Source: Methylococcus sp. EFPC2
GTDB lineage: Bacteria; Pseudomonadota; Gammaproteobacteria; Methylococcales; Methylococcaceae
NCBI RefSeq assembly: GCF_016925495.1
Contig: NZ_CP070491.1
Location: forward strand, 3,224,001-3,288,000
DNA: 64,000 bases
Direction: 5' to 3'
Part shown: positions 1 through 64,000 of the stretch, one piece after another
How the letters are laid out: the number at the start of each line of letters is the position of its first letter
Numbering within the stretch: position 1 is the first letter of the stretch
Program-made: the position numbers and the translations under genes
Notes under the pieces: model-generated
Told to the model about the DNA's origin: nothing
The model's input: only the letters and a program-made list of their open reading frames with translations
Databases searched by the model: none

Positions 1-480
1 CCTTGGTTTCTCCGCTTCCGCTATGGCTAAACGAGCTTCAGCAAGTTTGATGATTTTTTCGCACTCTTCGATGGATATTACCTCCGAAGGCACTGCTAAG
101 GCATCACTGGCTTTATCAACATAAAGAGCCTGCAGCCTCTTCGAGTGCAGCTCTTGGGCAAGGTGTGTGATGGAATCAAGCTCTTCATTGGTGATCTTTT
201 TACTAGAGAAACTAGGGCCAAGGAAGCACCAGAACAGCTTCTGCACATGGGACTGGATATGTTTATCGTGCCGGTTCGCATCTTCTTCTGACCTATTGCT
301 GGCCATCGATTGGATGCCGAGAAGCTCCATGCGACCCAACTCTTCCAGGGCTATAACTGCCAAGTGATAGGCGATGTGAGGTTGTTCGGCTGCCTGTACC
401 GCCTGAGCAGAAGCTATGAGGTTCTTTGCATGGGTAATACAGGCATTGTGGGCTGTAATTAGGTCAACGCGTTCTGACAT
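1..480 (-). CDS. AbiV-family abortive infection protein (HEPN-like), truncated at window edge
   Basis: Reading the minus strand from an ATG at 480 gives 160 codons without a stop up to the window edge, so the C-terminus lies outside. The protein is mostly helical and contains YHLAVIALEELGRMELL at about residues 38-54. That is the signature of the AbiV/HEPN family (helical repeat, then ALEELGK), followed by a His-rich stretch around residues 70-78. AbiV proteins block phage development by interfering with host translation in the founding lactococcal case; a similar role here is inference. An in-frame ATG at 489 is an alternative start, and neither start has a clear ribosome site. The base composition is clearly more AT-rich than the rest of the window, which suggests horizontal acquisition. 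Confidence 0.72.
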   Translation of the reverse strand, partial: MSERVDLITAHNACITHAKNLIASAQAVQAAEQPHIAYHLAVIALEELGRMELLGIQSMASNRSEEDANRHDKHIQSHVQKLFWCFLGPSFSSKKITNEELDSITHLAQELHSKRLQALYVDKASDALAVPSEVISIEECEKIIKLAEARLAIAEAEKPR

Positions 481-1190
481 CAAAACCATCAAGTTAAAAG
501 CTATATGTCGAAACCATAATAACTGACTAGGCGACCCTATGCATACAGTCTCTAAATGCGACGACTCGATGGATAAATACCAACGGCCACGTGTGGCCGA
601 AGGAGAGCCGGCCAGCGCGTTAGCGGGAATGGCAGCAGTACTTCGATCAGCTGCCGTTCAATTTGAATATATACAGGCGGCGGCTGTGCGCACGAACGAC
701 TCGCTCGATTTTGAAAAAAGCGGTCTTTCAAGACTAACCGGTATCGGCAAAGACGAACGGCTGTTAAGACCGAACACTTGCCGGCTGCATTATGAAGGCA
801 TATGACTGCACAACCTGGCAAACGGCCGTAGAAGACTCTTGCCTCCAGTTCGACTTAGAGGAAAACCGTCATCCTGACTGACTGGTTGGGCCGAGCTTGG
901 CACCAAGGACCTGTGCAGCGCGAACCAAAACTCGGCCCCGTCGCGGGGCGCATTGACCTGGCGATAGCAATGCGCGGCGGCATAGTGGAGCCCGGCCGAT
1001 GTATCCCACTCCAACAAAGTTCATTGAGGTGGCCCGAAATATCGGTGCTCAAGGGCGTCGGCCAGGTTGCGGGACGCGCTGTGGAATCGCGACGGGGGAC
1101 GGGAACCGGCGGCTCCATACATTGACCCTTGCGTTCGGGCCGTGCCATGATCGCCGGACCTTGCTCCCAGCCCGATTTCCGCTCGTCCCC
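481..1190. other. Gene-free interval between the AbiV gene and the TetR gene
   Basis: About 710 bp with no convincing coding region. Short open frames on both strands lack family resemblance, ribosome sites and typical codon use. Composition shifts from AT-richer on the left to GC-rich on the right, as expected near the edge of an acquired segment. Part of it may hold the AbiV and TetR promoters, but no clean promoter hexamers stand out. Confidence 0.5.
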
Positions 1191-1772
1191 ATGGCGCGTC
1201 CCCGCGAATTCAGTCTGCCCGAAACCCTCGACAAGGCCATGCGGGTGTTTTGGGCCAAGGGCTATTTCGGGACTTCCATCGAAGATCTGGTCGCAGCCAC
1301 GGGGGTCAGCCGCTACGGCTTGTACGGCGAGTTCGGCGACAAGAAAGGCCTGTTTCTGGCGGCACTCCAGCACTATCAAGCTAACGTCGTTCGCCCCCTC
1401 CTGGATATCGTCGAGCGCCCCGAAGCCTCGCTCGCGGACCTTCGCGCCTTGTTCGCCGTGTTGGCCGAGTTTTCGCGGCAACCCGGCGGAAAACTGGGCT
1501 GCCTGGTGTTCAATTCGGTCAACGAAGCCGGACTGCACGACGAGGCCACTGCCGGCAAAATCCTCGAAATCCGCGAGCACATGGCCAAGGGCATACATCG
1601 CATGCTCGTCAATGCCGTCAGCGGGAATGAACTGCCCGCCGGCTTCGACGTTCAACGCGAGGCGGATTTTTTGTTCGGCGTGCTCCATGCGCTGCCCATG
1701 ATGGCGCGGGCGGGGGCCGATCCGGCGACGATAGCGAACGTGATCCAAGTCGCGTTGTCGACGCTCGACTAA
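1191..1772 (+). CDS. TetR/AcrR-family transcriptional regulator
   Basis: This 193-residue protein starts at the ATG of MARPREFSLPETLDKAMRVF. Residues about 8-55 form the TetR helix-turn-helix (FWAKGYFGTSIEDLVAATGVS, then YGLYGEFGDKKGLF). The remainder is a helical ligand-binding and dimerisation domain, as in regulators of the AcrR/RutR type. The frame stays open upstream, but starting at 1191 puts the HTH at the usual distance from the N-terminus. The next gene, a glutathione S-transferase in the same direction, is separated by two palindromic sites (1832-1880). The simplest model is repression of the GST gene, relieved by an electrophile or drug. The effector is unknown. Confidence 0.88.
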   Translation: MARPREFSLPETLDKAMRVFWAKGYFGTSIEDLVAATGVSRYGLYGEFGDKKGLFLAALQHYQANVVRPLLDIVERPEASLADLRALFAVLAEFSRQPGGKLGCLVFNSVNEAGLHDEATAGKILEIREHMAKGIHRMLVNAVSGNELPAGFDVQREADFLFGVLHALPMMARAGADPATIANVIQVALSTLD

Positions 1773-1775
1773 GCG

Positions 1776-1797
1776 GCCGCCGCAACACCGCGGCGGC
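1776..1797 (+). terminator. Possible weak terminator after the TetR gene
   Basis: An eight-base-pair inverted repeat (GCCGCCGC, loop AACACC, GCGGCGGC) begins three bases after the TetR stop codon. No T-run follows, so it may be a weak or Rho-assisted terminator, or a 3'-end stabilising hairpin. Confidence 0.4.
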
Positions 1798-1831
1798 TAC
1801 ACGATCCCTACCGCGTCCCGACCAGCCCAAT

Positions 1832-1880
1832 CAGAACATACGTTCTGTCATTATTTACAAATTCCAGAACGTATGTTCTG
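1832..1880. promoter_or_regulatory. Paired palindromic operator between TetR regulator and GST gene
   Basis: Two 16-bp near-palindromes, CAGAACATACGTTCTG at 1832-1847 and CAGAACGTATGTTCTG at 1865-1880, are exact reverse complements of each other and are separated by 17 bp. Each has perfect CAGAAC/GTTCTG arms. The centre-to-centre distance is 33 bp, close to three helical turns, so two dimers would sit on one DNA face. The position directly upstream of the GST start and downstream of a TetR gene suggests binding by that regulator. Confidence 0.8.
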
Positions 1881-1952
1881 CTATAACCGTTCGCCGCGAC
1901 AAATGCTCCGGTGAACGAGAACAGCCGCCCTTCAATTCCTCAGGAGCAAGCC

Positions 1953-2573
1953 ATGAAGCTTTACTATCATCCCGCCTCGCCTTTCGCCCGCAAACCGCGT
2001 ATCGCCGCCGCCCTGCTCGGCATCGAACTGGAGACCCAAGTGGTCGACATCTTGGCCGGAGCCGGGCAAGCGCCGGATTATTTAAGGCTCAATCCCCACG
2101 GCAAAGTCCCTACCCTGGTGGACGGCGACTTTTCATTGTGGGAGTCCAACGCCATCGTCCAGTACCTCGGCGAAAAAGCGGCGGATACCTCCCTGTTTCC
2201 CCGCGACAGCCGCAGCCGCGCCGACATCCTGCGCTGGCAGTTCTGGGAATCCACCACTTGGGCACCGCCCAGCGGCGTATTCATCTACGAAAATGTGCTC
2301 AAACCGCTGCTGGGTCAGGGCGAGGCGGATGGCGAGGAGATCAGGAAAGCGACGGAGAAGTTCGTCCGCGCCGCCAAGGTACTGGACGACCATCTGGCGC
2401 AGCACTCCTGGCTGGTGGGCGATACCTTGACCGTGGCGGACACTTCGGTCGCGGCAGTCCTGATGTACGCCGAAACCGCCCGCTACCCGCTCGACGGATA
2501 CGAACACATCCATGCCTGGTTCGGCAAAATCCGCCAACTGCCGGCCTGGACTGCTACCGAACCCTCCGCGTGA
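1953..2573 (+). CDS. Glutathione S-transferase family protein
   Basis: The 206-residue product begins MKLYYHPASPFARKPRIAA. The start at 1953 is supported by an AGGAG sequence just upstream and by the family's usual N-terminus; in-frame upstream codons are ignored. Residues 1-80 form the thioredoxin-like GSH-binding domain, with NPHGKVPTL carrying the conserved cis-proline and LWESNAIVQYL supplying the Glu-Ser pair that contacts glutathione. The rest is the all-helical C-terminal domain, including the conserved LTVADTSVAAVL. Likely role: conjugation of electrophiles or thiol chemistry in the cytosol, controlled by the upstream TetR protein. The substrate cannot be predicted. Confidence 0.9.
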   Translation: MKLYYHPASPFARKPRIAAALLGIELETQVVDILAGAGQAPDYLRLNPHGKVPTLVDGDFSLWESNAIVQYLGEKAADTSLFPRDSRSRADILRWQFWESTTWAPPSGVFIYENVLKPLLGQGEADGEEIRKATEKFVRAAKVLDDHLAQHSWLVGDTLTVADTSVAAVLMYAETARYPLDGYEHIHAWFGKIRQLPAWTATEPSA

Positions 2574-2676
2574 TCCGCATACCGCGGTAAGCCAGCCATC
2601 GCACGGGAACGCGCCGGTTTTTCGACCGACGCATTCCCGGTCGGGGCGAACCGCACCACTCGACTCCGCCCTGATT

Positions 2677-2850
2677 TCAAAGCCCCACGGCGTCATGCAT
2701 CGGGCGGCTGGCCAGGATGCTCAGGTCTTCACCGTTTACGGTCGAGTCCTCGATCGTTTGCCATCCCTGTCGCCGGTAAAACGTCTGCCGATCGGGCGTG
2801 TAGAAATGGAGCAGTGAGGCGGCAGACGGAATGAAGGCCGCATGGGCCTG
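2677..2850 (-). pseudogene. C-terminal remnant of a GNAT N-acetyltransferase
   Basis: The minus strand encodes about 57 codons ending in TGA at 2677-2679 that read like the end of a GNAT acetyltransferase: LLHFYTPDRQTFYRRQGW followed by GEDLSILASRP. The pattern Y-TP-x-x-x-FY-R-x-GW with a later GE and SR is typical of the last helix and strand of this fold. No start codon or acetyl-CoA-binding (R/Q-x-x-G-x-G/A) region is present. The frame abuts the stop codon of the quinone reductase gene at 2853-2855, so the N-terminal two thirds have been lost. It is best read as a deletion scar. Confidence 0.65.
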
Positions 2851-2852
2851 GT

Positions 2853-3584
2853 TCAATCCGCATCCGCTCCGCCCTTCGGTCGGAGCGCCGCCTTCAACAC
2901 CAAGCCTTCATAGTCCGCGACACGGGGGCCGGGTATCGCCGGTGCCGTTCCCGCGGCGAGTAATCGTTCGCCGTAGCTCGCCAGGCAAGCGGCGCGCGCT
3001 TCCTCGCCCATGCGCGCGGGGCCGTAGACGACAAAGGGTTCGATCACGGTGAAGCCCGCGAATCCCAGTATGCCGTGATGGATGGGGAACAGAATCGACG
3101 ATATCGGTCCGTAGATGCCGATGTCCGAATAAGCGGGCGCCGGACCGCCGACGGTCACCGAGCATAGGGCCCGTTTTCCGGCGAATATGCCGCGGTCGAA
3201 ATATCGACCGCCGCCGTAAGCGCGGCCGACCGCGAAAACCCGGTCGACCCAGCCCTTGAGTATGGCCGGCATGCCCAGCCACCAAAGGGGAAACTGGAAG
3301 ATCAGCAGATCGCACCAGGCGAGCTTGTCCATCTCAAGCTGGAGTGCCGGGATATATCCGTCTTGCTCGCTCGCGTATTCCTCTTCGTCCTGCTGCTTCA
3401 AACGGTCCGGATTGCGGACGGTCAGGAAATTGCGCCGGTCGGAAACCGGATCGAACCCCATGGCATAAAGGTCGGACAGCACCACTTCGTGCCCGGCGGC
3501 ACGAAGCACGGCCTTTGCCTCGCTGGTCATCGCGCCATTGAAACTGCCCGGCTCGGGGTGAGCATGGACGATGAAGACTCGCAT
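2853..3584 (-). CDS. NAD(P)H-dependent quinone reductase, flavodoxin-like fold
   Basis: The protein has 243 residues, starting at the ATG of MRVFIVHAHPEPGSFNGAMT (GGAGA upstream). The N-terminal HAHPEPGSFN and the LLIFQFPLWWLGMPAILKGW segment are hallmarks of the NQO1/MdaB/KefF flavodoxin-like family, which binds FAD or FMN and reduces quinones by two electrons. The GRAYGGGRYFD segment follows, also usual for the family. It is the second gene of a minus-strand pair, 25 bp after the AhpD-like gene, so the two probably act together in reductive detoxification of quinones or electrophiles. The divergent AraC gene at 4274 is the likely regulator. Confidence 0.88.
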   Translation of the reverse strand: MRVFIVHAHPEPGSFNGAMTSEAKAVLRAAGHEVVLSDLYAMGFDPVSDRRNFLTVRNPDRLKQQDEEEYASEQDGYIPALQLEMDKLAWCDLLIFQFPLWWLGMPAILKGWVDRVFAVGRAYGGGRYFDRGIFAGKRALCSVTVGGPAPAYSDIGIYGPISSILFPIHHGILGFAGFTVIEPFVVYGPARMGEEARAACLASYGERLLAAGTAPAIPGPRVADYEGLVLKAALRPKGGADAD

Positions 3585-3609
3585 GATGGTTCTCCAGTAT
3601 CGGTTTCCT

Positions 3610-4161
3610 TCAGGCCGCCCACGCATCGTCTGCAAACGCATCGTCCAGCGGCGTCCGCAGGATCCGGTTGGAATAGTTCGACAAGGTTTTCAGCGTGACC
3701 GCCAGCACCACGTCCAGCGCATTGGCCCGGCTGAACCCGGCTTCGAGGAAGGCGGCGACGGCGCCTTCGGTGACCCAGCCGCGCTTTTGCACCACCGTCC
3801 GGGTGAAAACCGCCAGGGCATCGAGGCGCGGGTCGGGAAGCTCTTTTCCGGCTCTGGCCGCGTCGATGACGGCGCCGTCCAAACCGGCGACCGAACGGGC
3901 CTGGTGGGTATGGAAGGGCACGCAGTAGTCGCAACGGTTTTCGACACTGGCGGACAGCGCGGCGATGTGGCGTTCGGCCGGGCTCAGGCTGGACTGGTCG
4001 AGCAGTTCGGTCAGTTGCAGATAGGCCTTGAGCGCACTGGGAGACTCGGCAAGCCCCGCCAGAAGACCGGGAATGAAGCCCAGCTCTTGCTGCACCGCCG
4101 CCAAAACGGCGCGTGCGGCGGCGGGGGCGTTGTCAGGCTGGTAGAACGTGAACGTGGTCAT
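3610..4161 (-). CDS. Carboxymuconolactone decarboxylase/AhpD-like protein
   Basis: This is a 183-residue helical protein with the AhpD-type active site ENRCDYCVPFHT: Cys77 and Cys80 as a CxxC pair and His84 three residues later. In AhpD proteins these cysteines and the histidine give alkylhydroperoxidase or disulfide-reductase chemistry. Members of this broad family (PF02627) also include decarboxylases, so the exact reaction is open. It is first in a two-gene operon with the quinone reductase and divergent from an AraC-type regulator 112 bp away. That context suggests an oxidative or electrophile stress response. Confidence 0.87.
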   Translation of the reverse strand: MTTFTFYQPDNAPAAARAVLAAVQQELGFIPGLLAGLAESPSALKAYLQLTELLDQSSLSPAERHIAALSASVENRCDYCVPFHTHQARSVAGLDGAVIDAARAGKELPDPRLDALAVFTRTVVQKRGWVTEGAVAAFLEAGFSRANALDVVLAVTLKTLSNYSNRILRTPLDDAFADDAWAA

Positions 4162-4273
4162 GATTTTCTCCTGGGCACTGTCTGAACCGGTGCACGGATG
4201 GCGGTATCCGCACTGTCGGGGAACATGCTAGGCTTGGCCACGCGAACGAAATAGCCCGGATCGTCCACATTTC

Positions 4274-5161
4274 ATGATCGATCGTTCAGACGACCTATTG
4301 TCCACGATGCTGACCGTGATCCGCTTGCGGGCACGGGTCTACCACCACGCCAGCTTCTGCGGCGGATGGCAGTTGGACTCCTCGGAAGAACGGCGAGCCT
4401 CCTTTCACATCCTGGGGTCCGGGCGCTGCCGGCTCGAACTCCCGGAGACCGGTCAAAGCATGCCCCTCCGTGCCGGCGATCTGGTCTTGCTGCCGCGGAA
4501 TACGCCCCACCGACTCCGTGGCGAAGGCGCCGAGGAATACACCACGCTGCTCTGCGGCTATTTCGAATTCAGCCTGGGCAGCACCAATCCCATAGTGGAT
4601 GCCTTGCCGGACCTGCTCGTCATGGCCGCGGCGGACGATCCGCAAAGCGCTGCCCAGTTAACGGCGCTATCCGCGCTCATGCTGTCCGAGGCGGATCGGA
4701 TACAGAGCGGGAGCCGGCTCGCCCTCGACCGCCTGGCGGAAGTCCTGTTCGTCATGATGTTGCGCCGCTACCTCGAAACGGCGACCGAACCCTTAGGCAT
4801 CCTGGCGGGCCTCGCCGACCCGAAAATCGCCCGAGCCCTGGCCGCCCTGCACCGGGCCCCCGAGCGGGCCTGGCGGGTGGACACGCTGGCGAAGGAAGCC
4901 TGCATGTCCCGCACCGCGTTCGCCCAGCGATTCGCCGCCCTGGTTGGGCAACCGCCACTGGCCTATCTTTCCGCCTGGCGCATGCTGCTGGCCGAGCGCT
5001 GGCTGGCGGAAGAACGGCTGAGCGTCGCCATGGTGGCGGAGCGTTTGGGTTATGCATCGGAAACCGCGTTCCGCAGGGCGTTCAAACGCACTCACGGCAG
5101 CGGGCCGGGCAGCCTCCGGCGCCGGCGCGAGCAGGCCATGGGCCAGGCCGCACCGACGTGA
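4274..5161 (+). CDS. AraC-family transcriptional regulator with cupin sensor domain
   Basis: The protein has 295 residues. The N-terminal half resembles the Cupin_6 (AraC-binding-like) domain: it has the FHILGSGRCRLEL strand, then MPLRAGDLVLLPRNTPHRL, a typical cupin motif. The C-terminal third carries two helix-turn-helix units (VDTLAKEACMSRTAFAQRF, and VAMVAERLGYASETAFRRAF), the canonical AraC/XylS DNA-binding domain. It is transcribed away from the AhpD-like/quinone reductase operon, with a 112-bp shared promoter region. Activation of those two genes is the expected role. The ligand is unknown. Confidence 0.9.
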   Translation: MIDRSDDLLSTMLTVIRLRARVYHHASFCGGWQLDSSEERRASFHILGSGRCRLELPETGQSMPLRAGDLVLLPRNTPHRLRGEGAEEYTTLLCGYFEFSLGSTNPIVDALPDLLVMAAADDPQSAAQLTALSALMLSEADRIQSGSRLALDRLAEVLFVMMLRRYLETATEPLGILAGLADPKIARALAALHRAPERAWRVDTLAKEACMSRTAFAQRFAALVGQPPLAYLSAWRMLLAERWLAEERLSVAMVAERLGYASETAFRRAFKRTHGSGPGSLRRRREQAMGQAAPT

Positions 5162-5245
5162 GACCGGGCCCGCGTTCGGGGCGGTACCTCGCTACGCCGA
5201 CGCCACTATACTTGGCCCGCGCCCACACTATGGAGACCACCGCTC

Positions 5246-6097
5246 ATGGGAACACCCAACCGACCGCAGCCCTCTTCCGGCCAGGGCAAAACCTCGTTCG
5301 ATTATCAGCGCATCGCCAGTCGGCATCGGCCGCCCCAGCCGGCGCTCACCCTGTCCAAGGCTTTGCTCTGGGTATTGGTTGCGGTGGTCGCCGTGATCGG
5401 CATCAGCCGGCTGTGCGCCCCGCCTAAACCGGCCCCCCCTGCACCGACCGCATCGGAGGCTCCGTCAGACCCTGCAGACACCCGGGCCGAATTACCGGAA
5501 ATGAAAGCCATCCCGTTGCGTCCGACCGAAGCCGCCCCGACGCCCCGCTTCGTCCCCCCGGCTCCGGTCGAACCGGAAATGGCGCCGCCTCCACCGCCCA
5601 CCGTGGTCCGGGAAGTGCTGGCACGCGACCGTAGCGGCAATTACTTCACCCAAGGCCTCATCAACGGCAAAAGCGTACGCATGATGGCCGACACGGGCGC
5701 CAGCACCGTGGTGATTCCGGAAAAGATCGCCCGGCGGATCGGGCTGAAGAGCGGGCGCCCCGTCACGGTCAAAACCGCCGGAGGCATCGTGCAGGCCTAC
5801 GAAACCGCCCTGGACACCCTAACCTTGGGGCGCATCGAGATACGCCAGGTGGCGGCCATGATCAACCCGGCCATGCAGGACGATTTCGCGCTGCTGGGCA
5901 TGAATGCGCTGAGTTTGCTGCAGTTCAGCCAGGAAAACGGCACGCTGGTGCTCAGTTACGATCCGGCCAAAGCGGGGAATACCGCGGAAGAAAACCAACC
6001 GGAGCCGGATGTCAGCTTCCGCAAGTCCGTCAAGGAATGCATGGGAGACAGCAAGGTCATCGACCAGAAGACCCTGAACTGCCTTAAAGGCGAATAG
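5246..6097 (+). CDS. Membrane-anchored retropepsin-like aspartic protease
   Basis: The 283-residue product has a cytoplasmic N-terminus, one membrane segment at about 37-55 (ALLWVLVAVVAVIGISRL), a proline-rich linker to about residue 120, and a periplasmic protease domain. The domain contains the active-site motif MADTGAS (Asp149) and a later LLGMNAL, the two conserved blocks of the TIGR02281/Asp_protease_2 family of single-domain aspartic proteases that act as dimers. A C-terminal extension of about 45 residues with two cysteines (ECMGDSK and NCLKGE) may form a disulfide. It lies alone between an AraC gene and a convergent zinc-ribbon gene. The substrate is unknown. Confidence 0.85.
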   Translation: MGTPNRPQPSSGQGKTSFDYQRIASRHRPPQPALTLSKALLWVLVAVVAVIGISRLCAPPKPAPPAPTASEAPSDPADTRAELPEMKAIPLRPTEAAPTPRFVPPAPVEPEMAPPPPPTVVREVLARDRSGNYFTQGLINGKSVRMMADTGASTVVIPEKIARRIGLKSGRPVTVKTAGGIVQAYETALDTLTLGRIEIRQVAAMINPAMQDDFALLGMNALSLLQFSQENGTLVLSYDPAKAGNTAEENQPEPDVSFRKSVKECMGDSKVIDQKTLNCLKGE

Positions 6098-6130
6098 CCG
6101 CGCCCTCCCTGGCGGAGAAATTCCGAAAAC

Positions 6131-6400
6131 TTACAGGCCGAGGACGATCGCCAGCAACAAGAGCGACATGAAGATGGATACGGTGAGGAGCACGGCGCCC
6201 TGCACCTTGCGGGCCTCGTTGCGTATGCCGATGACGCCGAATATCAAGCCAACCGGGGGAACGAATACCGTGATGGCGATCAGGCCGAGCACGGTGGCGA
6301 TAGACCACTTCTTGCCCGTGGGACCATCGACGGGACGGCCGCAGCCCGTACAGACGACCGCGTTGTCTTTTAATTGTTTTCCGCAGTAACGACAGAACAT
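6131..6400 (-). CDS. Small zinc-ribbon membrane protein (DUF4190-like)
   Basis: An 89-residue protein starting MFCRYCGKQL. Residues 3-22 form a zinc ribbon with two CxxC knuckles (CRYC and CTGC). Two hydrophobic segments follow, ATVLGLIAITVFVPPVGLIFGVIGI and a C-terminal LLTVSIFMSLLLLAIVLGL, placing it in the inner membrane with a cytosolic zinc head. Such zinc-ribbon plus DUF4190-like proteins are common and mostly of unknown function. It is convergent with the retropepsin gene. The frame extends upstream without a stop, but the zinc ribbon marks the natural start. Confidence 0.82.
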   Translation of the reverse strand: MFCRYCGKQLKDNAVVCTGCGRPVDGPTGKKWSIATVLGLIAITVFVPPVGLIFGVIGIRNEARKVQGAVLLTVSIFMSLLLLAIVLGL

Positions 6401-6551
6401 AAAACAGCCTCGATCTAGAGCAATGACGGCGCGCGCCAGGCGCGCAAGAGAATAGCGTAATGCGCCTACCCTTTCCATATGCCGGCTGGAGCGGCCGGGG
6501 AGGTTTGCGTAAGATGGCCGACCGATAGCGACTTCACGACTCCCCAGCCCG

Positions 6552-7583
6552 ATGACCCCCGCCTTCCTCCGACCGACGCTGTTGCTGGCGCTCGTTTGCC
6601 TTACGCCCTGGATTTCCGGCGCGCCCAGGGACGACGACGATGACGCTCCCGCACCGGCGCGAACCGCATCGGCGCCGGCTCCCGCCGGCGGCGATGCGTT
6701 TACGCTGAACCTGCCGCCGGCGCGCCAGCAAGCGGCCGGCATCAAGACGGAGCCGCTCGACGCCGCCTCATGGCATAGCGAAACCAAGGCCTATGCCACC
6801 GTGCTCGACCTGCAGGCCTTGTTCGGCGAGCGCGCCCGGTACCGGGCGGCCCAGTCCGAGGTCAACATCGCCGAGGCGGCGCAGCGGGTCGCCGAAAAGA
6901 ATCTGCAGCGCCTGAGCCATTTGCACCGCGAGGCCATCATCCCCGCGCGCGAACTCTACCAGGCCGAGGCACAGCATTCCGCCGACCTGGCGCGCCTGGA
7001 AGCCGCGCGCAACCGATTGCGGGAAATCCGCGAGACGGCCCTGCAGCAGTGGGGCGAAACGCTGTTCCGGCGGACCATAGAGAACGAAAGCGCCCTGTAT
7101 CAAGCCCTGCTGGCGCGCAAACAGGGCTTGATACTGCTGACCGCGAGCGTGGAAACCCCGCCGGCGCAGGCGCGCCTCGCCGCGCCCGGGCTGGCGGATT
7201 CGGCCCGCACCGCCCGCCTGATCTCGGCCGCGCCGCGCATCGACGTCGGCGCACAGGGAGGCACTTGGTTCTACCTGGCCGAGAATCTCCAGTGGCGCGC
7301 CGGCCAGCGTCTGGAGGCCTGGCTGGCGAATGCCGACGAGGCCAGCGAGGGCGTGGCGATGCCGCCCTCGGCGGTCATCTGGCACGAGGGACGTCCCTGG
7401 GTCTACGTCAAAACCGGCGACGATCGGTTCGTCCGCCGCCCGCTGGACGCCCGCCAGCAACGCGGCGACCGTTGGCTGGTCAAGACGGGCTTTGCGGCGG
7501 GCGAGGGCGTCGTCGTGTCCGGCGCCCAAACCCTCTTGTCCGAGGAACTGCGCCGCTTCATCCCGGACGAGGACGACGACTGA
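6552..7583 (+). CDS. Periplasmic adaptor subunit of an RND-type efflux system
   Basis: A 343-residue exported protein: hydrophobic signal peptide at about 5-23, then an acidic run of five aspartates and an Ala/Pro linker. The core has the helical hairpin of membrane fusion proteins (AEAAQRVAEKNLQRLSHL, followed by EAQHSADLARLEAARNRL) and a C-terminal beta domain with WVYVKTGDDRFVRRPL. It ends in another acidic cluster (DEDDD). It is shorter than typical CusB/CzcB proteins. Its stop codon overlaps the start of the RND pump gene (TGATG), so the two are translationally coupled. No outer-membrane channel gene is adjacent. Confidence 0.88.
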   Translation: MTPAFLRPTLLLALVCLTPWISGAPRDDDDDAPAPARTASAPAPAGGDAFTLNLPPARQQAAGIKTEPLDAASWHSETKAYATVLDLQALFGERARYRAAQSEVNIAEAAQRVAEKNLQRLSHLHREAIIPARELYQAEAQHSADLARLEAARNRLREIRETALQQWGETLFRRTIENESALYQALLARKQGLILLTASVETPPAQARLAAPGLADSARTARLISAAPRIDVGAQGGTWFYLAENLQWRAGQRLEAWLANADEASEGVAMPPSAVIWHEGRPWVYVKTGDDRFVRRPLDARQQRGDRWLVKTGFAAGEGVVVSGAQTLLSEELRRFIPDEDDD

Positions 7584-10500
7584 TGCTGGCGTCCCTGGTT
7601 CGCTTCGCCCTGCAGCGCGCCGGGCTGATCGTCGCGCTCGCGCTGGTCCTGCTGGCCTACGGCGGCTATCTGCTGCGCACGAGCAGCCTGGACATCTTCC
7701 CCGAATTCGCCGGCAAACGGGTGATCGTGCAGACCGAAGCGCCGGGCCTTACGCCGGAGCAGGTCGAACTGCTGGTGACTCAGCCCATAGAGCGCAGCCT
7801 GGCCGGCCTGCTGGGCCTGGAATCGATACGCTCGGAGTCGCTACAGGGCCTGTCGGTCGTGACCGTGCTGTTCGACGACGACAGCGACCAATACCGCGAC
7901 CGGCAAATGGTGAGCGAGCGCCTGGCGCTGCTGACCGGCCTATTGCCGCCGGGCGCCGGCCCGCCGGTGGTCACGCCGCTGTCCTCGTCTTCCGCCACGG
8001 TGATGACCCTGGGCCTGACCTCCTCGCGCGTCGATCTGATGGAGCTGCGCGCCCAGGCCGACTGGACCCTGGTGCCGCGTCTCATGGCCGTGCCGGGCGT
8101 CGCCGACGTCAACGTGTTCGGCGGCGAGATCAAGCAATGGCAGATCCAGCTCGACCCGGAAAAACTGCGCCGCCTGGATCTGAGCGTGGACGAGGTGCTG
8201 CGCGCCGCGGAAAAGGCCGCCGGCATGCCCGGCGCGGGCTTCGTGGAAAACGGCAACCAGCGCATCAGCCTGCGCGTGGCCGGCCTGCCGGACGACGTCG
8301 AGAGCCTGCGCCAGGTCGCGGTGCGCCAGCGCGACGGCGTCACCGTCAAGCTGGGCGATATCGCCACCCTCGCCGCCGCACCCAGGCCCCCGATCGGCGC
8401 GGCCTCGGTCGGCGCCGAACCGGGCGTGGTGCTGATGGTGATAGGCCAGTACGGCGCGAATACCCTGAGCGTTTCCCGCGCGGTGGAATCCGCCCTGGCG
8501 GAACTGGAGCCCGCGCTGGCGAAGCAGGATATCCGCCTGCATCCGCATCTATTCCGCCCGGCCGACTACATCGAACGCTCGCTCTCCAATCTGAGCGGCC
8601 ATCTGCTGATCGGCGGCTTCCTGGTGGTGCTGGTGCTCTACGCCTTTTTGTTCGACGTGCGCACCGCCTTCATCTCGGCGCTGGCCATCCCCTTGTCGCT
8701 GCTGGGCGCCGTCATCGTCCTGCTGGAACTGGGCGTCAACCTCAACATCATGATCCTCGGCGGGCTGGCCATCGCCCTGGGCGAAGTGGTGGACGACGCC
8801 ATCATCGACACCGAAAACATCTTCCGCCGGCTGCGGGAAAACCGTGCCTCGGCTAAGCCCAAGCAAGCCCTGACGGTGGTATTGAAAGCCTCGCTGGAAG
8901 TGCGCGGCTCGGTGGTCTACGCCAGCTTCATCGTCGCGCTCAGCTTCATCCCGCTGCTCACCCTGGAAGGCGTGGCCGGCCGGCTGTTCGCCCCGCTGGG
9001 CCAGGCCTACATCCTGGCCATATTGATGTCGCTGCTGACCGCGCTGACCGTGACGCCGGCGCTGTGCTACCTGCTGCTGGCCCGGCGCACGAGCAATCCC
9101 GAAGAGCCGCCGCTGATCCGCCTGCTGAGCCCGCTCTATGCCCGCCTGCTGCGCCGCGTCACCGGCGCACCGGGCAGGGTGATGCTGTTCAGCGCCCTGA
9201 GCTGCGTGGTCGGTCTGGCTTTCGCGCCCGGCCTGGGCGGCGAGTTCCTGCCACAACTGCGCGAGGGACATTTCATCGTGCATACCAGCAGCCTGCCCGG
9301 AACCTCGCTGACGGAATCCTTGCGCGTCGGCGGGCGGCTGACCGAACAGTTCCGCGCCATCCCCGGCGTGGAATCGACCTCGCAATGGGCCGGGCGTGCC
9401 GAACGCGGCGCCGACACCTATGGCAGCCATTACAGCGAATACGAGGTGAGGCTGAGCCCCAAGCTCGACGGCGCCGGCCAGCAGGCGGTGCTCGACGGCC
9501 TGCGGGACATATTGGGGGAATTTCCCGGCATCCAGTTCGAGGCCAATACCTTCCTGACCGAGCGGGTGGACGAAACCCTGTCCGGCTACACCGCCCCGGT
9601 GGCGGTGAACCTCTACGGCAGCGACCTGGCCGAGCTGGACGCCAAGGCCTTGCAGGTCGCGGCCCTGATGCGCGGAATAGAAGGCGCGGCCGGCGTGCAG
9701 GTACGCTCCCCGCCCGGCGCACCCTTGCTGCAGGTGCGGCCGAATCTGGACGCCTTGTCCGCGCTGGGCATCCGCCCGCTGGAGCTGGCCGACGTCATCC
9801 AGGTGGGCTACGAAGGCCGCGTCGTCGGCAAGATATACGAGCAGCAGCGCTACCACGAACTGAGCGTGATCCTGCCGCCCGCACAGCGCCGCCAGCCCGA
9901 CGGCGTCGCCGCCCTGCCGCTGCGCAGCGCGGCGGGACAATGGCTGGATTTGGGGCAGGTGGCCGACATCCAGCAGACCGGCGGGCGCTACAACATCCTG
10001 CATCGCGGCGGCCGGCGCTTGCAGACCGTCACCTGCGCCGTGGTGGGGCGCGATCTGGACGGATTCCTCGAGGAATTGAAAGAACGCCTGAAGCAGGACA
10101 TCGACCTCGGCCCCGGCCTTTATCCGGAGCTGACCGGCGCGGCGGTCGAACAGGGCGAGGCGAGGCGCAAGCTCACCGTCCACGCCCTGCTGGCCGGAGC
10201 GGGCATACTCGCCCTGATCTACCTGGCCATCGGCAGCCTGCGCCACACCTGGCTCACCGTCATCAACCTGCCTTTTTCACTGCTGGGCGGCGTGCTGGCC
10301 GCGCTGACCACCGGCGCCAGCCTGTCGCTGGGCGCCATGGTCGGCTTCGTCACCCTGTTCGGCATCACCGTGCGCAACGCCATCATGCTGATTTCCCACT
10401 ACCGCCATCTGGTGCAAAAGGAAGGCCTGCCCTGGGAAATGGCCACGGCGATACGCGGGGCGCGCGAGCGGCTGCCTTCCATCCTCATGACCGCGCTGGT

Positions 10501-10687
10501 CACCGCGCTGGCCATGCTGCCCATCGCCGTCGACAGCGACAACCCAGGCCGCGAAATCATGGGCCCCATGGCTGCCATCATCATCGGCGGCCTGATTTCA
10601 TCGACCCTGCTCAACCTGCTGGTGTTGCCGGCGGTCTTGTGGCGGTTCGGCCGGTTCGAGGCCCGCGCCTTGCCCAAGCAGCCCTAG
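7583..10687 (+). CDS. RND efflux permease, heavy-metal (CusA/CzcA-like) type
   Basis: This is a 1034-residue inner-membrane pump. TM1 is at about 10-30, a large periplasmic porter domain follows, then TM2-6 beginning near residue 335. The TM4 region reads IALGEVVDDAIIDTENI, where the paired aspartates match the proton-relay acids of heavy-metal RND pumps. A second half repeats this plan and ends with TM segments around FGITVRNAIMLISHY and LLNLLVLPAVLW. The start ATG overlaps the adaptor's stop codon. The sequence fits metal or cation export across the envelope, but the specific ion cannot be read from it. An unlinked TolC-like protein would be needed. Confidence 0.9.
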   Translation: MLASLVRFALQRAGLIVALALVLLAYGGYLLRTSSLDIFPEFAGKRVIVQTEAPGLTPEQVELLVTQPIERSLAGLLGLESIRSESLQGLSVVTVLFDDDSDQYRDRQMVSERLALLTGLLPPGAGPPVVTPLSSSSATVMTLGLTSSRVDLMELRAQADWTLVPRLMAVPGVADVNVFGGEIKQWQIQLDPEKLRRLDLSVDEVLRAAEKAAGMPGAGFVENGNQRISLRVAGLPDDVESLRQVAVRQRDGVTVKLGDIATLAAAPRPPIGAASVGAEPGVVLMVIGQYGANTLSVSRAVESALAELEPALAKQDIRLHPHLFRPADYIERSLSNLSGHLLIGGFLVVLVLYAFLFDVRTAFISALAIPLSLLGAVIVLLELGVNLNIMILGGLAIALGEVVDDAIIDTENIFRRLRENRASAKPKQALTVVLKASLEVRGSVVYASFIVALSFIPLLTLEGVAGRLFAPLGQAYILAILMSLLTALTVTPALCYLLLARRTSNPEEPPLIRLLSPLYARLLRRVTGAPGRVMLFSALSCVVGLAFAPGLGGEFLPQLREGHFIVHTSSLPGTSLTESLRVGGRLTEQFRAIPGVESTSQWAGRAERGADTYGSHYSEYEVRLSPKLDGAGQQAVLDGLRDILGEFPGIQFEANTFLTERVDETLSGYTAPVAVNLYGSDLAELDAKALQVAALMRGIEGAAGVQVRSPPGAPLLQVRPNLDALSALGIRPLELADVIQVGYEGRVVGKIYEQQRYHELSVILPPAQRRQPDGVAALPLRSAAGQWLDLGQVADIQQTGGRYNILHRGGRRLQTVTCAVVGRDLDGFLEELKERLKQDIDLGPGLYPELTGAAVEQGEARRKLTVHALLAGAGILALIYLAIGSLRHTWLTVINLPFSLLGGVLAALTTGASLSLGAMVGFVTLFGITVRNAIMLISHYRHLVQKEGLPWEMATAIRGARERLPSILMTALVTALAMLPIAVDSDNPGREIMGPMAAIIIGGLISSTLLNLLVLPAVLWRFGRFEARALPKQP

Positions 10688-10692
10688 CAAAC

Positions 10693-10717
10693 AAGCCCGG
10701 GGCCGAGCGGGCTTTCT
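10693..10717 (+). terminator. Probable intrinsic terminator after the RND gene
   Basis: A seven-base-pair stem AAGCCCG/CGGGCTT with an eight-base loop starts six bases after the RND stop codon and is followed by TCT, a short T-poor tail. It is plausible as a modest intrinsic terminator separating the RND operon from the lipoprotein gene. Confidence 0.6.
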
Positions 10718-10780
10718 GGCATTTACCCGTAGCCCCGGTATATTAGGGCGACGCCGTTTAACCGACCGAGATCGAGGACC

Positions 10781-11224
10781 ATGAACAAGCTCAAAATAGT
10801 ATCGACTCCCCTCGCCGCCGTGTTTGCCGCATCCCTATTGGCCGGATGTTCCTTTTCCAAAAGCTCGGAAAGCTCCTCGGACAGCTCCAAGGGCCTGTTC
10901 ACCCTGACATCCAGTTCGCTGGAATCGAGCTCCGACTCCTCGGAAACCAAAGGGGAAAAATACGAGAAGGACGTCGCCGACTACACGGCGGAGTTCGTGG
11001 TTTCGTCCAGTGGCGACCTCGACAGTTTCAGGGACAAGCTGGGTAAGCTCGCGGAGCGGAACGGCATCACCGACTGGGAGAACGACCACGCCACCTATGT
11101 CGGCATAGGCCGCGGCCTGCACAAGGCCAAGCTCGGCAAGCCGCAAGTCTCCGCATTCACGGAAAGCCTGGGCGGCGAGGACCCGATGAAAAGGAAGGCG
11201 ATCGAAGAAGGCCTGAGCAAATAA
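10781..11224 (+). CDS. Putative lipoprotein, serine-rich
   Basis: A 147-residue protein with a lipoprotein signal: a basic N-terminus, a hydrophobic core and the lipobox LLAGC with Cys23 as the lipidated residue. A linker of about 35 residues is extremely rich in Ser (SSESSSDSSK and similar runs). The C-terminal domain contains DYTAEFVV, GDLDSFRDKLGKLAERNGITDW and HATYVGIGRGLHKAKL. I recognise this only as an uncharacterised lipoprotein type. The +2 residue is Ser, which predicts outer-membrane sorting. It is followed 26 bp later by the large exported protein gene. Confidence 0.75.
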   Translation: MNKLKIVSTPLAAVFAASLLAGCSFSKSSESSSDSSKGLFTLTSSSLESSSDSSETKGEKYEKDVADYTAEFVVSSSGDLDSFRDKLGKLAERNGITDWENDHATYVGIGRGLHKAKLGKPQVSAFTESLGGEDPMKRKAIEEGLSK

Positions 11225-11250
11225 GGCCCGCCTCCAGAGATCATCCGGAC

Positions 11251-13182
11251 ATGCGCTTTTCCCGGCGGCTCGCGCGCGCCTGTCCGGCATTCATCCTGAC
11301 TTTGTCGCTGTGCCTGCCCGGCCCTACGCTCGGCGCCTCCGGCACGTTCGAATTCCTCTACATCAACGCCAACGAGGGCTCGGCCAGCGGCGGCCACGCG
11401 GCCATCCGCTTCGGCGACGAGGTCTTCCATTTTCAGCATGTGCCGCCGGGACTGTTGCGCATCGCCAAGGAAAGTTACGGCCGCTTCCGCTTCGAATACG
11501 GTGACCGGGAAAACCGGACGATCCGTGTCCATCGCATCGAGGCCCCGGAAGAAACCGTCGCCTGGCTCGACGCAACCTTCAACCGGCGCCTGCTCATCCA
11601 GGACGAACACTACGCCGCGCTCGACGCCATGGACGAAGATATCCGCCTGCTGGACGCCCTGCTGGCGGCCCCTCCCCGGACGGTCGAGCTGAAGGGCCTG
11701 GGTTATTTCCACACCCGGCCCAAGCAGACCGGCCCGCAACCGATGCCAGCGGAAGCGCCGAGCGCCTCCGATTCGACGCGCCGACTGCATGCGGCCGCCG
11801 CCTCGCTTTACGGCCAGAATTTCCTGGCCCGAAAACGGCAGGAAACCCGGGCCCGCTTGCTGGCCCTCGGGCCGGTGTCGTCCGGCCCGGCCGCGTCGGA
11901 AATGGCGGAGGACCGTTTCTCGCCCGCCGGCTATTCCTTTTCTCAACGCTATGCCGATGCCTTGACCGACCTCGCCGCCCTGGACGTGCTGGAGCAGGGC
12001 AGAGCGCCATGCCCCGACGCGATCCTCCAGCCGGACAGCCCCGAATTTCGGCTCAGCCGCGCGGCGCTCGCAGCGCTCGAAAATTACCGGCAAACACTGA
12101 CTGGGGACTTGCTCGGCCTGTTGCGTAGCGAGCGCGCCGACTGGGGCTATCCCTTCCTGGTCGGACTGGCGCGCCTGCATGCCCTGGATCGCTCCATCGC
12201 GACCGGCCGTCTGGCGATACTCGACCGCTTCCAGGCCGGCGGGGGGACCGCCGCGAACGAAGAGGCAGGCGGCGGAGTCAAGGCCGGCCTGCTCGATCAG
12301 GCCCGAGCGGTTTATGCGTCGGCCCAATCGGAGCTGACGGGTGGGCAAGCGCCGGACGAACGCCGCTATGCCCGGCTCGAAGAATCCGCCAATCTGTTTC
12401 TCGAAATACGCCAGAGCCTGGCCCAAGCCCGTCCGATCCGCCCCCTGCCGGCCGGCGCCACACCCGCCCGCGCCGCGCCCGCCGGTGTGATCGCGCTGCC
12501 GCTTGCGGCCGGCCAGCTCGCGGCTTATCGGCTATCCCTCGCGGCGGAGAGGGACGCCTACACCGCCAAGCTGATGTCCCTGTACGCTTACAAGCTGATA
12601 AGCCGCAACTGCGTGACGGAGATCTTCCGCGTCATCAATGGAGCCATCGCCGGACGGCTGGACGAAAACGGCGGAGCCGACGCCCCGGACGCAAAACTGG
12701 CGCGCGTGCGGGCCGAATCAGAACGGCTGTTGGGCGGCTATGTCGATGAAACCGGCGCGAACCTAGTCCCCTTCGTCGCCTACGCAAGCGTGGGGGACGC
12801 TTATCGCGTGCGCTCCAGCGCCGATCTGCCGGCCTACCGTGACGTCTACCTATCGCAGGAGTATCGCCGGGCCGCACCCTGGCTGGTCAATCTGCAGGAA
12901 TCCAACGTGCTGAGCTCGGCGATTTATCGCTGGCACGGCGACGACGCGGCCTTTCTGTTTTTCACCCAGGACACCGTGTGGAACCGGCCCCTGCTCGGCA
13001 GCATCAATCTGGCCGTCGCGCTGGGGCAAACCCTGACCGGCCTGCTCGCCCTGCCCTGGGATTCCGGGGAAAACCTGCGGCTGAGCCTGAAAGGCGTGTT
13101 CGTCAGCATCCCGGAACTGTTTTTCTTCAATATCCGCAAAGGCTCGTTTCCCTACCTCACGCGGATGAGTCCGGGCAGTTGA
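11251..13182 (+). CDS. Large exported protein with Lnb/DUF4105-like papain-type active-site pattern
   Basis: A 643-residue protein with a signal peptide (about 1-29). The mature N-terminus reads FEFLYINANEGSASGGHAAIRFG, with His49 in a GGHxAxRxG context. A distant block LYAYKLISRNCVTEIFRVI supplies Cys454 in an RNC(A/V)T context. This order and wording resemble DUF4105 proteins, which include the lipoprotein acyltransferase Lnb and belong to the permuted NlpC/P60 (papain-like) superfamily. Membership here is my inference from motifs; the middle of the protein is unlike anything I recognise. A late hydrophobic segment (INLAVALGQTLTGLLALPW) may touch the membrane. Enzymatic thiol chemistry in the periplasm is expected. 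Confidence 0.55.
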   Translation: MRFSRRLARACPAFILTLSLCLPGPTLGASGTFEFLYINANEGSASGGHAAIRFGDEVFHFQHVPPGLLRIAKESYGRFRFEYGDRENRTIRVHRIEAPEETVAWLDATFNRRLLIQDEHYAALDAMDEDIRLLDALLAAPPRTVELKGLGYFHTRPKQTGPQPMPAEAPSASDSTRRLHAAAASLYGQNFLARKRQETRARLLALGPVSSGPAASEMAEDRFSPAGYSFSQRYADALTDLAALDVLEQGRAPCPDAILQPDSPEFRLSRAALAALENYRQTLTGDLLGLLRSERADWGYPFLVGLARLHALDRSIATGRLAILDRFQAGGGTAANEEAGGGVKAGLLDQARAVYASAQSELTGGQAPDERRYARLEESANLFLEIRQSLAQARPIRPLPAGATPARAAPAGVIALPLAAGQLAAYRLSLAAERDAYTAKLMSLYAYKLISRNCVTEIFRVINGAIAGRLDENGGADAPDAKLARVRAESERLLGGYVDETGANLVPFVAYASVGDAYRVRSSADLPAYRDVYLSQEYRRAAPWLVNLQESNVLSSAIYRWHGDDAAFLFFTQDTVWNRPLLGSINLAVALGQTLTGLLALPWDSGENLRLSLKGVFVSIPELFFFNIRKGSFPYLTRMSPGS

Positions 13183-13373
13183 GCCCTGCAACGATGGAAG
13201 CCGGGGAAGCTCCGATAGCGTTCTGTCCTGGGGCGGCACCAACCCCCTTTAAACCCTGATTAGAATCGAAAGCCGACACCGACCTCCGTCAGGAATTAGG
13301 TATCCTGTTTCCGCCACCCCGCACCGCGAACCGCTCCCCGGATCAAAATCGAGATCGAAACGCCGACGCCCCC

Positions 13374-14081
13374 ATGCAACAAGAACTTCGCAAAATCCAG
13401 ATCACCCCCGACATTCGGATTTCGTCGGTCTGGGCCAGACCCGACGATTACCGGGGAGCGGAGGGGAGCGCCGTCATCCTGGCCCATGGGGCCGGGAACG
13501 ACATGGATCATCCGTTCATGAGCCATTTCCATCAGGCCTTCGCCGAAGCCGGTTTGCTCAGCGTGAAGTTCAACTTTCCGTACAAGGAACTGGGCCGCAA
13601 GGCGCCGGACCGGATGCCCTTGCTGGAGGACACCTGGCGGGCGGTGATACGCGCGGTGCGGGAAGACGCGCAACTGGCGCCGAAAAATCTGTACCTGGCC
13701 GGCAAGAGCATGGGCGGGCGGGTGGCGTCCCATCTGGCGGCGCAGGGGGAGTCGAGCCAGGGGCTGATTTTTCTCGGCTACCCCTTGCATCCCGCCAGAC
13801 AGGTCGACAAGCTTAGGGTGGAACATTGGGCCCGGCTGTCGCTGTCCTGCCCGGTGTTGTTCGTGGAAGGCACGCGGGATGCCTTGTGCGATCTGGACGT
13901 GCTCGAATCCGAACTGCCGCGCATTCCGGCCCCCGTCACCCTGCACCTCATCGATGGCGGTGACCATTCCTTCAAAGTGCCCAAGTTGGCCGGAATAAGC
14001 CAAGGGGATGTGTGGAGTGAGGCGGCCTCGGCGATCACGTCCTGGATCGGCGCCCGTGATACTTGCAACACGGGCGCATGA
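13374..14081 (+). CDS. Alpha/beta hydrolase, KANL3/Tex30-like
   Basis: A 235-residue cytosolic alpha/beta hydrolase. The first strand and oxyanion region are VILAHGAGNDMDHPFM, the nucleophile elbow is LAGKSMGGRV (Ser in GxSxG), and the catalytic His is in DGGDHSFKV near the C-terminus; the acid is probably in VEGTRDALCD. The HGAG.D and GKSMGGR blocks are typical of the KANL3/Tex30 (dienelactone-hydrolase-related) family, whose bacterial substrates are unknown. It lies 190 bp after the large exported protein gene and about 100 bp before the halogenase-like gene. Confidence 0.85.
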   Translation: MQQELRKIQITPDIRISSVWARPDDYRGAEGSAVILAHGAGNDMDHPFMSHFHQAFAEAGLLSVKFNFPYKELGRKAPDRMPLLEDTWRAVIRAVREDAQLAPKNLYLAGKSMGGRVASHLAAQGESSQGLIFLGYPLHPARQVDKLRVEHWARLSLSCPVLFVEGTRDALCDLDVLESELPRIPAPVTLHLIDGGDHSFKVPKLAGISQGDVWSEAASAITSWIGARDTCNTGA

Positions 14082-14179
14082 CGGCGCGTTCGGACGCTCA
14101 CCGTGCCCGCCCGGGTAACCGGCTTCGGCCTGGCGGCCAGGCGCCGCAGAGGTTCTAGACATCTTTGGAGGATCGTGAC

Positions 14180-15457
14180 ATGCGGGAAGAACACTTCGAC
14201 GTGGCGGTGATCGGCGGCGGGCCGGGCGGGGCCAGCGCCGCCACGATCCTGGCCAGGGCCGGAAAACGGGTGGTGCTGTTCGAGCGCAGCCGCTTTCCGC
14301 GCTTCCAGATCGGCGAGTCCCTGCTGCCCGCCGGCTGGGACCTGTGGCGTCGTCTCGGCGTGACCGAGAAGATCGAGGCCGAGGGCTTCACGGTCAAACA
14401 AGGGACCACCTTCGGGATGTTCAACGAAAAGCCCGACGTCGTGCTGCTGACCGCGGAATATCCGGATTACTTCGAGCGGCCTTACACCTATCACGTCGAG
14501 CGGGCCCGCTTCGACGAAATCCTGCTCGACCACGCCGCCGAATGCGGGGTGGAGGTGCGCCAGGAATGGTCGGTGCAGGACGTGCTGTTCGAAGGCGAGC
14601 GGGCCGTCGGCGTGCTGGCCGGTCCCAACGGGGAAACTCCGGCCCCCATCCATGCGCAGGTCGTGGTCGACGCCTCCGGCCGCGCATGCCACATCGCCCG
14701 CAAGCTGGGCTGGCTGCGCCCGCATCCCGAACTCAACAAGATCGCCCACTACTCCCACTTTACCGGCGCCTTCCGGCGCGACCCGCACGACGTCGTCTCC
14801 GTCGGCGAGGTGATCGAAGACTCGGTCACCACCGATATCCACACCATCGAGGGCGGCTGGCTCTGGTACATACCGCTGAAGAACGGCATCACCAGCGTCG
14901 GGGCCGTGCTGGACGCCCGTTTCGCCAAAACCCTGGGCGCCGCGCCGCAGGAGCGCTTCGACCGGGCGGTGCAAAGCTGCGACTGCGTGCGGGAATGGAT
15001 GAAGGATGCGCGACAGGCGATGGAGTTGAAAACCGTCTCCTCCATCGCCTATATGAACGATTGCTTCCACGGGGCCGGTTTCGTGCTGGTGGGCGACGCG
15101 TCGATGTTCATCGACCCGGTGTTCTCCGCGGGCGTGACCCTGGCCCTCCGGGGCGGCGTGTATGCGGCCGACGCGATACTCGACGGCTTTGCCCACGGCA
15201 ACGATTTCAGCGCCGCGAGGCTCGGCGCCTACGAGGACCGCATCCGCGAGCCGATGGAGCGGATCTTCAAGATGATCTACAACTGGTACCGCATCCTGGA
15301 CCAGAAAGACGCCAACAACATCATCCTCCGCGCCCGCCAGATGCCGATGCTGCGGGAGCGTTTCATCGTCCTGCTGTCCGGGGGATACGACAAGGTGAGC
15401 ATGGCGCAAATCCTCGCAGCGGCGGAGGAGCCGGCATCCACGTATCTGACGGCCTAG
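14180..15457 (+). CDS. FAD-dependent halogenase-like monooxygenase
   Basis: A 425-residue flavoprotein. The ATG at 14180 is preceded by GGAGGA with seven-base spacing, so an in-frame TTG at 14165 is rejected. Residues 8-16 carry the dinucleotide motif GGGPGG. RFPRFQIGESLLP (38-50) and the halogenase motif WxWxIP (W227-L-W229-Y-I-P) match the CmlS/PltA and tryptophan-halogenase superfamily. Lys73 lies where the catalytic lysine of that family is expected. GDASMFIDPVFSAGV is the second FAD block. Many relatives are annotated only as NAD(P)/FAD-dependent oxidoreductases, so halogenation is a reasonable hypothesis rather than a certainty. No obvious carrier protein or biosynthetic partner is adjacent. 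Confidence 0.78.
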   Translation: MREEHFDVAVIGGGPGGASAATILARAGKRVVLFERSRFPRFQIGESLLPAGWDLWRRLGVTEKIEAEGFTVKQGTTFGMFNEKPDVVLLTAEYPDYFERPYTYHVERARFDEILLDHAAECGVEVRQEWSVQDVLFEGERAVGVLAGPNGETPAPIHAQVVVDASGRACHIARKLGWLRPHPELNKIAHYSHFTGAFRRDPHDVVSVGEVIEDSVTTDIHTIEGGWLWYIPLKNGITSVGAVLDARFAKTLGAAPQERFDRAVQSCDCVREWMKDARQAMELKTVSSIAYMNDCFHGAGFVLVGDASMFIDPVFSAGVTLALRGGVYAADAILDGFAHGNDFSAARLGAYEDRIREPMERIFKMIYNWYRILDQKDANNIILRARQMPMLRERFIVLLSGGYDKVSMAQILAAAEEPASTYLTA

Positions 15458-15578
15458 CCGTGCGTCCGCCCAAACGCCCGAAATCCGCCTTGCGCCGGGC
15501 CAATGCCGGCCGCAATGGGCATGAGCAATTTCGTGCGGAGACCCTCGTGCGCCGCTTGAACGCTAAACCGGATAGCTC

Positions 15579-17060
15579 ATGAACCGTCTCGCTGGCTTGG
15601 TGGCGATCGGCGCGCTGCCGGCTTTCTTCGTTCTGGGGTGCGCGAGCTTGCCGCCGCCCGCCCCCTCCGGCAGCCGGGAGGCCGAATGCCTGAGCTTTCT
15701 CGGCGAGATGGACGAGCGGGTGGCCGAGCATGGCGTGGAAGACAGCGGCGCGGCGCGGATCGCGGGCTTTCCCCAATTGCGCATCGACCGTTTCCTGGCC
15801 TCATTCGCCAGTGAGCACCTGGAAGGCGCGGCTTATGTGGCTTGGCTGGAGCGCTTGCGCAAACTGGACGAACGCGCCCGATTGATCGAGCTGAACAATC
15901 TGCCTACCGACGCCGCCCAGCAAGTTCGGGCGCACGCGCCATCCGGACTCACGGTCGAAGCCGCGATCAAGGTTTGCGGCGAGGCGCTGGACAAACGCGA
16001 TCTCGCTACGCTGGCCCGTCGACAGCGGCTGCTGGCGCACGCCGTCGTTCCCGATGCCTATTCCACCTGGCAGCGGGTGCTCGGCCTGTATCCGCTCACG
16101 CGCTGGGCCGCCGTCAACGGCGTTGCACGCTTGCACCGGGAACTGCGTGCGCCCTTCATTTTTCCCCGCCCCGCCCTGCCCGCCGCCGGCCGCCTGGTCC
16201 ACTACGCGCCCGCGCCTGAGGGCGGCCCCGAAGCCGCCGCCGGGATCTTCGATGAATTAGCCGCGGATGCCCTGGGAATTCCGCAACCCAATGAGGCCCA
16301 ACTCGATCGGCTCTATGCGGCGTATGCGCCGGTCTGGGCCGTCGATACGGCGAGCGATGCCGACCGCATCGGGACGGTCCGCCTGGACGCCGCGGGCGTA
16401 CCCCAAGTCGAGGTCAGCGCGCCCGCCGTCTACCGCTGGCTATCCCATGTCCGCTGGGGCGAACGCAGCCTGCTGCAACTCAATTACCTCGCCTGGTTCC
16501 CGGCGCGGCCGCCGGCCAGCCGGCTGGACATCTATGCGGGCCGTTTCGACGGCCTCATCTGGCGCGTGACCCTGGCTCCGGACGGCAGGCCGCTCGCCTA
16601 CGACAGCATCCACCCCTGCGGCTGCTATTACCAGATTTTCCCGGGGGAGGGCGTCCGCGTCGCGCAGCCGAAGGACGGCTCGGAGCCGGTCCTGTCGCCG
16701 GCCGTCATTCCCCTGCTCCAGCCCGGCGAACGTATCGTCATCCATCTTTCCTCGGGCACGCATTTCATCCAGGGCGTCACGCTGGAAACCGGCACTCCGC
16801 CAGCGGCGGCTTATGTCTGGCGGGATTACGACGAGCTGCGCTCGCTGGCGGGCCCGGACGGGCGGCGGCACGGCTTGTTCGGCCCCGACGGGCTGGTGAG
16901 GGAAAGCGAACGGCCCGAGCGCTTCTTGTTCTGGCCCATGGGCATACCCAGCGCCGGCGCGATGCGCCAGCCGGGCAACCACGCCATCGCCTTTCTCGGC
17001 CGGCGGCATTTCGACGATCCCAGGCTGCTGGACAAACTCCTGCGGCCTATCGGCAGGTGA
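15579..17060 (+). CDS. Uncharacterised lipoprotein
   Basis: A 493-residue protein with a lipoprotein signal (hydrophobic 5-18, lipobox VLGC with Cys21; the following Ala predicts outer-membrane destination). I do not recognise the family. Visible features are an SHVRWGERSLLQLNYLAWFP block, DIYAGRFDGLIWRVTL, a CGCYY cysteine cluster after YDSIHP, and a late HAIAFLGRRHFDDPRLL. The concentration of conserved-looking aromatics and His residues in the second half suggests an enzymatic or cofactor-binding domain. It is followed only six bases later by a START-like gene, so the two form an operon. Confidence 0.7.
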   Translation: MNRLAGLVAIGALPAFFVLGCASLPPPAPSGSREAECLSFLGEMDERVAEHGVEDSGAARIAGFPQLRIDRFLASFASEHLEGAAYVAWLERLRKLDERARLIELNNLPTDAAQQVRAHAPSGLTVEAAIKVCGEALDKRDLATLARRQRLLAHAVVPDAYSTWQRVLGLYPLTRWAAVNGVARLHRELRAPFIFPRPALPAAGRLVHYAPAPEGGPEAAAGIFDELAADALGIPQPNEAQLDRLYAAYAPVWAVDTASDADRIGTVRLDAAGVPQVEVSAPAVYRWLSHVRWGERSLLQLNYLAWFPARPPASRLDIYAGRFDGLIWRVTLAPDGRPLAYDSIHPCGCYYQIFPGEGVRVAQPKDGSEPVLSPAVIPLLQPGERIVIHLSSGTHFIQGVTLETGTPPAAAYVWRDYDELRSLAGPDGRRHGLFGPDGLVRESERPERFLFWPMGIPSAGAMRQPGNHAIAFLGRRHFDDPRLLDKLLRPIGR

Positions 17061-17066
17061 TCGGCG

Positions 17067-17672
17067 GTGAAACTGGTCGCACGCTACATTTGCCGGGCGG
17101 GAAGAATAGGGCTCCTGCTGCTCGTTGGCTGCGGCCTGGGCCTTGAAGCGGACGGCGCGGAAGTCCTGAACGTGGTGGTCAGAGAGCAGCAGGGACGCTA
17201 TGAGCTGCATTCGGAAGTGTTGATTCTGGCGCCCGCCCCGGAAGTCCGCGCGTTGCTCATGGACTTCGAGAACCTGCCGCGGATCAACCCCGACCTCAAG
17301 CGGGTCAGGGTGCTGGATCGCAAGCATGACGGCGAAGCCCGCCTGGGCATAGTCGCGGAATTCTGCCTGCTGGCGTGCCTGGACCTGAATTGGGTCCAGG
17401 ATGTCCGGCTCCAGCCCGGCGGGGACATTGCAGTGGCCATAGAGCCCAATAGCGGGGATTTCCGCCAGGGCAACGGGCATTGGCGCCTGCTCCCGGCCGG
17501 CACCGGAACCCGGCTGATCTACACCGTCGAGCTGACGCCGAATGTCTGGCTGCCGCCGGTGTTCGGCCCCTGGCTGATGAAGCGCAAGATGGCCGTGGAA
17601 GCGGTCGAGACCTCGCGAGCCCTAGAACGCATGGCCGTCCCCAACCCGATCCCGCGCGCGGCCGCTCCCTGA
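17067..17672 (+). CDS. Exported START/Coq10-like (SRPBCC) protein
   Basis: A 201-residue protein with a hydrophobic N-terminal segment (IGLLLLVGCGLGLEADGAE) acting as signal peptide or lipoprotein signal. The body resembles the polyketide-cyclase/Coq10 START fold: EVLILAPAPEVRALLMDFENLPRINP, then a strand-rich core with GHWRLLPAGTGTRLIYTVEL and a long C-terminal helix. Such domains bind hydrophobic ligands. Six bases separate it from the upstream lipoprotein gene, so translation is probably coupled and the pair may act together on a lipid or envelope ligand. Its 3' end is close to, and convergent with, the gene at 17688. Confidence 0.75.
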   Translation: MKLVARYICRAGRIGLLLLVGCGLGLEADGAEVLNVVVREQQGRYELHSEVLILAPAPEVRALLMDFENLPRINPDLKRVRVLDRKHDGEARLGIVAEFCLLACLDLNWVQDVRLQPGGDIAVAIEPNSGDFRQGNGHWRLLPAGTGTRLIYTVELTPNVWLPPVFGPWLMKRKMAVEAVETSRALERMAVPNPIPRAAAP

Positions 17673-17687
17673 ATCCTACGGCATCGT

Positions 17688-19838
17688 TCAGCCGCCCCGC
17701 CGCCAGGCGTGATACCGCTCCAGCCAGCGGAGCAGCAGCGTCGGCGCATGGGCTCGTTTCCACACGCCGGCGGCGTATCGGTTCGCCTCGGCCAAGGTCG
17801 GGTAGATGTGTAGGGTGCCGAGCAGCTTGTTGAGCCCTATGCCCTGCTTCATGGCCAGCACGAATTCGGCGATCAGATCGCCGGCGTGCGGGCCCACGAT
17901 CGTCGCACCCAGTATGCGGTCCGAGCCGGGCGCGGTGAGCAGCTTGACGTAGCCCTGCGCCTCGCCGTCGGCGATGGCACGATCCAGGTCGTCGATACCG
18001 TAGCGGCTGACTTCGCAGGCGATGCCCTGCGCTTGCGCTTCCTGCTCGTTGAGGCCAACCCGCGCCACTTCCGGATCGGTGAAGGTGGCCCAGGGGATCA
18101 CGCGATAGTCGGCGCGGAATGCCTTGAAATCGCCGAACAAGGCATTGACCGCCGCGTACCAGGCCTGGTGGGACGCCGTGTGGGTGAACTGGTAAGGCCC
18201 CGCCACGTCGCCGCAGGCGTAGATGTTGGGGTAGAGGGTCGCCAGATAGTCGTTGGTCTCTATCGTTCGCTCCGCCGTGGTGGGTATGCCCAGTTCTTCC
18301 AGGCCGTATCCCTGGATGTTGGCCACGCGGCCGACCGCCACCAGGATCTGGTCGCAAGGAATGCTCACCTCCTCGCCCCGGTGTTGCGCGACCAGGATTT
18401 TTTCGCTCCCCTCGACGGCGACGCGCACGGCACTATGCTCCAGGCGCAGTTCCACACCTTCCGCACGGAAGCGCTCGGCAACGAATTCGGATACGTCCGG
18501 GTCTTCCCGAACCAGCAGCCGAGGGGCCATTTCCACCAGCACGACTTGGCTGCCGAAACGCGCGAAGGTCTGCGCCAGTTCGCAGCCTATGGGCCCGCCG
18601 CCCAGGACGACCAGACGCTGCGGCAATATGCGCAGATCCCAGACGGTGTCCGAAGTCAGGTAGCCGGCTTCTGCCAGGCCGGGAATGGGCGGAACCCAGG
18701 GTCTGGCCCCGGCGGCGATGACGATGGAACGGGTGGTCAGCGTGCGCCTGCCGTCGGCCGTTTGTACTTCGACGGACCAGGGCGTCAGGATTTTGGCCTC
18801 ACCGGCCAGCACCTCGACACCCAGCTGGGTATAGCGCTCCGCCGAGTCGTGGGGTTCCACCGCCCTGATCACCCGCTGCACCCGCTCCATGGCCTCGGCG
18901 AAATCGAACTCGGCGTCGGCCCGGCGGATGCCGTATTCCGGCGCGCGGCGTATGCGGTTCAGCAGTTTGGCCGTGCGTATCAAGGCCTTGGAAGGAACGC
19001 AGCCGGTGTTCAGGCAATCCCCGCCCAAGCGGTGTTTCTCGACCAGGGTGACCTTGGCCTTGGCCGCGGATGCGATGTAGGCGGCAACCAGACCGGCGGC
19101 TCCCGCGCCTATCACCACCAGGTTGCGATCGTAACGGGCGGGCTTTTCCCATTTTTCGTAGGCCTTGCGCGCCTTCACGGTGTCGACGAGTTTCCGGGCG
19201 ATCCACGGGAACAGCCCCAGCAGGGCGAAAGACAGCAGCAGGCCCGGCGAGAGTATGCCGGAGAGCGAGTCGATGCCGGCCAACTGGGTGCCGGCGTTCA
19301 CGTAGACGATCGTGCCCGGCAACATGCCGACCTGGCTGACCCAGTAATAAGTGCGCACCGGCAGGACGGTCAGCCCCATCAGCAGGTTGATGACGAAGAA
19401 CGGGAATAGCGGCACCAGCCGCAGAGTGAAGAGATAGAAAGCCCCGTCGCGGGCGATGCCGGCGTCTATGGCCTGGGCACGCTGGCCGAAGCGGTTTTTC
19501 ACCGCGTCCCGGAACAGGAAGCGGGCGGCGAGAAAGGCCAGGGTCGCCCCCAGAGTCGAGGCGAACGAAACGATCACCGTGCCCCAGAGCAGGCCGAAGA
19601 CGGCGCCGCCCGCCAGGGTCAGCACCGCCGCGCCAGGCAGGGACAGCGCGGTGACCGTCACATACAGCAGACCGTAAAGCGCGACGGAGAGCAAGGGATG
19701 AACGGCCCGGTAAGCGGCGATGGCGTCCTGCCCGGCTTTCAGTGCTTCCAGGGTGAACCAGCGCTGCAGGTCGAAGGCGAAGAACGCGCCGGCGAGCAGC
19801 AGCAGGCCGACGATCAGGACGAGACGATTGCGATACAT
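17688..19838 (-). CDS. Fusion of VTT/DedA-like membrane domain and pyridine nucleotide-disulfide oxidoreductase
   Basis: A 716-residue fusion. Residues about 1-225 form a TVP38/TMEM64 (VTT, SNARE-associated) membrane domain with a starting helix and several hydrophobic segments, including the family block LRLVPLFPFFVINLLMG. Residues about 235-716 are a complete class I flavoprotein disulfide reductase: FAD motif VVIGAGAAGLVAAY, redox-active pair GGDCLNTGCVPSKA (CxxxxC), NAD(P)H motif GGGPIGCELA, and the C-terminal HIYPTLAEA active-site His-Glu. There is no N-terminal NmerA domain and no C-terminal Cys pair of true mercuric reductase. It is divergent from arsS across 169 bp, which suggests a link with arsenic or thiol redox handling; this is inference. 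Confidence 0.87.
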   Translation of the reverse strand: MYRNRLVLIVGLLLLAGAFFAFDLQRWFTLEALKAGQDAIAAYRAVHPLLSVALYGLLYVTVTALSLPGAAVLTLAGGAVFGLLWGTVIVSFASTLGATLAFLAARFLFRDAVKNRFGQRAQAIDAGIARDGAFYLFTLRLVPLFPFFVINLLMGLTVLPVRTYYWVSQVGMLPGTIVYVNAGTQLAGIDSLSGILSPGLLLSFALLGLFPWIARKLVDTVKARKAYEKWEKPARYDRNLVVIGAGAAGLVAAYIASAAKAKVTLVEKHRLGGDCLNTGCVPSKALIRTAKLLNRIRRAPEYGIRRADAEFDFAEAMERVQRVIRAVEPHDSAERYTQLGVEVLAGEAKILTPWSVEVQTADGRRTLTTRSIVIAAGARPWVPPIPGLAEAGYLTSDTVWDLRILPQRLVVLGGGPIGCELAQTFARFGSQVVLVEMAPRLLVREDPDVSEFVAERFRAEGVELRLEHSAVRVAVEGSEKILVAQHRGEEVSIPCDQILVAVGRVANIQGYGLEELGIPTTAERTIETNDYLATLYPNIYACGDVAGPYQFTHTASHQAWYAAVNALFGDFKAFRADYRVIPWATFTDPEVARVGLNEQEAQAQGIACEVSRYGIDDLDRAIADGEAQGYVKLLTAPGSDRILGATIVGPHAGDLIAEFVLAMKQGIGLNKLLGTLHIYPTLAEANRYAAGVWKRAHAPTLLLRWLERYHAWRRGG

Positions 19839-19902
19839 GGCGGATTCCCCCGTATGCGATGGCCGGATGGCATTGTCGCTTGGTCGGCCCCCGAAACCAA
19901 AA

Positions 19903-19960
19903 CTTACAGCCGAAGAGGGAAAGGTTTATTCGCCGCCGCTGTAAGCTTACGCTAAGTCCC
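19903..19960. promoter_or_regulatory. Inverted-repeat operator in the divergent promoter of the arsenosugar region
   Basis: Within the 169-bp gap between the fusion oxidoreductase and arsS there is an 8-bp inverted repeat, CTTACAGC (19903-19910) and GCTGTAAG (19938-19945), spaced by 27 bp. The right arm overlaps a perfect 10-bp palindrome GTAAGCTTAC (19941-19950) followed by CTTACGCTAAG. The recurring CTTA(C/A) units look like binding half-sites for a regulator shared by both transcripts. The protein is not encoded in the window next to them. Confidence 0.5.
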
Positions 19961-20007
19961 GCGACCAATAGCCGACCTTCCGCCCTTACCGGAGCCCAGT
20001 ACAGACC

Positions 20008-20994
20008 ATGCACGCCTTATTGCCCCTGGTACGCACCAGCGACTTTCCCAATTTAACCCGCGGCCGGCTGGAAACGGTGCAAGTCAACCTGGGCTACCGC
20101 TGCAACCAGGCCTGTTTGCACTGCCACGTCAACGCCAGCCCCAAACGCAAGGAGATGATGACGCGGGAAACCGTCGAGCAGGTGCTGGCCTGGCTGCGGC
20201 GTACGCCCGCCTCGACCTTGGATTTGACCGGCGGTGCGCCGGAGATGAACCCGCATTTCCGCTATCTGGTCGACGGCGGGCGCGAGTTGGGGCTGCACGT
20301 CATCGACCGTTGCAACCTGACGATACTGGAAGAGCCGGGTTACGAAGACCTGGCCGATTTTCTCGCCGAACGGCGGGTGGAAATCACCGCCTCGCTCCCC
20401 TGTTATCTGGAGGACAACGTCGACCGGCAGCGCGGCGACGGGGTGTTTCAGGCCAGCATCCGCGGACTCGGCAGGCTCAACGCCCTCGGTTACGGCAGCC
20501 CCGATTCCGGCCTGGTCCTGAACCTGGTGTACAACCCGCAAGGCCCGACCCTGCCGCCCGCGCAAGCCGGATTGGAAGCGGATTACCACCGCGAACTGGA
20601 CGCGCGCTACGGCATCCGCTTCAACCGCCTCTACGCCCTGGCCAACATGCCCATCCAGCGTTTCGGCAGCACGCTGGTATCCAGGGGACAATTCGAGCCT
20701 TATCTGCGCCTGTTGAAGCAGGCCCACCGCGAGGAGAACCTGGAAAACGTCATGTGCCGCAGCCTGATCAGCGTCGACTGGCAGGGTTACGTCCACGACT
20801 GCGATTTCAACCAGATGCTGGGATTGCCCCTGGGCGGGACGAAGCGCCATGTGACGGAAATCGACGCGGCCGCCCTGCCGGGCCAGGCCATCATCACCGC
20901 CGACCATTGCTACGGCTGCACCGCCGACGCGGGGAGTTCCTGCGGCGGCGCCTTGAGCGGAAGTACCCGCAATGCTCCCGACCAACCCGACTGA
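20008..20994 (+). CDS. arsS: Arsenosugar biosynthesis radical SAM protein ArsS
   Basis: A 328-residue radical SAM enzyme. The iron-sulfur motif is RCNQACLHCH (Cys32, Cys36, Cys39, CxxxCxxC), followed by the SAM-binding segment DLTGGAPEM. The C-terminal half (DUF3641-like) includes FNRLYALANMPIQRFG and a cysteine-rich tail, HCYGCTADAGSSCGG, which is diagnostic of ArsS. ArsS is understood to transfer a 5'-deoxyadenosyl group from SAM to a methylated arsenical on the route to arsenosugars. The arsM-like gene begins 18 bp downstream, the usual partner, so the two are cotranscribed. Confidence 0.92.
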   Translation: MHALLPLVRTSDFPNLTRGRLETVQVNLGYRCNQACLHCHVNASPKRKEMMTRETVEQVLAWLRRTPASTLDLTGGAPEMNPHFRYLVDGGRELGLHVIDRCNLTILEEPGYEDLADFLAERRVEITASLPCYLEDNVDRQRGDGVFQASIRGLGRLNALGYGSPDSGLVLNLVYNPQGPTLPPAQAGLEADYHRELDARYGIRFNRLYALANMPIQRFGSTLVSRGQFEPYLRLLKQAHREENLENVMCRSLISVDWQGYVHDCDFNQMLGLPLGGTKRHVTEIDAAALPGQAIITADHCYGCTADAGSSCGGALSGSTRNAPDQPD

Positions 20995-21012
20995 TCCCGG
21001 AGAACACCCACC

Positions 21013-22131
21013 ATGTTTGTAGAAAATACCGTACGCGAACGTTATTCCGAAGGCGCCCGCGAGCGTCAGGAAGCCCTCTGTTGCCCCGTGGACTACGACC
21101 GCGAACTGCTGAAGCGGCTGCCGCAGGAGATCATCGACAAGGACTACGGCTGCGGCGATCCCTCCCTCTATGTGCAGGAAGGCGACACCGTGCTGGACCT
21201 GGGCTCGGGCGGGGGCAAGATCTGCTACATGGCGGCGCAACTGGTCGGGCCGGAAGGCTTGGTGATCGGCGTCGACATGAACGACGACATGCTGGGCCTG
21301 GCGCGCAAATACCAGCCCGAGATGGCTGAAAAACTGGGCGGCGACCGGGTGCGTTTCGTCAAGGGCTATATCCAGGATCTGGCCCTGGACGTGGAAGCGA
21401 TGGAAGCCTATCTGGCCGAACATCCCGTGACCGACGCCGCTTCGCTCGCGGCGCTGAAGGCCTGGCAGACCCGGCAGCGCAGGGAACGGCCGTTGATCGC
21501 GGACCACTCGGTGGACCTCGTCATCTCCAACTGCGTGTTGAACCTGGTGGGCGACGGCGACAAGAACCAACTGGTCGAGGAGATCTTCCGCGTGCTCAAG
21601 CCGGGCGGGCGGGTCGCCATCTCCGACATCGTCGCCGACGAACCGGTGCCGCAGCACCTGAAGGACGATCCCACCCTGTGGAGCGGCTGCATCTCCGGCG
21701 CCTTCGAGGAAAGGGAGTTCATCCGCGCCTTCGAACGGGCCGGCTTCGGCGCCGTGTGCCTGGATCGCTGGGAAGCCGAGCCCTGGCAGGTGGTCGAGGG
21801 CATCGAATTCCGCGCCGTCACCCTGGTCGCCTTCAAGGGCTGGGGCCGGGAATGCATAGACCGCGGCCATGCGGTGATCTACCGCGGCCCCTATACCGAG
21901 GTGCGCGACGAGGAGGGCCACGTCTTCCCGCGCGGCGAACGCATCGCCGTGTGTGAGCGGACCTTCCGCACCCTGACCGAAGGCCCCTGCCGCAAGCATT
22001 TCATCGGCATCGAACCCAAGACCCTCGCCGCCCCCATCGCTTGGTGCGCGCCGCACGGCACCCGCCGTTCGCCCAAAGAAACCAAGGGCGGGCGGCAGAT
22101 CGTCGAGTGCGGCGGGGAGAAATGCTGCTGA
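21013..22131 (+). CDS. arsM: Arsenite methyltransferase-like protein of the arsenosugar pathway (ArsM)
   Basis: A 372-residue class I SAM methyltransferase. VLDLGSGGGKICYMAAQL is the SAM-binding loop. Cysteines sit at ALCC (23-24), DYGCGD (47), VISNCVLNLV and LWSGCISGA; the last three match the As(III)-binding cysteine pattern of ArsM proteins. An insertion of about 50 residues precedes the SNCVLNL block. A C-terminal extension ends in CGGEKCC, giving extra thiols. It follows arsS directly. Expected activity is SAM-dependent methylation of trivalent arsenic, supplying the substrate for ArsS. Assignment to the arsenosugar subtype rests on the neighbour. Confidence 0.88.
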   Translation: MFVENTVRERYSEGARERQEALCCPVDYDRELLKRLPQEIIDKDYGCGDPSLYVQEGDTVLDLGSGGGKICYMAAQLVGPEGLVIGVDMNDDMLGLARKYQPEMAEKLGGDRVRFVKGYIQDLALDVEAMEAYLAEHPVTDAASLAALKAWQTRQRRERPLIADHSVDLVISNCVLNLVGDGDKNQLVEEIFRVLKPGGRVAISDIVADEPVPQHLKDDPTLWSGCISGAFEEREFIRAFERAGFGAVCLDRWEAEPWQVVEGIEFRAVTLVAFKGWGRECIDRGHAVIYRGPYTEVRDEEGHVFPRGERIAVCERTFRTLTEGPCRKHFIGIEPKTLAAPIAWCAPHGTRRSPKETKGGRQIVECGGEKCC

Positions 22132-22172
22132 CCCTAGAAGCGCCGACCCCAACCCGATCCAAGGGAACACTT

Positions 22173-22739
22173 ATGAGCTTCGTCGACACCCCCGATGATT
22201 ACCCCTATGCCTGGTACGTCCGCCCGGTGCTGGCCCTGTTGCGCAAGCGCCTGGGCGGCGTGCCGGAACCCGTGAAGCTTTGGGCGCGCATGCCCCTGGC
22301 CTTTCTCGGCTTCCAGCTGATGCAGCGCGCGCTGGAACGCAAGGCCTCGCCCCTGGACGGAAAGCTGCGCGCCCTGGTCCGCACCCGCATCGCCCAGCTC
22401 AATAGCTGCCATTTCTGCGTCGACCTCAACGCCTCACATGCCCTGGAGCGGGGCGTCACGGAGGAACAATTGCGGGATCTGGCGATATTCCGCGACTCGC
22501 CGCGTTTCGCTGCGGCGGAAAAAGCCGCCCTGGTCTACGCGGAAGCCGTCAGCGGCGAGGCCATCGCGATCGAGCCCGAGCTGATAGAGCGTTTGCGGCA
22601 GGCTTACGGCGACCAGGGCATCGTCGAACTGGCCGCCCTGGTCGGCCATCAAAACCTTTCCGCCAAATTCAATGCGGCCCTCGGCGTGCCGGCCGAAGGC
22701 TATTGCATGACGGCTTACGGAATCGCTCCGCCGGATTGA
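22173..22739 (+). CDS. Carboxymuconolactone decarboxylase-like (AhpD-fold) protein
   Basis: A 188-residue helical protein with the AhpD-type motif LNSCHFCVDLNASHA (Cys79, Cys82, then His89). The ATG at 22173 has AAGGGA upstream; an ATG overlapping the arsM stop would add 17 unlikely residues. It is third in the arsS-arsM operon. A thiol redox protein in this position could reduce arsenicals or repair peroxide damage, but I know of no experimental role. The stop codon is immediately adjacent to the stop codon of the convergent DUF3047 gene, with no intergenic base. Confidence 0.87.
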   Translation: MSFVDTPDDYPYAWYVRPVLALLRKRLGGVPEPVKLWARMPLAFLGFQLMQRALERKASPLDGKLRALVRTRIAQLNSCHFCVDLNASHALERGVTEEQLRDLAIFRDSPRFAAAEKAALVYAEAVSGEAIAIEPELIERLRQAYGDQGIVELAALVGHQNLSAKFNAALGVPAEGYCMTAYGIAPPD

Positions 22740-23480
22740 CTAGGGCCGGGACTTCGGCGATGGCTGGAACTCGACATCGCCGAAATAGCTGACGGCCCGC
22801 TCCCCGGTGTTGTCGGTGTCTGTCGCCAGCGCCACGCCGCTGATGCTCGGCGGCTCATCGCCGAAAGCGGCGCGGAAATCGGCGGCCACATCGCGGCTTT
22901 CCCGGACCCACTGTCCCACCTTCGCGGCTCCGCTTTCCAACACGATCATCCGCACCCGGTCGGTGTAGGCGCTCCAGGTGCGGGTACCGACCGGATAACG
23001 GTTGTCCCACACGTAACAGAGCGTGGCTGCCGGCAGATCCGTGCCGTAGACAAGCCTGGCCAGGGCGATCTTGGAGCGTTCCAGGAAAGGCAGGCGGCCG
23101 ATGTCGTAGTCGAAAAACACATAGACGCGGGCCGCATAATCGTCCCCGGCCTTGCTGGCGAGGTCGGCCTTGTCCAGCACGCGCGAGACTTTCCAGCGCC
23201 AGCTCAGCCAGGGGCTCGTCTTGGGGTCCACGTCGAGCTTGTGCGTGGCGCTGGCGGCCGAGGCGTCGGCGGTCGCGCGCAACACCGTGTCCTCGCCGTC
23301 CCGGACCAGATCGTAAACGGTCGCGCGAGGAATTTTCGCCACGGTGGTCACGGCCCAGCCTGCCGGCAAATGCTCACCGGGCGTCGCCGTGGAGAACGGG
23401 GTCGGCTGCGCGCCTTCGTCGGCGACGCAGATCCGACCGTACAACAAAACACCGCCGAGCAGGCGCACCAGCTTGTTCAC
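22740..23480 (-). CDS. DUF3047 domain-containing exported protein
   Basis: A 246-residue protein with an N-terminal hydrophobic segment (LVRLLGGVLLYGRICVA) that is probably a signal peptide. The body matches DUF3047: WLSWRWKVSRVLDKADL, DDYAARVYVFFDY, LCYVWDNRYPVGT and NTGERAVSYFGDVEF. The fold is predicted as a beta-sandwich of unknown function. Its start overlaps the end of the TIGR04282-type glycosyltransferase gene by four bases, so it is the last gene of the three-gene minus-strand operon. It is convergent with, and abuts, the arsSM operon. Confidence 0.85.
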   Translation of the reverse strand: MNKLVRLLGGVLLYGRICVADEGAQPTPFSTATPGEHLPAGWAVTTVAKIPRATVYDLVRDGEDTVLRATADASAASATHKLDVDPKTSPWLSWRWKVSRVLDKADLASKAGDDYAARVYVFFDYDIGRLPFLERSKIALARLVYGTDLPAATLCYVWDNRYPVGTRTWSAYTDRVRMIVLESGAAKVGQWVRESRDVAADFRAAFGDEPPSISGVALATDTDNTGERAVSYFGDVEFQPSPKSRP

Positions 23481-24130
23481 GTTACTCTCCTGTCGTATCC
23501 ATCATCGAACAAACCGCTGTCCGCCAGCCGGTCGAGATCCTCGGGCCGGTCCACGTCCCACAGCGTCTCCGGCTCGGTCCAGTTCAGCCCCAGGCCGGAC
23601 AGGCGGGCGCGCGTCTCCGCCATGACCCGGTCAGTGCCCCAGGGCATGTTTTCGAACAGGGCGGGCTCGGGCTTGCTCAGACCTATCAGGACGTAGCCGC
23701 CGTCCTCGGCCGGCAGAAAAACCGCGTCCTTGCCGCAGAGCAAAGCCTGGGCCGCGGAACGGAGAGTGTGAGCGGTCAGCGCGGGACAGTCCGTGCCCAC
23801 AAGCAGCACCGGGGATTCCGCGCAGAGGGCCGAGAAGGCGTGCAGCATGCGGGCGCCCAGATCTTCGCCTCGCTGCTCGAACAATCGCAAACCGAACCCG
23901 TCGCGGTGCGCGGCGAAAACCGGATGATCGCAGGATGGCGCGCACCACAGGGAGACCGGGCCGAGTTCGGCTGCGACCGCGGTTTCCAAAGTCCACCCCA
24001 GCAGGCGCCGTTGCAGATCGGCCGCACCCTCGGCACCCAAGCGGGGGATCATGCGCGTCTTGGCCAGGCCGGGTATGGGCGCCTTGGCGAACACGGCGAC
24101 GGCGACCTGCCGGCTTTCAATCGGGCTCAT
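23477..24130 (-). CDS. TIGR04282-family arsenosugar-associated glycosyltransferase
   Basis: A 217-residue nucleotidyl/glycosyl-transferase-like protein of the CofC/GT-A type. Family landmarks are VAVFAKAPIPGLAKTRMIP at the N-terminus, VLLVGTDCPALTAHTL, and FLPAEDGGYVLIGL, with the DxD-like site in GTDCP. This family is named for its frequent occurrence beside arsS. It overlaps both neighbours (14 bases with the upstream glycosyltransferase, four bases with DUF3047), so the operon is tightly coupled. A role in assembling the sugar part of arsenosugars is proposed in the annotation of the family; direct proof is not visible here. Confidence 0.9.
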   Translation of the reverse strand: MSPIESRQVAVAVFAKAPIPGLAKTRMIPRLGAEGAADLQRRLLGWTLETAVAAELGPVSLWCAPSCDHPVFAAHRDGFGLRLFEQRGEDLGARMLHAFSALCAESPVLLVGTDCPALTAHTLRSAAQALLCGKDAVFLPAEDGGYVLIGLSKPEPALFENMPWGTDRVMAETRARLSGLGLNWTEPETLWDVDRPEDLDRLADSGLFDDGYDRRVT

Positions 24131-24806
24131 AGCCGTAGATCTTCGCCAGCCGCGCCGGGGAGGCGCCGAAAAAGAACGCCAGGCGCAAGCTCCACATCAG
24201 CAGGACGGTGCGGACGACCCCATTTTTTTCCCAGCGCCGACCCGAGGTGGTCACCTTTTGCTGCAGGCAAAGCGGGGAGCCGTAAGCTTTGAGCCGGCGC
24301 GACAGCACGATGTCTTCCATCAGGGCGATGTCGGAGTATCCCCCGACCGTTTGAAACAGGGCGCGGCGCACGAATAGGCCCTGATCGCCGGTGGCGATGC
24401 CGCTCAGGCGGGAGCGGCGGTTCATGAGCCCGGCGATCACCGGCAGCCCACGATGGGTTCCATCGATGGCGACGTCGAAGCGACCCCAGTTCCGACCGCT
24501 TTCCGCCAGGCCCCGGCATATCAGCTCGTCGGCCGCGTCCGGCAGCCGGGTGTCTGCGTGGAGGAACAGCAAGATCTCGCCCCGGGCCAGCGCCGCGCCG
24601 GCGTTCATCTGCTTGGCCCGGCCCCGCCCGCTCGCGATCACGGCATCGGCGAACGGGCGCGCCAGCTCGGGCGTACCGTCCACGCTGCCGCCGTCGGCCA
24701 CGATCACCTCGCAGCCCCGAGTACGCAAGGGCTGCAAAGCGGCGAGCCGGGCCTGTAGGCCTTCGGCTTCATCGAGGGTGGGAAGGATGACGGAGAGTTT
24801 CACCAT
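24117..24806 (-). CDS. TIGR04283-family arsenosugar-associated glycosyltransferase
   Basis: A 229-residue family 2 glycosyltransferase starting MVKLSVILPTLDEAEGL. An upstream ATG at 24833 would add nine residues not usual for the family. It shows the GT-A fold blocks VIVADGGSVDGT and LFLHADTRLP (DxD-type metal site), then GDQGLFVRRALFQTVGGY and ALMEDIVLSRRL (catalytic ED). A basic, hydrophobic C-terminus could contact the membrane. It is first gene of the operon with the TIGR04282-type gene and DUF3047. This family is regularly found with arsS, consistent with the divergent arsSM operon nearby. Confidence 0.9.
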   Translation of the reverse strand: MVKLSVILPTLDEAEGLQARLAALQPLRTRGCEVIVADGGSVDGTPELARPFADAVIASGRGRAKQMNAGAALARGEILLFLHADTRLPDAADELICRGLAESGRNWGRFDVAIDGTHRGLPVIAGLMNRRSRLSGIATGDQGLFVRRALFQTVGGYSDIALMEDIVLSRRLKAYGSPLCLQQKVTTSGRRWEKNGVVRTVLLMWSLRLAFFFGASPARLAKIYGYEPD

Positions 24807-25049
24807 GGCTGTAGACGCAGGAAGCAGATCCATACACCGGTCCGGTCATGATAACCCGCCGCCCGGGGAAGTGCCCCGCGAACCCGGTTTCCTGATGGAT
24901 CGACCGGGGTGCGCGGAACTCGCCGACCGCGGGTCGAATCCGGCGAGGGCGGGCAACGGAGCGAGTGACCCTGCCGAGGCCAGGGAAATCCGCCTAACAC
25001 CGGGCATTTGTGTAAAATCCCGTCTCTTCAGTCTGATTCCGGATCCAAA

Positions 25050-25607
25050 GTGGAAAATTTTCACGGCACTACCATCGTATCGGTCCGCCGCGGCGATACG
25101 GTCGTCATCGGCGGCGACGGCCAGGTGACCCTGGGCAATACGGTGATGAAGGGCAATGCCCGCAAGGTGCGCCGGCTTTATCACGGCCGCGTGCTGGCAG
25201 GATTCGCCGGTGCCACGGCCGATGCCTTTACCCTGTTCGAGCGCTTCGAAGGCCAGCTCGAAAAACAGCGCGGCAATCTCACCAAGGCGGCGGTCGAGCT
25301 GGTCAAGGATTGGCGCACGGACCGCATGCTGCGCCGCCTGGAGGCCCTGCTGGCTGTGGCCGACGCCAAAGCCTCGCTGATCATTTCCGGCACCGGCGAC
25401 GTGATCGAGCCGGAAAACGGCCTCATCGCCATCGGCTCAGGCGGCCCCTTCGCCCAGTCGGCGGCGCGGGCGCTGCTGGAAAACACCGAACTGGGCGCCC
25501 GCGACATCGTGGAAAAGGCCTTGCACATCGCCGGCGACATCTGCATCTACACCAATCACAATCTGACCATCGAAGAGTTGGATACCCAAGCCCTAGAGTC
25601 CGCCTGA
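25050..25607 (+). CDS. hslV: ATP-dependent protease subunit HslV
   Basis: HslV is the peptidase ring of the HslVU protease. The protein starts at a GTG (25050) reading [16 protein letters not shown]. Removal of the first six residues would expose Thr7 as the catalytic N-terminal threonine. [22 protein letters not shown] and [14 protein letters not shown] are typical family blocks. No strong ribosome site precedes the GTG, but the next in-frame starts would delete the active site. The stop codon is three bases from the hslU start, giving the usual hslV-hslU operon. It degrades misfolded and regulatory proteins in the cytosol. Confidence 0.96.
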
Positions 25608-25610
25608 GCC

Positions 25611-26945
25611 ATGACCCAGATGACACCCCGCGAAATCGTCCACGAGCTGGACAAGCACATCGTCGGCCAGACCAACGCCAAGCGCGCGGTCGCCATCGCA
25701 CTGCGCAACCGCTGGCGACGGGCCCAGGTCGACGCGGCGCTACGCGACGAGATCACGCCCAAGAACATCTTGATGATAGGACCGACCGGCGTGGGTAAGA
25801 CCGAGATCGCCCGCCGCTTGGCACGCCTGGCCCAGGCGCCCTTCATCAAGGTGGAAGCGACCAAGTTCACCGAAGTGGGTTATGTCGGCCGTGACGTGGA
25901 ATCCATCATCCGCGATCTGGTCGACGCCGCAGTCAAGCTGACGCGCCAGGCCGACATGGCCAAGGTGCAGGCGCGCGCGGAAACGGCCGCCGAGGAAGCG
26001 GTGCTGAACGTGCTGCTGCCGTCCGCGGAAGGCTGGGCCGGCGCGGAAACCGCAGCCGAATCCACGACCCGGCAGAAATTCCGCCAGAAGCTGCGCAACG
26101 GCGAACTGGACGAAAAGGAAATCGAGATCGAGGTCGCGGCCGGCGCGGTCGGCGTGGAAATCATGGCCCCGCCGGGCATGGAAGAGATGAGCAGCCAGTT
26201 GCAGAGCCTGTTCCAGAACATCGGCTCCAACCGCAAGCGCACCCGCAAGCTGCGGGTCAAAGACGCGCTCAACGTGCTGAAGGAAGAAGAGGCCGCCAAG
26301 CTGGTAAACGAGGAGGACATCAAGCTGCGCGCGGTCGAGTCCGTGGAACAGAACGGCATCGTGTTCATCGACGAGATCGACAAGATCTGCAAGCGCTCCG
26401 AATACGGCGGCAGCAGCGGGGCGGACGTGTCGCGCGAAGGCGTGCAGCGCGACCTGCTGCCGCTGGTGGAAGGCTCCACGGTGAGCACCAAATACGGCAT
26501 GGTGCGGACCGATCACATCCTGTTCATCGCGTCCGGCGCCTTCCATCTGGCCAAGCCATCCGACCTGATCCCGGAAATGCAGGGCCGCTTCCCCATCCGC
26601 GTGGAACTGGACGCGCTGACCGCCGAGGATTTCGTCCGCATCCTGACCGAACCCGACGCCTCGCTGACCCAGCAATACCAGGCCCTGCTGGCCGCCGAGG
26701 GGGTGAACCTGGAATTCCGCCCGGACGGCATCGCCCGCATCGCCCAGATCAGCTTCGAGGTCAACGAGAAGACCGAGAACATCGGCGCCCGCCGCCTGCA
26801 CACGGTGCTGGAGCGCTTGCTGGAAACCGTGTCCTTCGCCGCCGCGGACTTCGACGGCCAGACCGTAGCAATCGACGCCGACTATGTCGACCGCCAACTC
26901 GGCGAACTGGCGCAGGACGAAGACCTGAGCCGCTACATACTCTGA
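25611..26945 (+). CDS. hslU: ATP-dependent protease ATPase subunit HslU
   Basis: HslU is the AAA+ unfoldase of the HslVU complex. The 444 residues include the Walker [10 protein letters not shown] (57-65), the pore motif GYVGRDVE, an intermediate I-domain (about 110-235), Walker B in [14 protein letters not shown], and the sensor 2 block [17 protein letters not shown]. It ends with LSRYIL, the C-terminal tail that docks into HslV. The length matches the family. It lies immediately after hslV and eight bases before the DUF971 gene. Confidence 0.98.
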
Positions 26946-26952
26946 GCGCCCC

Positions 26953-27306
26953 ATGAGCACGCCCAATCCGACCGACATCACCCTGCACCAGGCCACGCGC
27001 ATCCTGGAAGTGGCCTTCGACGACGGCTCCCGCTTCGAGCTGCCCTGCGAATACCTGCGGGTCTATTCGCCGTCCGCGGAAGTGCGCGGCCATGGACCGG
27101 ATCAGGAGGTGTTGCAGGTGGGCAAGCAGGACGTGACCATCACCGCCCTGGAGCCGGTTGGCCACTACGCCATCAAACCCACCTTCAGCGACGGCCACGA
27201 CAGCGGAATCTACCCTTTCGAGATGCTGTACAATCTCGGCATCCATCAGAAGGAGCTATGGGGCGAATACCTGCGCAGGCTGAGAGAAGCCGGTTACGAG
27301 CGCTGA
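26953..27306 (+). CDS. DUF971 (gamma-butyrobetaine hydroxylase N-terminal-like) protein
   Basis: A 117-residue stand-alone DUF971 protein. It reads [22 protein letters not shown], then [25 protein letters not shown]. This beta-rich domain is the N-terminal region of gamma-butyrobetaine hydroxylase-like enzymes and has been connected with iron-sulfur or zinc handling. It lies between hslU and ubiE, as in many proteobacteria, and its function there is not settled. It starts eight bases after hslU, so it is probably cotranscribed. Confidence 0.92.
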
Positions 27307-27376
27307 GCCTTGGCCCGACTCGGCATATCGCGCTCGCGTAGCCCCGGCAACAGTCCCCCACCGAGATCAAAATCAC

Positions 27377-28123
27377 ATGACAGAAGACAAAACCCATTTC
27401 GGATTCCGCGACGTGCCCACGGGCGAGAAAGCCAAGCTGGTCCGGGAAGTATTCGACTCCGTCGCCGGAAAATACGATTTGATGAACGACCTGATGTCGA
27501 TGGGCATCCACCGCATCTGGAAGCGCATCGCCATCCAGCTCAGCCACGTGCGCCACGGCGAGAAGGTGCTGGATCTGGCCGGCGGCACCGGCGACATGAG
27601 CGCCCTGTTCCAGAAGCGGGTCGGTTCGACCGGCCTGGTGGTGCTGTCCGACATCAACGCGGCCATGCTCAACCGCGGCCGCGACCGCCTCATCGACGAG
27701 GGCGTGGCCGGCAACGTGACCTATGCCCAGATCGACGCCGAAAAGCTGCCCTTCCAGGACAACCAGTTCGATTGCGTCTGCATCGCCTTCGGCCTGCGTA
27801 ACGTCACCCACAAGGACGAGGCACTGCGCTCGATCTACCGCGCCCTCAAGCCCGGCGGGCGGCTCATCGTGCTGGAATTCTCCGAGGTGCAGGGCGAGCT
27901 GCTGCGCAAGGCTTACGATCTTTATTCCTTCAAGATCCTGCCCACGCTGGGCAAGCTCATTGCCAACGACTCCGAAAGCTACAAATACCTGGCCGAATCC
28001 ATCCGCATGCATCCCAACCAGGAAAAGCTGAAAAACATGATGGAATCCGCCGGGTTCGAGCGCTGCGAATATTTCAACCTCACGTTCGGCGTGGTGGCCG
28101 TGCACCGGGGTTACAAATTCTGA
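27377..28123 (+). CDS. ubiE: Ubiquinone/menaquinone C-methyltransferase UbiE
   Basis: A 248-residue SAM methyltransferase acting on the C2 ring position in ubiquinone synthesis (and demethylmenaquinone where present). It has the family blocks [33 protein letters not shown] (SAM loop), [12 protein letters not shown] and the C-terminal [17 protein letters not shown]. Residues and length match E. coli UbiE. It is first of three consecutive ubiquinone genes, with ubiJ 11 bases downstream and ubiB next. Confidence 0.97.
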
Positions 28124-28134
28124 CGGCGGCTCCC

Positions 28135-28797
28135 TTGTCGAATACTCTGAACGCGGTATTCGCCGGCCTGCTGGAAGACGCCAGTTCGCGCTTCCTGGCC
28201 TTGAGTCCGCACCGCGACGAACTGCTCGCGCCGCTCGCAGGCAAGCTCATCGCTTTGCGCCTGTTGCCCTTGGATCTCCGGCTCGTGCTCGCTCCCACCG
28301 AATCGGCCCTCACCCTGTTGCCCGACCATGCCGGCGAGGTGGACGCCACCCTGTCCGGCACCCCGCTGGCCTTCGCCCGCATGGGCTTGAGCGAGCGTCC
28401 TCAGCGCGGTCTGTTCGCCGGCGAAGTGACGCTGGAAGGCGATACCAGCGTGGCACGCCGCTTTCAGGCCTTGTTCCGGCACCTCGACATAACCTGGGAA
28501 GCCCTGCTCGCGCGCTACACCGGCGCCGGCCTGGCGAGTCTCATCGTCGGCGGTTTGCGCGACTCGCATGCCTGGCGGGTCGAGCTGGTCGACAATCTGC
28601 GCCAGGACACGCTCGAATATCTCCAGGAAGAAAGCCGCGAGCTGCCGGCCGCCGCGGAAGGCGAAGGCTTCTTGCGTGCGGTGGACGTGCTGCGCGCGGA
28701 CGCCGACCGCCTGACGGCCAGGATCGAGCGCTTGGAAAAACTCATCGCCGCAAAGCCCCTCACCCCAACCCCTCTCCCAAAGGGAGAGGGGGCATAA
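28135..28797 (+). CDS. ubiJ: Ubiquinone biosynthesis accessory factor UbiJ (SCP2 domain)
   Basis: A 220-residue protein with an N-terminal SCP2 sterol-carrier-like domain (SATLSGTPLAFARM-type core, here DATLSGTPLAFARM) and a C-terminal helical segment (LRADADRLTARIERLEKLI). UbiJ binds quinone intermediates for the Ubi complex. The best start is TTG at 28135; no ATG lies near the N-terminus. The last 13 residues (LTPTPLPKGEGA and neighbours) are translated from an inserted palindromic repeat (28755-28792), not family sequence. It sits between ubiE and ubiB, the usual place. Confidence 0.9.
   Translation: MSNTLNAVFAGLLEDASSRFLALSPHRDELLAPLAGKLIALRLLPLDLRLVLAPTESALTLLPDHAGEVDATLSGTPLAFARMGLSERPQRGLFAGEVTLEGDTSVARRFQALFRHLDITWEALLARYTGAGLASLIVGGLRDSHAWRVELVDNLRQDTLEYLQEESRELPAAAEGEGFLRAVDVLRADADRLTARIERLEKLIAAKPLTPTPLPKGEGA
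28755..28792. repeat. Dispersed palindromic repeat at the ubiJ 3' end
   Basis: The sequence CCCCTCACCCCAACCCCTCT and its continuation contain a perfect 10-bp hairpin, CCCCTCTCCC (28769-28778), loop AAA, GGGAGAGGGG (28782-28791). This is a common intergenic repeat type of proteobacteria, usually found between genes. Here it is translated as the C-terminal tail of UbiJ and contains its stop codon just after the hairpin. Confidence 0.75.
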
Positions 28798-28830
28798 AGC
28801 CGCTACACGGCCCGCTTTCAGGAATCTCTC

Positions 28831-30462
28831 GTGATCAAACCCCGGAACGTGCGCCGTTTGCTGCACATACAATGGGTGCTGGTGAGCCATGGCCTGGACG
28901 ACCTGGTGTCCGCCACCCATCTGCTCCGTCCTCTCCGCTATCTCGCTGCGCTCGCCCCGGGCTACCGCAAGGGCCAGCGGAAAGGACCGCGCGGCCAGCG
29001 CATCCGCGAGGCACTGGAAGAACTGGGGCCGATCTTCGTCAAATTCGGCCAGACGCTCTCCACCCGCCGCGATTTGCTGCCGGAGGACATCGCCGACGAA
29101 CTGGTCAAGCTGCAGGACAGGGTACCGCCGTTTCCCGGCAGCCAGGCCAAGGCCATCATCGAGAAGGCCCTGGGAGCCCCGGTGCTGGAAACCTTCGCCG
29201 AATTCGACGAAACCCCGCTGGCCTCGGCCTCCGTCGCTCAAGTGCACGTCGCCAAGCTGAAGAGCGGCGAGGACGTGGTGGTCAAGGTGCTGCGGCCCGG
29301 CGTCGAGCGACGCATCCAGTCCGACATCGCCCTGCTGTACGAACTGGCCGGCCTGGCCCTGCGTTTCTGGCCCGATGCCAAGCGGCTGCGGCCGGACGAA
29401 GTCGTCGCCGAGTTCGAGAAGACCATCCTCGACGAACTCGACCTGGTGCGCGAGGCGGCCAGCGCCTCGGAGATCCGCCGCCGCTTCGAAAACTCCGAGA
29501 TGCTCTACATCCCCAAAGTTTACTGGGAATACACCCGCCGCGAGATCATGGTGATGGAGCGCATCAGCGGCATTCCGGTGGGCGACGTGGCGCGCCTCAA
29601 GCGCGAGGGCGTGGACCTCAAGCTGCTGTCCGAGCGCGGGGTGGAAATCTTCTTCACCCAGGTGTTCCGCGACAATTTCTTTCACGCCGACATGCATCCC
29701 GGCAACATCTTCGTGACCCCGCCCGCCACTTATATCGCGGTGGATTTCGGCATCGTCGGCAGCATCTCCAAGGCCGACCAGCATTATCTGGCGGAGAACT
29801 TCCGTGCCTTCTTCAACCGCGACTACCGGCGGGTCGCGGAAATGCACGTCGAATCCGGCTGGGTGCCGGCCAGCACGCGGGTGGAGGAGTTCGAAGCCGC
29901 CATCCGCAGCGTCTGCGAACCCATCTTCGAGAAACCCCTGAAAGAGATCTCCTACGGCCATTTGCTGCTGCGTTTGTTCCAGGTCGCCAGCCGATTCGAG
30001 ATGGAGGTGCAGCCGCAACTGGTGTTGCTGCAGAAGACCCTGCTGAACATCGAAGGCCTGGGCCGCGATCTCTATCCCGACCTCGATCTGTGGAAAACCG
30101 CCAAGCCTTTCCTGGAAAACTGGTTCCGCGAACAGGTCGGCCCCAAGTCGGTCTATCGCAAGGTGCGCGGCCATCTGCCGGAATGGGCCCAGCAGTGGCC
30201 AGAGGTGCCGGGACTGGTGCACGAGACCTTGCATCGCGCGGTCAACGGCAAGCTGGAATTGCGCCTGGACGGCCGGGAGTTCGACAAGCTGCGCCAAGAG
30301 ATGCGCCGCAATCGCCGCCACACCGTGGCGGGCATCGCCGGCGCGGCCTTGCTGGTCAGCGCCGCCCTGCTGTTCGGGCTGAAAGCGGGGGAAACCGCCT
30401 CACTCCTGAGCGGTTTCCTCGGCGGTGCCGGACTCGTCCTGTTGTTCGGCGCCTGGCGCTGA
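28831..30462 (+). CDS. ubiB: Ubiquinone biosynthesis regulatory protein kinase-like UbiB
   Basis: A 543-residue ADCK/UbiB-family atypical kinase required for ubiquinone synthesis, probably extracting or remodelling quinone precursors at the membrane. The signature KxGQ motif is in [16 protein letters not shown], the nucleotide-binding region in [15 protein letters not shown] and [10 protein letters not shown], and the catalytic block in [13 protein letters not shown] with DFG in AVDFGIVG. Two C-terminal hydrophobic helices ([18 protein letters not shown], and [18 protein letters not shown]) anchor it to the inner membrane. Its last 63 bases overlap a convergent gene on the other strand. Confidence 0.96.
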
Positions 30463-31428
30463 CGGCACCCGGACACCCTGGGTCAAAGCCTGCAATTCCT
30501 CCCAGACATCCACGTCCAAAACCGCCGCGTCCTCGGGGGAAGCGGACGGGGCAGTCGCGCCCGCCCGCGCAGAACCGGGCATAGCACCGGCATCGTCCGG
30601 ACCGTCGGTGAGCGGGTCCGCGACTACCGGCGGTTCGGCTTGCTCGCGTAGCGCTTGCTTTTCATCGCCGCCCTCGGCGTCCTTCCGCTCCGAGCCGACG
30701 GCGATACCGGGAACCGGTTCCAGATCGGGCGCGATCTCGGCAGCCAGCGGCGCGTCGGACAAGCCCATATCGGCCCAAAAGGCCTGCTCGAGGACATCAG
30801 CGGCCTCACCGTCCACGGGCTCGAGTGGATCGAGCTCGGTGGTGACGACCGGCGTGTCCGCGACCGCCTGCGCGAGCGCGGCCATTTCGCTCCACAAATC
30901 CGCCTCCGTGCGAGCGACGGGAACATCCGGTATCGCCGGGCTTTCGCCATCCTCCGGATCGAGGGCCGGATCGTCTTCGAGGGTCGAAGCCTCGGCAGGG
31001 GCTTCCGCCTCTTCCGCAACGGGCGGGGCGTCCGTATCCGGTGCCGCGACATTCTCCGCAGCCGGCAGGCCCTCCGGGGGCAAACGACCGTCCAGCATGA
31101 GTTTCAAGGATTCGTCCAGCCGGGAAATCGCGTCGATGTCACCGGCCAGCGATACCGACAGCAAGGTCCGGATAAAGTCTTTCTCGCTATTCAGCCAGCG
31201 CTCGGCAGTCGCCGCGGAATCGGCGCCGAACACGGCAGGATGTTGCGCGATGCGCCGGCGCAGCTCAGCCAGCCTGTCCGCTTCGCCCAGCCTGAGCCTG
31301 TCGAGCAGGACGTGCAGGGCATCCAGGGTCGTGCGGCGCCGATGCCGGGCGGCGAGCGCGGCAACCGAAAAGGTCAGCAGCACGACCAGCACCAGTTCGC
31401 CCAGGAGTATCCATGCCAAGGGTGTCAT
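30400..31428 (-). CDS. Uncharacterised membrane-anchored acidic protein (last gene of VWA operon)
   Basis: A 342-residue protein I do not recognise. One N-terminal membrane helix ([24 protein letters not shown], about 4-27) is followed by a basic turn (RHRRR), a helical region of about 80 residues ([20 protein letters not shown]), then a very long acidic, Ala/Glu/Pro-rich and probably disordered tail. This layout gives a cytoplasmic domain on a membrane anchor. Its start overlaps the stop of the coiled-coil gene (ATGA). The last 63 bases overlap the 3' end of ubiB on the opposite strand. It lies in a three-gene operon with a VWA protein. Confidence 0.65.
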
Positions 31429-32105
31429 GATGGTTCCTTCAGCGCCTCGAACGTCGCGGGGAGTTCACCGCGCGCCAAGGCTTCGGCACGTTGAAAGGCT
31501 TCCAGCATGCGGTGGCGGCTGAGCTGGAGTTCATCCCCGGACTTCGATTCTCCGAACATGCGGGTGTATTCGCTGGAAACTTCGTCCAGCGTTTCCAAAG
31601 CCGCCTTCAACTGGGCGCGCAAGTGCTCCGCCTCGGCCGAGGCCTGCCGGGTCTGTTCCTCCGCATTTTCCAATCGAACCTGCACGTCGCCACTTTCCTG
31701 TTGCGGCCGTTTTTCGGCCAACTGGGCAATCAATTCGCGATACGGCTCGGAAAGAGCGCGCACATGCCGGTCCAGTTGGGCCAGTCGTTCGACGTCATGG
31801 TCGAGGACGGCACGGATCACCAGCCGGTACAGGGCTCTCTCGCGAGCGCCGACTTGCTCCAGAGTGTGGCTGCGCTGGTCGTCGTCGAGCGCCAGGGACG
31901 GATCGGCGAGCGCGAGATTCAGTTCGTCCAGGCGCTGGGCATCGGCGCGGTTGATATGCTCCACCAGTTTATCGGCGTGGCTGCGCTCGGCCCGTTTACG
32001 CCGCCACGCTCGCCACAGCAAGGCGCCCAGGACCAACAGCAGGGCCGCCAGGACCTCCGCGACGAGTACCGCGGTCAGGGCGGATATTTCTAGCATGTCA
32101 GACAT
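31425..32105 (-). CDS. Uncharacterised membrane-anchored coiled-coil protein
   Basis: A 226-residue protein with one N-terminal membrane helix (about 9-32, LTAVLVAEVLAALLLVLGALLW) followed by WRRKRAER, so the rest is probably cytoplasmic. A helical middle part (DKLVEHINRADAQRLDEL) precedes a predicted coiled coil at about 125-190 (VRLENAEEQTRQASAEAEHL). No family match comes to mind. It starts 15 bases after the VWA gene stop and overlaps the next gene by four bases, so the three genes are cotranscribed. The anchor-plus-coil plan resembles its downstream neighbour, which suggests they form a membrane complex. Confidence 0.65.
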   Translation of the reverse strand: MSDMLEISALTAVLVAEVLAALLLVLGALLWRAWRRKRAERSHADKLVEHINRADAQRLDELNLALADPSLALDDDQRSHTLEQVGARERALYRLVIRAVLDHDVERLAQLDRHVRALSEPYRELIAQLAEKRPQQESGDVQVRLENAEEQTRQASAEAEHLRAQLKAALETLDEVSSEYTRMFGESKSGDELQLSRHRMLEAFQRAEALARGELPATFEALKEPS

Positions 32106-32120
32106 CGAAGCCGGGGATGG

Positions 32121-33830
32121 TCACAAGGGCAGCTTTTGGATCAGGGCGCTGATCGCCGCTTCGTTGCGTCGCCTCAGGTAGCGATAGATGAGATAGCCCG
32201 CAAGCCCTGAAACCAGATTGATGGCCCCGGCCAGCCCGGCCACCACCGGCCAGGCCGGCGGCTCCACCGTCGCAGGCGGCGCCTCGGGTTCTGCCGGCCG
32301 GGGCGCCTCCCCGTTCAGCATCACCGGCTTGAGCGCGATGGGGACGGGCTTGCCGTCTGCTCCGCGTGCCTCCGCCGTGAAATTGACCACGCCCTGCTCG
32401 CCCGCCTTGGGCACGGGCAGTTCCAGTTTCCAGCCGCTTTCGGCCGGATGGATTTCCACCGGACGGCTTTGTTGCGCCTGGTCGGTGAACGTGGCCTTGA
32501 GATTCACGCTCTCCGGCTTGATGGCCAGTGCGTCCGGCGTCACCGTGATGACCGCGAGCTCGCCGTCGCGACGCGTTTCGACCTTGAGCGGGCTGGCTAT
32601 GACGCGGAAGCTCTGTCGGGCCTGCCGGGTGAACGTCTGTCCGTTGGCGACGACGCTCAGGGCATATTCGCCGGGGAGCGGGGACGAGGCCCGCCAGACG
32701 AAACGCTCCGCCGCCACCGGATCGCGTGTCATGGAATATCCCTTGCTGTCGCTCGGCCCGGTGAGCTGGACATCGACGGAAATCAGCCCCAGAAAATCCT
32801 CGCGTTTGATGGCCAGCCCCCGCTCGCTGAAACTCGCATGGATCTCCAGGCCGCTCTCCTGCGTCAAAACGTTCGGGACGGAGGGAACCACCATTTGCAG
32901 GTCGGTGACCACCATGACCTGGTTGGCCGGATCGGCATCGGCGACCAGTTTCCATTGTCCCGGCACCGGCGCCTGTACCGTGATCAGATCGAAACCGGCC
33001 TCATGCACCCAGCGCGCGGTATCCGGGACCGCCTTCCCGGTCATTTCCGTCCCCATGGGGTCGACCAGGCGGGTGGCGGGCGCCCCCGGCCTCAGGGTCA
33101 CCAAGACGGTGAACTCCCGGATGCCGGCATCGATCTCGAAGCGGTTGTCTTTGAGCGGGACGGTATCGGGCGGAGCCGCCTTGTTGAACATGCGCACGAA
33201 AGCGCGCTGCAAGGCCTCGGCATTTTCGGCGACCTCGCTCCAGCCCCCGGTGGCGAGAGCGATACGCTGCATGAGTTCCTGGTCGGACTTGTTGGAAAGG
33301 GCGATGGTGTGAACCTGCGCCCCCGCGATCTGCAGCCGGGGCAACAGGTTTTTCAGGATACGTTCGCGCGAGGACTCGCTGTCCTGGGGATTCTTCGAGA
33401 CGTCCACCCTGCCGTCGGTGAGCAGGATCAGATGGCGGTGTTCCCCCGCCGACGGCGGCGTGTTCCAACCTTGTCCTGCCGCCTCCAGCGCGGCTTCGAT
33501 ATGGGTGTAGTCGCCTTTCGAATGGATACGGGTCGCCGACGCGAGCGCCTGTTGCTTCCAGTCGGCCGCGACGATGCCCAACGGAACAAGCGGTTCGGCC
33601 TGGGTATCGAACAGCCAGACGCCGGCGGTTTGGCCTTGGGGAAGCAGGTTGACCAGAAGCTTCAGGGCCGGTACGCGCAGATTGTGCGGATCGGTCTGCT
33701 TCATGCTGCCCGAGGTGTCGATCACGATGCGGATGTCGTTGCGCTCCCCGGGCGGGGCTTGATGAGCCTGCCCATAGGCGGAGGCCGCCGCCAGCATCGA
33801 ACCCAGTAGGCTAAAAATACGCAGCAACAT
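32121..33830 (-). CDS. Exported VWA-domain protein with C-terminal membrane anchor
   Basis: A 569-residue protein: signal peptide (1-20), a von Willebrand factor A domain at about 30-215 with the MIDAS motif VIDTSGSMKQTD (Asp38, Ser40, Ser42), conserved LILLTDGRVD and a later LSNKSDQELMQRIA, then three beta-rich domains of Ig-like appearance. A single C-terminal membrane segment (about 527-550, VVAGLAGAINLVSGLAGYLIYRYL) is followed by RRRNEAAISALIQKLPL inside the cell. It is first in a three-gene operon. The design is a divalent-metal-dependent adhesion or scaffold module on the periplasmic face. No known complex is identified. Confidence 0.82.
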   Translation of the reverse strand: MLLRIFSLLGSMLAAASAYGQAHQAPPGERNDIRIVIDTSGSMKQTDPHNLRVPALKLLVNLLPQGQTAGVWLFDTQAEPLVPLGIVAADWKQQALASATRIHSKGDYTHIEAALEAAGQGWNTPPSAGEHRHLILLTDGRVDVSKNPQDSESSRERILKNLLPRLQIAGAQVHTIALSNKSDQELMQRIALATGGWSEVAENAEALQRAFVRMFNKAAPPDTVPLKDNRFEIDAGIREFTVLVTLRPGAPATRLVDPMGTEMTGKAVPDTARWVHEAGFDLITVQAPVPGQWKLVADADPANQVMVVTDLQMVVPSVPNVLTQESGLEIHASFSERGLAIKREDFLGLISVDVQLTGPSDSKGYSMTRDPVAAERFVWRASSPLPGEYALSVVANGQTFTRQARQSFRVIASPLKVETRRDGELAVITVTPDALAIKPESVNLKATFTDQAQQSRPVEIHPAESGWKLELPVPKAGEQGVVNFTAEARGADGKPVPIALKPVMLNGEAPRPAEPEAPPATVEPPAWPVVAGLAGAINLVSGLAGYLIYRYLRRRNEAAISALIQKLPL

Positions 33831-33939
33831 GGAGGCACCTGTCCTTGAGTTGCCGACAATATAGCAGGCCTGCGCGGCTTAGCGTCTGCGGACCGTCGCG
33901 GCCTCCGCCCCACCAGCCATGCCCACGGATGGAGCGGGC

Positions 33940-35145
33940 TCAACCGAGGGCGGCGACCGCTCCGCGGTTCGGAACCCCCTGGTCCATGGACTCGCTCAAT
34001 ATCTCGGCCAAGATCCCGATTCCGCGCCGGATGGTCAGCGGGTCGGCATGGCTGAAATTCAGGCGCAAGGCCGGATAACGCTGTTCCTGCGCGGGGAAAA
34101 ACGGATCGCCCGGCATGAAGGCCAGATTGCGCTCCAGGGCGGACTGCAGCATGGCGAAGGTATCGCATGCCTGCCGCAAACGCAGCCAGAAGAACAACCC
34201 GCCGGCCGGCGCCCGCCACTCGGCATAGCCGCGGAACTGCGCGAGCAGGGCGGCCTGCATCGCGTCGCGCCGTTCCGCGTAGTGGCTGCGCAGCCGCTCG
34301 AGATGCGGGGCGAAATCGCCCGACGCGAGGAAACGCGCCAGCCATTCCTGCCCTATCCGCTGGGTGTGCAGATCGCTGGACTGCTTCAGTTTGACCAGCC
34401 AGGGATAGAGTGTCGGGGATGCGCTCAGATAGCCCACCCGCAGGCCGGGTGCCGTGATCTTGGAAAAACTGCCCAGATAGACCCACGGCGCCCGCTCCAG
34501 GTAGGCACAGATCGGCGTCCGGTCGACCGGCTCGTAAACCAGATCGCGGTAGGGGTCGTCCTCCACCAGGGGCACGCCGGTTTCGTCCAGCACGGCGGCG
34601 ATGGCCCTACGATGTTCGTCACGGTAGCAGCAGCCGGCGGGATTCTGGAACGTGGGTATCAGATAGACGAAAGCCGGCCTTTGGCGAGCGATGGCGGCGC
34701 GCAACTCGTCCGCATCGATGCCGTCGTCCGCGAGGGGCAGGGCGGTGAAACGGGCGCCATACAGGCGCAAGGCCTGTATGGTGGCCAGATAAGTCGGTGC
34801 CTCCAGCAATACGGGCGTTCCTTCGTCGACGAACAGCTTGCCGACCAGATCGATGCCCTGCTGTGAACCGGACGTCACCAGCACCCGGTCGGGGCCGGTT
34901 TTCAGTCCCAGGCCCAGGAGGTGCTGCGCGACGAGTTCACGCAGCACGGGTTCGCCTTCGCTCGGGCCGTATTGCCGGCTAGGGCCGCCCAAACCGGCGA
35001 AATCCAGCTCGGGCATCAGCTCGTCCGCCGGCAGGCCGCCGGCGAACGAAACCATGCCGGGCCGCTGGGTGAGGTGCAGGATGTCGCGGATGAGTGAACT
35101 GCTGAGCCGCTCGCTGCGGCGCGAAAGCTGTATGGCGGGATGCAT
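33940..35145 (-). CDS. PLP-dependent aminotransferase, class I/II (2-aminoadipate-like)
   Basis: A 401-residue fold-type I aminotransferase. The ATG at 35145 (MHPAIQLSRR) has AGGAG upstream; a TTG at 35160 is less likely. MVSFAGGLPADELMP, YLIPTFQNPAGCC, VEDDPYRDLVYE (PLP-binding Asp-x-x-Tyr) and GSFSKITAPGLRVGYL (Schiff-base lysine in SFSK) place it with LysN/ARO8/valine-pyruvate aminotransferases. It is third in an operon with an EamA exporter and a GST. The substrate is probably an amino acid or aromatic keto acid. The divergent MocR gene may control it. Confidence 0.9.
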   Translation of the reverse strand: MHPAIQLSRRSERLSSSLIRDILHLTQRPGMVSFAGGLPADELMPELDFAGLGGPSRQYGPSEGEPVLRELVAQHLLGLGLKTGPDRVLVTSGSQQGIDLVGKLFVDEGTPVLLEAPTYLATIQALRLYGARFTALPLADDGIDADELRAAIARQRPAFVYLIPTFQNPAGCCYRDEHRRAIAAVLDETGVPLVEDDPYRDLVYEPVDRTPICAYLERAPWVYLGSFSKITAPGLRVGYLSASPTLYPWLVKLKQSSDLHTQRIGQEWLARFLASGDFAPHLERLRSHYAERRDAMQAALLAQFRGYAEWRAPAGGLFFWLRLRQACDTFAMLQSALERNLAFMPGDPFFPAQEQRYPALRLNFSHADPLTIRRGIGILAEILSESMDQGVPNRGAVAALG

Positions 35146-35184
35146 AATGGCTCCTGGCAAAGTGATGCGGGCGGAAGGACGCGG

Positions 35185-35778
35185 TCAAAGCCCCGGCATG
35201 GCCGCGTAACCGGGCAGGGACTGGATGCGGCCTATCCATAGCCGGATGGCGGGATAATCGATCAGATCAACGCCGGCTTCGGGTGCCAGGGCCACATAGG
35301 GATAGCAGGCGATGTCCGCGATGGTGGGCTCCGTTCCGGCCAGCCAGGTCTCCCGACTGAGTTGTCCTTCCAGGACGGCCAGGCCGGCCTTGCCCGTTTC
35401 CTGGCACTGCAGCAGGTCCCAGGGGCGGCCGAAGCGCTTCGCGGCCCGCGCCCGGGCGAGGCCATAGAGGATCTCGTTTTCGGACAATGCCAGCCACTGC
35501 ATGACGCCAGCCATCGCTTCGGCGCCGGTCGGCAGCCAGGTCTCGCCGCCATAGCGTCTAGCCAGGTACACCAGGATCGCCATGGAATCCCACAGAACGA
35601 TGTCGCTGTCTTCCAGCACCGGCACCTGTCCGCGCGGGTTCAGGGCGAGAAAATCGGGCTGCTTGTGCTCCAGCTTGAGCAAATCGACCGCGACGGTTTC
35701 AAGTTGCACGCCCAGCAGGGCGCACAACAGTCTCACCTTGTAACAGTTGCCGGATAATTCCGTGTCGTAAAGCTTCAC
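35185..35778 (-). CDS. Glutathione S-transferase family protein
   Basis: A 197-residue GST with a thioredoxin-fold N-terminal domain beginning MKLYDTELSGNCYKVRLLCALL. The start is a GTG at 35778 with GGAGAG six bases upstream. FLALNPRGQVPVLEDSDIVLWDSMAILVYLARRYG holds the cis-proline loop and the D-S glutathione-binding pair. The helical C-terminal domain includes PTIADIACYPYVAL. The upstream EamA gene ends 65 bases earlier and the aminotransferase gene begins 39 bases later, so all three are probably cotranscribed. Its substrate is unknown. Confidence 0.9.
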   Translation of the reverse strand: MKLYDTELSGNCYKVRLLCALLGVQLETVAVDLLKLEHKQPDFLALNPRGQVPVLEDSDIVLWDSMAILVYLARRYGGETWLPTGAEAMAGVMQWLALSENEILYGLARARAAKRFGRPWDLLQCQETGKAGLAVLEGQLSRETWLAGTEPTIADIACYPYVALAPEAGVDLIDYPAIRLWIGRIQSLPGYAAMPGL

Positions 35779-35843
35779 TTTCTGCTCTCCACGGTCAGTA
35801 ATCGAATTGAACGACGGCGGCATCCGCCGGTTTTGTAGCCTGC

Positions 35844-36728
35844 TCAAGCGTATTCGGGACGGCGGCGCGCGCTGCGCTGACTGACCCACAGGCTGGACGC
35901 GACCACGGCCGCCACGGCCACGACGGTTCCGGTCACCGACTCGCCCAGCCAGAGGGCGCAAGCGCCCAGGGTCAGGAAAGGCTGCAGCAGCTGGATCTGG
36001 CTGATGCGCGCGATGCCGCCCAACGCCAAGCCGCGGTGCCACAGCATGAAGGCCACAAACTGGCTGACGACCGCCACATAAACGAATCCCGCCCAGGCTT
36101 CGACCGGCGCCGACAATTCGGCATGCGCGGCGATCCAGGCCAACGGCAGCGCCAGCCAGGGAGCGGCGAGCACCAGCGCCCAGCAGATGACTTGCCAGCC
36201 GCCCAAGATCCTGGCAAGGCGCGCACCTTCGGCATAACTGACGGCCGCCGCCAGCGACGCGCCGAACAGCCAGGCGTCGCTCAGGCCCAGCCGCCCGCCG
36301 CCGGCGTGCAGGACGAAACCGAATACCGCCGCGGTGCCCACCAGGGCGGCCATCCAGAAGCGGCCGGGCAAGCGCTCGCCCGCCAGCCGCGCGCCGAGCA
36401 AGGCCGTGAACAAGGGTGTGACGGAAATCGTGATGCCGGCGTGCGAAGCGGGCACATCCTGTAATCCCCAGGCGGACAGCAGGGGGAATCCGACCACGGC
36501 ACCCAGCGCCACGACGGCCAAAGACACCACGTGTTCGCGGCCCGGGAGAGGCGGGCGGGCGATCAGCAGGGTGGCGAGCGCCAGGCCTCCGGCCAACACG
36601 CCACGCCCCAGGGCCACGAACCAGGGGTCCAGGTACAACACGGCCAGGCGGGTCGCCGGCATGGTCAGGCTGAATCCGCCTATGCCCAGGAACGCCGTGA
36701 TCCACCCCCGACGAAAATTCTCCTGCAT
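35844..36728 (-). CDS. EamA-family (DMT) transporter
   Basis: A 294-residue inner-membrane protein with about ten hydrophobic segments in two EamA repeats, ending SARRRPEYA in the cytoplasm. The start at 36728 (MQENFRRGWITAFL) is preceded by a GGCGGA ribosome site; longer open-frame extensions upstream overlap the promoter region and are rejected. DMT-family members export amino acids or metabolites. Its repeats contain the typical GxxxxxxxSAW and PxxTALLGARLAGE segments. It leads an operon with a GST and an aminotransferase and is divergent from a MocR regulator, an arrangement that fits amino-acid export. Confidence 0.9.
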   Translation of the reverse strand: MQENFRRGWITAFLGIGGFSLTMPATRLAVLYLDPWFVALGRGVLAGGLALATLLIARPPLPGREHVVSLAVVALGAVVGFPLLSAWGLQDVPASHAGITISVTPLFTALLGARLAGERLPGRFWMAALVGTAAVFGFVLHAGGGRLGLSDAWLFGASLAAAVSYAEGARLARILGGWQVICWALVLAAPWLALPLAWIAAHAELSAPVEAWAGFVYVAVVSQFVAFMLWHRGLALGGIARISQIQLLQPFLTLGACALWLGESVTGTVVAVAAVVASSLWVSQRSARRRPEYA

Positions 36729-36852
36729 GATATGTCCGCCTGCGCGCTGCGTGATAGGAATGTAGGCCGTACAATAGGGCCTACCAAACGGACAATACAG
36801 ATACACTTGACGCGCAATAGGCAGGGACTGTACCGGCAGGACAACCAATACA
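36729..36852. promoter_or_regulatory. Divergent promoter region with inverted repeat between EamA and MocR genes
   Basis: The 124-bp gap holds an inverted repeat GTAGGCC (36762-36768) and GGCCTAC (36778-36784) with a nine-base spacer, and several ACAATA-like units, including CGTACAATAGG and GGACAATACAG. MocR/GntR-aminotransferase regulators often bind such repeats between themselves and a divergent target gene. A TTGACG element near 36808 may serve the MocR gene. Confidence 0.5.
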
Positions 36853-38301
36853 ATGATGAAGCCACTCAACCTGAATCCCCGGGATAGCCGGCCCCTGATC
36901 GAGCAGATCGTGACTGGCGTCAAGCGGCGCGTCGACGAACGCGCGCTGCGTTCCGGCACTCGGCTGCCATCAATCCGGCGCTTCGCCGAGACACATGGCG
37001 TCAGCAAGTTCACCGTGGTGCAGGCTTTCGACCGCCTGGTGGCCATGGGTTATCTGAAATCGCGGCAAGGTTCGGGCTTTTACGTGGCCGGCCGGACCGA
37101 GAGCGAGCATCCGGCGAGCGAAGCCTGCCGCCTGGAGCGCGCGGTGGATATCCTCTGGCTGCTGCGCAACGCGCTCACGGAACAGTCTCACGTGGCGATG
37201 CCCGGGGCCGGCTGGCTACCCGCCGGATGGATGGACGGGGCCGGAATACAACGCGTCATGCGCGCCCTGGCGCGCAAGAGCGGCAACTATCTGACCGGTT
37301 ACGGCCTGCCGGCCGGCTACGAGCCCCTGCGCGGCCTGCTGGCCCGCCACATGGAAGATCGGGGCATCGTCTGCTCGGCCCGTCAGATCATCACCACCCG
37401 CGGGGCCACCCACGCCCTGGATCTCATCACCCGGCTGTTCGTCAAACCGGGCGACGCCGTGCTGGTGGACGATCCCGGCTATTACACCCTGTTCGGTTAT
37501 CTCAAGCTGTCCGGCGCCCGCCTGGTGGGCGTGCCCTGGACGCCCGGCGGACCGGACACGGCGGTCATGGAGGAACTGATACGCGAGCACCGCCCCAAGG
37601 TGTTTTTCACAAACTCGCTGCTGCACAACCCCACCGGGGTCAGCATCAGTCAGGCCGCCGCCCATCGCGTGCTGCAACTGGCGGAACGCTACGACCTGAG
37701 GGTGGTGGAAGACGATATTTATGGCGATCTGCAGGGCGGACATCCGAGCCGCCTGGCCGCATTGGATCAACTGGATCGGGTAATTTTCGTCAGCAGCTTT
37801 TCCAAGACCGTCTCCGCCAGCCTCAGGGTGGGCTTTCTCGCCTGCAAATACGAGATCGCCGAAACCCTGACCGACCTCAAGCTATTGACCAGCCTCACGA
37901 CCTCGGAGATCGACGAGCGTCTGGTTTACGAACTGCTCACCGAGGGTCATTACCGCAAACATCTGGAAAAGCTGCGCTCCAGGCTACGGAAGTCGCGCAT
38001 CGAAGCCGTGCGCAACCTGGAAAAATGCGGCATGGAAGTGTATCGGGAAAACGAGGACGGCATGTTCATCTGGGCGCGCCGCGACGCGTCCGAAAACGCC
38101 TCGCAACTGGCCGCTCACGCCGCGCAGCAAGGCATCATGCTGGCACCCGGCGCCTTGTTCCGACCCAATCAGGAGGCCTCTCCCTGGCTGCGCTTCAATG
38201 CCGCCGGCTGCGAGAACCCGGCGATTTTCCGGCTGCTCGCGGATGCGGCGCCCCGGCACGGCGACCAGGACACCTCGCTTTACCCGGGGTTCACCGCGTA
38301 A
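36853..38301 (+). CDS. MocR-type regulator: GntR HTH fused to aminotransferase domain
   Basis: A 482-residue fusion. Residues about 15-75 are a GntR winged helix (LIEQIVTGVKRRVDERALRSGTRLPSIRRFAETHGVS and GYLKSRQGSGFYV). The rest is a PLP-dependent aminotransferase fold: GLPAGYEPLRGLLARHM, ITTRGATHALDL, VEDDIYGDLQG and the lysine block FVSSFSKTVSASLRVGFL. Such MocR proteins use PLP or an aminated ligand to sense metabolites and control nearby genes. It is divergent from the EamA-GST-aminotransferase operon, the likely target. The family also includes PdxR, GabR and TauR; which ligand applies here is unknown. Confidence 0.93.
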   Translation: MMKPLNLNPRDSRPLIEQIVTGVKRRVDERALRSGTRLPSIRRFAETHGVSKFTVVQAFDRLVAMGYLKSRQGSGFYVAGRTESEHPASEACRLERAVDILWLLRNALTEQSHVAMPGAGWLPAGWMDGAGIQRVMRALARKSGNYLTGYGLPAGYEPLRGLLARHMEDRGIVCSARQIITTRGATHALDLITRLFVKPGDAVLVDDPGYYTLFGYLKLSGARLVGVPWTPGGPDTAVMEELIREHRPKVFFTNSLLHNPTGVSISQAAAHRVLQLAERYDLRVVEDDIYGDLQGGHPSRLAALDQLDRVIFVSSFSKTVSASLRVGFLACKYEIAETLTDLKLLTSLTTSEIDERLVYELLTEGHYRKHLEKLRSRLRKSRIEAVRNLEKCGMEVYRENEDGMFIWARRDASENASQLAAHAAQQGIMLAPGALFRPNQEASPWLRFNAAGCENPAIFRLLADAAPRHGDQDTSLYPGFTA

Positions 38302-38310
38302 TCGCCGCGC

Positions 38311-39081
38311 TCAACGCCCGGCTCCGACCTTCGCCTCCGCCACCCCGAACAACGCGCCCGCCACCTGGCGGCGCGCGGTCTGGGCCAGCGTATCGCGGGG
38401 GATGCCGGCAGGCAGGACAGGACAGTAATGCATGCGCATCGCTATGGACTCCAGCATGAGGACGCGCAGGAGATGGGGAAGGAATTCGTCTTCGCCGATG
38501 AAGGGGGCCACGTTCCTGGCATCACCCAGGTATTCGATGGCGACGGCTTGCACCGGCACATGCGCGAGCTGGGCCGGCGCCAGCAAACGGGCATGAAAAC
38601 GCAGCACCTTGTCACCGGCCGTGGTCGTTCCCTCCGGAAATAGCATGAGCCGCTTGCCCTGGCGCAACGTCCAGGCCATGCGCTCGGCGGTGACGGCGGT
38701 TTGTTCGGCATCGCCGCGCCGCACGAACAGCGTGCCGACATGCCGGGCCAGATAGCCCATGACGGGCCAGTCGGAGACTTCTTCCTTGGCGACGAAGACC
38801 ATCGGCCCGCTGGCTCCCAGCACCAGGATGTCCAGCCAGGAGACGTGGTTGGCGACCAGTAGGCGCGCGTCCGGGGACGGTTCTCCGGCGATCTCCAGGC
38901 TCACGCCCAGTATGCGGCACAAGGTCCGGCACCAGCCGGCCCGTATGGGCTCGAATGCCCGCTCCGCATGCCGCCCCGCGACCCGGTGCAGCAAGGGCAT
39001 GATCACGGCGACCGCGAACAGGCCGTACGCGAACATGCCGGCGACCAGCGCCGCCTTAGACCAAACCGGGAGTTTCCGCAT
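38311..39081 (-). CDS. olsA: 1-acylglycerol-3-phosphate-type acyltransferase, probably OlsA
   Basis: A 256-residue PlsC-family acyltransferase. The catalytic HxxxxD motif is NHVSWLD (His79, Asp84) and the second block is FPEGTTTAGD (Glu150). An N-terminal membrane helix (VAGMFAYGLFAVAVIMPLL) anchors it in the inner membrane. It overlaps the preceding GNAT-type gene by 26 bases. That neighbour matches ornithine N-acyltransferase OlsB, so this gene probably performs the second step, acylation of lyso-ornithine lipid, making phosphate-free membrane lipids. A general PlsC role cannot be fully excluded. Confidence 0.82.
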   Translation of the reverse strand: MRKLPVWSKAALVAGMFAYGLFAVAVIMPLLHRVAGRHAERAFEPIRAGWCRTLCRILGVSLEIAGEPSPDARLLVANHVSWLDILVLGASGPMVFVAKEEVSDWPVMGYLARHVGTLFVRRGDAEQTAVTAERMAWTLRQGKRLMLFPEGTTTAGDKVLRFHARLLAPAQLAHVPVQAVAIEYLGDARNVAPFIGEDEFLPHLLRVLMLESIAMRMHYCPVLPAGIPRDTLAQTARRQVAGALFGVAEAKVGAGR

Positions 39082-39847
39082 AGTTGCTCGCGGCCTTGCC
39101 GGCGATGAAGCGTCGTTCGTAGCGGGTTTGCAGTTTGCTCAGATCCAGCAGGATGAACACATCCATGCAATTGAAATCCTCGTCCCAATAAGGCTCGCCG
39201 CAGACCTGGCAGCCCAGCCTAAGGTAGGCTTGTAGCAAGGGCGGGATGCCGCTTTCGTCCTGCGGGCACCGCATCCAGCCCGGTACCGGATTCTTGGAAC
39301 GCACCGCGAGTTCAACAGGCCCCCGCTGTTCGGGCTCTATCCTGCGGTAGACGGCATCCACCGAAAATCCGTGCGGGCCCGGGGAAATGCTCGCGCACCC
39401 CATCAGGTAGTTGAAGCGGCCCTGATACACATATTCGGCCAAGCCGTTCCATAACGTGGACAGCACCACGCTGCCCCGGTGGCGGGGATCGACGCAGGTA
39501 CGGCCGATTTCCAGGAAGCGGCCGGGCAAGGCCAGCACGCCGTTGAGATCGAATTCGCCTTCGGAATAAAAACGCCCGAAGCGCGCGGCTTCGGTATCGC
39601 TCAGCAAACGGGTGCAGGCGACGATACGGCCCGTTTGAACTTCGCGCACCAGCAAGTGATCGCAATAGTCGTCTAGTTCATCGACGTCGTGGCCGTCGAT
39701 CCGGGTGTGCAAACGCGCCCCCATTTCCTCGGCGAATACGTGATAACGCAAGGCTTGAGTGGCGCGGACGGTGGCCCGGTCGCGCGCGATTTCGGCGACA
39801 TACCGGCGCGGGCGGGACCAGATGGACTCGACGGTGGATGCGGACAT
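39056..39847 (-). CDS. olsB: L-ornithine N-alpha-acyltransferase (OlsB-like)
   Basis: A 263-residue protein with the OlsB/PF13444 GNAT-type fold. Landmarks are QALRYHVFAEEMGA, DDYCDHLLVRE, GRFLEIGRTCVDPRHRGSVV and YLMGCASISPG. The ATG at 39847 (MSASTVES) has GGGAG upstream; longer open extension is not family sequence. The enzyme acylates ornithine with a 3-hydroxyacyl-ACP to give lyso-ornithine lipid. It overlaps olsA by 26 bases, forming a classic olsBA pair. Ornithine lipids replace phospholipids under phosphate limitation in many bacteria. Confidence 0.88.
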   Translation of the reverse strand: MSASTVESIWSRPRRYVAEIARDRATVRATQALRYHVFAEEMGARLHTRIDGHDVDELDDYCDHLLVREVQTGRIVACTRLLSDTEAARFGRFYSEGEFDLNGVLALPGRFLEIGRTCVDPRHRGSVVLSTLWNGLAEYVYQGRFNYLMGCASISPGPHGFSVDAVYRRIEPEQRGPVELAVRSKNPVPGWMRCPQDESGIPPLLQAYLRLGCQVCGEPYWDEDFNCMDVFILLDLSKLQTRYERRFIAGKAASNYAETPGLV

Positions 39848-39972
39848 GGCGGCTCCCTGGGGTGCGTGGAAGACTCGCACGATAGGAGCGCAAGATGATG
39901 GAACCGTGACGAATGGATGACGATTCCATGAATTCTGCGGCCAGACCGCATCCGCCAAAACCGGCCGCATAA

Positions 39973-40012
39973 AAAAGCCCGCGGCGGACGCTGGGGTCCA
40001 CCGCGGGCTTTT
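39973..40012 (-). terminator. Intrinsic terminator after cytochrome c4 gene (bidirectional)
   Basis: A nine-base-pair stem, AGCCCGCGG with CCGCGGGCT, has a run of A on the left and TTTT on the right. On the minus strand it directly follows the cytochrome c4 stop codon by about 18 bases and carries a long U-run. It separates the cytochrome gene from the olsBA operon. Confidence 0.85.
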
Positions 40013-40030
40013 AAGGTCGGGACGCCTGCT

Positions 40031-40648
40031 TCAGTCGTTGACCAGCGTCAGACCGCGCTTTTGGCTGGCGTAGTAGGCGGAGATGTCCTTAATGTCCTCC
40101 TCGCTCAAACCGGCGGCGAATCCGGCCATCATGGGATTCGTGCGCTTGCCGCGCTTGTAATCCTGCAAAACCTTGATCAGATACCCCTCGTACTGGCCGG
40201 CCAGACGTGGGAAAGCGTTGTTTTCGCTGTTGCCGTCCTCGCCATGGCAGCTCGCACAGATGGCCGTCTTGCCCTTGCCGGCCGCCGCGTTGCCCGTAAC
40301 CACGTTGCTTTCGGTGATAGAGCGGAAGCGCGTAAGGTAAGCCCCGATATCCTCGAGATCCCGGTCGCTCAAGCCGGCGGCGTTGCCCTCCATGCTGCCG
40401 TGCTTGCGCTCCCCGCTCAAATAGGACTTGAGCGCCGCGATGATGAACGCATCATGCTGACCGCCCAATTTGGGCACCGGATAAACCGAAGGATAACTGT
40501 TGTCGTAACCCGCAACGCTGTGGCAACCGGCACAGGTGTAGAACTTCTTCTTGCCGCTCTCGGCATCACCTGCCGCATTCGCGAACGACGCCACCATCGT
40601 TAGACCGAGGCCGATCGCGACACAACTCCATAAGGTTTTTCTTTTCAT
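40031..40648 (-). CDS. Diheme cytochrome c4
   Basis: A 205-residue periplasmic protein with a signal peptide (1-25, cut at ANA-AG) and two class I cytochrome c domains. Heme-binding motifs are CAGCH (39-43) and CASCH (131-135). Each domain has its distal methionine region (GSMEGNAAGLSD and NPMMAGFAAGLSEED). This is the plan of cytochrome c4, which carries electrons from the bc1 complex to terminal oxidases. It is a single gene between a strong terminator on its 3' side and rpoC on its 5' side, with a structured 88-bp element in the upstream gap. Confidence 0.93.
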   Translation of the reverse strand: MKRKTLWSCVAIGLGLTMVASFANAAGDAESGKKKFYTCAGCHSVAGYDNSYPSVYPVPKLGGQHDAFIIAALKSYLSGERKHGSMEGNAAGLSDRDLEDIGAYLTRFRSITESNVVTGNAAAGKGKTAICASCHGEDGNSENNAFPRLAGQYEGYLIKVLQDYKRGKRTNPMMAGFAAGLSEEDIKDISAYYASQKRGLTLVND

Positions 40649-40723
40649 CTTCTACGCACTCCGAAATGCTGCTCTGAAAAAAACCGACGTGACCCGCTAC
40701 CGACAGGCATGGATAGGCCACGC

Positions 40724-40811
40724 CCATCGTCCGGCGTCGGGTTCTGTGGGAATTCGGTCGCTTAGTTTACCGAATGACGCTCCACAGACATACCGAATTG
40801 CCGGACGATGG
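40724..40811. other. Triple-nested palindromic element between rpoC and cytochrome c4 genes
   Basis: Three nested inverted repeats occupy 88 bases: an outer perfect 12-bp pair CCATCGTCCGGC (40724-40735) and GCCGGACGATGG (40800-40811), a middle 7-bp pair TCTGTGG/CCACAGA, and an inner 7-bp pair ATTCGGT/ACCGAAT around a ten-base loop. The sequence ACCGAATT also occurs just before the outer right arm, so ATTCGGT has two possible partners. It could be an RNA structure at the end of the rpoC transcript, an operator for the cytochrome gene, or a small mobile palindrome. No T-run marks it as a simple terminator. Confidence 0.7.
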
Positions 40812-40824
40812 AAAGGTTTTTTCA

Positions 40825-45036
<4,212 letters not shown>

Positions 45037-45079
45037 GGGACTAGTCTCCTAATTCTTGGCTGCGGGTATCTCGGAAGCG

Positions 45080-45099
45080 CCCCGGCGCACGCGCCGGGG
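45080..45099 (-). other. Hairpin in the rpoB-rpoC intergenic space
   Basis: A perfect nine-base-pair palindrome CCCCGGCGC, AC, GCGCCGGGG lies in the 69-bp gap between the rpoB stop and the rpoC start. No U-run follows on the transcript, so it is more likely an RNA processing or stability structure than a terminator. Confidence 0.6.
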
Positions 45100-45105
45100 T
45101 TGTCT

Positions 45106-49182
<4,077 letters not shown>

Positions 49183-49363
49183 GTTGGTTCCTTACCTAGA
49201 TTGCTTTAACTAAAACCGCGGTGTCTACGTTCGCGAAGGCGGTTATAAAATGCCGCTTCGCAACGGACGGGAAATTCAGAATCAGGTTTACTATGTCGGG
49301 CGCACTTTCCGGACTCTACAATCGAGAATGTTTTGCTCGGCGCAACCGTTTCCAGTCAACGCC

Positions 49364-49392
49364 AAAAGGCCGGCAGCTTTTCGCTGCCAGCC
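49364..49392 (-). terminator. Attenuator-like terminator between rplL and rpoB
   Basis: On the transcript strand a stem of nine pairs with one mismatch (GGC-x-GGCAGC against GCTGCC-x-GCC) closes a five-base loop and is followed by four U. It begins about 30 bases after the rplL stop. A partial terminator here is typical of this operon in gammaproteobacteria and lowers rpoBC expression relative to ribosomal proteins. Confidence 0.75.
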
Positions 49393-49424
49393 CGCTGGGA
49401 GGGTTGAATGTCAGTTCGACAAAC

Positions 49425-49799
49425 TTACTTGATATCAACCGCAGCGCCAGCCTCTTCCAGCTTCTTCTTGATATCGTCGGCTTCCTGCTTGGCGATCGCC
49501 TCCTTGACGGTAGAGGGTACGCCCTCGACCAAATCCTTCGCTTCCTTCAGGCCCAGGCCGGTGATTTCGCGGATGACCTTGATCACGTTGACCTTGTTGG
49601 CGCCGAAGCTGGTCAGGACCACGTCGAATTCGGTCTTTTCCTCAACCGCCGGACCCGCAGCGGCCGGTGCCGCGGCGATGGCTACCGGAGCAGCGGCGGA
49701 TACGCCGAATTTCTCTTCGAACGCAGAGATCAGATCGACGATCTCCAATACGGACTTCTGGGCAATCGCGTCCAGAATTTCTTCGTTAGATAATGCCAT
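49425..49799 (-). CDS. rplL: 50S ribosomal protein L7/L12
   Basis: A 124-residue stalk protein starting [20 protein letters not shown]. The ATG at 49799 is preceded by GGAG; an in-frame TTG upstream is rejected. The flexible Ala-rich hinge ([13 protein letters not shown]) separates the dimerisation domain from the C-terminal factor-binding domain ([38 protein letters not shown]). It recruits translation factors. The gene follows rplJ by 30 bases, as usual. Confidence 0.99.
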
Positions 49800-49829
49800 T
49801 GATAACTCCAATTAGGTTTTGATGGCCGA

Positions 49830-50363
49830 TCAAGCGGCCTGTTTCTGGTCTCGTACTGCGGCCAATACGCGCGCAAGCCTGGTATGGGGTTCTGCCACGG
49901 TTCTGACGAACTTCTCGATCGGGGCTTTCAAAGTAGCCATGAGGATACTGATGGCCTGATCGCGGGTAGGCAGTTTCGACAATCTTTCAAGCTCGGAGGC
50001 CCCGTATACTTTCCCGCCAATGGCTACCAGCTTGGTTACCAGCTTGTCGTTCTCTTTTTCCTTGGCGAAAGCGCTGATGACTCGCGCAGCCGCACCCGGA
50101 TCTTCCAGAGAGAAAGCGATGATGAGGGGGCCCACCAGACCTTCCTGCATGCAGGCAAAGTCGGTCCCTTCGACTGCGCGACGCGCCAGGGTGTTCTTGA
50201 TTACCCGGAGGTAAACACCCGATTCGCGCGCCGTCTTGCGGAGGGCGGTGAGTTGTGTGACTGTCAATCCACGGTATTCCGCGGCAACCGCGGAATGGGC
50301 TTTAGCGGCGATGGCGGCAACCTCGGCGACGACGGCTTTTTTGTCATCTAGTCTTAGTGCCAC
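49830..50363 (-). CDS. rplJ: 50S ribosomal protein L10
   Basis: A 177-residue protein forming the base of the L7/L12 stalk. The start is a GTG at 50363 with GGAGA upstream. It reads LRLDDKKAVVAEVAAIAAKAH and SAVAAEYRGLTVTQLTALRKTARE, as in other L10 proteins. L10 in complex with L7/L12 normally represses its own mRNA by binding the leader just upstream (50364-50562). Confidence 0.98.
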   Translation of the reverse strand: MALRLDDKKAVVAEVAAIAAKAHSAVAAEYRGLTVTQLTALRKTARESGVYLRVIKNTLARRAVEGTDFACMQEGLVGPLIIAFSLEDPGAAARVISAFAKEKENDKLVTKLVAIGGKVYGASELERLSKLPTRDQAISILMATLKAPIEKFVRTVAEPHTRLARVLAAVRDQKQAA

Positions 50364-50562
50364 ACTTAATCTCCGATAACATTTCTGAACAGTTGGGGAA
50401 CCATTCAGAGCCTTTAAAATCCCCTGTGACGGGGACCCTCAACGGCTCCTTGGCCTTTTCGGGCTTCGGTACACCGTCTACGCAGGCCGTTGAATTAAGC
50501 GCCGAAGCGCGCCTGCGGTCTTTGACGGTTGCCGGGCGAACCGGCAACCCAAAGTCTTAAAA
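50364..50562 (-). ncRNA. L10 (rplJ) leader region
   Basis: The 199 bases between rplA and rplJ are longer than needed for simple coupling and contain several hairpins, including GGTTGCCGG/CCGGCAACC (50527-50549) and TCCCC/GGGGA (50420-50435). The place corresponds to the autoregulatory L10 leader (Rfam RF00557 type), where L10-L7/L12 binds to control rplJL. Exact boundaries and the kink-turn were not proven. Confidence 0.7.
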
Positions 50563-51257
<695 letters not shown>

Positions 51258-51258
<1 letters not shown>

Positions 51259-51689
51259 TACAAGCCCTCCACTTCCAGGCCCATGCTACGGGCGCTGCCG
51301 GCTATCGTACGGATGGCGGCATCCAGATCGGCCGCAGTCAAATCGGGCTGCTTGGTGGTCGCAATCTCGGCCAATTGCTCGCGCGTAACCTTGCCGACCT
51401 TGTTCGTATTGGGGCGGGCACTGCCGCTCTTGATGCCGACAGCCTTCTTCAAAAGGATGGAGGCGGGCGGCGTCTTGGTGATGAACGTGAAGCTGCGGTC
51501 GCTGTAAACGGTGATGACTACCGGCAGCGGCAGACCTTTTTCGACGCCCTGCGTCTGCGCATTGAACGCCTTGCAGAACTCCATGATGTTGACGCCACGC
51601 TGACCGAGCGCCGGACCTACCGGAGGACTCGGATTGGCCTCGCCGGCCTTGACCTGCAGCTTGATATAACCTGTGATTTTTTTTGCCAT
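51258..51689 (-). CDS. rplK: 50S ribosomal protein L11
   Basis: A 143-residue protein starting [38 protein letters not shown], the unmistakable L11 N-terminus, which is chosen over an upstream in-frame start. L11 binds the GTPase-associated centre of 23S rRNA and is needed for stringent signalling by RelA. The C-terminal [33 protein letters not shown] is intact. Confidence 0.99.
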
Positions 51690-51741
51690 GATGACTCCAG
51701 ATGGGTTAAGCGCTTGTAAAGACAAGCTCCCCGTTTAAAGC

Positions 51742-51765
51742 GGCCCGAAGATGATCCGTCGGGCC
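51742..51765 (-). other. Hairpin between nusG and rplK
   Basis: A seven-base-pair inverted repeat GGCCCGA (51742-51748) and TCGGGCC (51759-51765) with a ten-base loop lies in the 100-bp gap between nusG and rplK. On the transcript it is followed by GCTTTAAA rather than a U-run, so it could be a weak attenuator or the L11/L1 regulatory leader structure. Confidence 0.45.
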
Positions 51766-51789
51766 CTGCTAAATCGGCCGCAGCCGTGA

Positions 51790-52323
51790 TCAGGCTTTTT
51801 CAACCTGACCGAAATCGAGTTCTACCGGTGTGGAGCGACCGAAGATCAAGACCGACACTCTGAGCTTGCTCTTGTCGTAATTCACTTCTTCGACCACGCC
51901 ATTGAAGTCCTTGAACGGCCCCTCCACCACGCGGACCACTTCGCCGACTTCGAACAATATTTTCGGCCGCGGCTTGTTCGCGCCCGCCTCAACCCGGTTG
52001 AGTATCGCATCCGCCTCCGCGTCGGTGATGGGCGCGGGCTTATCGGACGTTCCGCCGATAAAGCCGAGGACGCGCGGGACTTCTTTGACCAGGTGCCACG
52101 TTTCGTCGTTCAACTCCATTTGAACCAGGACATAGCCGGGAAAGAACTTGCGCTCGCTCTTGCGCTGCTGTCCCTGCCGCATCTCGACCACTTCTTCCGT
52201 GGGCACCAGCACTTTGCCGAAGCTGGCCTCTAGCCCTGCTCGTTTAATGCGTTCTTCGAGCGCTTTTTTGACCTGATTTTCGTAATTCGAGTACGCGTGT
52301 ATGACATACCAACGCAATGACAT
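51790..52323 (-). CDS. nusG: Transcription termination/antitermination factor NusG
   Basis: A 177-residue protein starting [31 protein letters not shown]. The NGN domain includes the [19 protein letters not shown] block, and the C-terminal KOW domain reads [33 protein letters not shown]. NusG links RNA polymerase to Rho or to the ribosomal S10 protein. It begins two bases after the secE stop codon. Confidence 0.99.
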
Positions 52324-52324
52324 A

Positions 52325-52702
52325 TCAAACCTTCTGCCCGGTCAGAACACCCACACCCCAGAACAGGAACATGTCCAGCAGCCAAAGGACCACGCCGACC
52401 AATACAACTAGGGCGACCACGATCATGGTGGACTGAAGCGTCTCTTGCCGGCTAGGCCAGATGACCTTTCTGACTTCCAGGCGGGCATCCGTGATAAAGC
52501 CGAAAATCCTGCCGCCCAAAGCGGTGGTGAATATCAAACCTAGCGAAACCCCGGAGATTGCCAAAATACCCAGCACCCTATAGAGCAAGGCCTGCGCGGC
52601 AAAATAATAAAAACCGACTATACCCGCAATCAGGATCACGATCGCAAAGGTTAACTTTACGGTATCGAAAGCCGAGGCATTCGTTTCTGCGTGAACTGCC
52701 AT
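52325..52702 (-). CDS. secE: Preprotein translocase subunit SecE
   Basis: A 125-residue inner-membrane subunit of the SecYEG channel with three hydrophobic segments, as in enterobacterial SecE. The essential C-terminal region ([39 protein letters not shown]) contains the conserved V-WPS-R-E-T block. It starts [17 protein letters not shown]. It is located between tRNA-Trp and nusG, the normal order. Confidence 0.98.
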
Positions 52703-52754
52703 TTGTCTCGTTTCACCGATCAGGGTAATAAAGGAAGGCGATGCCTTCCGAAGA

Positions 52755-52830
52755 TGGCAGGCCAGGAGGGGCTCGAACCCCCAACCTGCGGTTTTGGAGA
52801 CCGCTGCTCTACCAATTGAGCTACTGACCT
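52755..52830 (-). tRNA. tRNA-Trp (CCA anticodon)
   Basis: The minus strand folds into a complete cloverleaf of 76 nt with acceptor AGGTCAG/CTGGCCT, the anticodon loop CTCCAAA (anticodon CCA) and encoded 3' CCA. It lies between tuf and secE, as in E. coli. Confidence 0.97.
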
Positions 52831-52897
52831 AGAACTTGGCTCCGTCATTCGGCGCCCCGATCAGATCGGAGCGCCGAACGCGGGCGATGTATCTAAA

Positions 52898-54088
<1,191 letters not shown>

Positions 54089-54135
54089 CCGCCTATACCC
54101 CTACTTATTCCGGAAAATACCCACAGTTGCAAAAA

Positions 54136-54211
<76 letters not shown>

Positions 54212-54220
54212 TTAACGCTC

Positions 54221-54294
54221 TGGAGCGGGTGATGGGAATCGAACCCACACAATCAGCTTGGAAGGCTGAAGTTCTACCATTGAACTACACCCGC
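54221..54294 (-). tRNA. tRNA-Gly (TCC anticodon)
   Basis: A 74-nt cloverleaf with acceptor GCGGGTG/CACCCGC, the anticodon loop CTTCCAA (anticodon TCC) and encoded CCA. It sits between tRNA-Tyr and tRNA-Thr, in the standard tuf-linked order. Confidence 0.97.
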
Positions 54295-54305
54295 GTCTAA
54301 AAATC

Positions 54306-54390
<85 letters not shown>

Positions 54391-54404
54391 GTAAAGAGTC
54401 CGCA

Positions 54405-54433
54405 ATTTTTCACGAATCGAGTGCGGCTGTCAA
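54405..54433 (-). promoter_or_regulatory. Promoter of the tRNA-Tyr-Gly-Thr-tuf operon
   Basis: On the minus strand a perfect -35 TTGACA (54428-54433) is 17 bases from a -10-like AAAAAT (54405-54410, 4 of 6). Directly after it comes the GC-rich discriminator GCGGACTC before tRNA-Tyr. A GC-rich discriminator is typical of stable-RNA promoters repressed in the stringent response by ppGpp/DksA. Confidence 0.75.
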
Positions 54434-54458
54434 GCGTTTATCCCTACAAATTGCACAT

Positions 54459-55037
54459 TCATGCTGCATGGAGTTTGTTCATCGCCTGCTGCAAGGATTC
54501 ATCCAGGATGTCTGACAGACAATCGGCCGCTACTGCGATCGAGCGCAGCAGCAGATCCTCGTCGCCTCGGGAAGGCCGGTCGAGCACATAATCCGCCACC
54601 TTGTCTCGATCGCCCGGATGACCGATGCCTATGCGCAGTCGGCAAAAATTCGCCGACCCCAGCGCACTCACGATATCCCTCAAGCCGTTATGCCCGCCAT
54701 GCCCGCCGCCTTGCTTTAGGCGCACGGTGCCGGGCGAGAAATCCAGCTCATCGTGCGCGACGAGTATCTGCTCCGGCGGAATCTTGTAGAAACGCGCCAC
54801 GGCGGCGACCGGACCCCCGCTACGATTCATGTATTGCATGGGCTTCAGGAGAAAAACCGGCTCGTTTTGCCACATCCATTTGCCGACCATCCCCAAGGCG
54901 CGGGAGTCGGCCGCCATAGACACGCCGTAACGCCGAGCCACTTCGTCCAGAAACCAAAACCCGGCATTGTGCCGGGTTTTTTCGTACTTCGCCGTCGGAT
55001 TGCCCAGACCGACCAGCAACCTGAAATTAGGCGCCAT
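54459..55037 (-). CDS. pth: Peptidyl-tRNA hydrolase
   Basis: A 192-residue enzyme that releases peptides from stalled peptidyl-tRNA. It begins MAPNFRLLVGLGNPTAKYEKTRHNAGFW, with catalytic His in RHNAGF, then LLKPMQYMNRSGGPVAAVARFY and VAHDELDFSPGTVRLKQGGGHGGHNGLRDI. An ATG four codons further upstream is possible. It follows rplY on the same strand with a 22-bp gap, a normal pairing. Confidence 0.97.
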   Translation of the reverse strand: MAPNFRLLVGLGNPTAKYEKTRHNAGFWFLDEVARRYGVSMAADSRALGMVGKWMWQNEPVFLLKPMQYMNRSGGPVAAVARFYKIPPEQILVAHDELDFSPGTVRLKQGGGHGGHNGLRDIVSALGSANFCRLRIGIGHPGDRDKVADYVLDRPSRGDEDLLLRSIAVAADCLSDILDESLQQAMNKLHAA

Positions 55038-55059
55038 CGGACGATCCAAACCCGCCGGG

Positions 55060-55656
55060 CTATTCGGCCGTATCGGTAGCGCGGGTCGCCAGGATCGCGG
55101 CGACCGGAAGGTTGTGCTCCGGCCCCTGGGTCAAGGCATGAATCTGAACACCGGCCGGCAATTTGAGATCGGCCAAGTGAATAGAGTCACCGATGTCGAG
55201 ATCAGCCAAATCGACCTCGATATATTCCGGCAGGTTCTGCGGCAAGCAGACGACCTCGACCTCCACCACGGCATGAGTGACGACGCCGCCCTTTTTCACG
55301 CCGACGGACGTCTCCTGATTGATGAAATGCAGGGGAACGTGGACGTGCAACTTGTCCTTCTCGTTCACGCGCTGAAAATCGATGTGCATGATGATCGGAC
55401 GCGCCGGGTGACGCTGCAAGGCCTTCAGAATGACCTTCTCTTCCTTGCCGTCGTACTTCACGGTCAGGATATGCGAATAAGTCGCTTCGTTTTCCAGCGC
55501 CTTCGCCACCTTGTGGTGTGTGAGGAACAGCTGGACCGGATCGGCGCCGCCGCCGTAAACGATCGCCGGAATCTTGCCCTGAAGACGTGAACGACGGGCG
55601 TCGCCCTTGCCGGTGCGGCTTCTCAATTCTGCGTCAAACTCAAAACTGCCTACCAT
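55060..55656 (-). CDS. rplY: 50S ribosomal protein L25/general stress protein Ctc
   Basis: A 198-residue L25 protein of the longer Ctc type. The N-terminal domain (ELRSRTGKGDARRSRLQGKIPAIVYGG) binds 5S rRNA, and a C-terminal TL5-like domain of about 100 residues (HVHVPLHFINQETSVGVKKGGVVTH onwards) adds the length over E. coli L25. The order prs, rplY, pth is common in proteobacteria. Confidence 0.97.
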   Translation of the reverse strand: MVGSFEFDAELRSRTGKGDARRSRLQGKIPAIVYGGGADPVQLFLTHHKVAKALENEATYSHILTVKYDGKEEKVILKALQRHPARPIIMHIDFQRVNEKDKLHVHVPLHFINQETSVGVKKGGVVTHAVVEVEVVCLPQNLPEYIEVDLADLDIGDSIHLADLKLPAGVQIHALTQGPEHNLPVAAILATRATDTAE

Positions 55657-55702
55657 CTTTTTTCTCCAAAATACTCTGAGCAGGTTGTTAAAAAATAAAA
55701 AC

Positions 55703-56656
55703 TCAATCCACGTAAAGCGAGCTAACCGATTCGCCTACAGCGATGCGACGGATGGTCTCACCCAGCATCTCGGCCACGCTCAATACCCGTATCTTTTCGC
55801 AGCGCTGAGCCTCGGGACTCAGCGGTATGGTGTCGGTGACCACCAGCTCGTCGAGCATCGAGCGACTGATGTTATCAATCGCAGCCCCGGACAGAACCGG
55901 GTGCGTGCAATAGGCGACGACCTTGAGCGCGCCATGGTCCTTCAAGGCCTTGGCCGCCTTGCACAAGGTGCCGGCCGTATCCACCAGGTCGTCCACCATC
56001 ACGCAGGTGCGTCCCTCGACGTCGCCGATGATGTTCATCACCTTGGACTCGTTGGCGCGCGGACGCCGCTTGTCGATGATCGCCAGATCGGCGTCGTCCA
56101 GACGCTTCGCCAGGGCCCGGGCGCGCACCACGCCACCGACATCGGGCGAAACCACGATCAGATTCGGGTAGTTCTGACGCCAGACATCGCCCAAGAGGAT
56201 CGGTGAGGCGTAGACATTGTCTACTGGCACATCGAAGAAGCCTTGTATCTGATCCGCATGCAGATCCACCGTCAGCACGCGATCGGCGCCGGCGGCCGAA
56301 ATCATTCTCGCGACCAGCTTCGCCGAGATCGGCACGCGCGCGGAACGCGTGCGCCGGTCCTGGCGCGAATAGCCGTAATAAGGGATAACCGCGGTAATCA
56401 GGGAGGCCGACGAACGGCGAAACGCGTCGATCATGATCAGCAGCTCCATCAAGTTTTCGTTGATGGGCGCACAGGTGGGCTGGACGACGAACACTTCGCG
56501 CCCGCGCACATTCTCCTCGATCTCGACCGCGATCTCGCCGTCACTGAACCGCCCGACGCTGGCCATACCCAGGCGCAGGTTCAACTTGCGCACGATACCT
56601 TCGGCCAGCGCCGGATTGGCGTTTCCAGAAAACACCATGAACGAGGTGTCGTTCAA
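55703..56656 (-). CDS. prs: Ribose-phosphate pyrophosphokinase
   Basis: The enzyme makes PRPP from ribose 5-phosphate and ATP for purine, pyrimidine, His and Trp synthesis. I choose a TTG start at 56656 ([20 protein letters not shown]), because GGGAG lies seven bases before it and the resulting 317 residues fit the family. An ATG at 56638 is the alternative. Motifs include YSRQDRR, the flexible loop, and the PRPP loop [12 protein letters not shown]. Any further upstream extension runs through tRNA-Gln and is not real. Confidence 0.96.
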
Positions 56657-56693
56657 GTAAAAACTCCCAGAACCAGGGGAACAGACAGAAACA

Positions 56694-56768
56694 TGGCTGG
56701 GACGCCAGGATTCGAACCTGGGAATGCCGGGATCAAAACCCGGTGCCTTACCGCTTGGCGACGTCCCA
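56694..56768 (-). tRNA. tRNA-Gln (TTG anticodon)
   Basis: A 75-nt cloverleaf with acceptor TGGGACG/CGTCCCA, the anticodon loop TTTTGAT (anticodon TTG) and encoded CCA. It lies between ispE and prs, as in many gammaproteobacteria. Confidence 0.97.
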
Positions 56769-56781
56769 ATAATCGGTGTAA

Positions 56782-57645
56782 TTACTGCTTGGCCAACTCC
56801 AACGCACTGTGCGCGGGAGACACATTGACGCCCCGCGTCACAAAGACTTTCCAGTCCTGCGCGAGCGCTTCTGCCGCGCTCTCCGCCTCTTCCTTGCTCG
56901 CATAGGCCGCGAACACGCATGCTCCCGTGCCGGTCAGCCTAGCCTCCCCGGCGTGAGCGCCGAGTGCGGCCAGTGCATCGCGCACCGGAGGATACAACTC
57001 GGTGACAACGGACAGACAATGATTTTCCTGCTGGCCAGCAAGAAAGTCGCGTATTGTGATGGGATGATGATCGCGTGTCAAACCCGGAGCGTTAAACACC
57101 GCGCCGGTAGCGACATGACAGGGCGGGTTCAGAATGACATACCAGGGCTCCGCCAAGTCGGGCAATGGCACGATCTTCTCGCCAACGCCCTCCGCCCAGG
57201 CCGCGATGCCTCGAACGAATACGGGCACGTCGGCCCCCAATTCCAGACCTAGTTCGGCCAGGCGATCGATGCTCAGATTCAGCCCCCACAAGGCATTGAG
57301 CGCAAGCAGCGTCGTCGCGGCATCCGAGCTTCCGCCCCCCAGGCCGCCGCCCATGGGCAGATTTTTCTCGATGGAAATCTCCACACCCGGCGTTGAGCCA
57401 ACCTCGCGCCGCAAGATGCGGGCCGCCCTTACGGTCAAATCGGATTCTTCCGGCACGCCGGGAAGCGGATTAAGCAGCGTGATCACGTCGTCGCCGCGGA
57501 CCCGATAAGTAATCCAGTCGCACAAATCGACGAACTGAAATACCGTCTGAAGCAGGTGGTAGCCGTCCGGGCGCCGACCGACGATACGCAAGGTCAGATT
57601 CAACTTGGCCGACGCAGGAAGCCGCAATTCAGTACTTATGCTCAA
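56782..57645 (-). CDS. ispE: 4-diphosphocytidyl-2-C-methyl-D-erythritol kinase
   Basis: IspE is a GHMP kinase that phosphorylates CDP-ME in the MEP isoprenoid pathway. The 287-residue form starts at a TTG overlapping the lolB stop codon (TTGA), giving [23 protein letters not shown]. Residues further upstream are in frame but read into lolB. The glycine-rich ATP loop is [20 protein letters not shown], and [10 protein letters not shown] is the third motif. It is followed 14 bases later by tRNA-Gln. Confidence 0.95.
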
Positions 57646-58253
57646 TTCAAAACCCACTCGTCCACGATCAACTTCAGTTTGAGCTCGCGCCCCTGGGCTG
57701 ACAATTTTTGCGGCAGATCGAACTCCTTCACACGGGCGAAACGCTCGTAGGTCAACGAATATCCCTGCTGGCTGAACGATCGCACCTCGCCCGCGACACC
57801 CGCCACCGACACATACGCCGGCGCCCCACGCGGAGACGGCAAGCCGAGCACCCAATAGCGCAGCTCGCGCAAGGGCACGCTGAATCCCAACCGGTCTTTC
57901 AATAGCTCTTCGGGGTCTCGCGAGGAACGAATGTTTCCATTCCCCTCGTTGAGGTAAATCAAATCGTCCTGCAACACCACGGACACGGCGCCCTGGGAAA
58001 ACGGACCGGACAGCCTGACCCGGTCCTGGCGACCGTCGTGCTCCCAGTACAGATTGGCGTTCACGCCCTCGCCATGCGCCTGTATCGCCACTCGCCCCTC
58101 AAGGCGCCAGTGAGTCAGTGCCAGCAGCCGGTTCTGCTCTGTGCCGGCCTGTAATTCCGGCGGTTTGACCCATGAGGGAGCACACGCCGTCGACAGCAGG
58201 CCGATCAAGGACAGCGCCAGTCCATGGCGTACACAACGCGCGATGCGATTCAT
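57642..58253 (-). CDS. lolB: Outer membrane lipoprotein LolB
   Basis: A 203-residue outer-membrane lipoprotein receiving lipoproteins from LolA. The lipobox is LSTAC (Cys24, followed by Ala, fitting outer-membrane retention). The body has HWRLEGRVAIQAHGEGVNANLYWEHDGRQDRVRLSGPFSQGAV, a typical LolB start, then YWVLGLPSP. The last codons overlap ispE, and the TPR lipoprotein gene ends 11 bases upstream. Confidence 0.93.
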   Translation of the reverse strand: MNRIARCVRHGLALSLIGLLSTACAPSWVKPPELQAGTEQNRLLALTHWRLEGRVAIQAHGEGVNANLYWEHDGRQDRVRLSGPFSQGAVSVVLQDDLIYLNEGNGNIRSSRDPEELLKDRLGFSVPLRELRYWVLGLPSPRGAPAYVSVAGVAGEVRSFSQQGYSLTYERFARVKEFDLPQKLSAQGRELKLKLIVDEWVLN

Positions 58254-58264
58254 ACGTCCGTCGG

Positions 58265-59992
58265 TTAGCGGAAGGCTTCCGGATAGCGCTCGCGTATCCG
58301 CTTGATATCCCCATGTTCAGGATCTTTCTTGTAAGACTCCCGCCAAACCTTGCGGGCTTCGGCCTGTTTGCCCGATTCCCACAAAACCTCGCCGAGATGG
58401 GCGCCGATCTCCGGATCGGCAACGGCTTCGTAAGCCCGCCGCAGATAGGAGAGCGCGCCCTCGTAATCGCCCAGGCGATAGAGCAACCAGCCGTAACTGT
58501 CATGAACCGCCGGCTCGTCCGGCTTGAGCTCCAGCGCTTTATCGAGATATTTCCTGGCCTCTTCGAGGCGATCCGGGTAGCGGTCGGCCAAGGTATAGCC
58601 CAGGGCGTTCAGCGCGTTGCCGTCATCCGGGTTCTTTTCCAGCACGGCCCGGAGGTCCGCCTCCAGAACCTCCACGCGGTCCAGCTGTTCAGCCAGCAAA
58701 GCGCGGGTGTAAAGCAGCTCCACCTGTCCCGGCATCTCTTCCAGGCCTTGCGTCAGCAGATCGAAAGCCGCGGCGTAGTCCTTCTTCTTGTTGAGCAGTT
58801 CCGCCTCCAGCAGATAGAGGCGCAAGGCCTCCTGCGGGAAGCGCTTGCGCACCGTGGCGAGACGCGCGCGCGCTTCCGGCAAGCGCCCCAGATTGATCAA
58901 GGCGGTCACGCCGTTGACCTGCGCGTCGAACGCCAGCGGACCGTCGGTCACCTTATCGAACAATTCCAGCGCGGCACTCAGACGATTCTTGCGCGCCTCG
59001 ATCAGCCCGAGATAAAAATAGGACTGCGTCTTCCAGCGCGACGAGGCGGACAACCGCGTGAAAGCCTGTTTTGCCTTATCGATCTTGCCGGAATCCAGCA
59101 GCGCCATCCCCAGGCCGAAACGCGCGTCCTCGTTGCCGGGCTCTTTCGCCAGCACGACTTCCAACTGCTTCACGGCCTCGGCGACATTGCCCGACTTGGC
59201 CAGGAACTGCGAATAAATCAGGCGCAGGCGTAGATTGTTCGGATCTTTTTTCAGCGCCTTCAGCACCGTTTCACGGGCCGCGTTGGAGTCCCCCATCTGC
59301 GACATGACCTGTGCCTGCAGGAGGCGGGCGCGATTCCAATCCGGGTGCAAGGCCAGAGCATGTTCGGTCTCATCCAGCGCCAACTGGTATTCGCCTTTGT
59401 CCGCGGCCAGCAAAGCCTGCGCGAAATGGACCTCCGCCAGATCCGGGAAGCGCTCGACCAGACGCCGCGCGAAATCGAGCGCGGCCTCTTTGGGCAGTTC
59501 CGCCCCCAAGAGCTTGACCACCTCGATGAGCGTTTCTTCCAGATCGACCCCGGGCAATTGCAGCAAGGCGGCCATCTGCTCCAAGGCAGCGTCCGCATGC
59601 CCCGCCTTAAGCTCCAGCAAGGCGGATAAACGTCTCGCCTCGACATTGTCCGGTTCGCGCGCGAGCCAGAGGCTGACAGCCTCCAGCGCCTGATCGGTTT
59701 TCTTGAGATACAGCGCGATCTGCGCTGCGCGGGCCGCCACTCGCGCGTCACCGGACAGTTTGGCGGCCTTGAGATAATTTTCCAGCGCGCTGTCGAATTG
59801 CCCCCTTTGGCCGGCCAACTCCGCCGCCAGCATCAAATAGACGGCATCGTCCTGCTGCTTCGGACCTCGGCTACCCTCACGTATGGCGGTATCTTCGAGC
59901 GTCCCATTTTCCAGACCCACCGTCCCTGTGCCGGCACACCCCGCAAACAGTAGGCTTCCCGCACACGCTAAACCGATCAATCGCTTAGACAC
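58265..59992 (-). CDS. TPR-repeat lipoprotein
   Basis: A 575-residue protein whose start is a GTG at 59992 (MSKRLIGLACAGSLLFAGCAG), giving the lipobox LFAGC with Cys19. About a dozen tetratricopeptide repeats fill the sequence (QFDSALENYLKAAKL, GEYQLALDETEHALALHPDW, GDYEGALSYLRRAYEAV). It probably scaffolds protein complexes at the outer membrane. TPR lipoproteins immediately before lolB are common in gammaproteobacteria, but the role is not defined. It begins the lolB-ispE-tRNA-Gln-prs group. Confidence 0.85.
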   Translation of the reverse strand: MSKRLIGLACAGSLLFAGCAGTGTVGLENGTLEDTAIREGSRGPKQQDDAVYLMLAAELAGQRGQFDSALENYLKAAKLSGDARVAARAAQIALYLKKTDQALEAVSLWLAREPDNVEARRLSALLELKAGHADAALEQMAALLQLPGVDLEETLIEVVKLLGAELPKEAALDFARRLVERFPDLAEVHFAQALLAADKGEYQLALDETEHALALHPDWNRARLLQAQVMSQMGDSNAARETVLKALKKDPNNLRLRLIYSQFLAKSGNVAEAVKQLEVVLAKEPGNEDARFGLGMALLDSGKIDKAKQAFTRLSASSRWKTQSYFYLGLIEARKNRLSAALELFDKVTDGPLAFDAQVNGVTALINLGRLPEARARLATVRKRFPQEALRLYLLEAELLNKKKDYAAAFDLLTQGLEEMPGQVELLYTRALLAEQLDRVEVLEADLRAVLEKNPDDGNALNALGYTLADRYPDRLEEARKYLDKALELKPDEPAVHDSYGWLLYRLGDYEGALSYLRRAYEAVADPEIGAHLGEVLWESGKQAEARKVWRESYKKDPEHGDIKRIRERYPEAFR

Positions 59993-60403
59993 GTATCCTG
60001 TTCTCTGTAAAGTTTTTGGTTGGAAGGCTAGGTGCGAGCCGGTGTCGCGACGGGTAAATGCCCGTGCTCCCCGATGAGGCCTGTAAGAGGCGAGTTTCGC
60101 GGATTTTACGCTTTCCCTCTGATGCGGCAATAGCGTAGGCCGGCGTCATCAGTCATTAAGCCACACATAGGATACGTACATAAGGGAAGCTTATTCACTG
60201 GATTACCAGAACTGAATTTAAATTATGCGATTTACCGCCTATAGTGCGCACCCAGCGGGGATCAGGCGAATCGCAAATCGGGAATGCCGCGCCACCCCGA
60301 GGCTAGCCCTCTACCGTATCGGCAGAGCAAACCGTTCGGGGACGTGGGAACACGAATATAACAGCCCTGAATTTCCACCTAACGAGAAAGCGAGGAGAAA
60401 ACC
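59993..60403. promoter_or_regulatory. Intergenic promoter region between the TPR gene and cbbM
   Basis: About 410 bp without a gene, markedly AT-richer near 60170-60240. It holds a 10-bp palindrome AATTTAAATT (60215-60224) and a short inverted repeat CTGG-ATTA-CCAG (60198-60209) just before it. It must carry the cbbM promoter and probably a regulator site. No CbbR gene is in the window and no certain CbbR consensus was seen. An AGGAG ribosome site precedes the cbbM ATG. Confidence 0.55.
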
Positions 60404-61783
60404 ATGGATCAATCAGCGCGCTACGCGGATCTGAGCCTGAAAGAAGAAGACCTGATCAAAGGCGGAAACCACATTCTGGTCGCTTACAAGATGAAGCCGA
60501 AAACCGGTTACGGCTATCTGGAGACCGCTGCCCATTTCGCGGCCGAGTCCTCCACCGGCACCAACGTGGAAGTATCCACTACCGACGAATTCACCAAGGG
60601 TGTCGATGCGCTGGTCTATCACATCGACGAGGCGACCGAGGAAATGCGCATCGCCTACCCGCTCGATCTGTTCGACCGCAACATCACCGACGGCCGCCTG
60701 ATGGTCGTGTCCTTCCTGACCCTGGCCATCGGCAACAATCAGGGCATGGGCGACGTCGAGCACGCCAAGATGTACGACTTCTGGATCCCGCCGCGCGCCA
60801 TCCAGTTGTTCGACGGCCCCTCCAAGGACATTTCCGACCTGTGGCGCATCCTGGGCCGCCCGATCAAGGACGGCGGCTACATCGCCGGCACCATCATCAA
60901 GCCCAAGCTGGGCCTGCGTCCCGAACCCTTTGCCCAGGCCGCCTATCAATTCTGGCTGGGCGGCGACTTCATCAAGAACGACGAGCCTCAGGGCAACCAG
61001 GTCTTCGCGCCGCTGAAGAAGACCATCCCGCTGGTGGTCGACGCGCTAAGACGGGCGCAGGACGAGACCGGCCAAGCCAAGATCTTCTCCGCCAACATCA
61101 CCGCCGACGATCACTACGAGATGATCGCCCGCGGCGAATACATCCTGGAGCAATTCGGGCCCGACGCCGACAAGGTGGCCTTCCTCGTGGACGGTTATGT
61201 CGGCGGCCCCGGCATGGTCACCACCGCCCGGCGCAACTTCCCCAATCAATACCTGCACTATCACCGAGCCGGTCACGGGGCCGTGACTTCGCCGTCGGCC
61301 AAGCGCGGCTACACCGCCTACGTGCTGGCCAAACTGTCCCGATTGCAGGGCGCTTCGGGCATCCACGTCGGCACCATGGGCTACGGCAAGATGGAAGGCG
61401 AACGCGACGACCGCGCCATCGCCTACATCATCGAGCGCGACAGCTACACCGGCCCGGCCTACCACCAGGAATGGTTCGGTCTGAAGCCCACCACGCCCAT
61501 CATCTCCGGTGGCATGAACGCGCTGCGTCTGCCCGGTTTCTTCGAAAACCTGGGCCACGGCAACGTCATCAACACCGCGGGCGGCGGTTCCTACGGCCAT
61601 ATCGACAGCCCGGCGGCCGGCGCGATCTCGCTGCGCCAGGCCTACGAATGCTGGAAGGCCGGCGCCGACCCGATTCAATGGGCCAAGGAACACAAGGAAT
61701 TCGCCCGGGCCTTCGAATCCTTCCCGGGCGATGCCGACAAGCTCTTCCCCGGCTGGCGCGAAAAGCTGGGCGTACACAAATAA
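60404..61783 (+). CDS. cbbM: Form II ribulose-1,5-bisphosphate carboxylase/oxygenase
   Basis: A 459-residue form II RuBisCO, the CO2-fixing enzyme of the Calvin cycle, active as a dimer or larger. Catalytic Lys166 lies in [10 protein letters not shown] and carbamylated Lys191 in [14 protein letters not shown], with exactly the numbering of the Rhodospirillum enzyme. The loop 6 lysine is in [10 protein letters not shown], and [19 protein letters not shown] is the late active-site block. Form II enzymes work best at high CO2 and low O2. There is no small-subunit gene. cbbQ and cbbO follow, as activase partners. Confidence 0.98.
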
Positions 61784-61855
61784 TGTAGGGTGGGTTAGGC
61801 GCTCACGCGCTTCGCTTATCGGTGACCGACAAGCGAAGCGCGCCGTAACCCGCCA
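61784..61855. repeat. REP-like palindromic repeat downstream of cbbM
   Basis: The segment begins GTAGGGTGGGTTAGGCG and ends GCCGTAACCCGCC, complementary ends of a common dispersed intergenic repeat. Inside is GCGCTTCGCTT/AAGCGAAGCGC, an 11-bp perfect inverted repeat around ATCGGTGACCGAC. It follows the cbbM stop at once and precedes a terminator. Confidence 0.75.
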
Positions 61856-61873
61856 TCCAGAACACGGAATGGA

Positions 61874-61907
61874 AGCCCCTGAAGATGCAAATCTCAGGGG
61901 CTTTTTT
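61874..61907 (+). terminator. Intrinsic terminator between cbbM and cbbQ
   Basis: A perfect nine-base-pair stem AGCCCCTGA/TCAGGGGCT is followed by six T. This is a strong intrinsic terminator 90 bp after cbbM. It implies that cbbQO is expressed by partial read-through or from its own promoter. Confidence 0.92.
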
Positions 61908-61956
61908 ACCCGGCCATTCCGCAGCTTTACGCTTGGTTAATGCATCCGAGGTCACC

Positions 61957-62769
61957 ATGAGCACGCCATTCGATATCCAGCAGTACCTCATCAGCCAAGA
62001 ACCTTACTATCTGCCGCAAGGCAACGAGATCGAACTTTACGAAGCCGCCTACGCCGCCCGCCTGCCGGTGATGCTGAAAGGCCCGACCGGTTGCGGCAAG
62101 TCGCGCTTCGTCGAACACATGGCCTGGAAGCTGGGCAAGCCGCTGATCACCGTGGCCTGCAACGAGGACATGACGGCCAGCGACCTGGTCGGCCGCTACC
62201 TGCTCGACGCCCACGGCACCCGCTGGCTGGACGGCCCGCTCACCGTCGCCGCGCGGCACGGCGCCATCTGTTACCTGGACGAAGTGGTCGAGGCGCGCCA
62301 GGACACGACCGTGGTCATCCATCCGCTCACCGACCACCGGCGCTCTCTTCCGCTGGACAAGAAAGGCGAGCTGATCACCGCCCATCCCGATTTCCAATTG
62401 GTCATCTCCTACAACCCCGGCTACCAGAGTCTGCTCAAGGATCTCAAGCAATCGACCAAGCAGCGCTTCACCGCCTTCGATTTCGACTACCCGCCGGCCG
62501 AGTTGGAAACCGCCATCCTGGCCCAGGAAACGGGCCTGGACGAAACGCTAGCCGGCAAGCTGGTCAAGATCGGCATTGCCGCCCGCAACCTCAAGGGACA
62601 CGGGCTCGACGAAGGCATTTCCACCCGTTTGCTGGTCTACGCGGCCACCCTCATCAAGGGCGGCGTCGCCCCGCGAGATGCCTGCCGCATGGCCCTGGTC
62701 CGCCCCATCACCGACGATGCGGACATTCGTACCACCCTGGATCACGCCATCGACGCCACCTTGGCGTAA
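61957..62769 (+). CDS. cbbQ: RuBisCO activase AAA+ subunit CbbQ
   Basis: A 270-residue MoxR-type AAA+ ATPase that with CbbO removes inhibitors from RuBisCO. The ATG at 61957 has GAGGT upstream and reads [20 protein letters not shown]. Walker A is GPTGCGKSR (42-50), Walker B is in [16 protein letters not shown], and the sensor region is [23 protein letters not shown]. It belongs to the CbbQ2 group expected with form II RuBisCO. It is 26 bp upstream of cbbO. Confidence 0.95.
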
Positions 62770-62795
62770 ACCCGGCTTTCTCGGAGGCTCCAGCC

Positions 62796-64000
62796 ATGCA
62801 AGACGAAATGCAGGCCTACTGGAAACGGCTCGACAGCGGCTTCGCCCAGGTCCAGGAAGTATTCGAGGCCTGCATGGACGAGGCGCTCAAGGTGCTGACC
62901 GCAGACGGCGTTACCGCCTACCTGGAAGAAGCCCGCTTCCTGGGCAAGATGGGCCGGGGCGTCGAACCCATCCTGAGTTTTCTCGAGGGCTGGCCGCAAA
63001 TCGCGGCTCATCTGGGCGAACATGCCTTGCCGGCCGTCTCGGCCTGTATCCGCACCCTGCACAAATCGCCGAATGGCAAGGCGATCGCCCCGTTTCTGCA
63101 GTCCCTACCCGCGGTCGCGCGCCGCCTGCATTCACTCGATCAGATCCAGGATTACCTGGTTCTGATCGTCGACTTCATGCACCGTACCACCGGATCCATC
63201 CACGGCATCCACACCACCTTCGCCAGTCCCGGCCTGCCGGAGTTCTTCGCGCAGGCGCCGTTTCTGACCAACCAACTTTCCGCCCAAGGGCTGAAAAAGT
63301 GGGTGGATTACGGCATCCGCAATTACCACGACCATCCCGAGCGGCAACGCGATTATTTCAGCCTGCAATCGGCCGACGCCCGTGCCGTACTGCAACGGGA
63401 GCGCCACGGCACCTTGCTGGTGGATCACGAGCGGCAACTGGACCTCTATCTGCGCGCACTGTGGCGGGACAGCGACCATTTCGTGCCCTATTCGACCGGA
63501 TTCCACGAGCTGCGCAAACCCGTACCCTACTACGACGCCCTCGGCATCCGCCTGCCGGACGTTTACAACGATCTCGCCGGCATCGCGGGCATAGACCGTT
63601 ATCGCGCCACTCTGGCGCACATCGCCGCCCACCGGCGCTGGAGCACGCCGATCTTCGCCGATAACTACAGCCCGTTTCAGCGCATGGCCGTCGAATTTTT
63701 CGAGGACTCCCGCGTGGAATATCTCGCCATGCGGGAATATCCGGGCTTGCGCCGCATCTTCGCGGCTCTGCATCCGGTGCCCGAGGAAAACGCCTGCAAC
63801 CCGGAAACCGAATCCGCCGTGCGCCACCGATTGGCGATGCTGTCGCGCGCCCTGCTCGACCCGAACCACGGCTATCAAAACCCGCATGTCCGGGAATTCG
63901 TCGAACGCTTCCACACCCTCATGCGGCAAGGGGAGGCGAGCACGCAGGATATCGCCGACCTCGCCATCGCCTTCGTCGCCAAGACCCGGCGGCAAAGCGA
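62796..64000 (+). CDS. cbbO: RuBisCO activase adaptor CbbO (5' part)
   Basis: The gene starts at the ATG of MQDEMQAYWKRLDSGFAQV and stays open to the window edge (about 401 codons). CbbO is a VWA protein that binds the CbbQ hexamer and RuBisCO; its C-terminal VWA/MIDAS domain lies beyond the window. The visible part is helical and includes YNDLAGIAGIDRYR and FFEDSRVEYLAMREYPGLRRIF, which resemble the N-terminal region of CbbO and NorD proteins. Its position after cbbQ supports the name. Confidence 0.9.
   Translation, partial: MQDEMQAYWKRLDSGFAQVQEVFEACMDEALKVLTADGVTAYLEEARFLGKMGRGVEPILSFLEGWPQIAAHLGEHALPAVSACIRTLHKSPNGKAIAPFLQSLPAVARRLHSLDQIQDYLVLIVDFMHRTTGSIHGIHTTFASPGLPEFFAQAPFLTNQLSAQGLKKWVDYGIRNYHDHPERQRDYFSLQSADARAVLQRERHGTLLVDHERQLDLYLRALWRDSDHFVPYSTGFHELRKPVPYYDALGIRLPDVYNDLAGIAGIDRYRATLAHIAAHRRWSTPIFADNYSPFQRMAVEFFEDSRVEYLAMREYPGLRRIFAALHPVPEENACNPETESAVRHRLAMLSRALLDPNHGYQNPHVREFVERFHTLMRQGEASTQDIADLAIAFVAKTRRQS

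Follow-up and report, generated by a model that had tools for sequence, protein, structure and literature searches.

An arsenosugar-type gene island with a candidate membrane redox module in a probable Methylococcaceae methanotroph

Introduction

Algae and cyanobacteria are known sources of arsenosugars; to our knowledge, enzymes are known only for the first steps of their synthesis. In Synechocystis these first steps are carried out by SsArsM and SsArsS, and trivalent methylated arsenicals oxidise rapidly in air (PMC8552651, in its available parts); the mechanism of ArsS is the subject of a study cited within the accessible text of PMC12159101. Among the fusions of the COG0398 subfamily of DedA proteins, the commonest is that to the domains PF07992 and PF02852, according to the available portions of PMC10127716, and a term search of that paper's text returned no link to arsenic. 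An ArsM/AhpD double-domain selenoprotein, NF041537, appears in a table of PMC13188914 (available in part). Among the open-access matches listed, no paper linked a VTT-reductase fusion or DUF3047 to arsS and none was found that treated TVP38 with arsenic and mercuric reductase; the one open-access paper found for DUF3047 showed no arsenic link in its accessible parts.

Organisation of the island

The window, the whole stretch of 64,000 nucleotides that was analysed, is probably from a Methylococcaceae methanotroph. All seven genes of the original prediction (a fusion gene, arsS, arsM, a CMD gene, a DUF3047 gene and two glycosyltransferase genes) were present at the coordinates first given, and their identities agreed with the profile results. 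The minus-strand gene at 17688..19838 encodes, in a single open frame of 716 residues, a VTT (DedA/TVP38-type) membrane domain (PF09335, 82 bits) and a flavin pyridine-nucleotide reductase (PF07992, 222 bits; PF02852, 110 bits), which is the COG0398-type DedA fusion architecture. A divergent intergenic region of 169 bases (19839..20007) separates it from arsS (20008..20994, plus strand), so that the two genes lie back to back and the fusion does not face arsS as had been described. A simple scan of the island, including this region, found no sigma-70-like promoters against 0.8 expected. The plus-strand genes arsS, arsM-like (21013..22131) and CMD/AhpD-like (22173..22739) are separated by gaps of 18 and 41 bases. 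On the minus strand, the DUF3047 gene (22740..23480), the TIGR04282 gene (CofC-like; 23477..24130) and the TIGR04283 gene (GT2, MftF-like; 24117..24806, with an alternative start at 24833) overlap by 4 and 14 bases, indicating the tight operon that had been proposed.

The radical SAM enzyme ArsS passes the curated cut-off of TIGR04167 (455 bits against 300) and carries the CX3CX2C motif (CNQACLHC; Radical_SAM PF04055, 41 bits). The 372-residue SAM methyltransferase next to it scored below NF040538, its best NCBIfam match (345 bits against 500), and also below NF008823 (190 against 263) and NF038099 (131 against 400), and as every curated ArsM cut-off was missed it is termed ArsM-like. It possesses the four conserved catalytic ArsM cysteines (Cys 23, 47, 174 and 226; among 27 long members, counting that of the window, they are kept in 27, 27, 27 and 26), at a constant offset of 7 from Cys 30, 54, 181 and 233 of BgArsM (PMC8552651, available in part), and a C-terminal Cys-Cys, kept in 26 of the 27. 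An ArsS above its cut-off that adjoins an ArsM-like methyltransferase with these four cysteines resembles the SsArsM and SsArsS start of the Synechocystis pathway, and the TIGR04282 (197 bits, cut-off 134) and TIGR04283 (273 bits, cut-off 182) enzymes, both arsenosugar-biosynthesis glycosyltransferases by NCBIfam name, add a likeness to the arsenosugar pathway. Beyond what the Synechocystis system has, the island includes the VTT-reductase fusion, the CMD protein and a DUF3047 protein that is putatively exported.

The CMD protein (188 residues) belongs to the AhpD/CMD group by PF02627 (50 bits, cut-off 23), TIGR00778 (30.0, cut-off 27.8) and a CHFC motif of the CxxC type, and scored 112 bits against the NF053654 cut-off of 310. 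As in NF041537, ArsM-type and AhpD-type units occur together; here, in contrast, they are two separate genes with cysteine in place of selenocysteine, and the score was 126 against a cut-off of 510. The DUF3047 protein exceeded the PF11249 gathering score (253 bits against 27) and is probably exported; its AlphaFold2 model is a predicted jelly roll that resembles carbohydrate-binding modules. In fold only, the model came near microtubule-associated proteins (Z up to 14.7), a glucuronyl epimerase domain (rmsd 3.0 over 153, Z 14.5) and CBM4-2 (rmsd 3.2 over 149, Z 11.4); a search by sequence gave no solved relative at E 1 or below.

Co-occurrence with arsS in the family and the class

All family and class counts are raw genome tallies that ignore kinship. 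In the family to which the window belongs (38 genomes), 17/19 arsS-positive and 0/19 arsS-negative genomes have the reductase in fused or split form (E <= 1e-100), and 10/19 and 0/19 have DUF3047 above 150 bits, a line drawn after two score groups became visible. CMD homologues (E <= 1e-20) were present in 13/19 arsS-positive genomes against 1/19 arsS-negative ones, with the gene order ArsS-methyltransferase-CMD kept in six other family genomes.

Across the class, 369 genomes were sampled and arsS passed its curated cut-off in 180; a hand-set threshold (E below 1e-60) gave the 183 arsS-positive genomes used for the comparisons (180 of them over the curated cut-off). A fusion was counted where the match spanned model positions <=110 to >=480 (103 of 133 matching genomes), and the control, PhaC, was taken as present where E was under 1e-40, which left 71 of the 93 genomes with a match. 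Expressed as genomes with both, the first only, the second only and neither, the counts were 83, 100, 17 and 169 for arsS and DUF3047 (odds ratio 8.3), 78, 105, 25 and 161 for arsS and the fusion (odds ratio 4.8), and 56, 47, 44 and 222 for the fusion and DUF3047 (odds ratio 6.0). There was no association between arsS and PhaC (odds ratio 0.86, p 0.6); the fusion was mildly associated with PhaC (odds ratio 2.3, p 0.005), so lifestyle may account for part of the class signal.

For the gene neighbourhoods, 100 arsS loci were taken from the matches listed, a non-random set (the three nearest relatives, then mostly in order of E-value) in which many contig-end matches were skipped and several loci are still cut by contig ends. 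Within 6 kb of arsS, 10 loci had a fused protein, 14 split VTT and reductase proteins, 11 VTT only and 5 reductase only, as scored by HMMs that were made from matches in the same loci and therefore lean towards them. Neither was present in the remaining 60/100, some of which end at contig ends, and the module is therefore not needed by every ArsS. The control, 20 non-random DUF3047 loci (two under 5 kb), contained no VTT or reductase match over the cut-offs; related genes were present at L219 (ArsM-type, at a contig break) and L233 (TIGR04283-type), and an arsS gene lies roughly 2 kb from where L236 begins. Among the arsS matches listed, arsS and the fusion lie <=2.6 kb apart in 14 genomes of 11 families, window included, and six of these pairs, from five families, are arranged head to tail with gaps of 12-66 bases between profile matches.

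The fusion and DUF3047 are thus recurrent partners of arsS, beyond chance neighbours. The original prediction had expected the fusion, the CMD protein and DUF3047 to co-occur with arsS and not to vary randomly around it, which was borne out for the first and the last and, for CMD, within the family. Class-wide, CMD was found within 6 kb of arsS in 1/100 loci, a broader AhpD profile adding one arsS locus (L125, at 5.3 kb) and giving four among the fusion loci; it was therefore rejected as a general arsS partner and is mainly a family-level one.

The search from the fusion side used query A1, a model of nine arsS-linked fusions that also served for the class and family scans. From at least 586 relatives we retained the best 80, and both choices make these loci lean towards arsS-linked forms: 72/80 were in arsS-positive genomes, with arsS within the fetched flank in 33 cases and in another part of the genome in 39. 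The flanks of 7/80 loci contained an additional VTT (4) or reductase (3) match, so the background is above zero. The other 8/80 loci were in genomes without arsS over the cut-off, as were, by the hand-set threshold, 25/103 fusion genomes of the class, indicating that the module can have another purpose.

The fusion and DUF3047 could instead make up a membrane module of general redox or envelope function, related to thiols, quinones or lipids, that is co-regulated or shares its ecology with arsS clusters and does not act on arsenic, which we regard as a real possibility, if a rather unlikely one. Their pairing persists in arsS-less class genomes (12, 13, 5 and 156; odds ratio 29), and among the eight arsS-less loci four keep DUF3047, four have DUF547 beside the fusion and four a TIGR03169-type gene, these last two families being identified, like the two that follow, from one or two members each. 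ECF sigma factors near arsS (15/100 loci) and the tie of COG0398 fusions to aerobic metabolism at large (PMC10127716, in its available portions) agree with this reading. It fits less well with the family, where all 17 genomes with the reductase have arsS, with the closely spaced head-to-tail pairs, and with a class-wide adjacency well above that of the control loci.

Alternatively, and improbably in our judgement, the module may serve lipid-linked arsenic, the VTT domain moving an arsenosugar lipid across the membrane while the reductase and the outside proteins act on it. The relatives of VTT include lipid scramblases and flippases (PMC10127716, available in part), and a fatty acid hydroxylase family, of which the one member tested is OlsE-like, occurs within 6 kb of arsS in 23/100 loci; within the part of the window that was examined, however, no gene belonged to the hydroxylase community, a lipid-transfer enzyme was not recognised in the island, and the VTT part of the predicted model is only moderately confident. 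The apparent signal peptides seen by eye in DUF3047 and DUF547 members, and the carbohydrate-binding-type fold of the DUF3047 model, would also suit a lipid-linked product.

Active site of the reductase

The fusion has the redox pair C275/C280 (CxxxxC). In the alignment to 1ebd and 5x1y, for which the fusion reference (as in the scans) lacks its first Met, the HxHPT of dihydrolipoyl dehydrogenase becomes HxYPT. Tyr679 thus stands where lipoamide dehydrogenase has the HPT histidine (His in 1ebd), which we take to be the catalytic base, and it does so in 107/108 sequences (90/91 fused, the remaining one truncated, and 17/17 split), as well as in 3/5 other reductases of the loci. The site is Tyr-Glu in the fused forms and Tyr-Gln in 14/17 split forms. 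A conserved His-Glu pair, considered as a catalytic dyad, was dropped, as the same alignment identified the conserved histidine as the outer one. In a tree that took a third of the fusion-scan loci and left out pieces under 380 residues, 16/17 split reductases made up a clade adjacent to the fused forms. The fusion therefore lacks the acid-base histidine of a canonical disulfide reductase and has a tyrosine as in mercuric reductase, so that the label 'disulfide reductase' used earlier names the fold and does not assure the reaction.

In the fold comparison, where the VIA-align rows for the fusion cover residues 233-679 only, the reductase part, the fusion resembles dihydrolipoyl dehydrogenase 1ebd (Z 40.4, with 439 residues at rmsd 2.5), with which it also shares the CxxxxC pair; it differs in the HxYPT motif and in a score below the TIGR01350 cut-off (397.7 against 408.8). 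From the COG0398 DedA fusions of PMC10127716, as far as its available text describes them, it differs in adjoining and co-occurring with arsS and in the tyrosine, the domain architecture, matched by Pfam domains, being identical. With MerA it shares the fold (1zx9 of Tn501, Z 40.3, with 435 residues at rmsd 2.4), the CxxxxC pair and the tyrosine (5x1y), and 5x1y is the nearest solved relative by sequence (E 5e-97). That the protein is a reductase for mercury or another soft metal, a separate resistance function beside arsS, is nevertheless very improbable. One fusion locus (L200) does have a MerA-like reductase with a C-terminal Cys-Cys about 9 kb away, but the fusion carries an N-terminal VTT membrane domain and scored below the mercuric reductase cut-off of TIGR02053 (397.6 bits against 454.45), none of the 17 split sequences and none of the 91 fused ones, of which one is truncated, has the C-terminal Cys-Cys, and inspection by eye recognised no mer gene among the recurrent neighbours. 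Least probable of all is a chance arrangement, with arsS, the fusion, CMD and DUF3047 as independent passengers: some or all added partners are absent from most arsS loci, but co-occurrence in family and class and repeated adjacency across unrelated families speak against it, and for the fusion the counts already refute it.

Proposed pathway

The reading that we prefer, to which we give an even chance, is that these genes form a biosynthetic island of the arsenosugar type and that the membrane redox module is part of its pathway. The fusion is associated with arsS, and the presence of a membrane reductase beside arsS in many other bacteria suggests an unrecognised step of arsenosugar synthesis. 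From the known functions of their families, the ArsM-like enzyme would methylate arsenite and ArsS would then add a 5'-deoxyadenosyl group to dimethylarsenite, and the TIGR04282 and TIGR04283 enzymes would, by family name, act as glycosyltransferases of the pathway. The reductase domain would lie on the cytoplasmic side, tethered through the VTT domain. With NAD(P)H, FAD and the C275/C280 pair, it may return methylated arsenic to the trivalent, thiol-bound state required by ArsM and ArsS, or hold it in that state. The mercuric-reductase-type tyrosine in place of the HPT histidine suggests that the electrons may pass to a metalloid-thiol adduct and not to a plain disulfide. CMD may be an accessory thiol protein, and DUF3047, outside the membrane, would probably bind the product by its sugar portion. 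The integrated route that was originally predicted, one that includes a membrane step, is a fair reading given the recurrent fusion and DUF3047 and the kept ArsS-methyltransferase-CMD order, apart from its disulfide reductase wording.

A more specific version is put forward only tentatively and has a low probability: the fusion may be a new kind of metalloid-thiol reductase, tethered to the membrane and devoted to making arsenosugars or arsenolipids, whose Tyr-Glu or Tyr-Gln site would reduce methylated arsenic on CxxxxC, with the C-terminal Cys-Cys of the ArsM-like protein perhaps passing arsenic on, and whose product would cross the membrane and be bound outside by DUF3047. MerA's own C-terminal Cys-Cys does an equivalent hand-over job.

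Although arsS is common in the class (180/369 genomes), the enzymes that we know of cover only the first steps. The co-occurring membrane reductase with its altered site and the putatively exported, sugar-binding-type DUF3047 protein are named and testable candidates for the steps of reduction and export.

Organisation of the island and its host genome

The window occupies positions 3224001-3288000 of contig C1 in a genome of 4.56 Mb (G000), and all seven genes originally proposed for the island (17688-24806) were confirmed by open frames and family scores. Their order is a fusion of a VTT membrane domain with a flavin reductase (17688-19838, minus strand), a 169-base gap, arsS, arsM-like and CMD/AhpD-like genes on the plus strand, and DUF3047, TIGR04282 and TIGR04283 genes on the minus strand. 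Downstream lie frames named hslV- and hslU-like by eye. At lower coordinates, a tryptophan-halogenase-like FAD enzyme (14165-15457, plus strand; PF04820, 117 bits; halo_ClmS, 190 bits, far under the cut-off of 900) is followed by two frames, one of which (15579-17060) matches no family while the other (17067-17672) encodes a polyketide-cyclase-like protein. Two matches to the methane/ammonia monooxygenase A family were found in the genome, and the host is in all likelihood a methanotroph of the Methylococcaceae; its single ACR3 arsenite permease is distant from the island, and a search of the genome for further ArsM-like proteins returned none beyond the island copy.

Co-occurrence of the added partners with arsS

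Of 38 family genomes searched, 19 have arsS. Either form of the reductase, fused or split (VTT and reductase as separate genes), was present in 17/19 genomes with arsS and 0/19 without (p = 1e-8), CMD homologues in 13/19 versus 1/19, and window-type DUF3047 (above 150 bits, a line drawn after two score groups had been seen) in 10/19 versus 0/19, these counts not being independent events since the relatives share ancestry. A second DUF3047 type, weaker (about 100 bits) and with longer frames, occurred in family genomes with and without arsS alike. The order ArsS-methyltransferase-CMD is kept in six genomes (G419, G420, G421, G438, G439 and G444), with a VTT domain divergent upstream in all six and the reductase too in five; in G439 the opposed TIGR04282-TIGR04283 genes are present as well. 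The CMD gene directly precedes a reductase gene in G430 and lies about 0.8 kb before one in G136. The DUF3047 gene of G136 (locus L031, 19120-19975) is split across two frames, as if broken.

The class sample of 369 genomes contained arsS in 183 (at a hand-set threshold), DUF3047 in 100 and a spanning fusion in 103. Association was found between arsS and DUF3047 (odds ratio 8.3, p = 1.5e-15), arsS and the fusion (4.8, p = 4e-10) and the fusion and DUF3047 (6.0, p = 2e-12). For PhaC, an unrelated control, the odds ratio was 0.86 when paired with arsS (p = 0.6), 1.75 for DUF3047 (p = 0.05) and 2.3 for the fusion (p = 0.005), so that lifestyle may account for part of the fusion signal. Among the matches listed, at least 14 genomes from 11 families, counting the window, had arsS and the fusion no more than 2.6 kb apart, and six of them showed a head-to-tail arrangement with 12 to 66 bases between the matches; DUF3047 was at most 3 kb away from the fusion in six genomes and at most 12 kb away from arsS in nine. 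That the added partners are not chance neighbours of arsS is thus borne out for the fusion and DUF3047 by the family and class counts, and their association with arsS is well supported; a role in arsenic chemistry is inferred.

Among the papers listed by our searches of open-access literature, none linked the fusion or DUF3047 to arsS. The VTT-reductase architecture is the commonest COG0398 fusion in print according to PMC10127716, in the text of which a search for arsenic terms returned none.

Gene neighbourhoods

Within 6 kb of arsS in 100 loci, some of them cut by contig ends, were found TIGR04282 (71), TIGR04283 (67), ArsM-type (34), DUF3047 (4) and CMD (1) genes; the membrane module was fused in 10, present as separate VTT and reductase genes in 14, represented by VTT only in 11 or reductase only in 5, and absent in 60. 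No VTT or reductase match over the cut-offs was found in 20 DUF3047 control loci, which are not random loci. Fusion loci were chosen by fusion sequence with a query from arsS-linked fusions, and among the best 80 of at least 586, arsS lay in the fetched flank in 33 and elsewhere in the genome, over the cut-off, in 39 of the remaining 47, making 72/80 arsS-positive; in 19, no more than 6 kb separated the fusion from each of the arsS, TIGR04283 and TIGR04282 genes, and seven of these loci additionally had DUF3047 at that distance. As background, the flanks of 7/80 fusion loci held an extra VTT (4) or reductase (3) match.

Recurrent extra neighbours, each family identified from one or two members, were DUF547, a TIGR03169 oxidoreductase, an ECF sigma factor and a fatty acid hydroxylase. 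In the best 80 of at least 586 fusion loci, DUF547-type genes stood beside the fusion in 26 (e.g. L186 12197-13075) and TIGR03169 'N-terminal to SelD'-type genes in 20 (e.g. L184 13717-14994), both also in genomes without arsS. The hydroxylase family was found within 6 kb upstream of arsS in 23/100 loci (e.g. L047 3902-4795), a possible hint at arsenolipids; the one member tested matched PF04116, and OlsE-like at 90 bits, under the cut-off. ECF-family genes lay within 6 kb of arsS in 15/100 loci. In split arsS clusters (e.g. L051 10495-13724 and L031 11892-12825) an ECF sigma factor lies between or near the reductase and VTT genes, and the small unmatched gene adjoining it may encode an anti-sigma factor.

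At five loci (L052, L082, L102, L159 and L189), TIGR04282-like and TIGR04283-like domains match a single shared open frame, suggesting that the two enzymes are naturally fused there. DUF692- and DUF2063-like genes, named by eye and presumably bufferin-type (e.g. L140 3557-4441, L148 162-1860), occur in 11/80 and 9/80 of the best 80 of at least 586 fusion loci. Two arsS-fusion clusters (L193 and L213) are on environmental MAG contigs titled Bordetella parapertussis, a species label that looks doubtful.

Reductase relationships and active site

In a tree of 57 reductases, whose root is a drawing choice, 16 of the 17 split arsS-linked forms made up one clade (support 100/95) and all 36 fused forms with the remaining split form an adjacent one (100/99), the branch joining both having support 97/72 and four other reductases falling outside. 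NF004991 was the top NCBIfam model for the fusion of the window, at 528 bits, as it was for the single split form scored, at 501 bits; neither reaches its cut-off of 620.

The CxxxxC pair is kept in 91/91 fused and 17/17 split sequences. In disulfide reductases the His of the HPT motif acts as the catalytic base, and in MerA the Tyr at that position is important. In the alignment, dihydrolipoyl dehydrogenase (1ebd) has HxHPT, whereas mercuric reductase (5x1y) has Tyr at the second His, as do island-type reductases: 90/91 fused (one truncated) and 17/17 split. The function 'disulfide reductase' originally assigned was therefore not upheld, and the term is a fold label. Tyr was also found in 3/5 other reductases in the loci examined. 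In 14/17 split forms (L031, L045, L050, L051 and others) Gln replaces Glu too, and this Tyr-Gln versus the canonical His-Glu is a further departure from the disulfide reductase site. The C-terminal Cys-Cys of MerA was sought in the fused and split sequences and is absent. By eye, the linker following the last VTT helix is Lys/Arg-rich, which predicts a cytoplasmic position for the flavin domain.

ArsM-like methyltransferase and DUF3047

The island methyltransferase scores under the curated ArsM cut-offs and is named ArsM-like from its sequence. Cys 23, 47, 174 and 226 are kept in 27/27, 27/27, 27/27 and 26/27 long members (the window's included), and differ by a constant offset of 7 from BgArsM cysteines 30, 54, 181 and 233, as numbered in PMC8552651. 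The C-terminus is Cys-Cys (26/27). NCBIfam has a named family of selenoproteins that combine ArsM and AhpD domains.

The presumed mature portion of DUF3047, modelled with AlphaFold2 (pLDDT 92), has a jelly-roll fold, resembling a glucuronyl epimerase domain (Z 14.5, with rmsd 3.0 over 153 residues), microtubule-associated proteins (Z up to 14.7) and CBM4-2 (Z 11.4, rmsd 3.2, 149 residues), a likeness of fold alone that does not imply sugar binding. Several members have apparent signal peptides (by eye).

The fusion in genomes without arsS

Among the best 80 of at least 586 fusion loci, eight belonged to genomes without arsS over the cut-off, one of which (G379) has an arsS piece at a contig end; DUF3047, DUF547 and TIGR03169-type genes each stood beside the fusion in four of the eight. 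The link between the fusion and DUF3047 persists in arsS-less class genomes (counts 12, 13, 5 and 156), indicating that in some lineages the module is older than arsS, has outlasted it or is unconnected with it.
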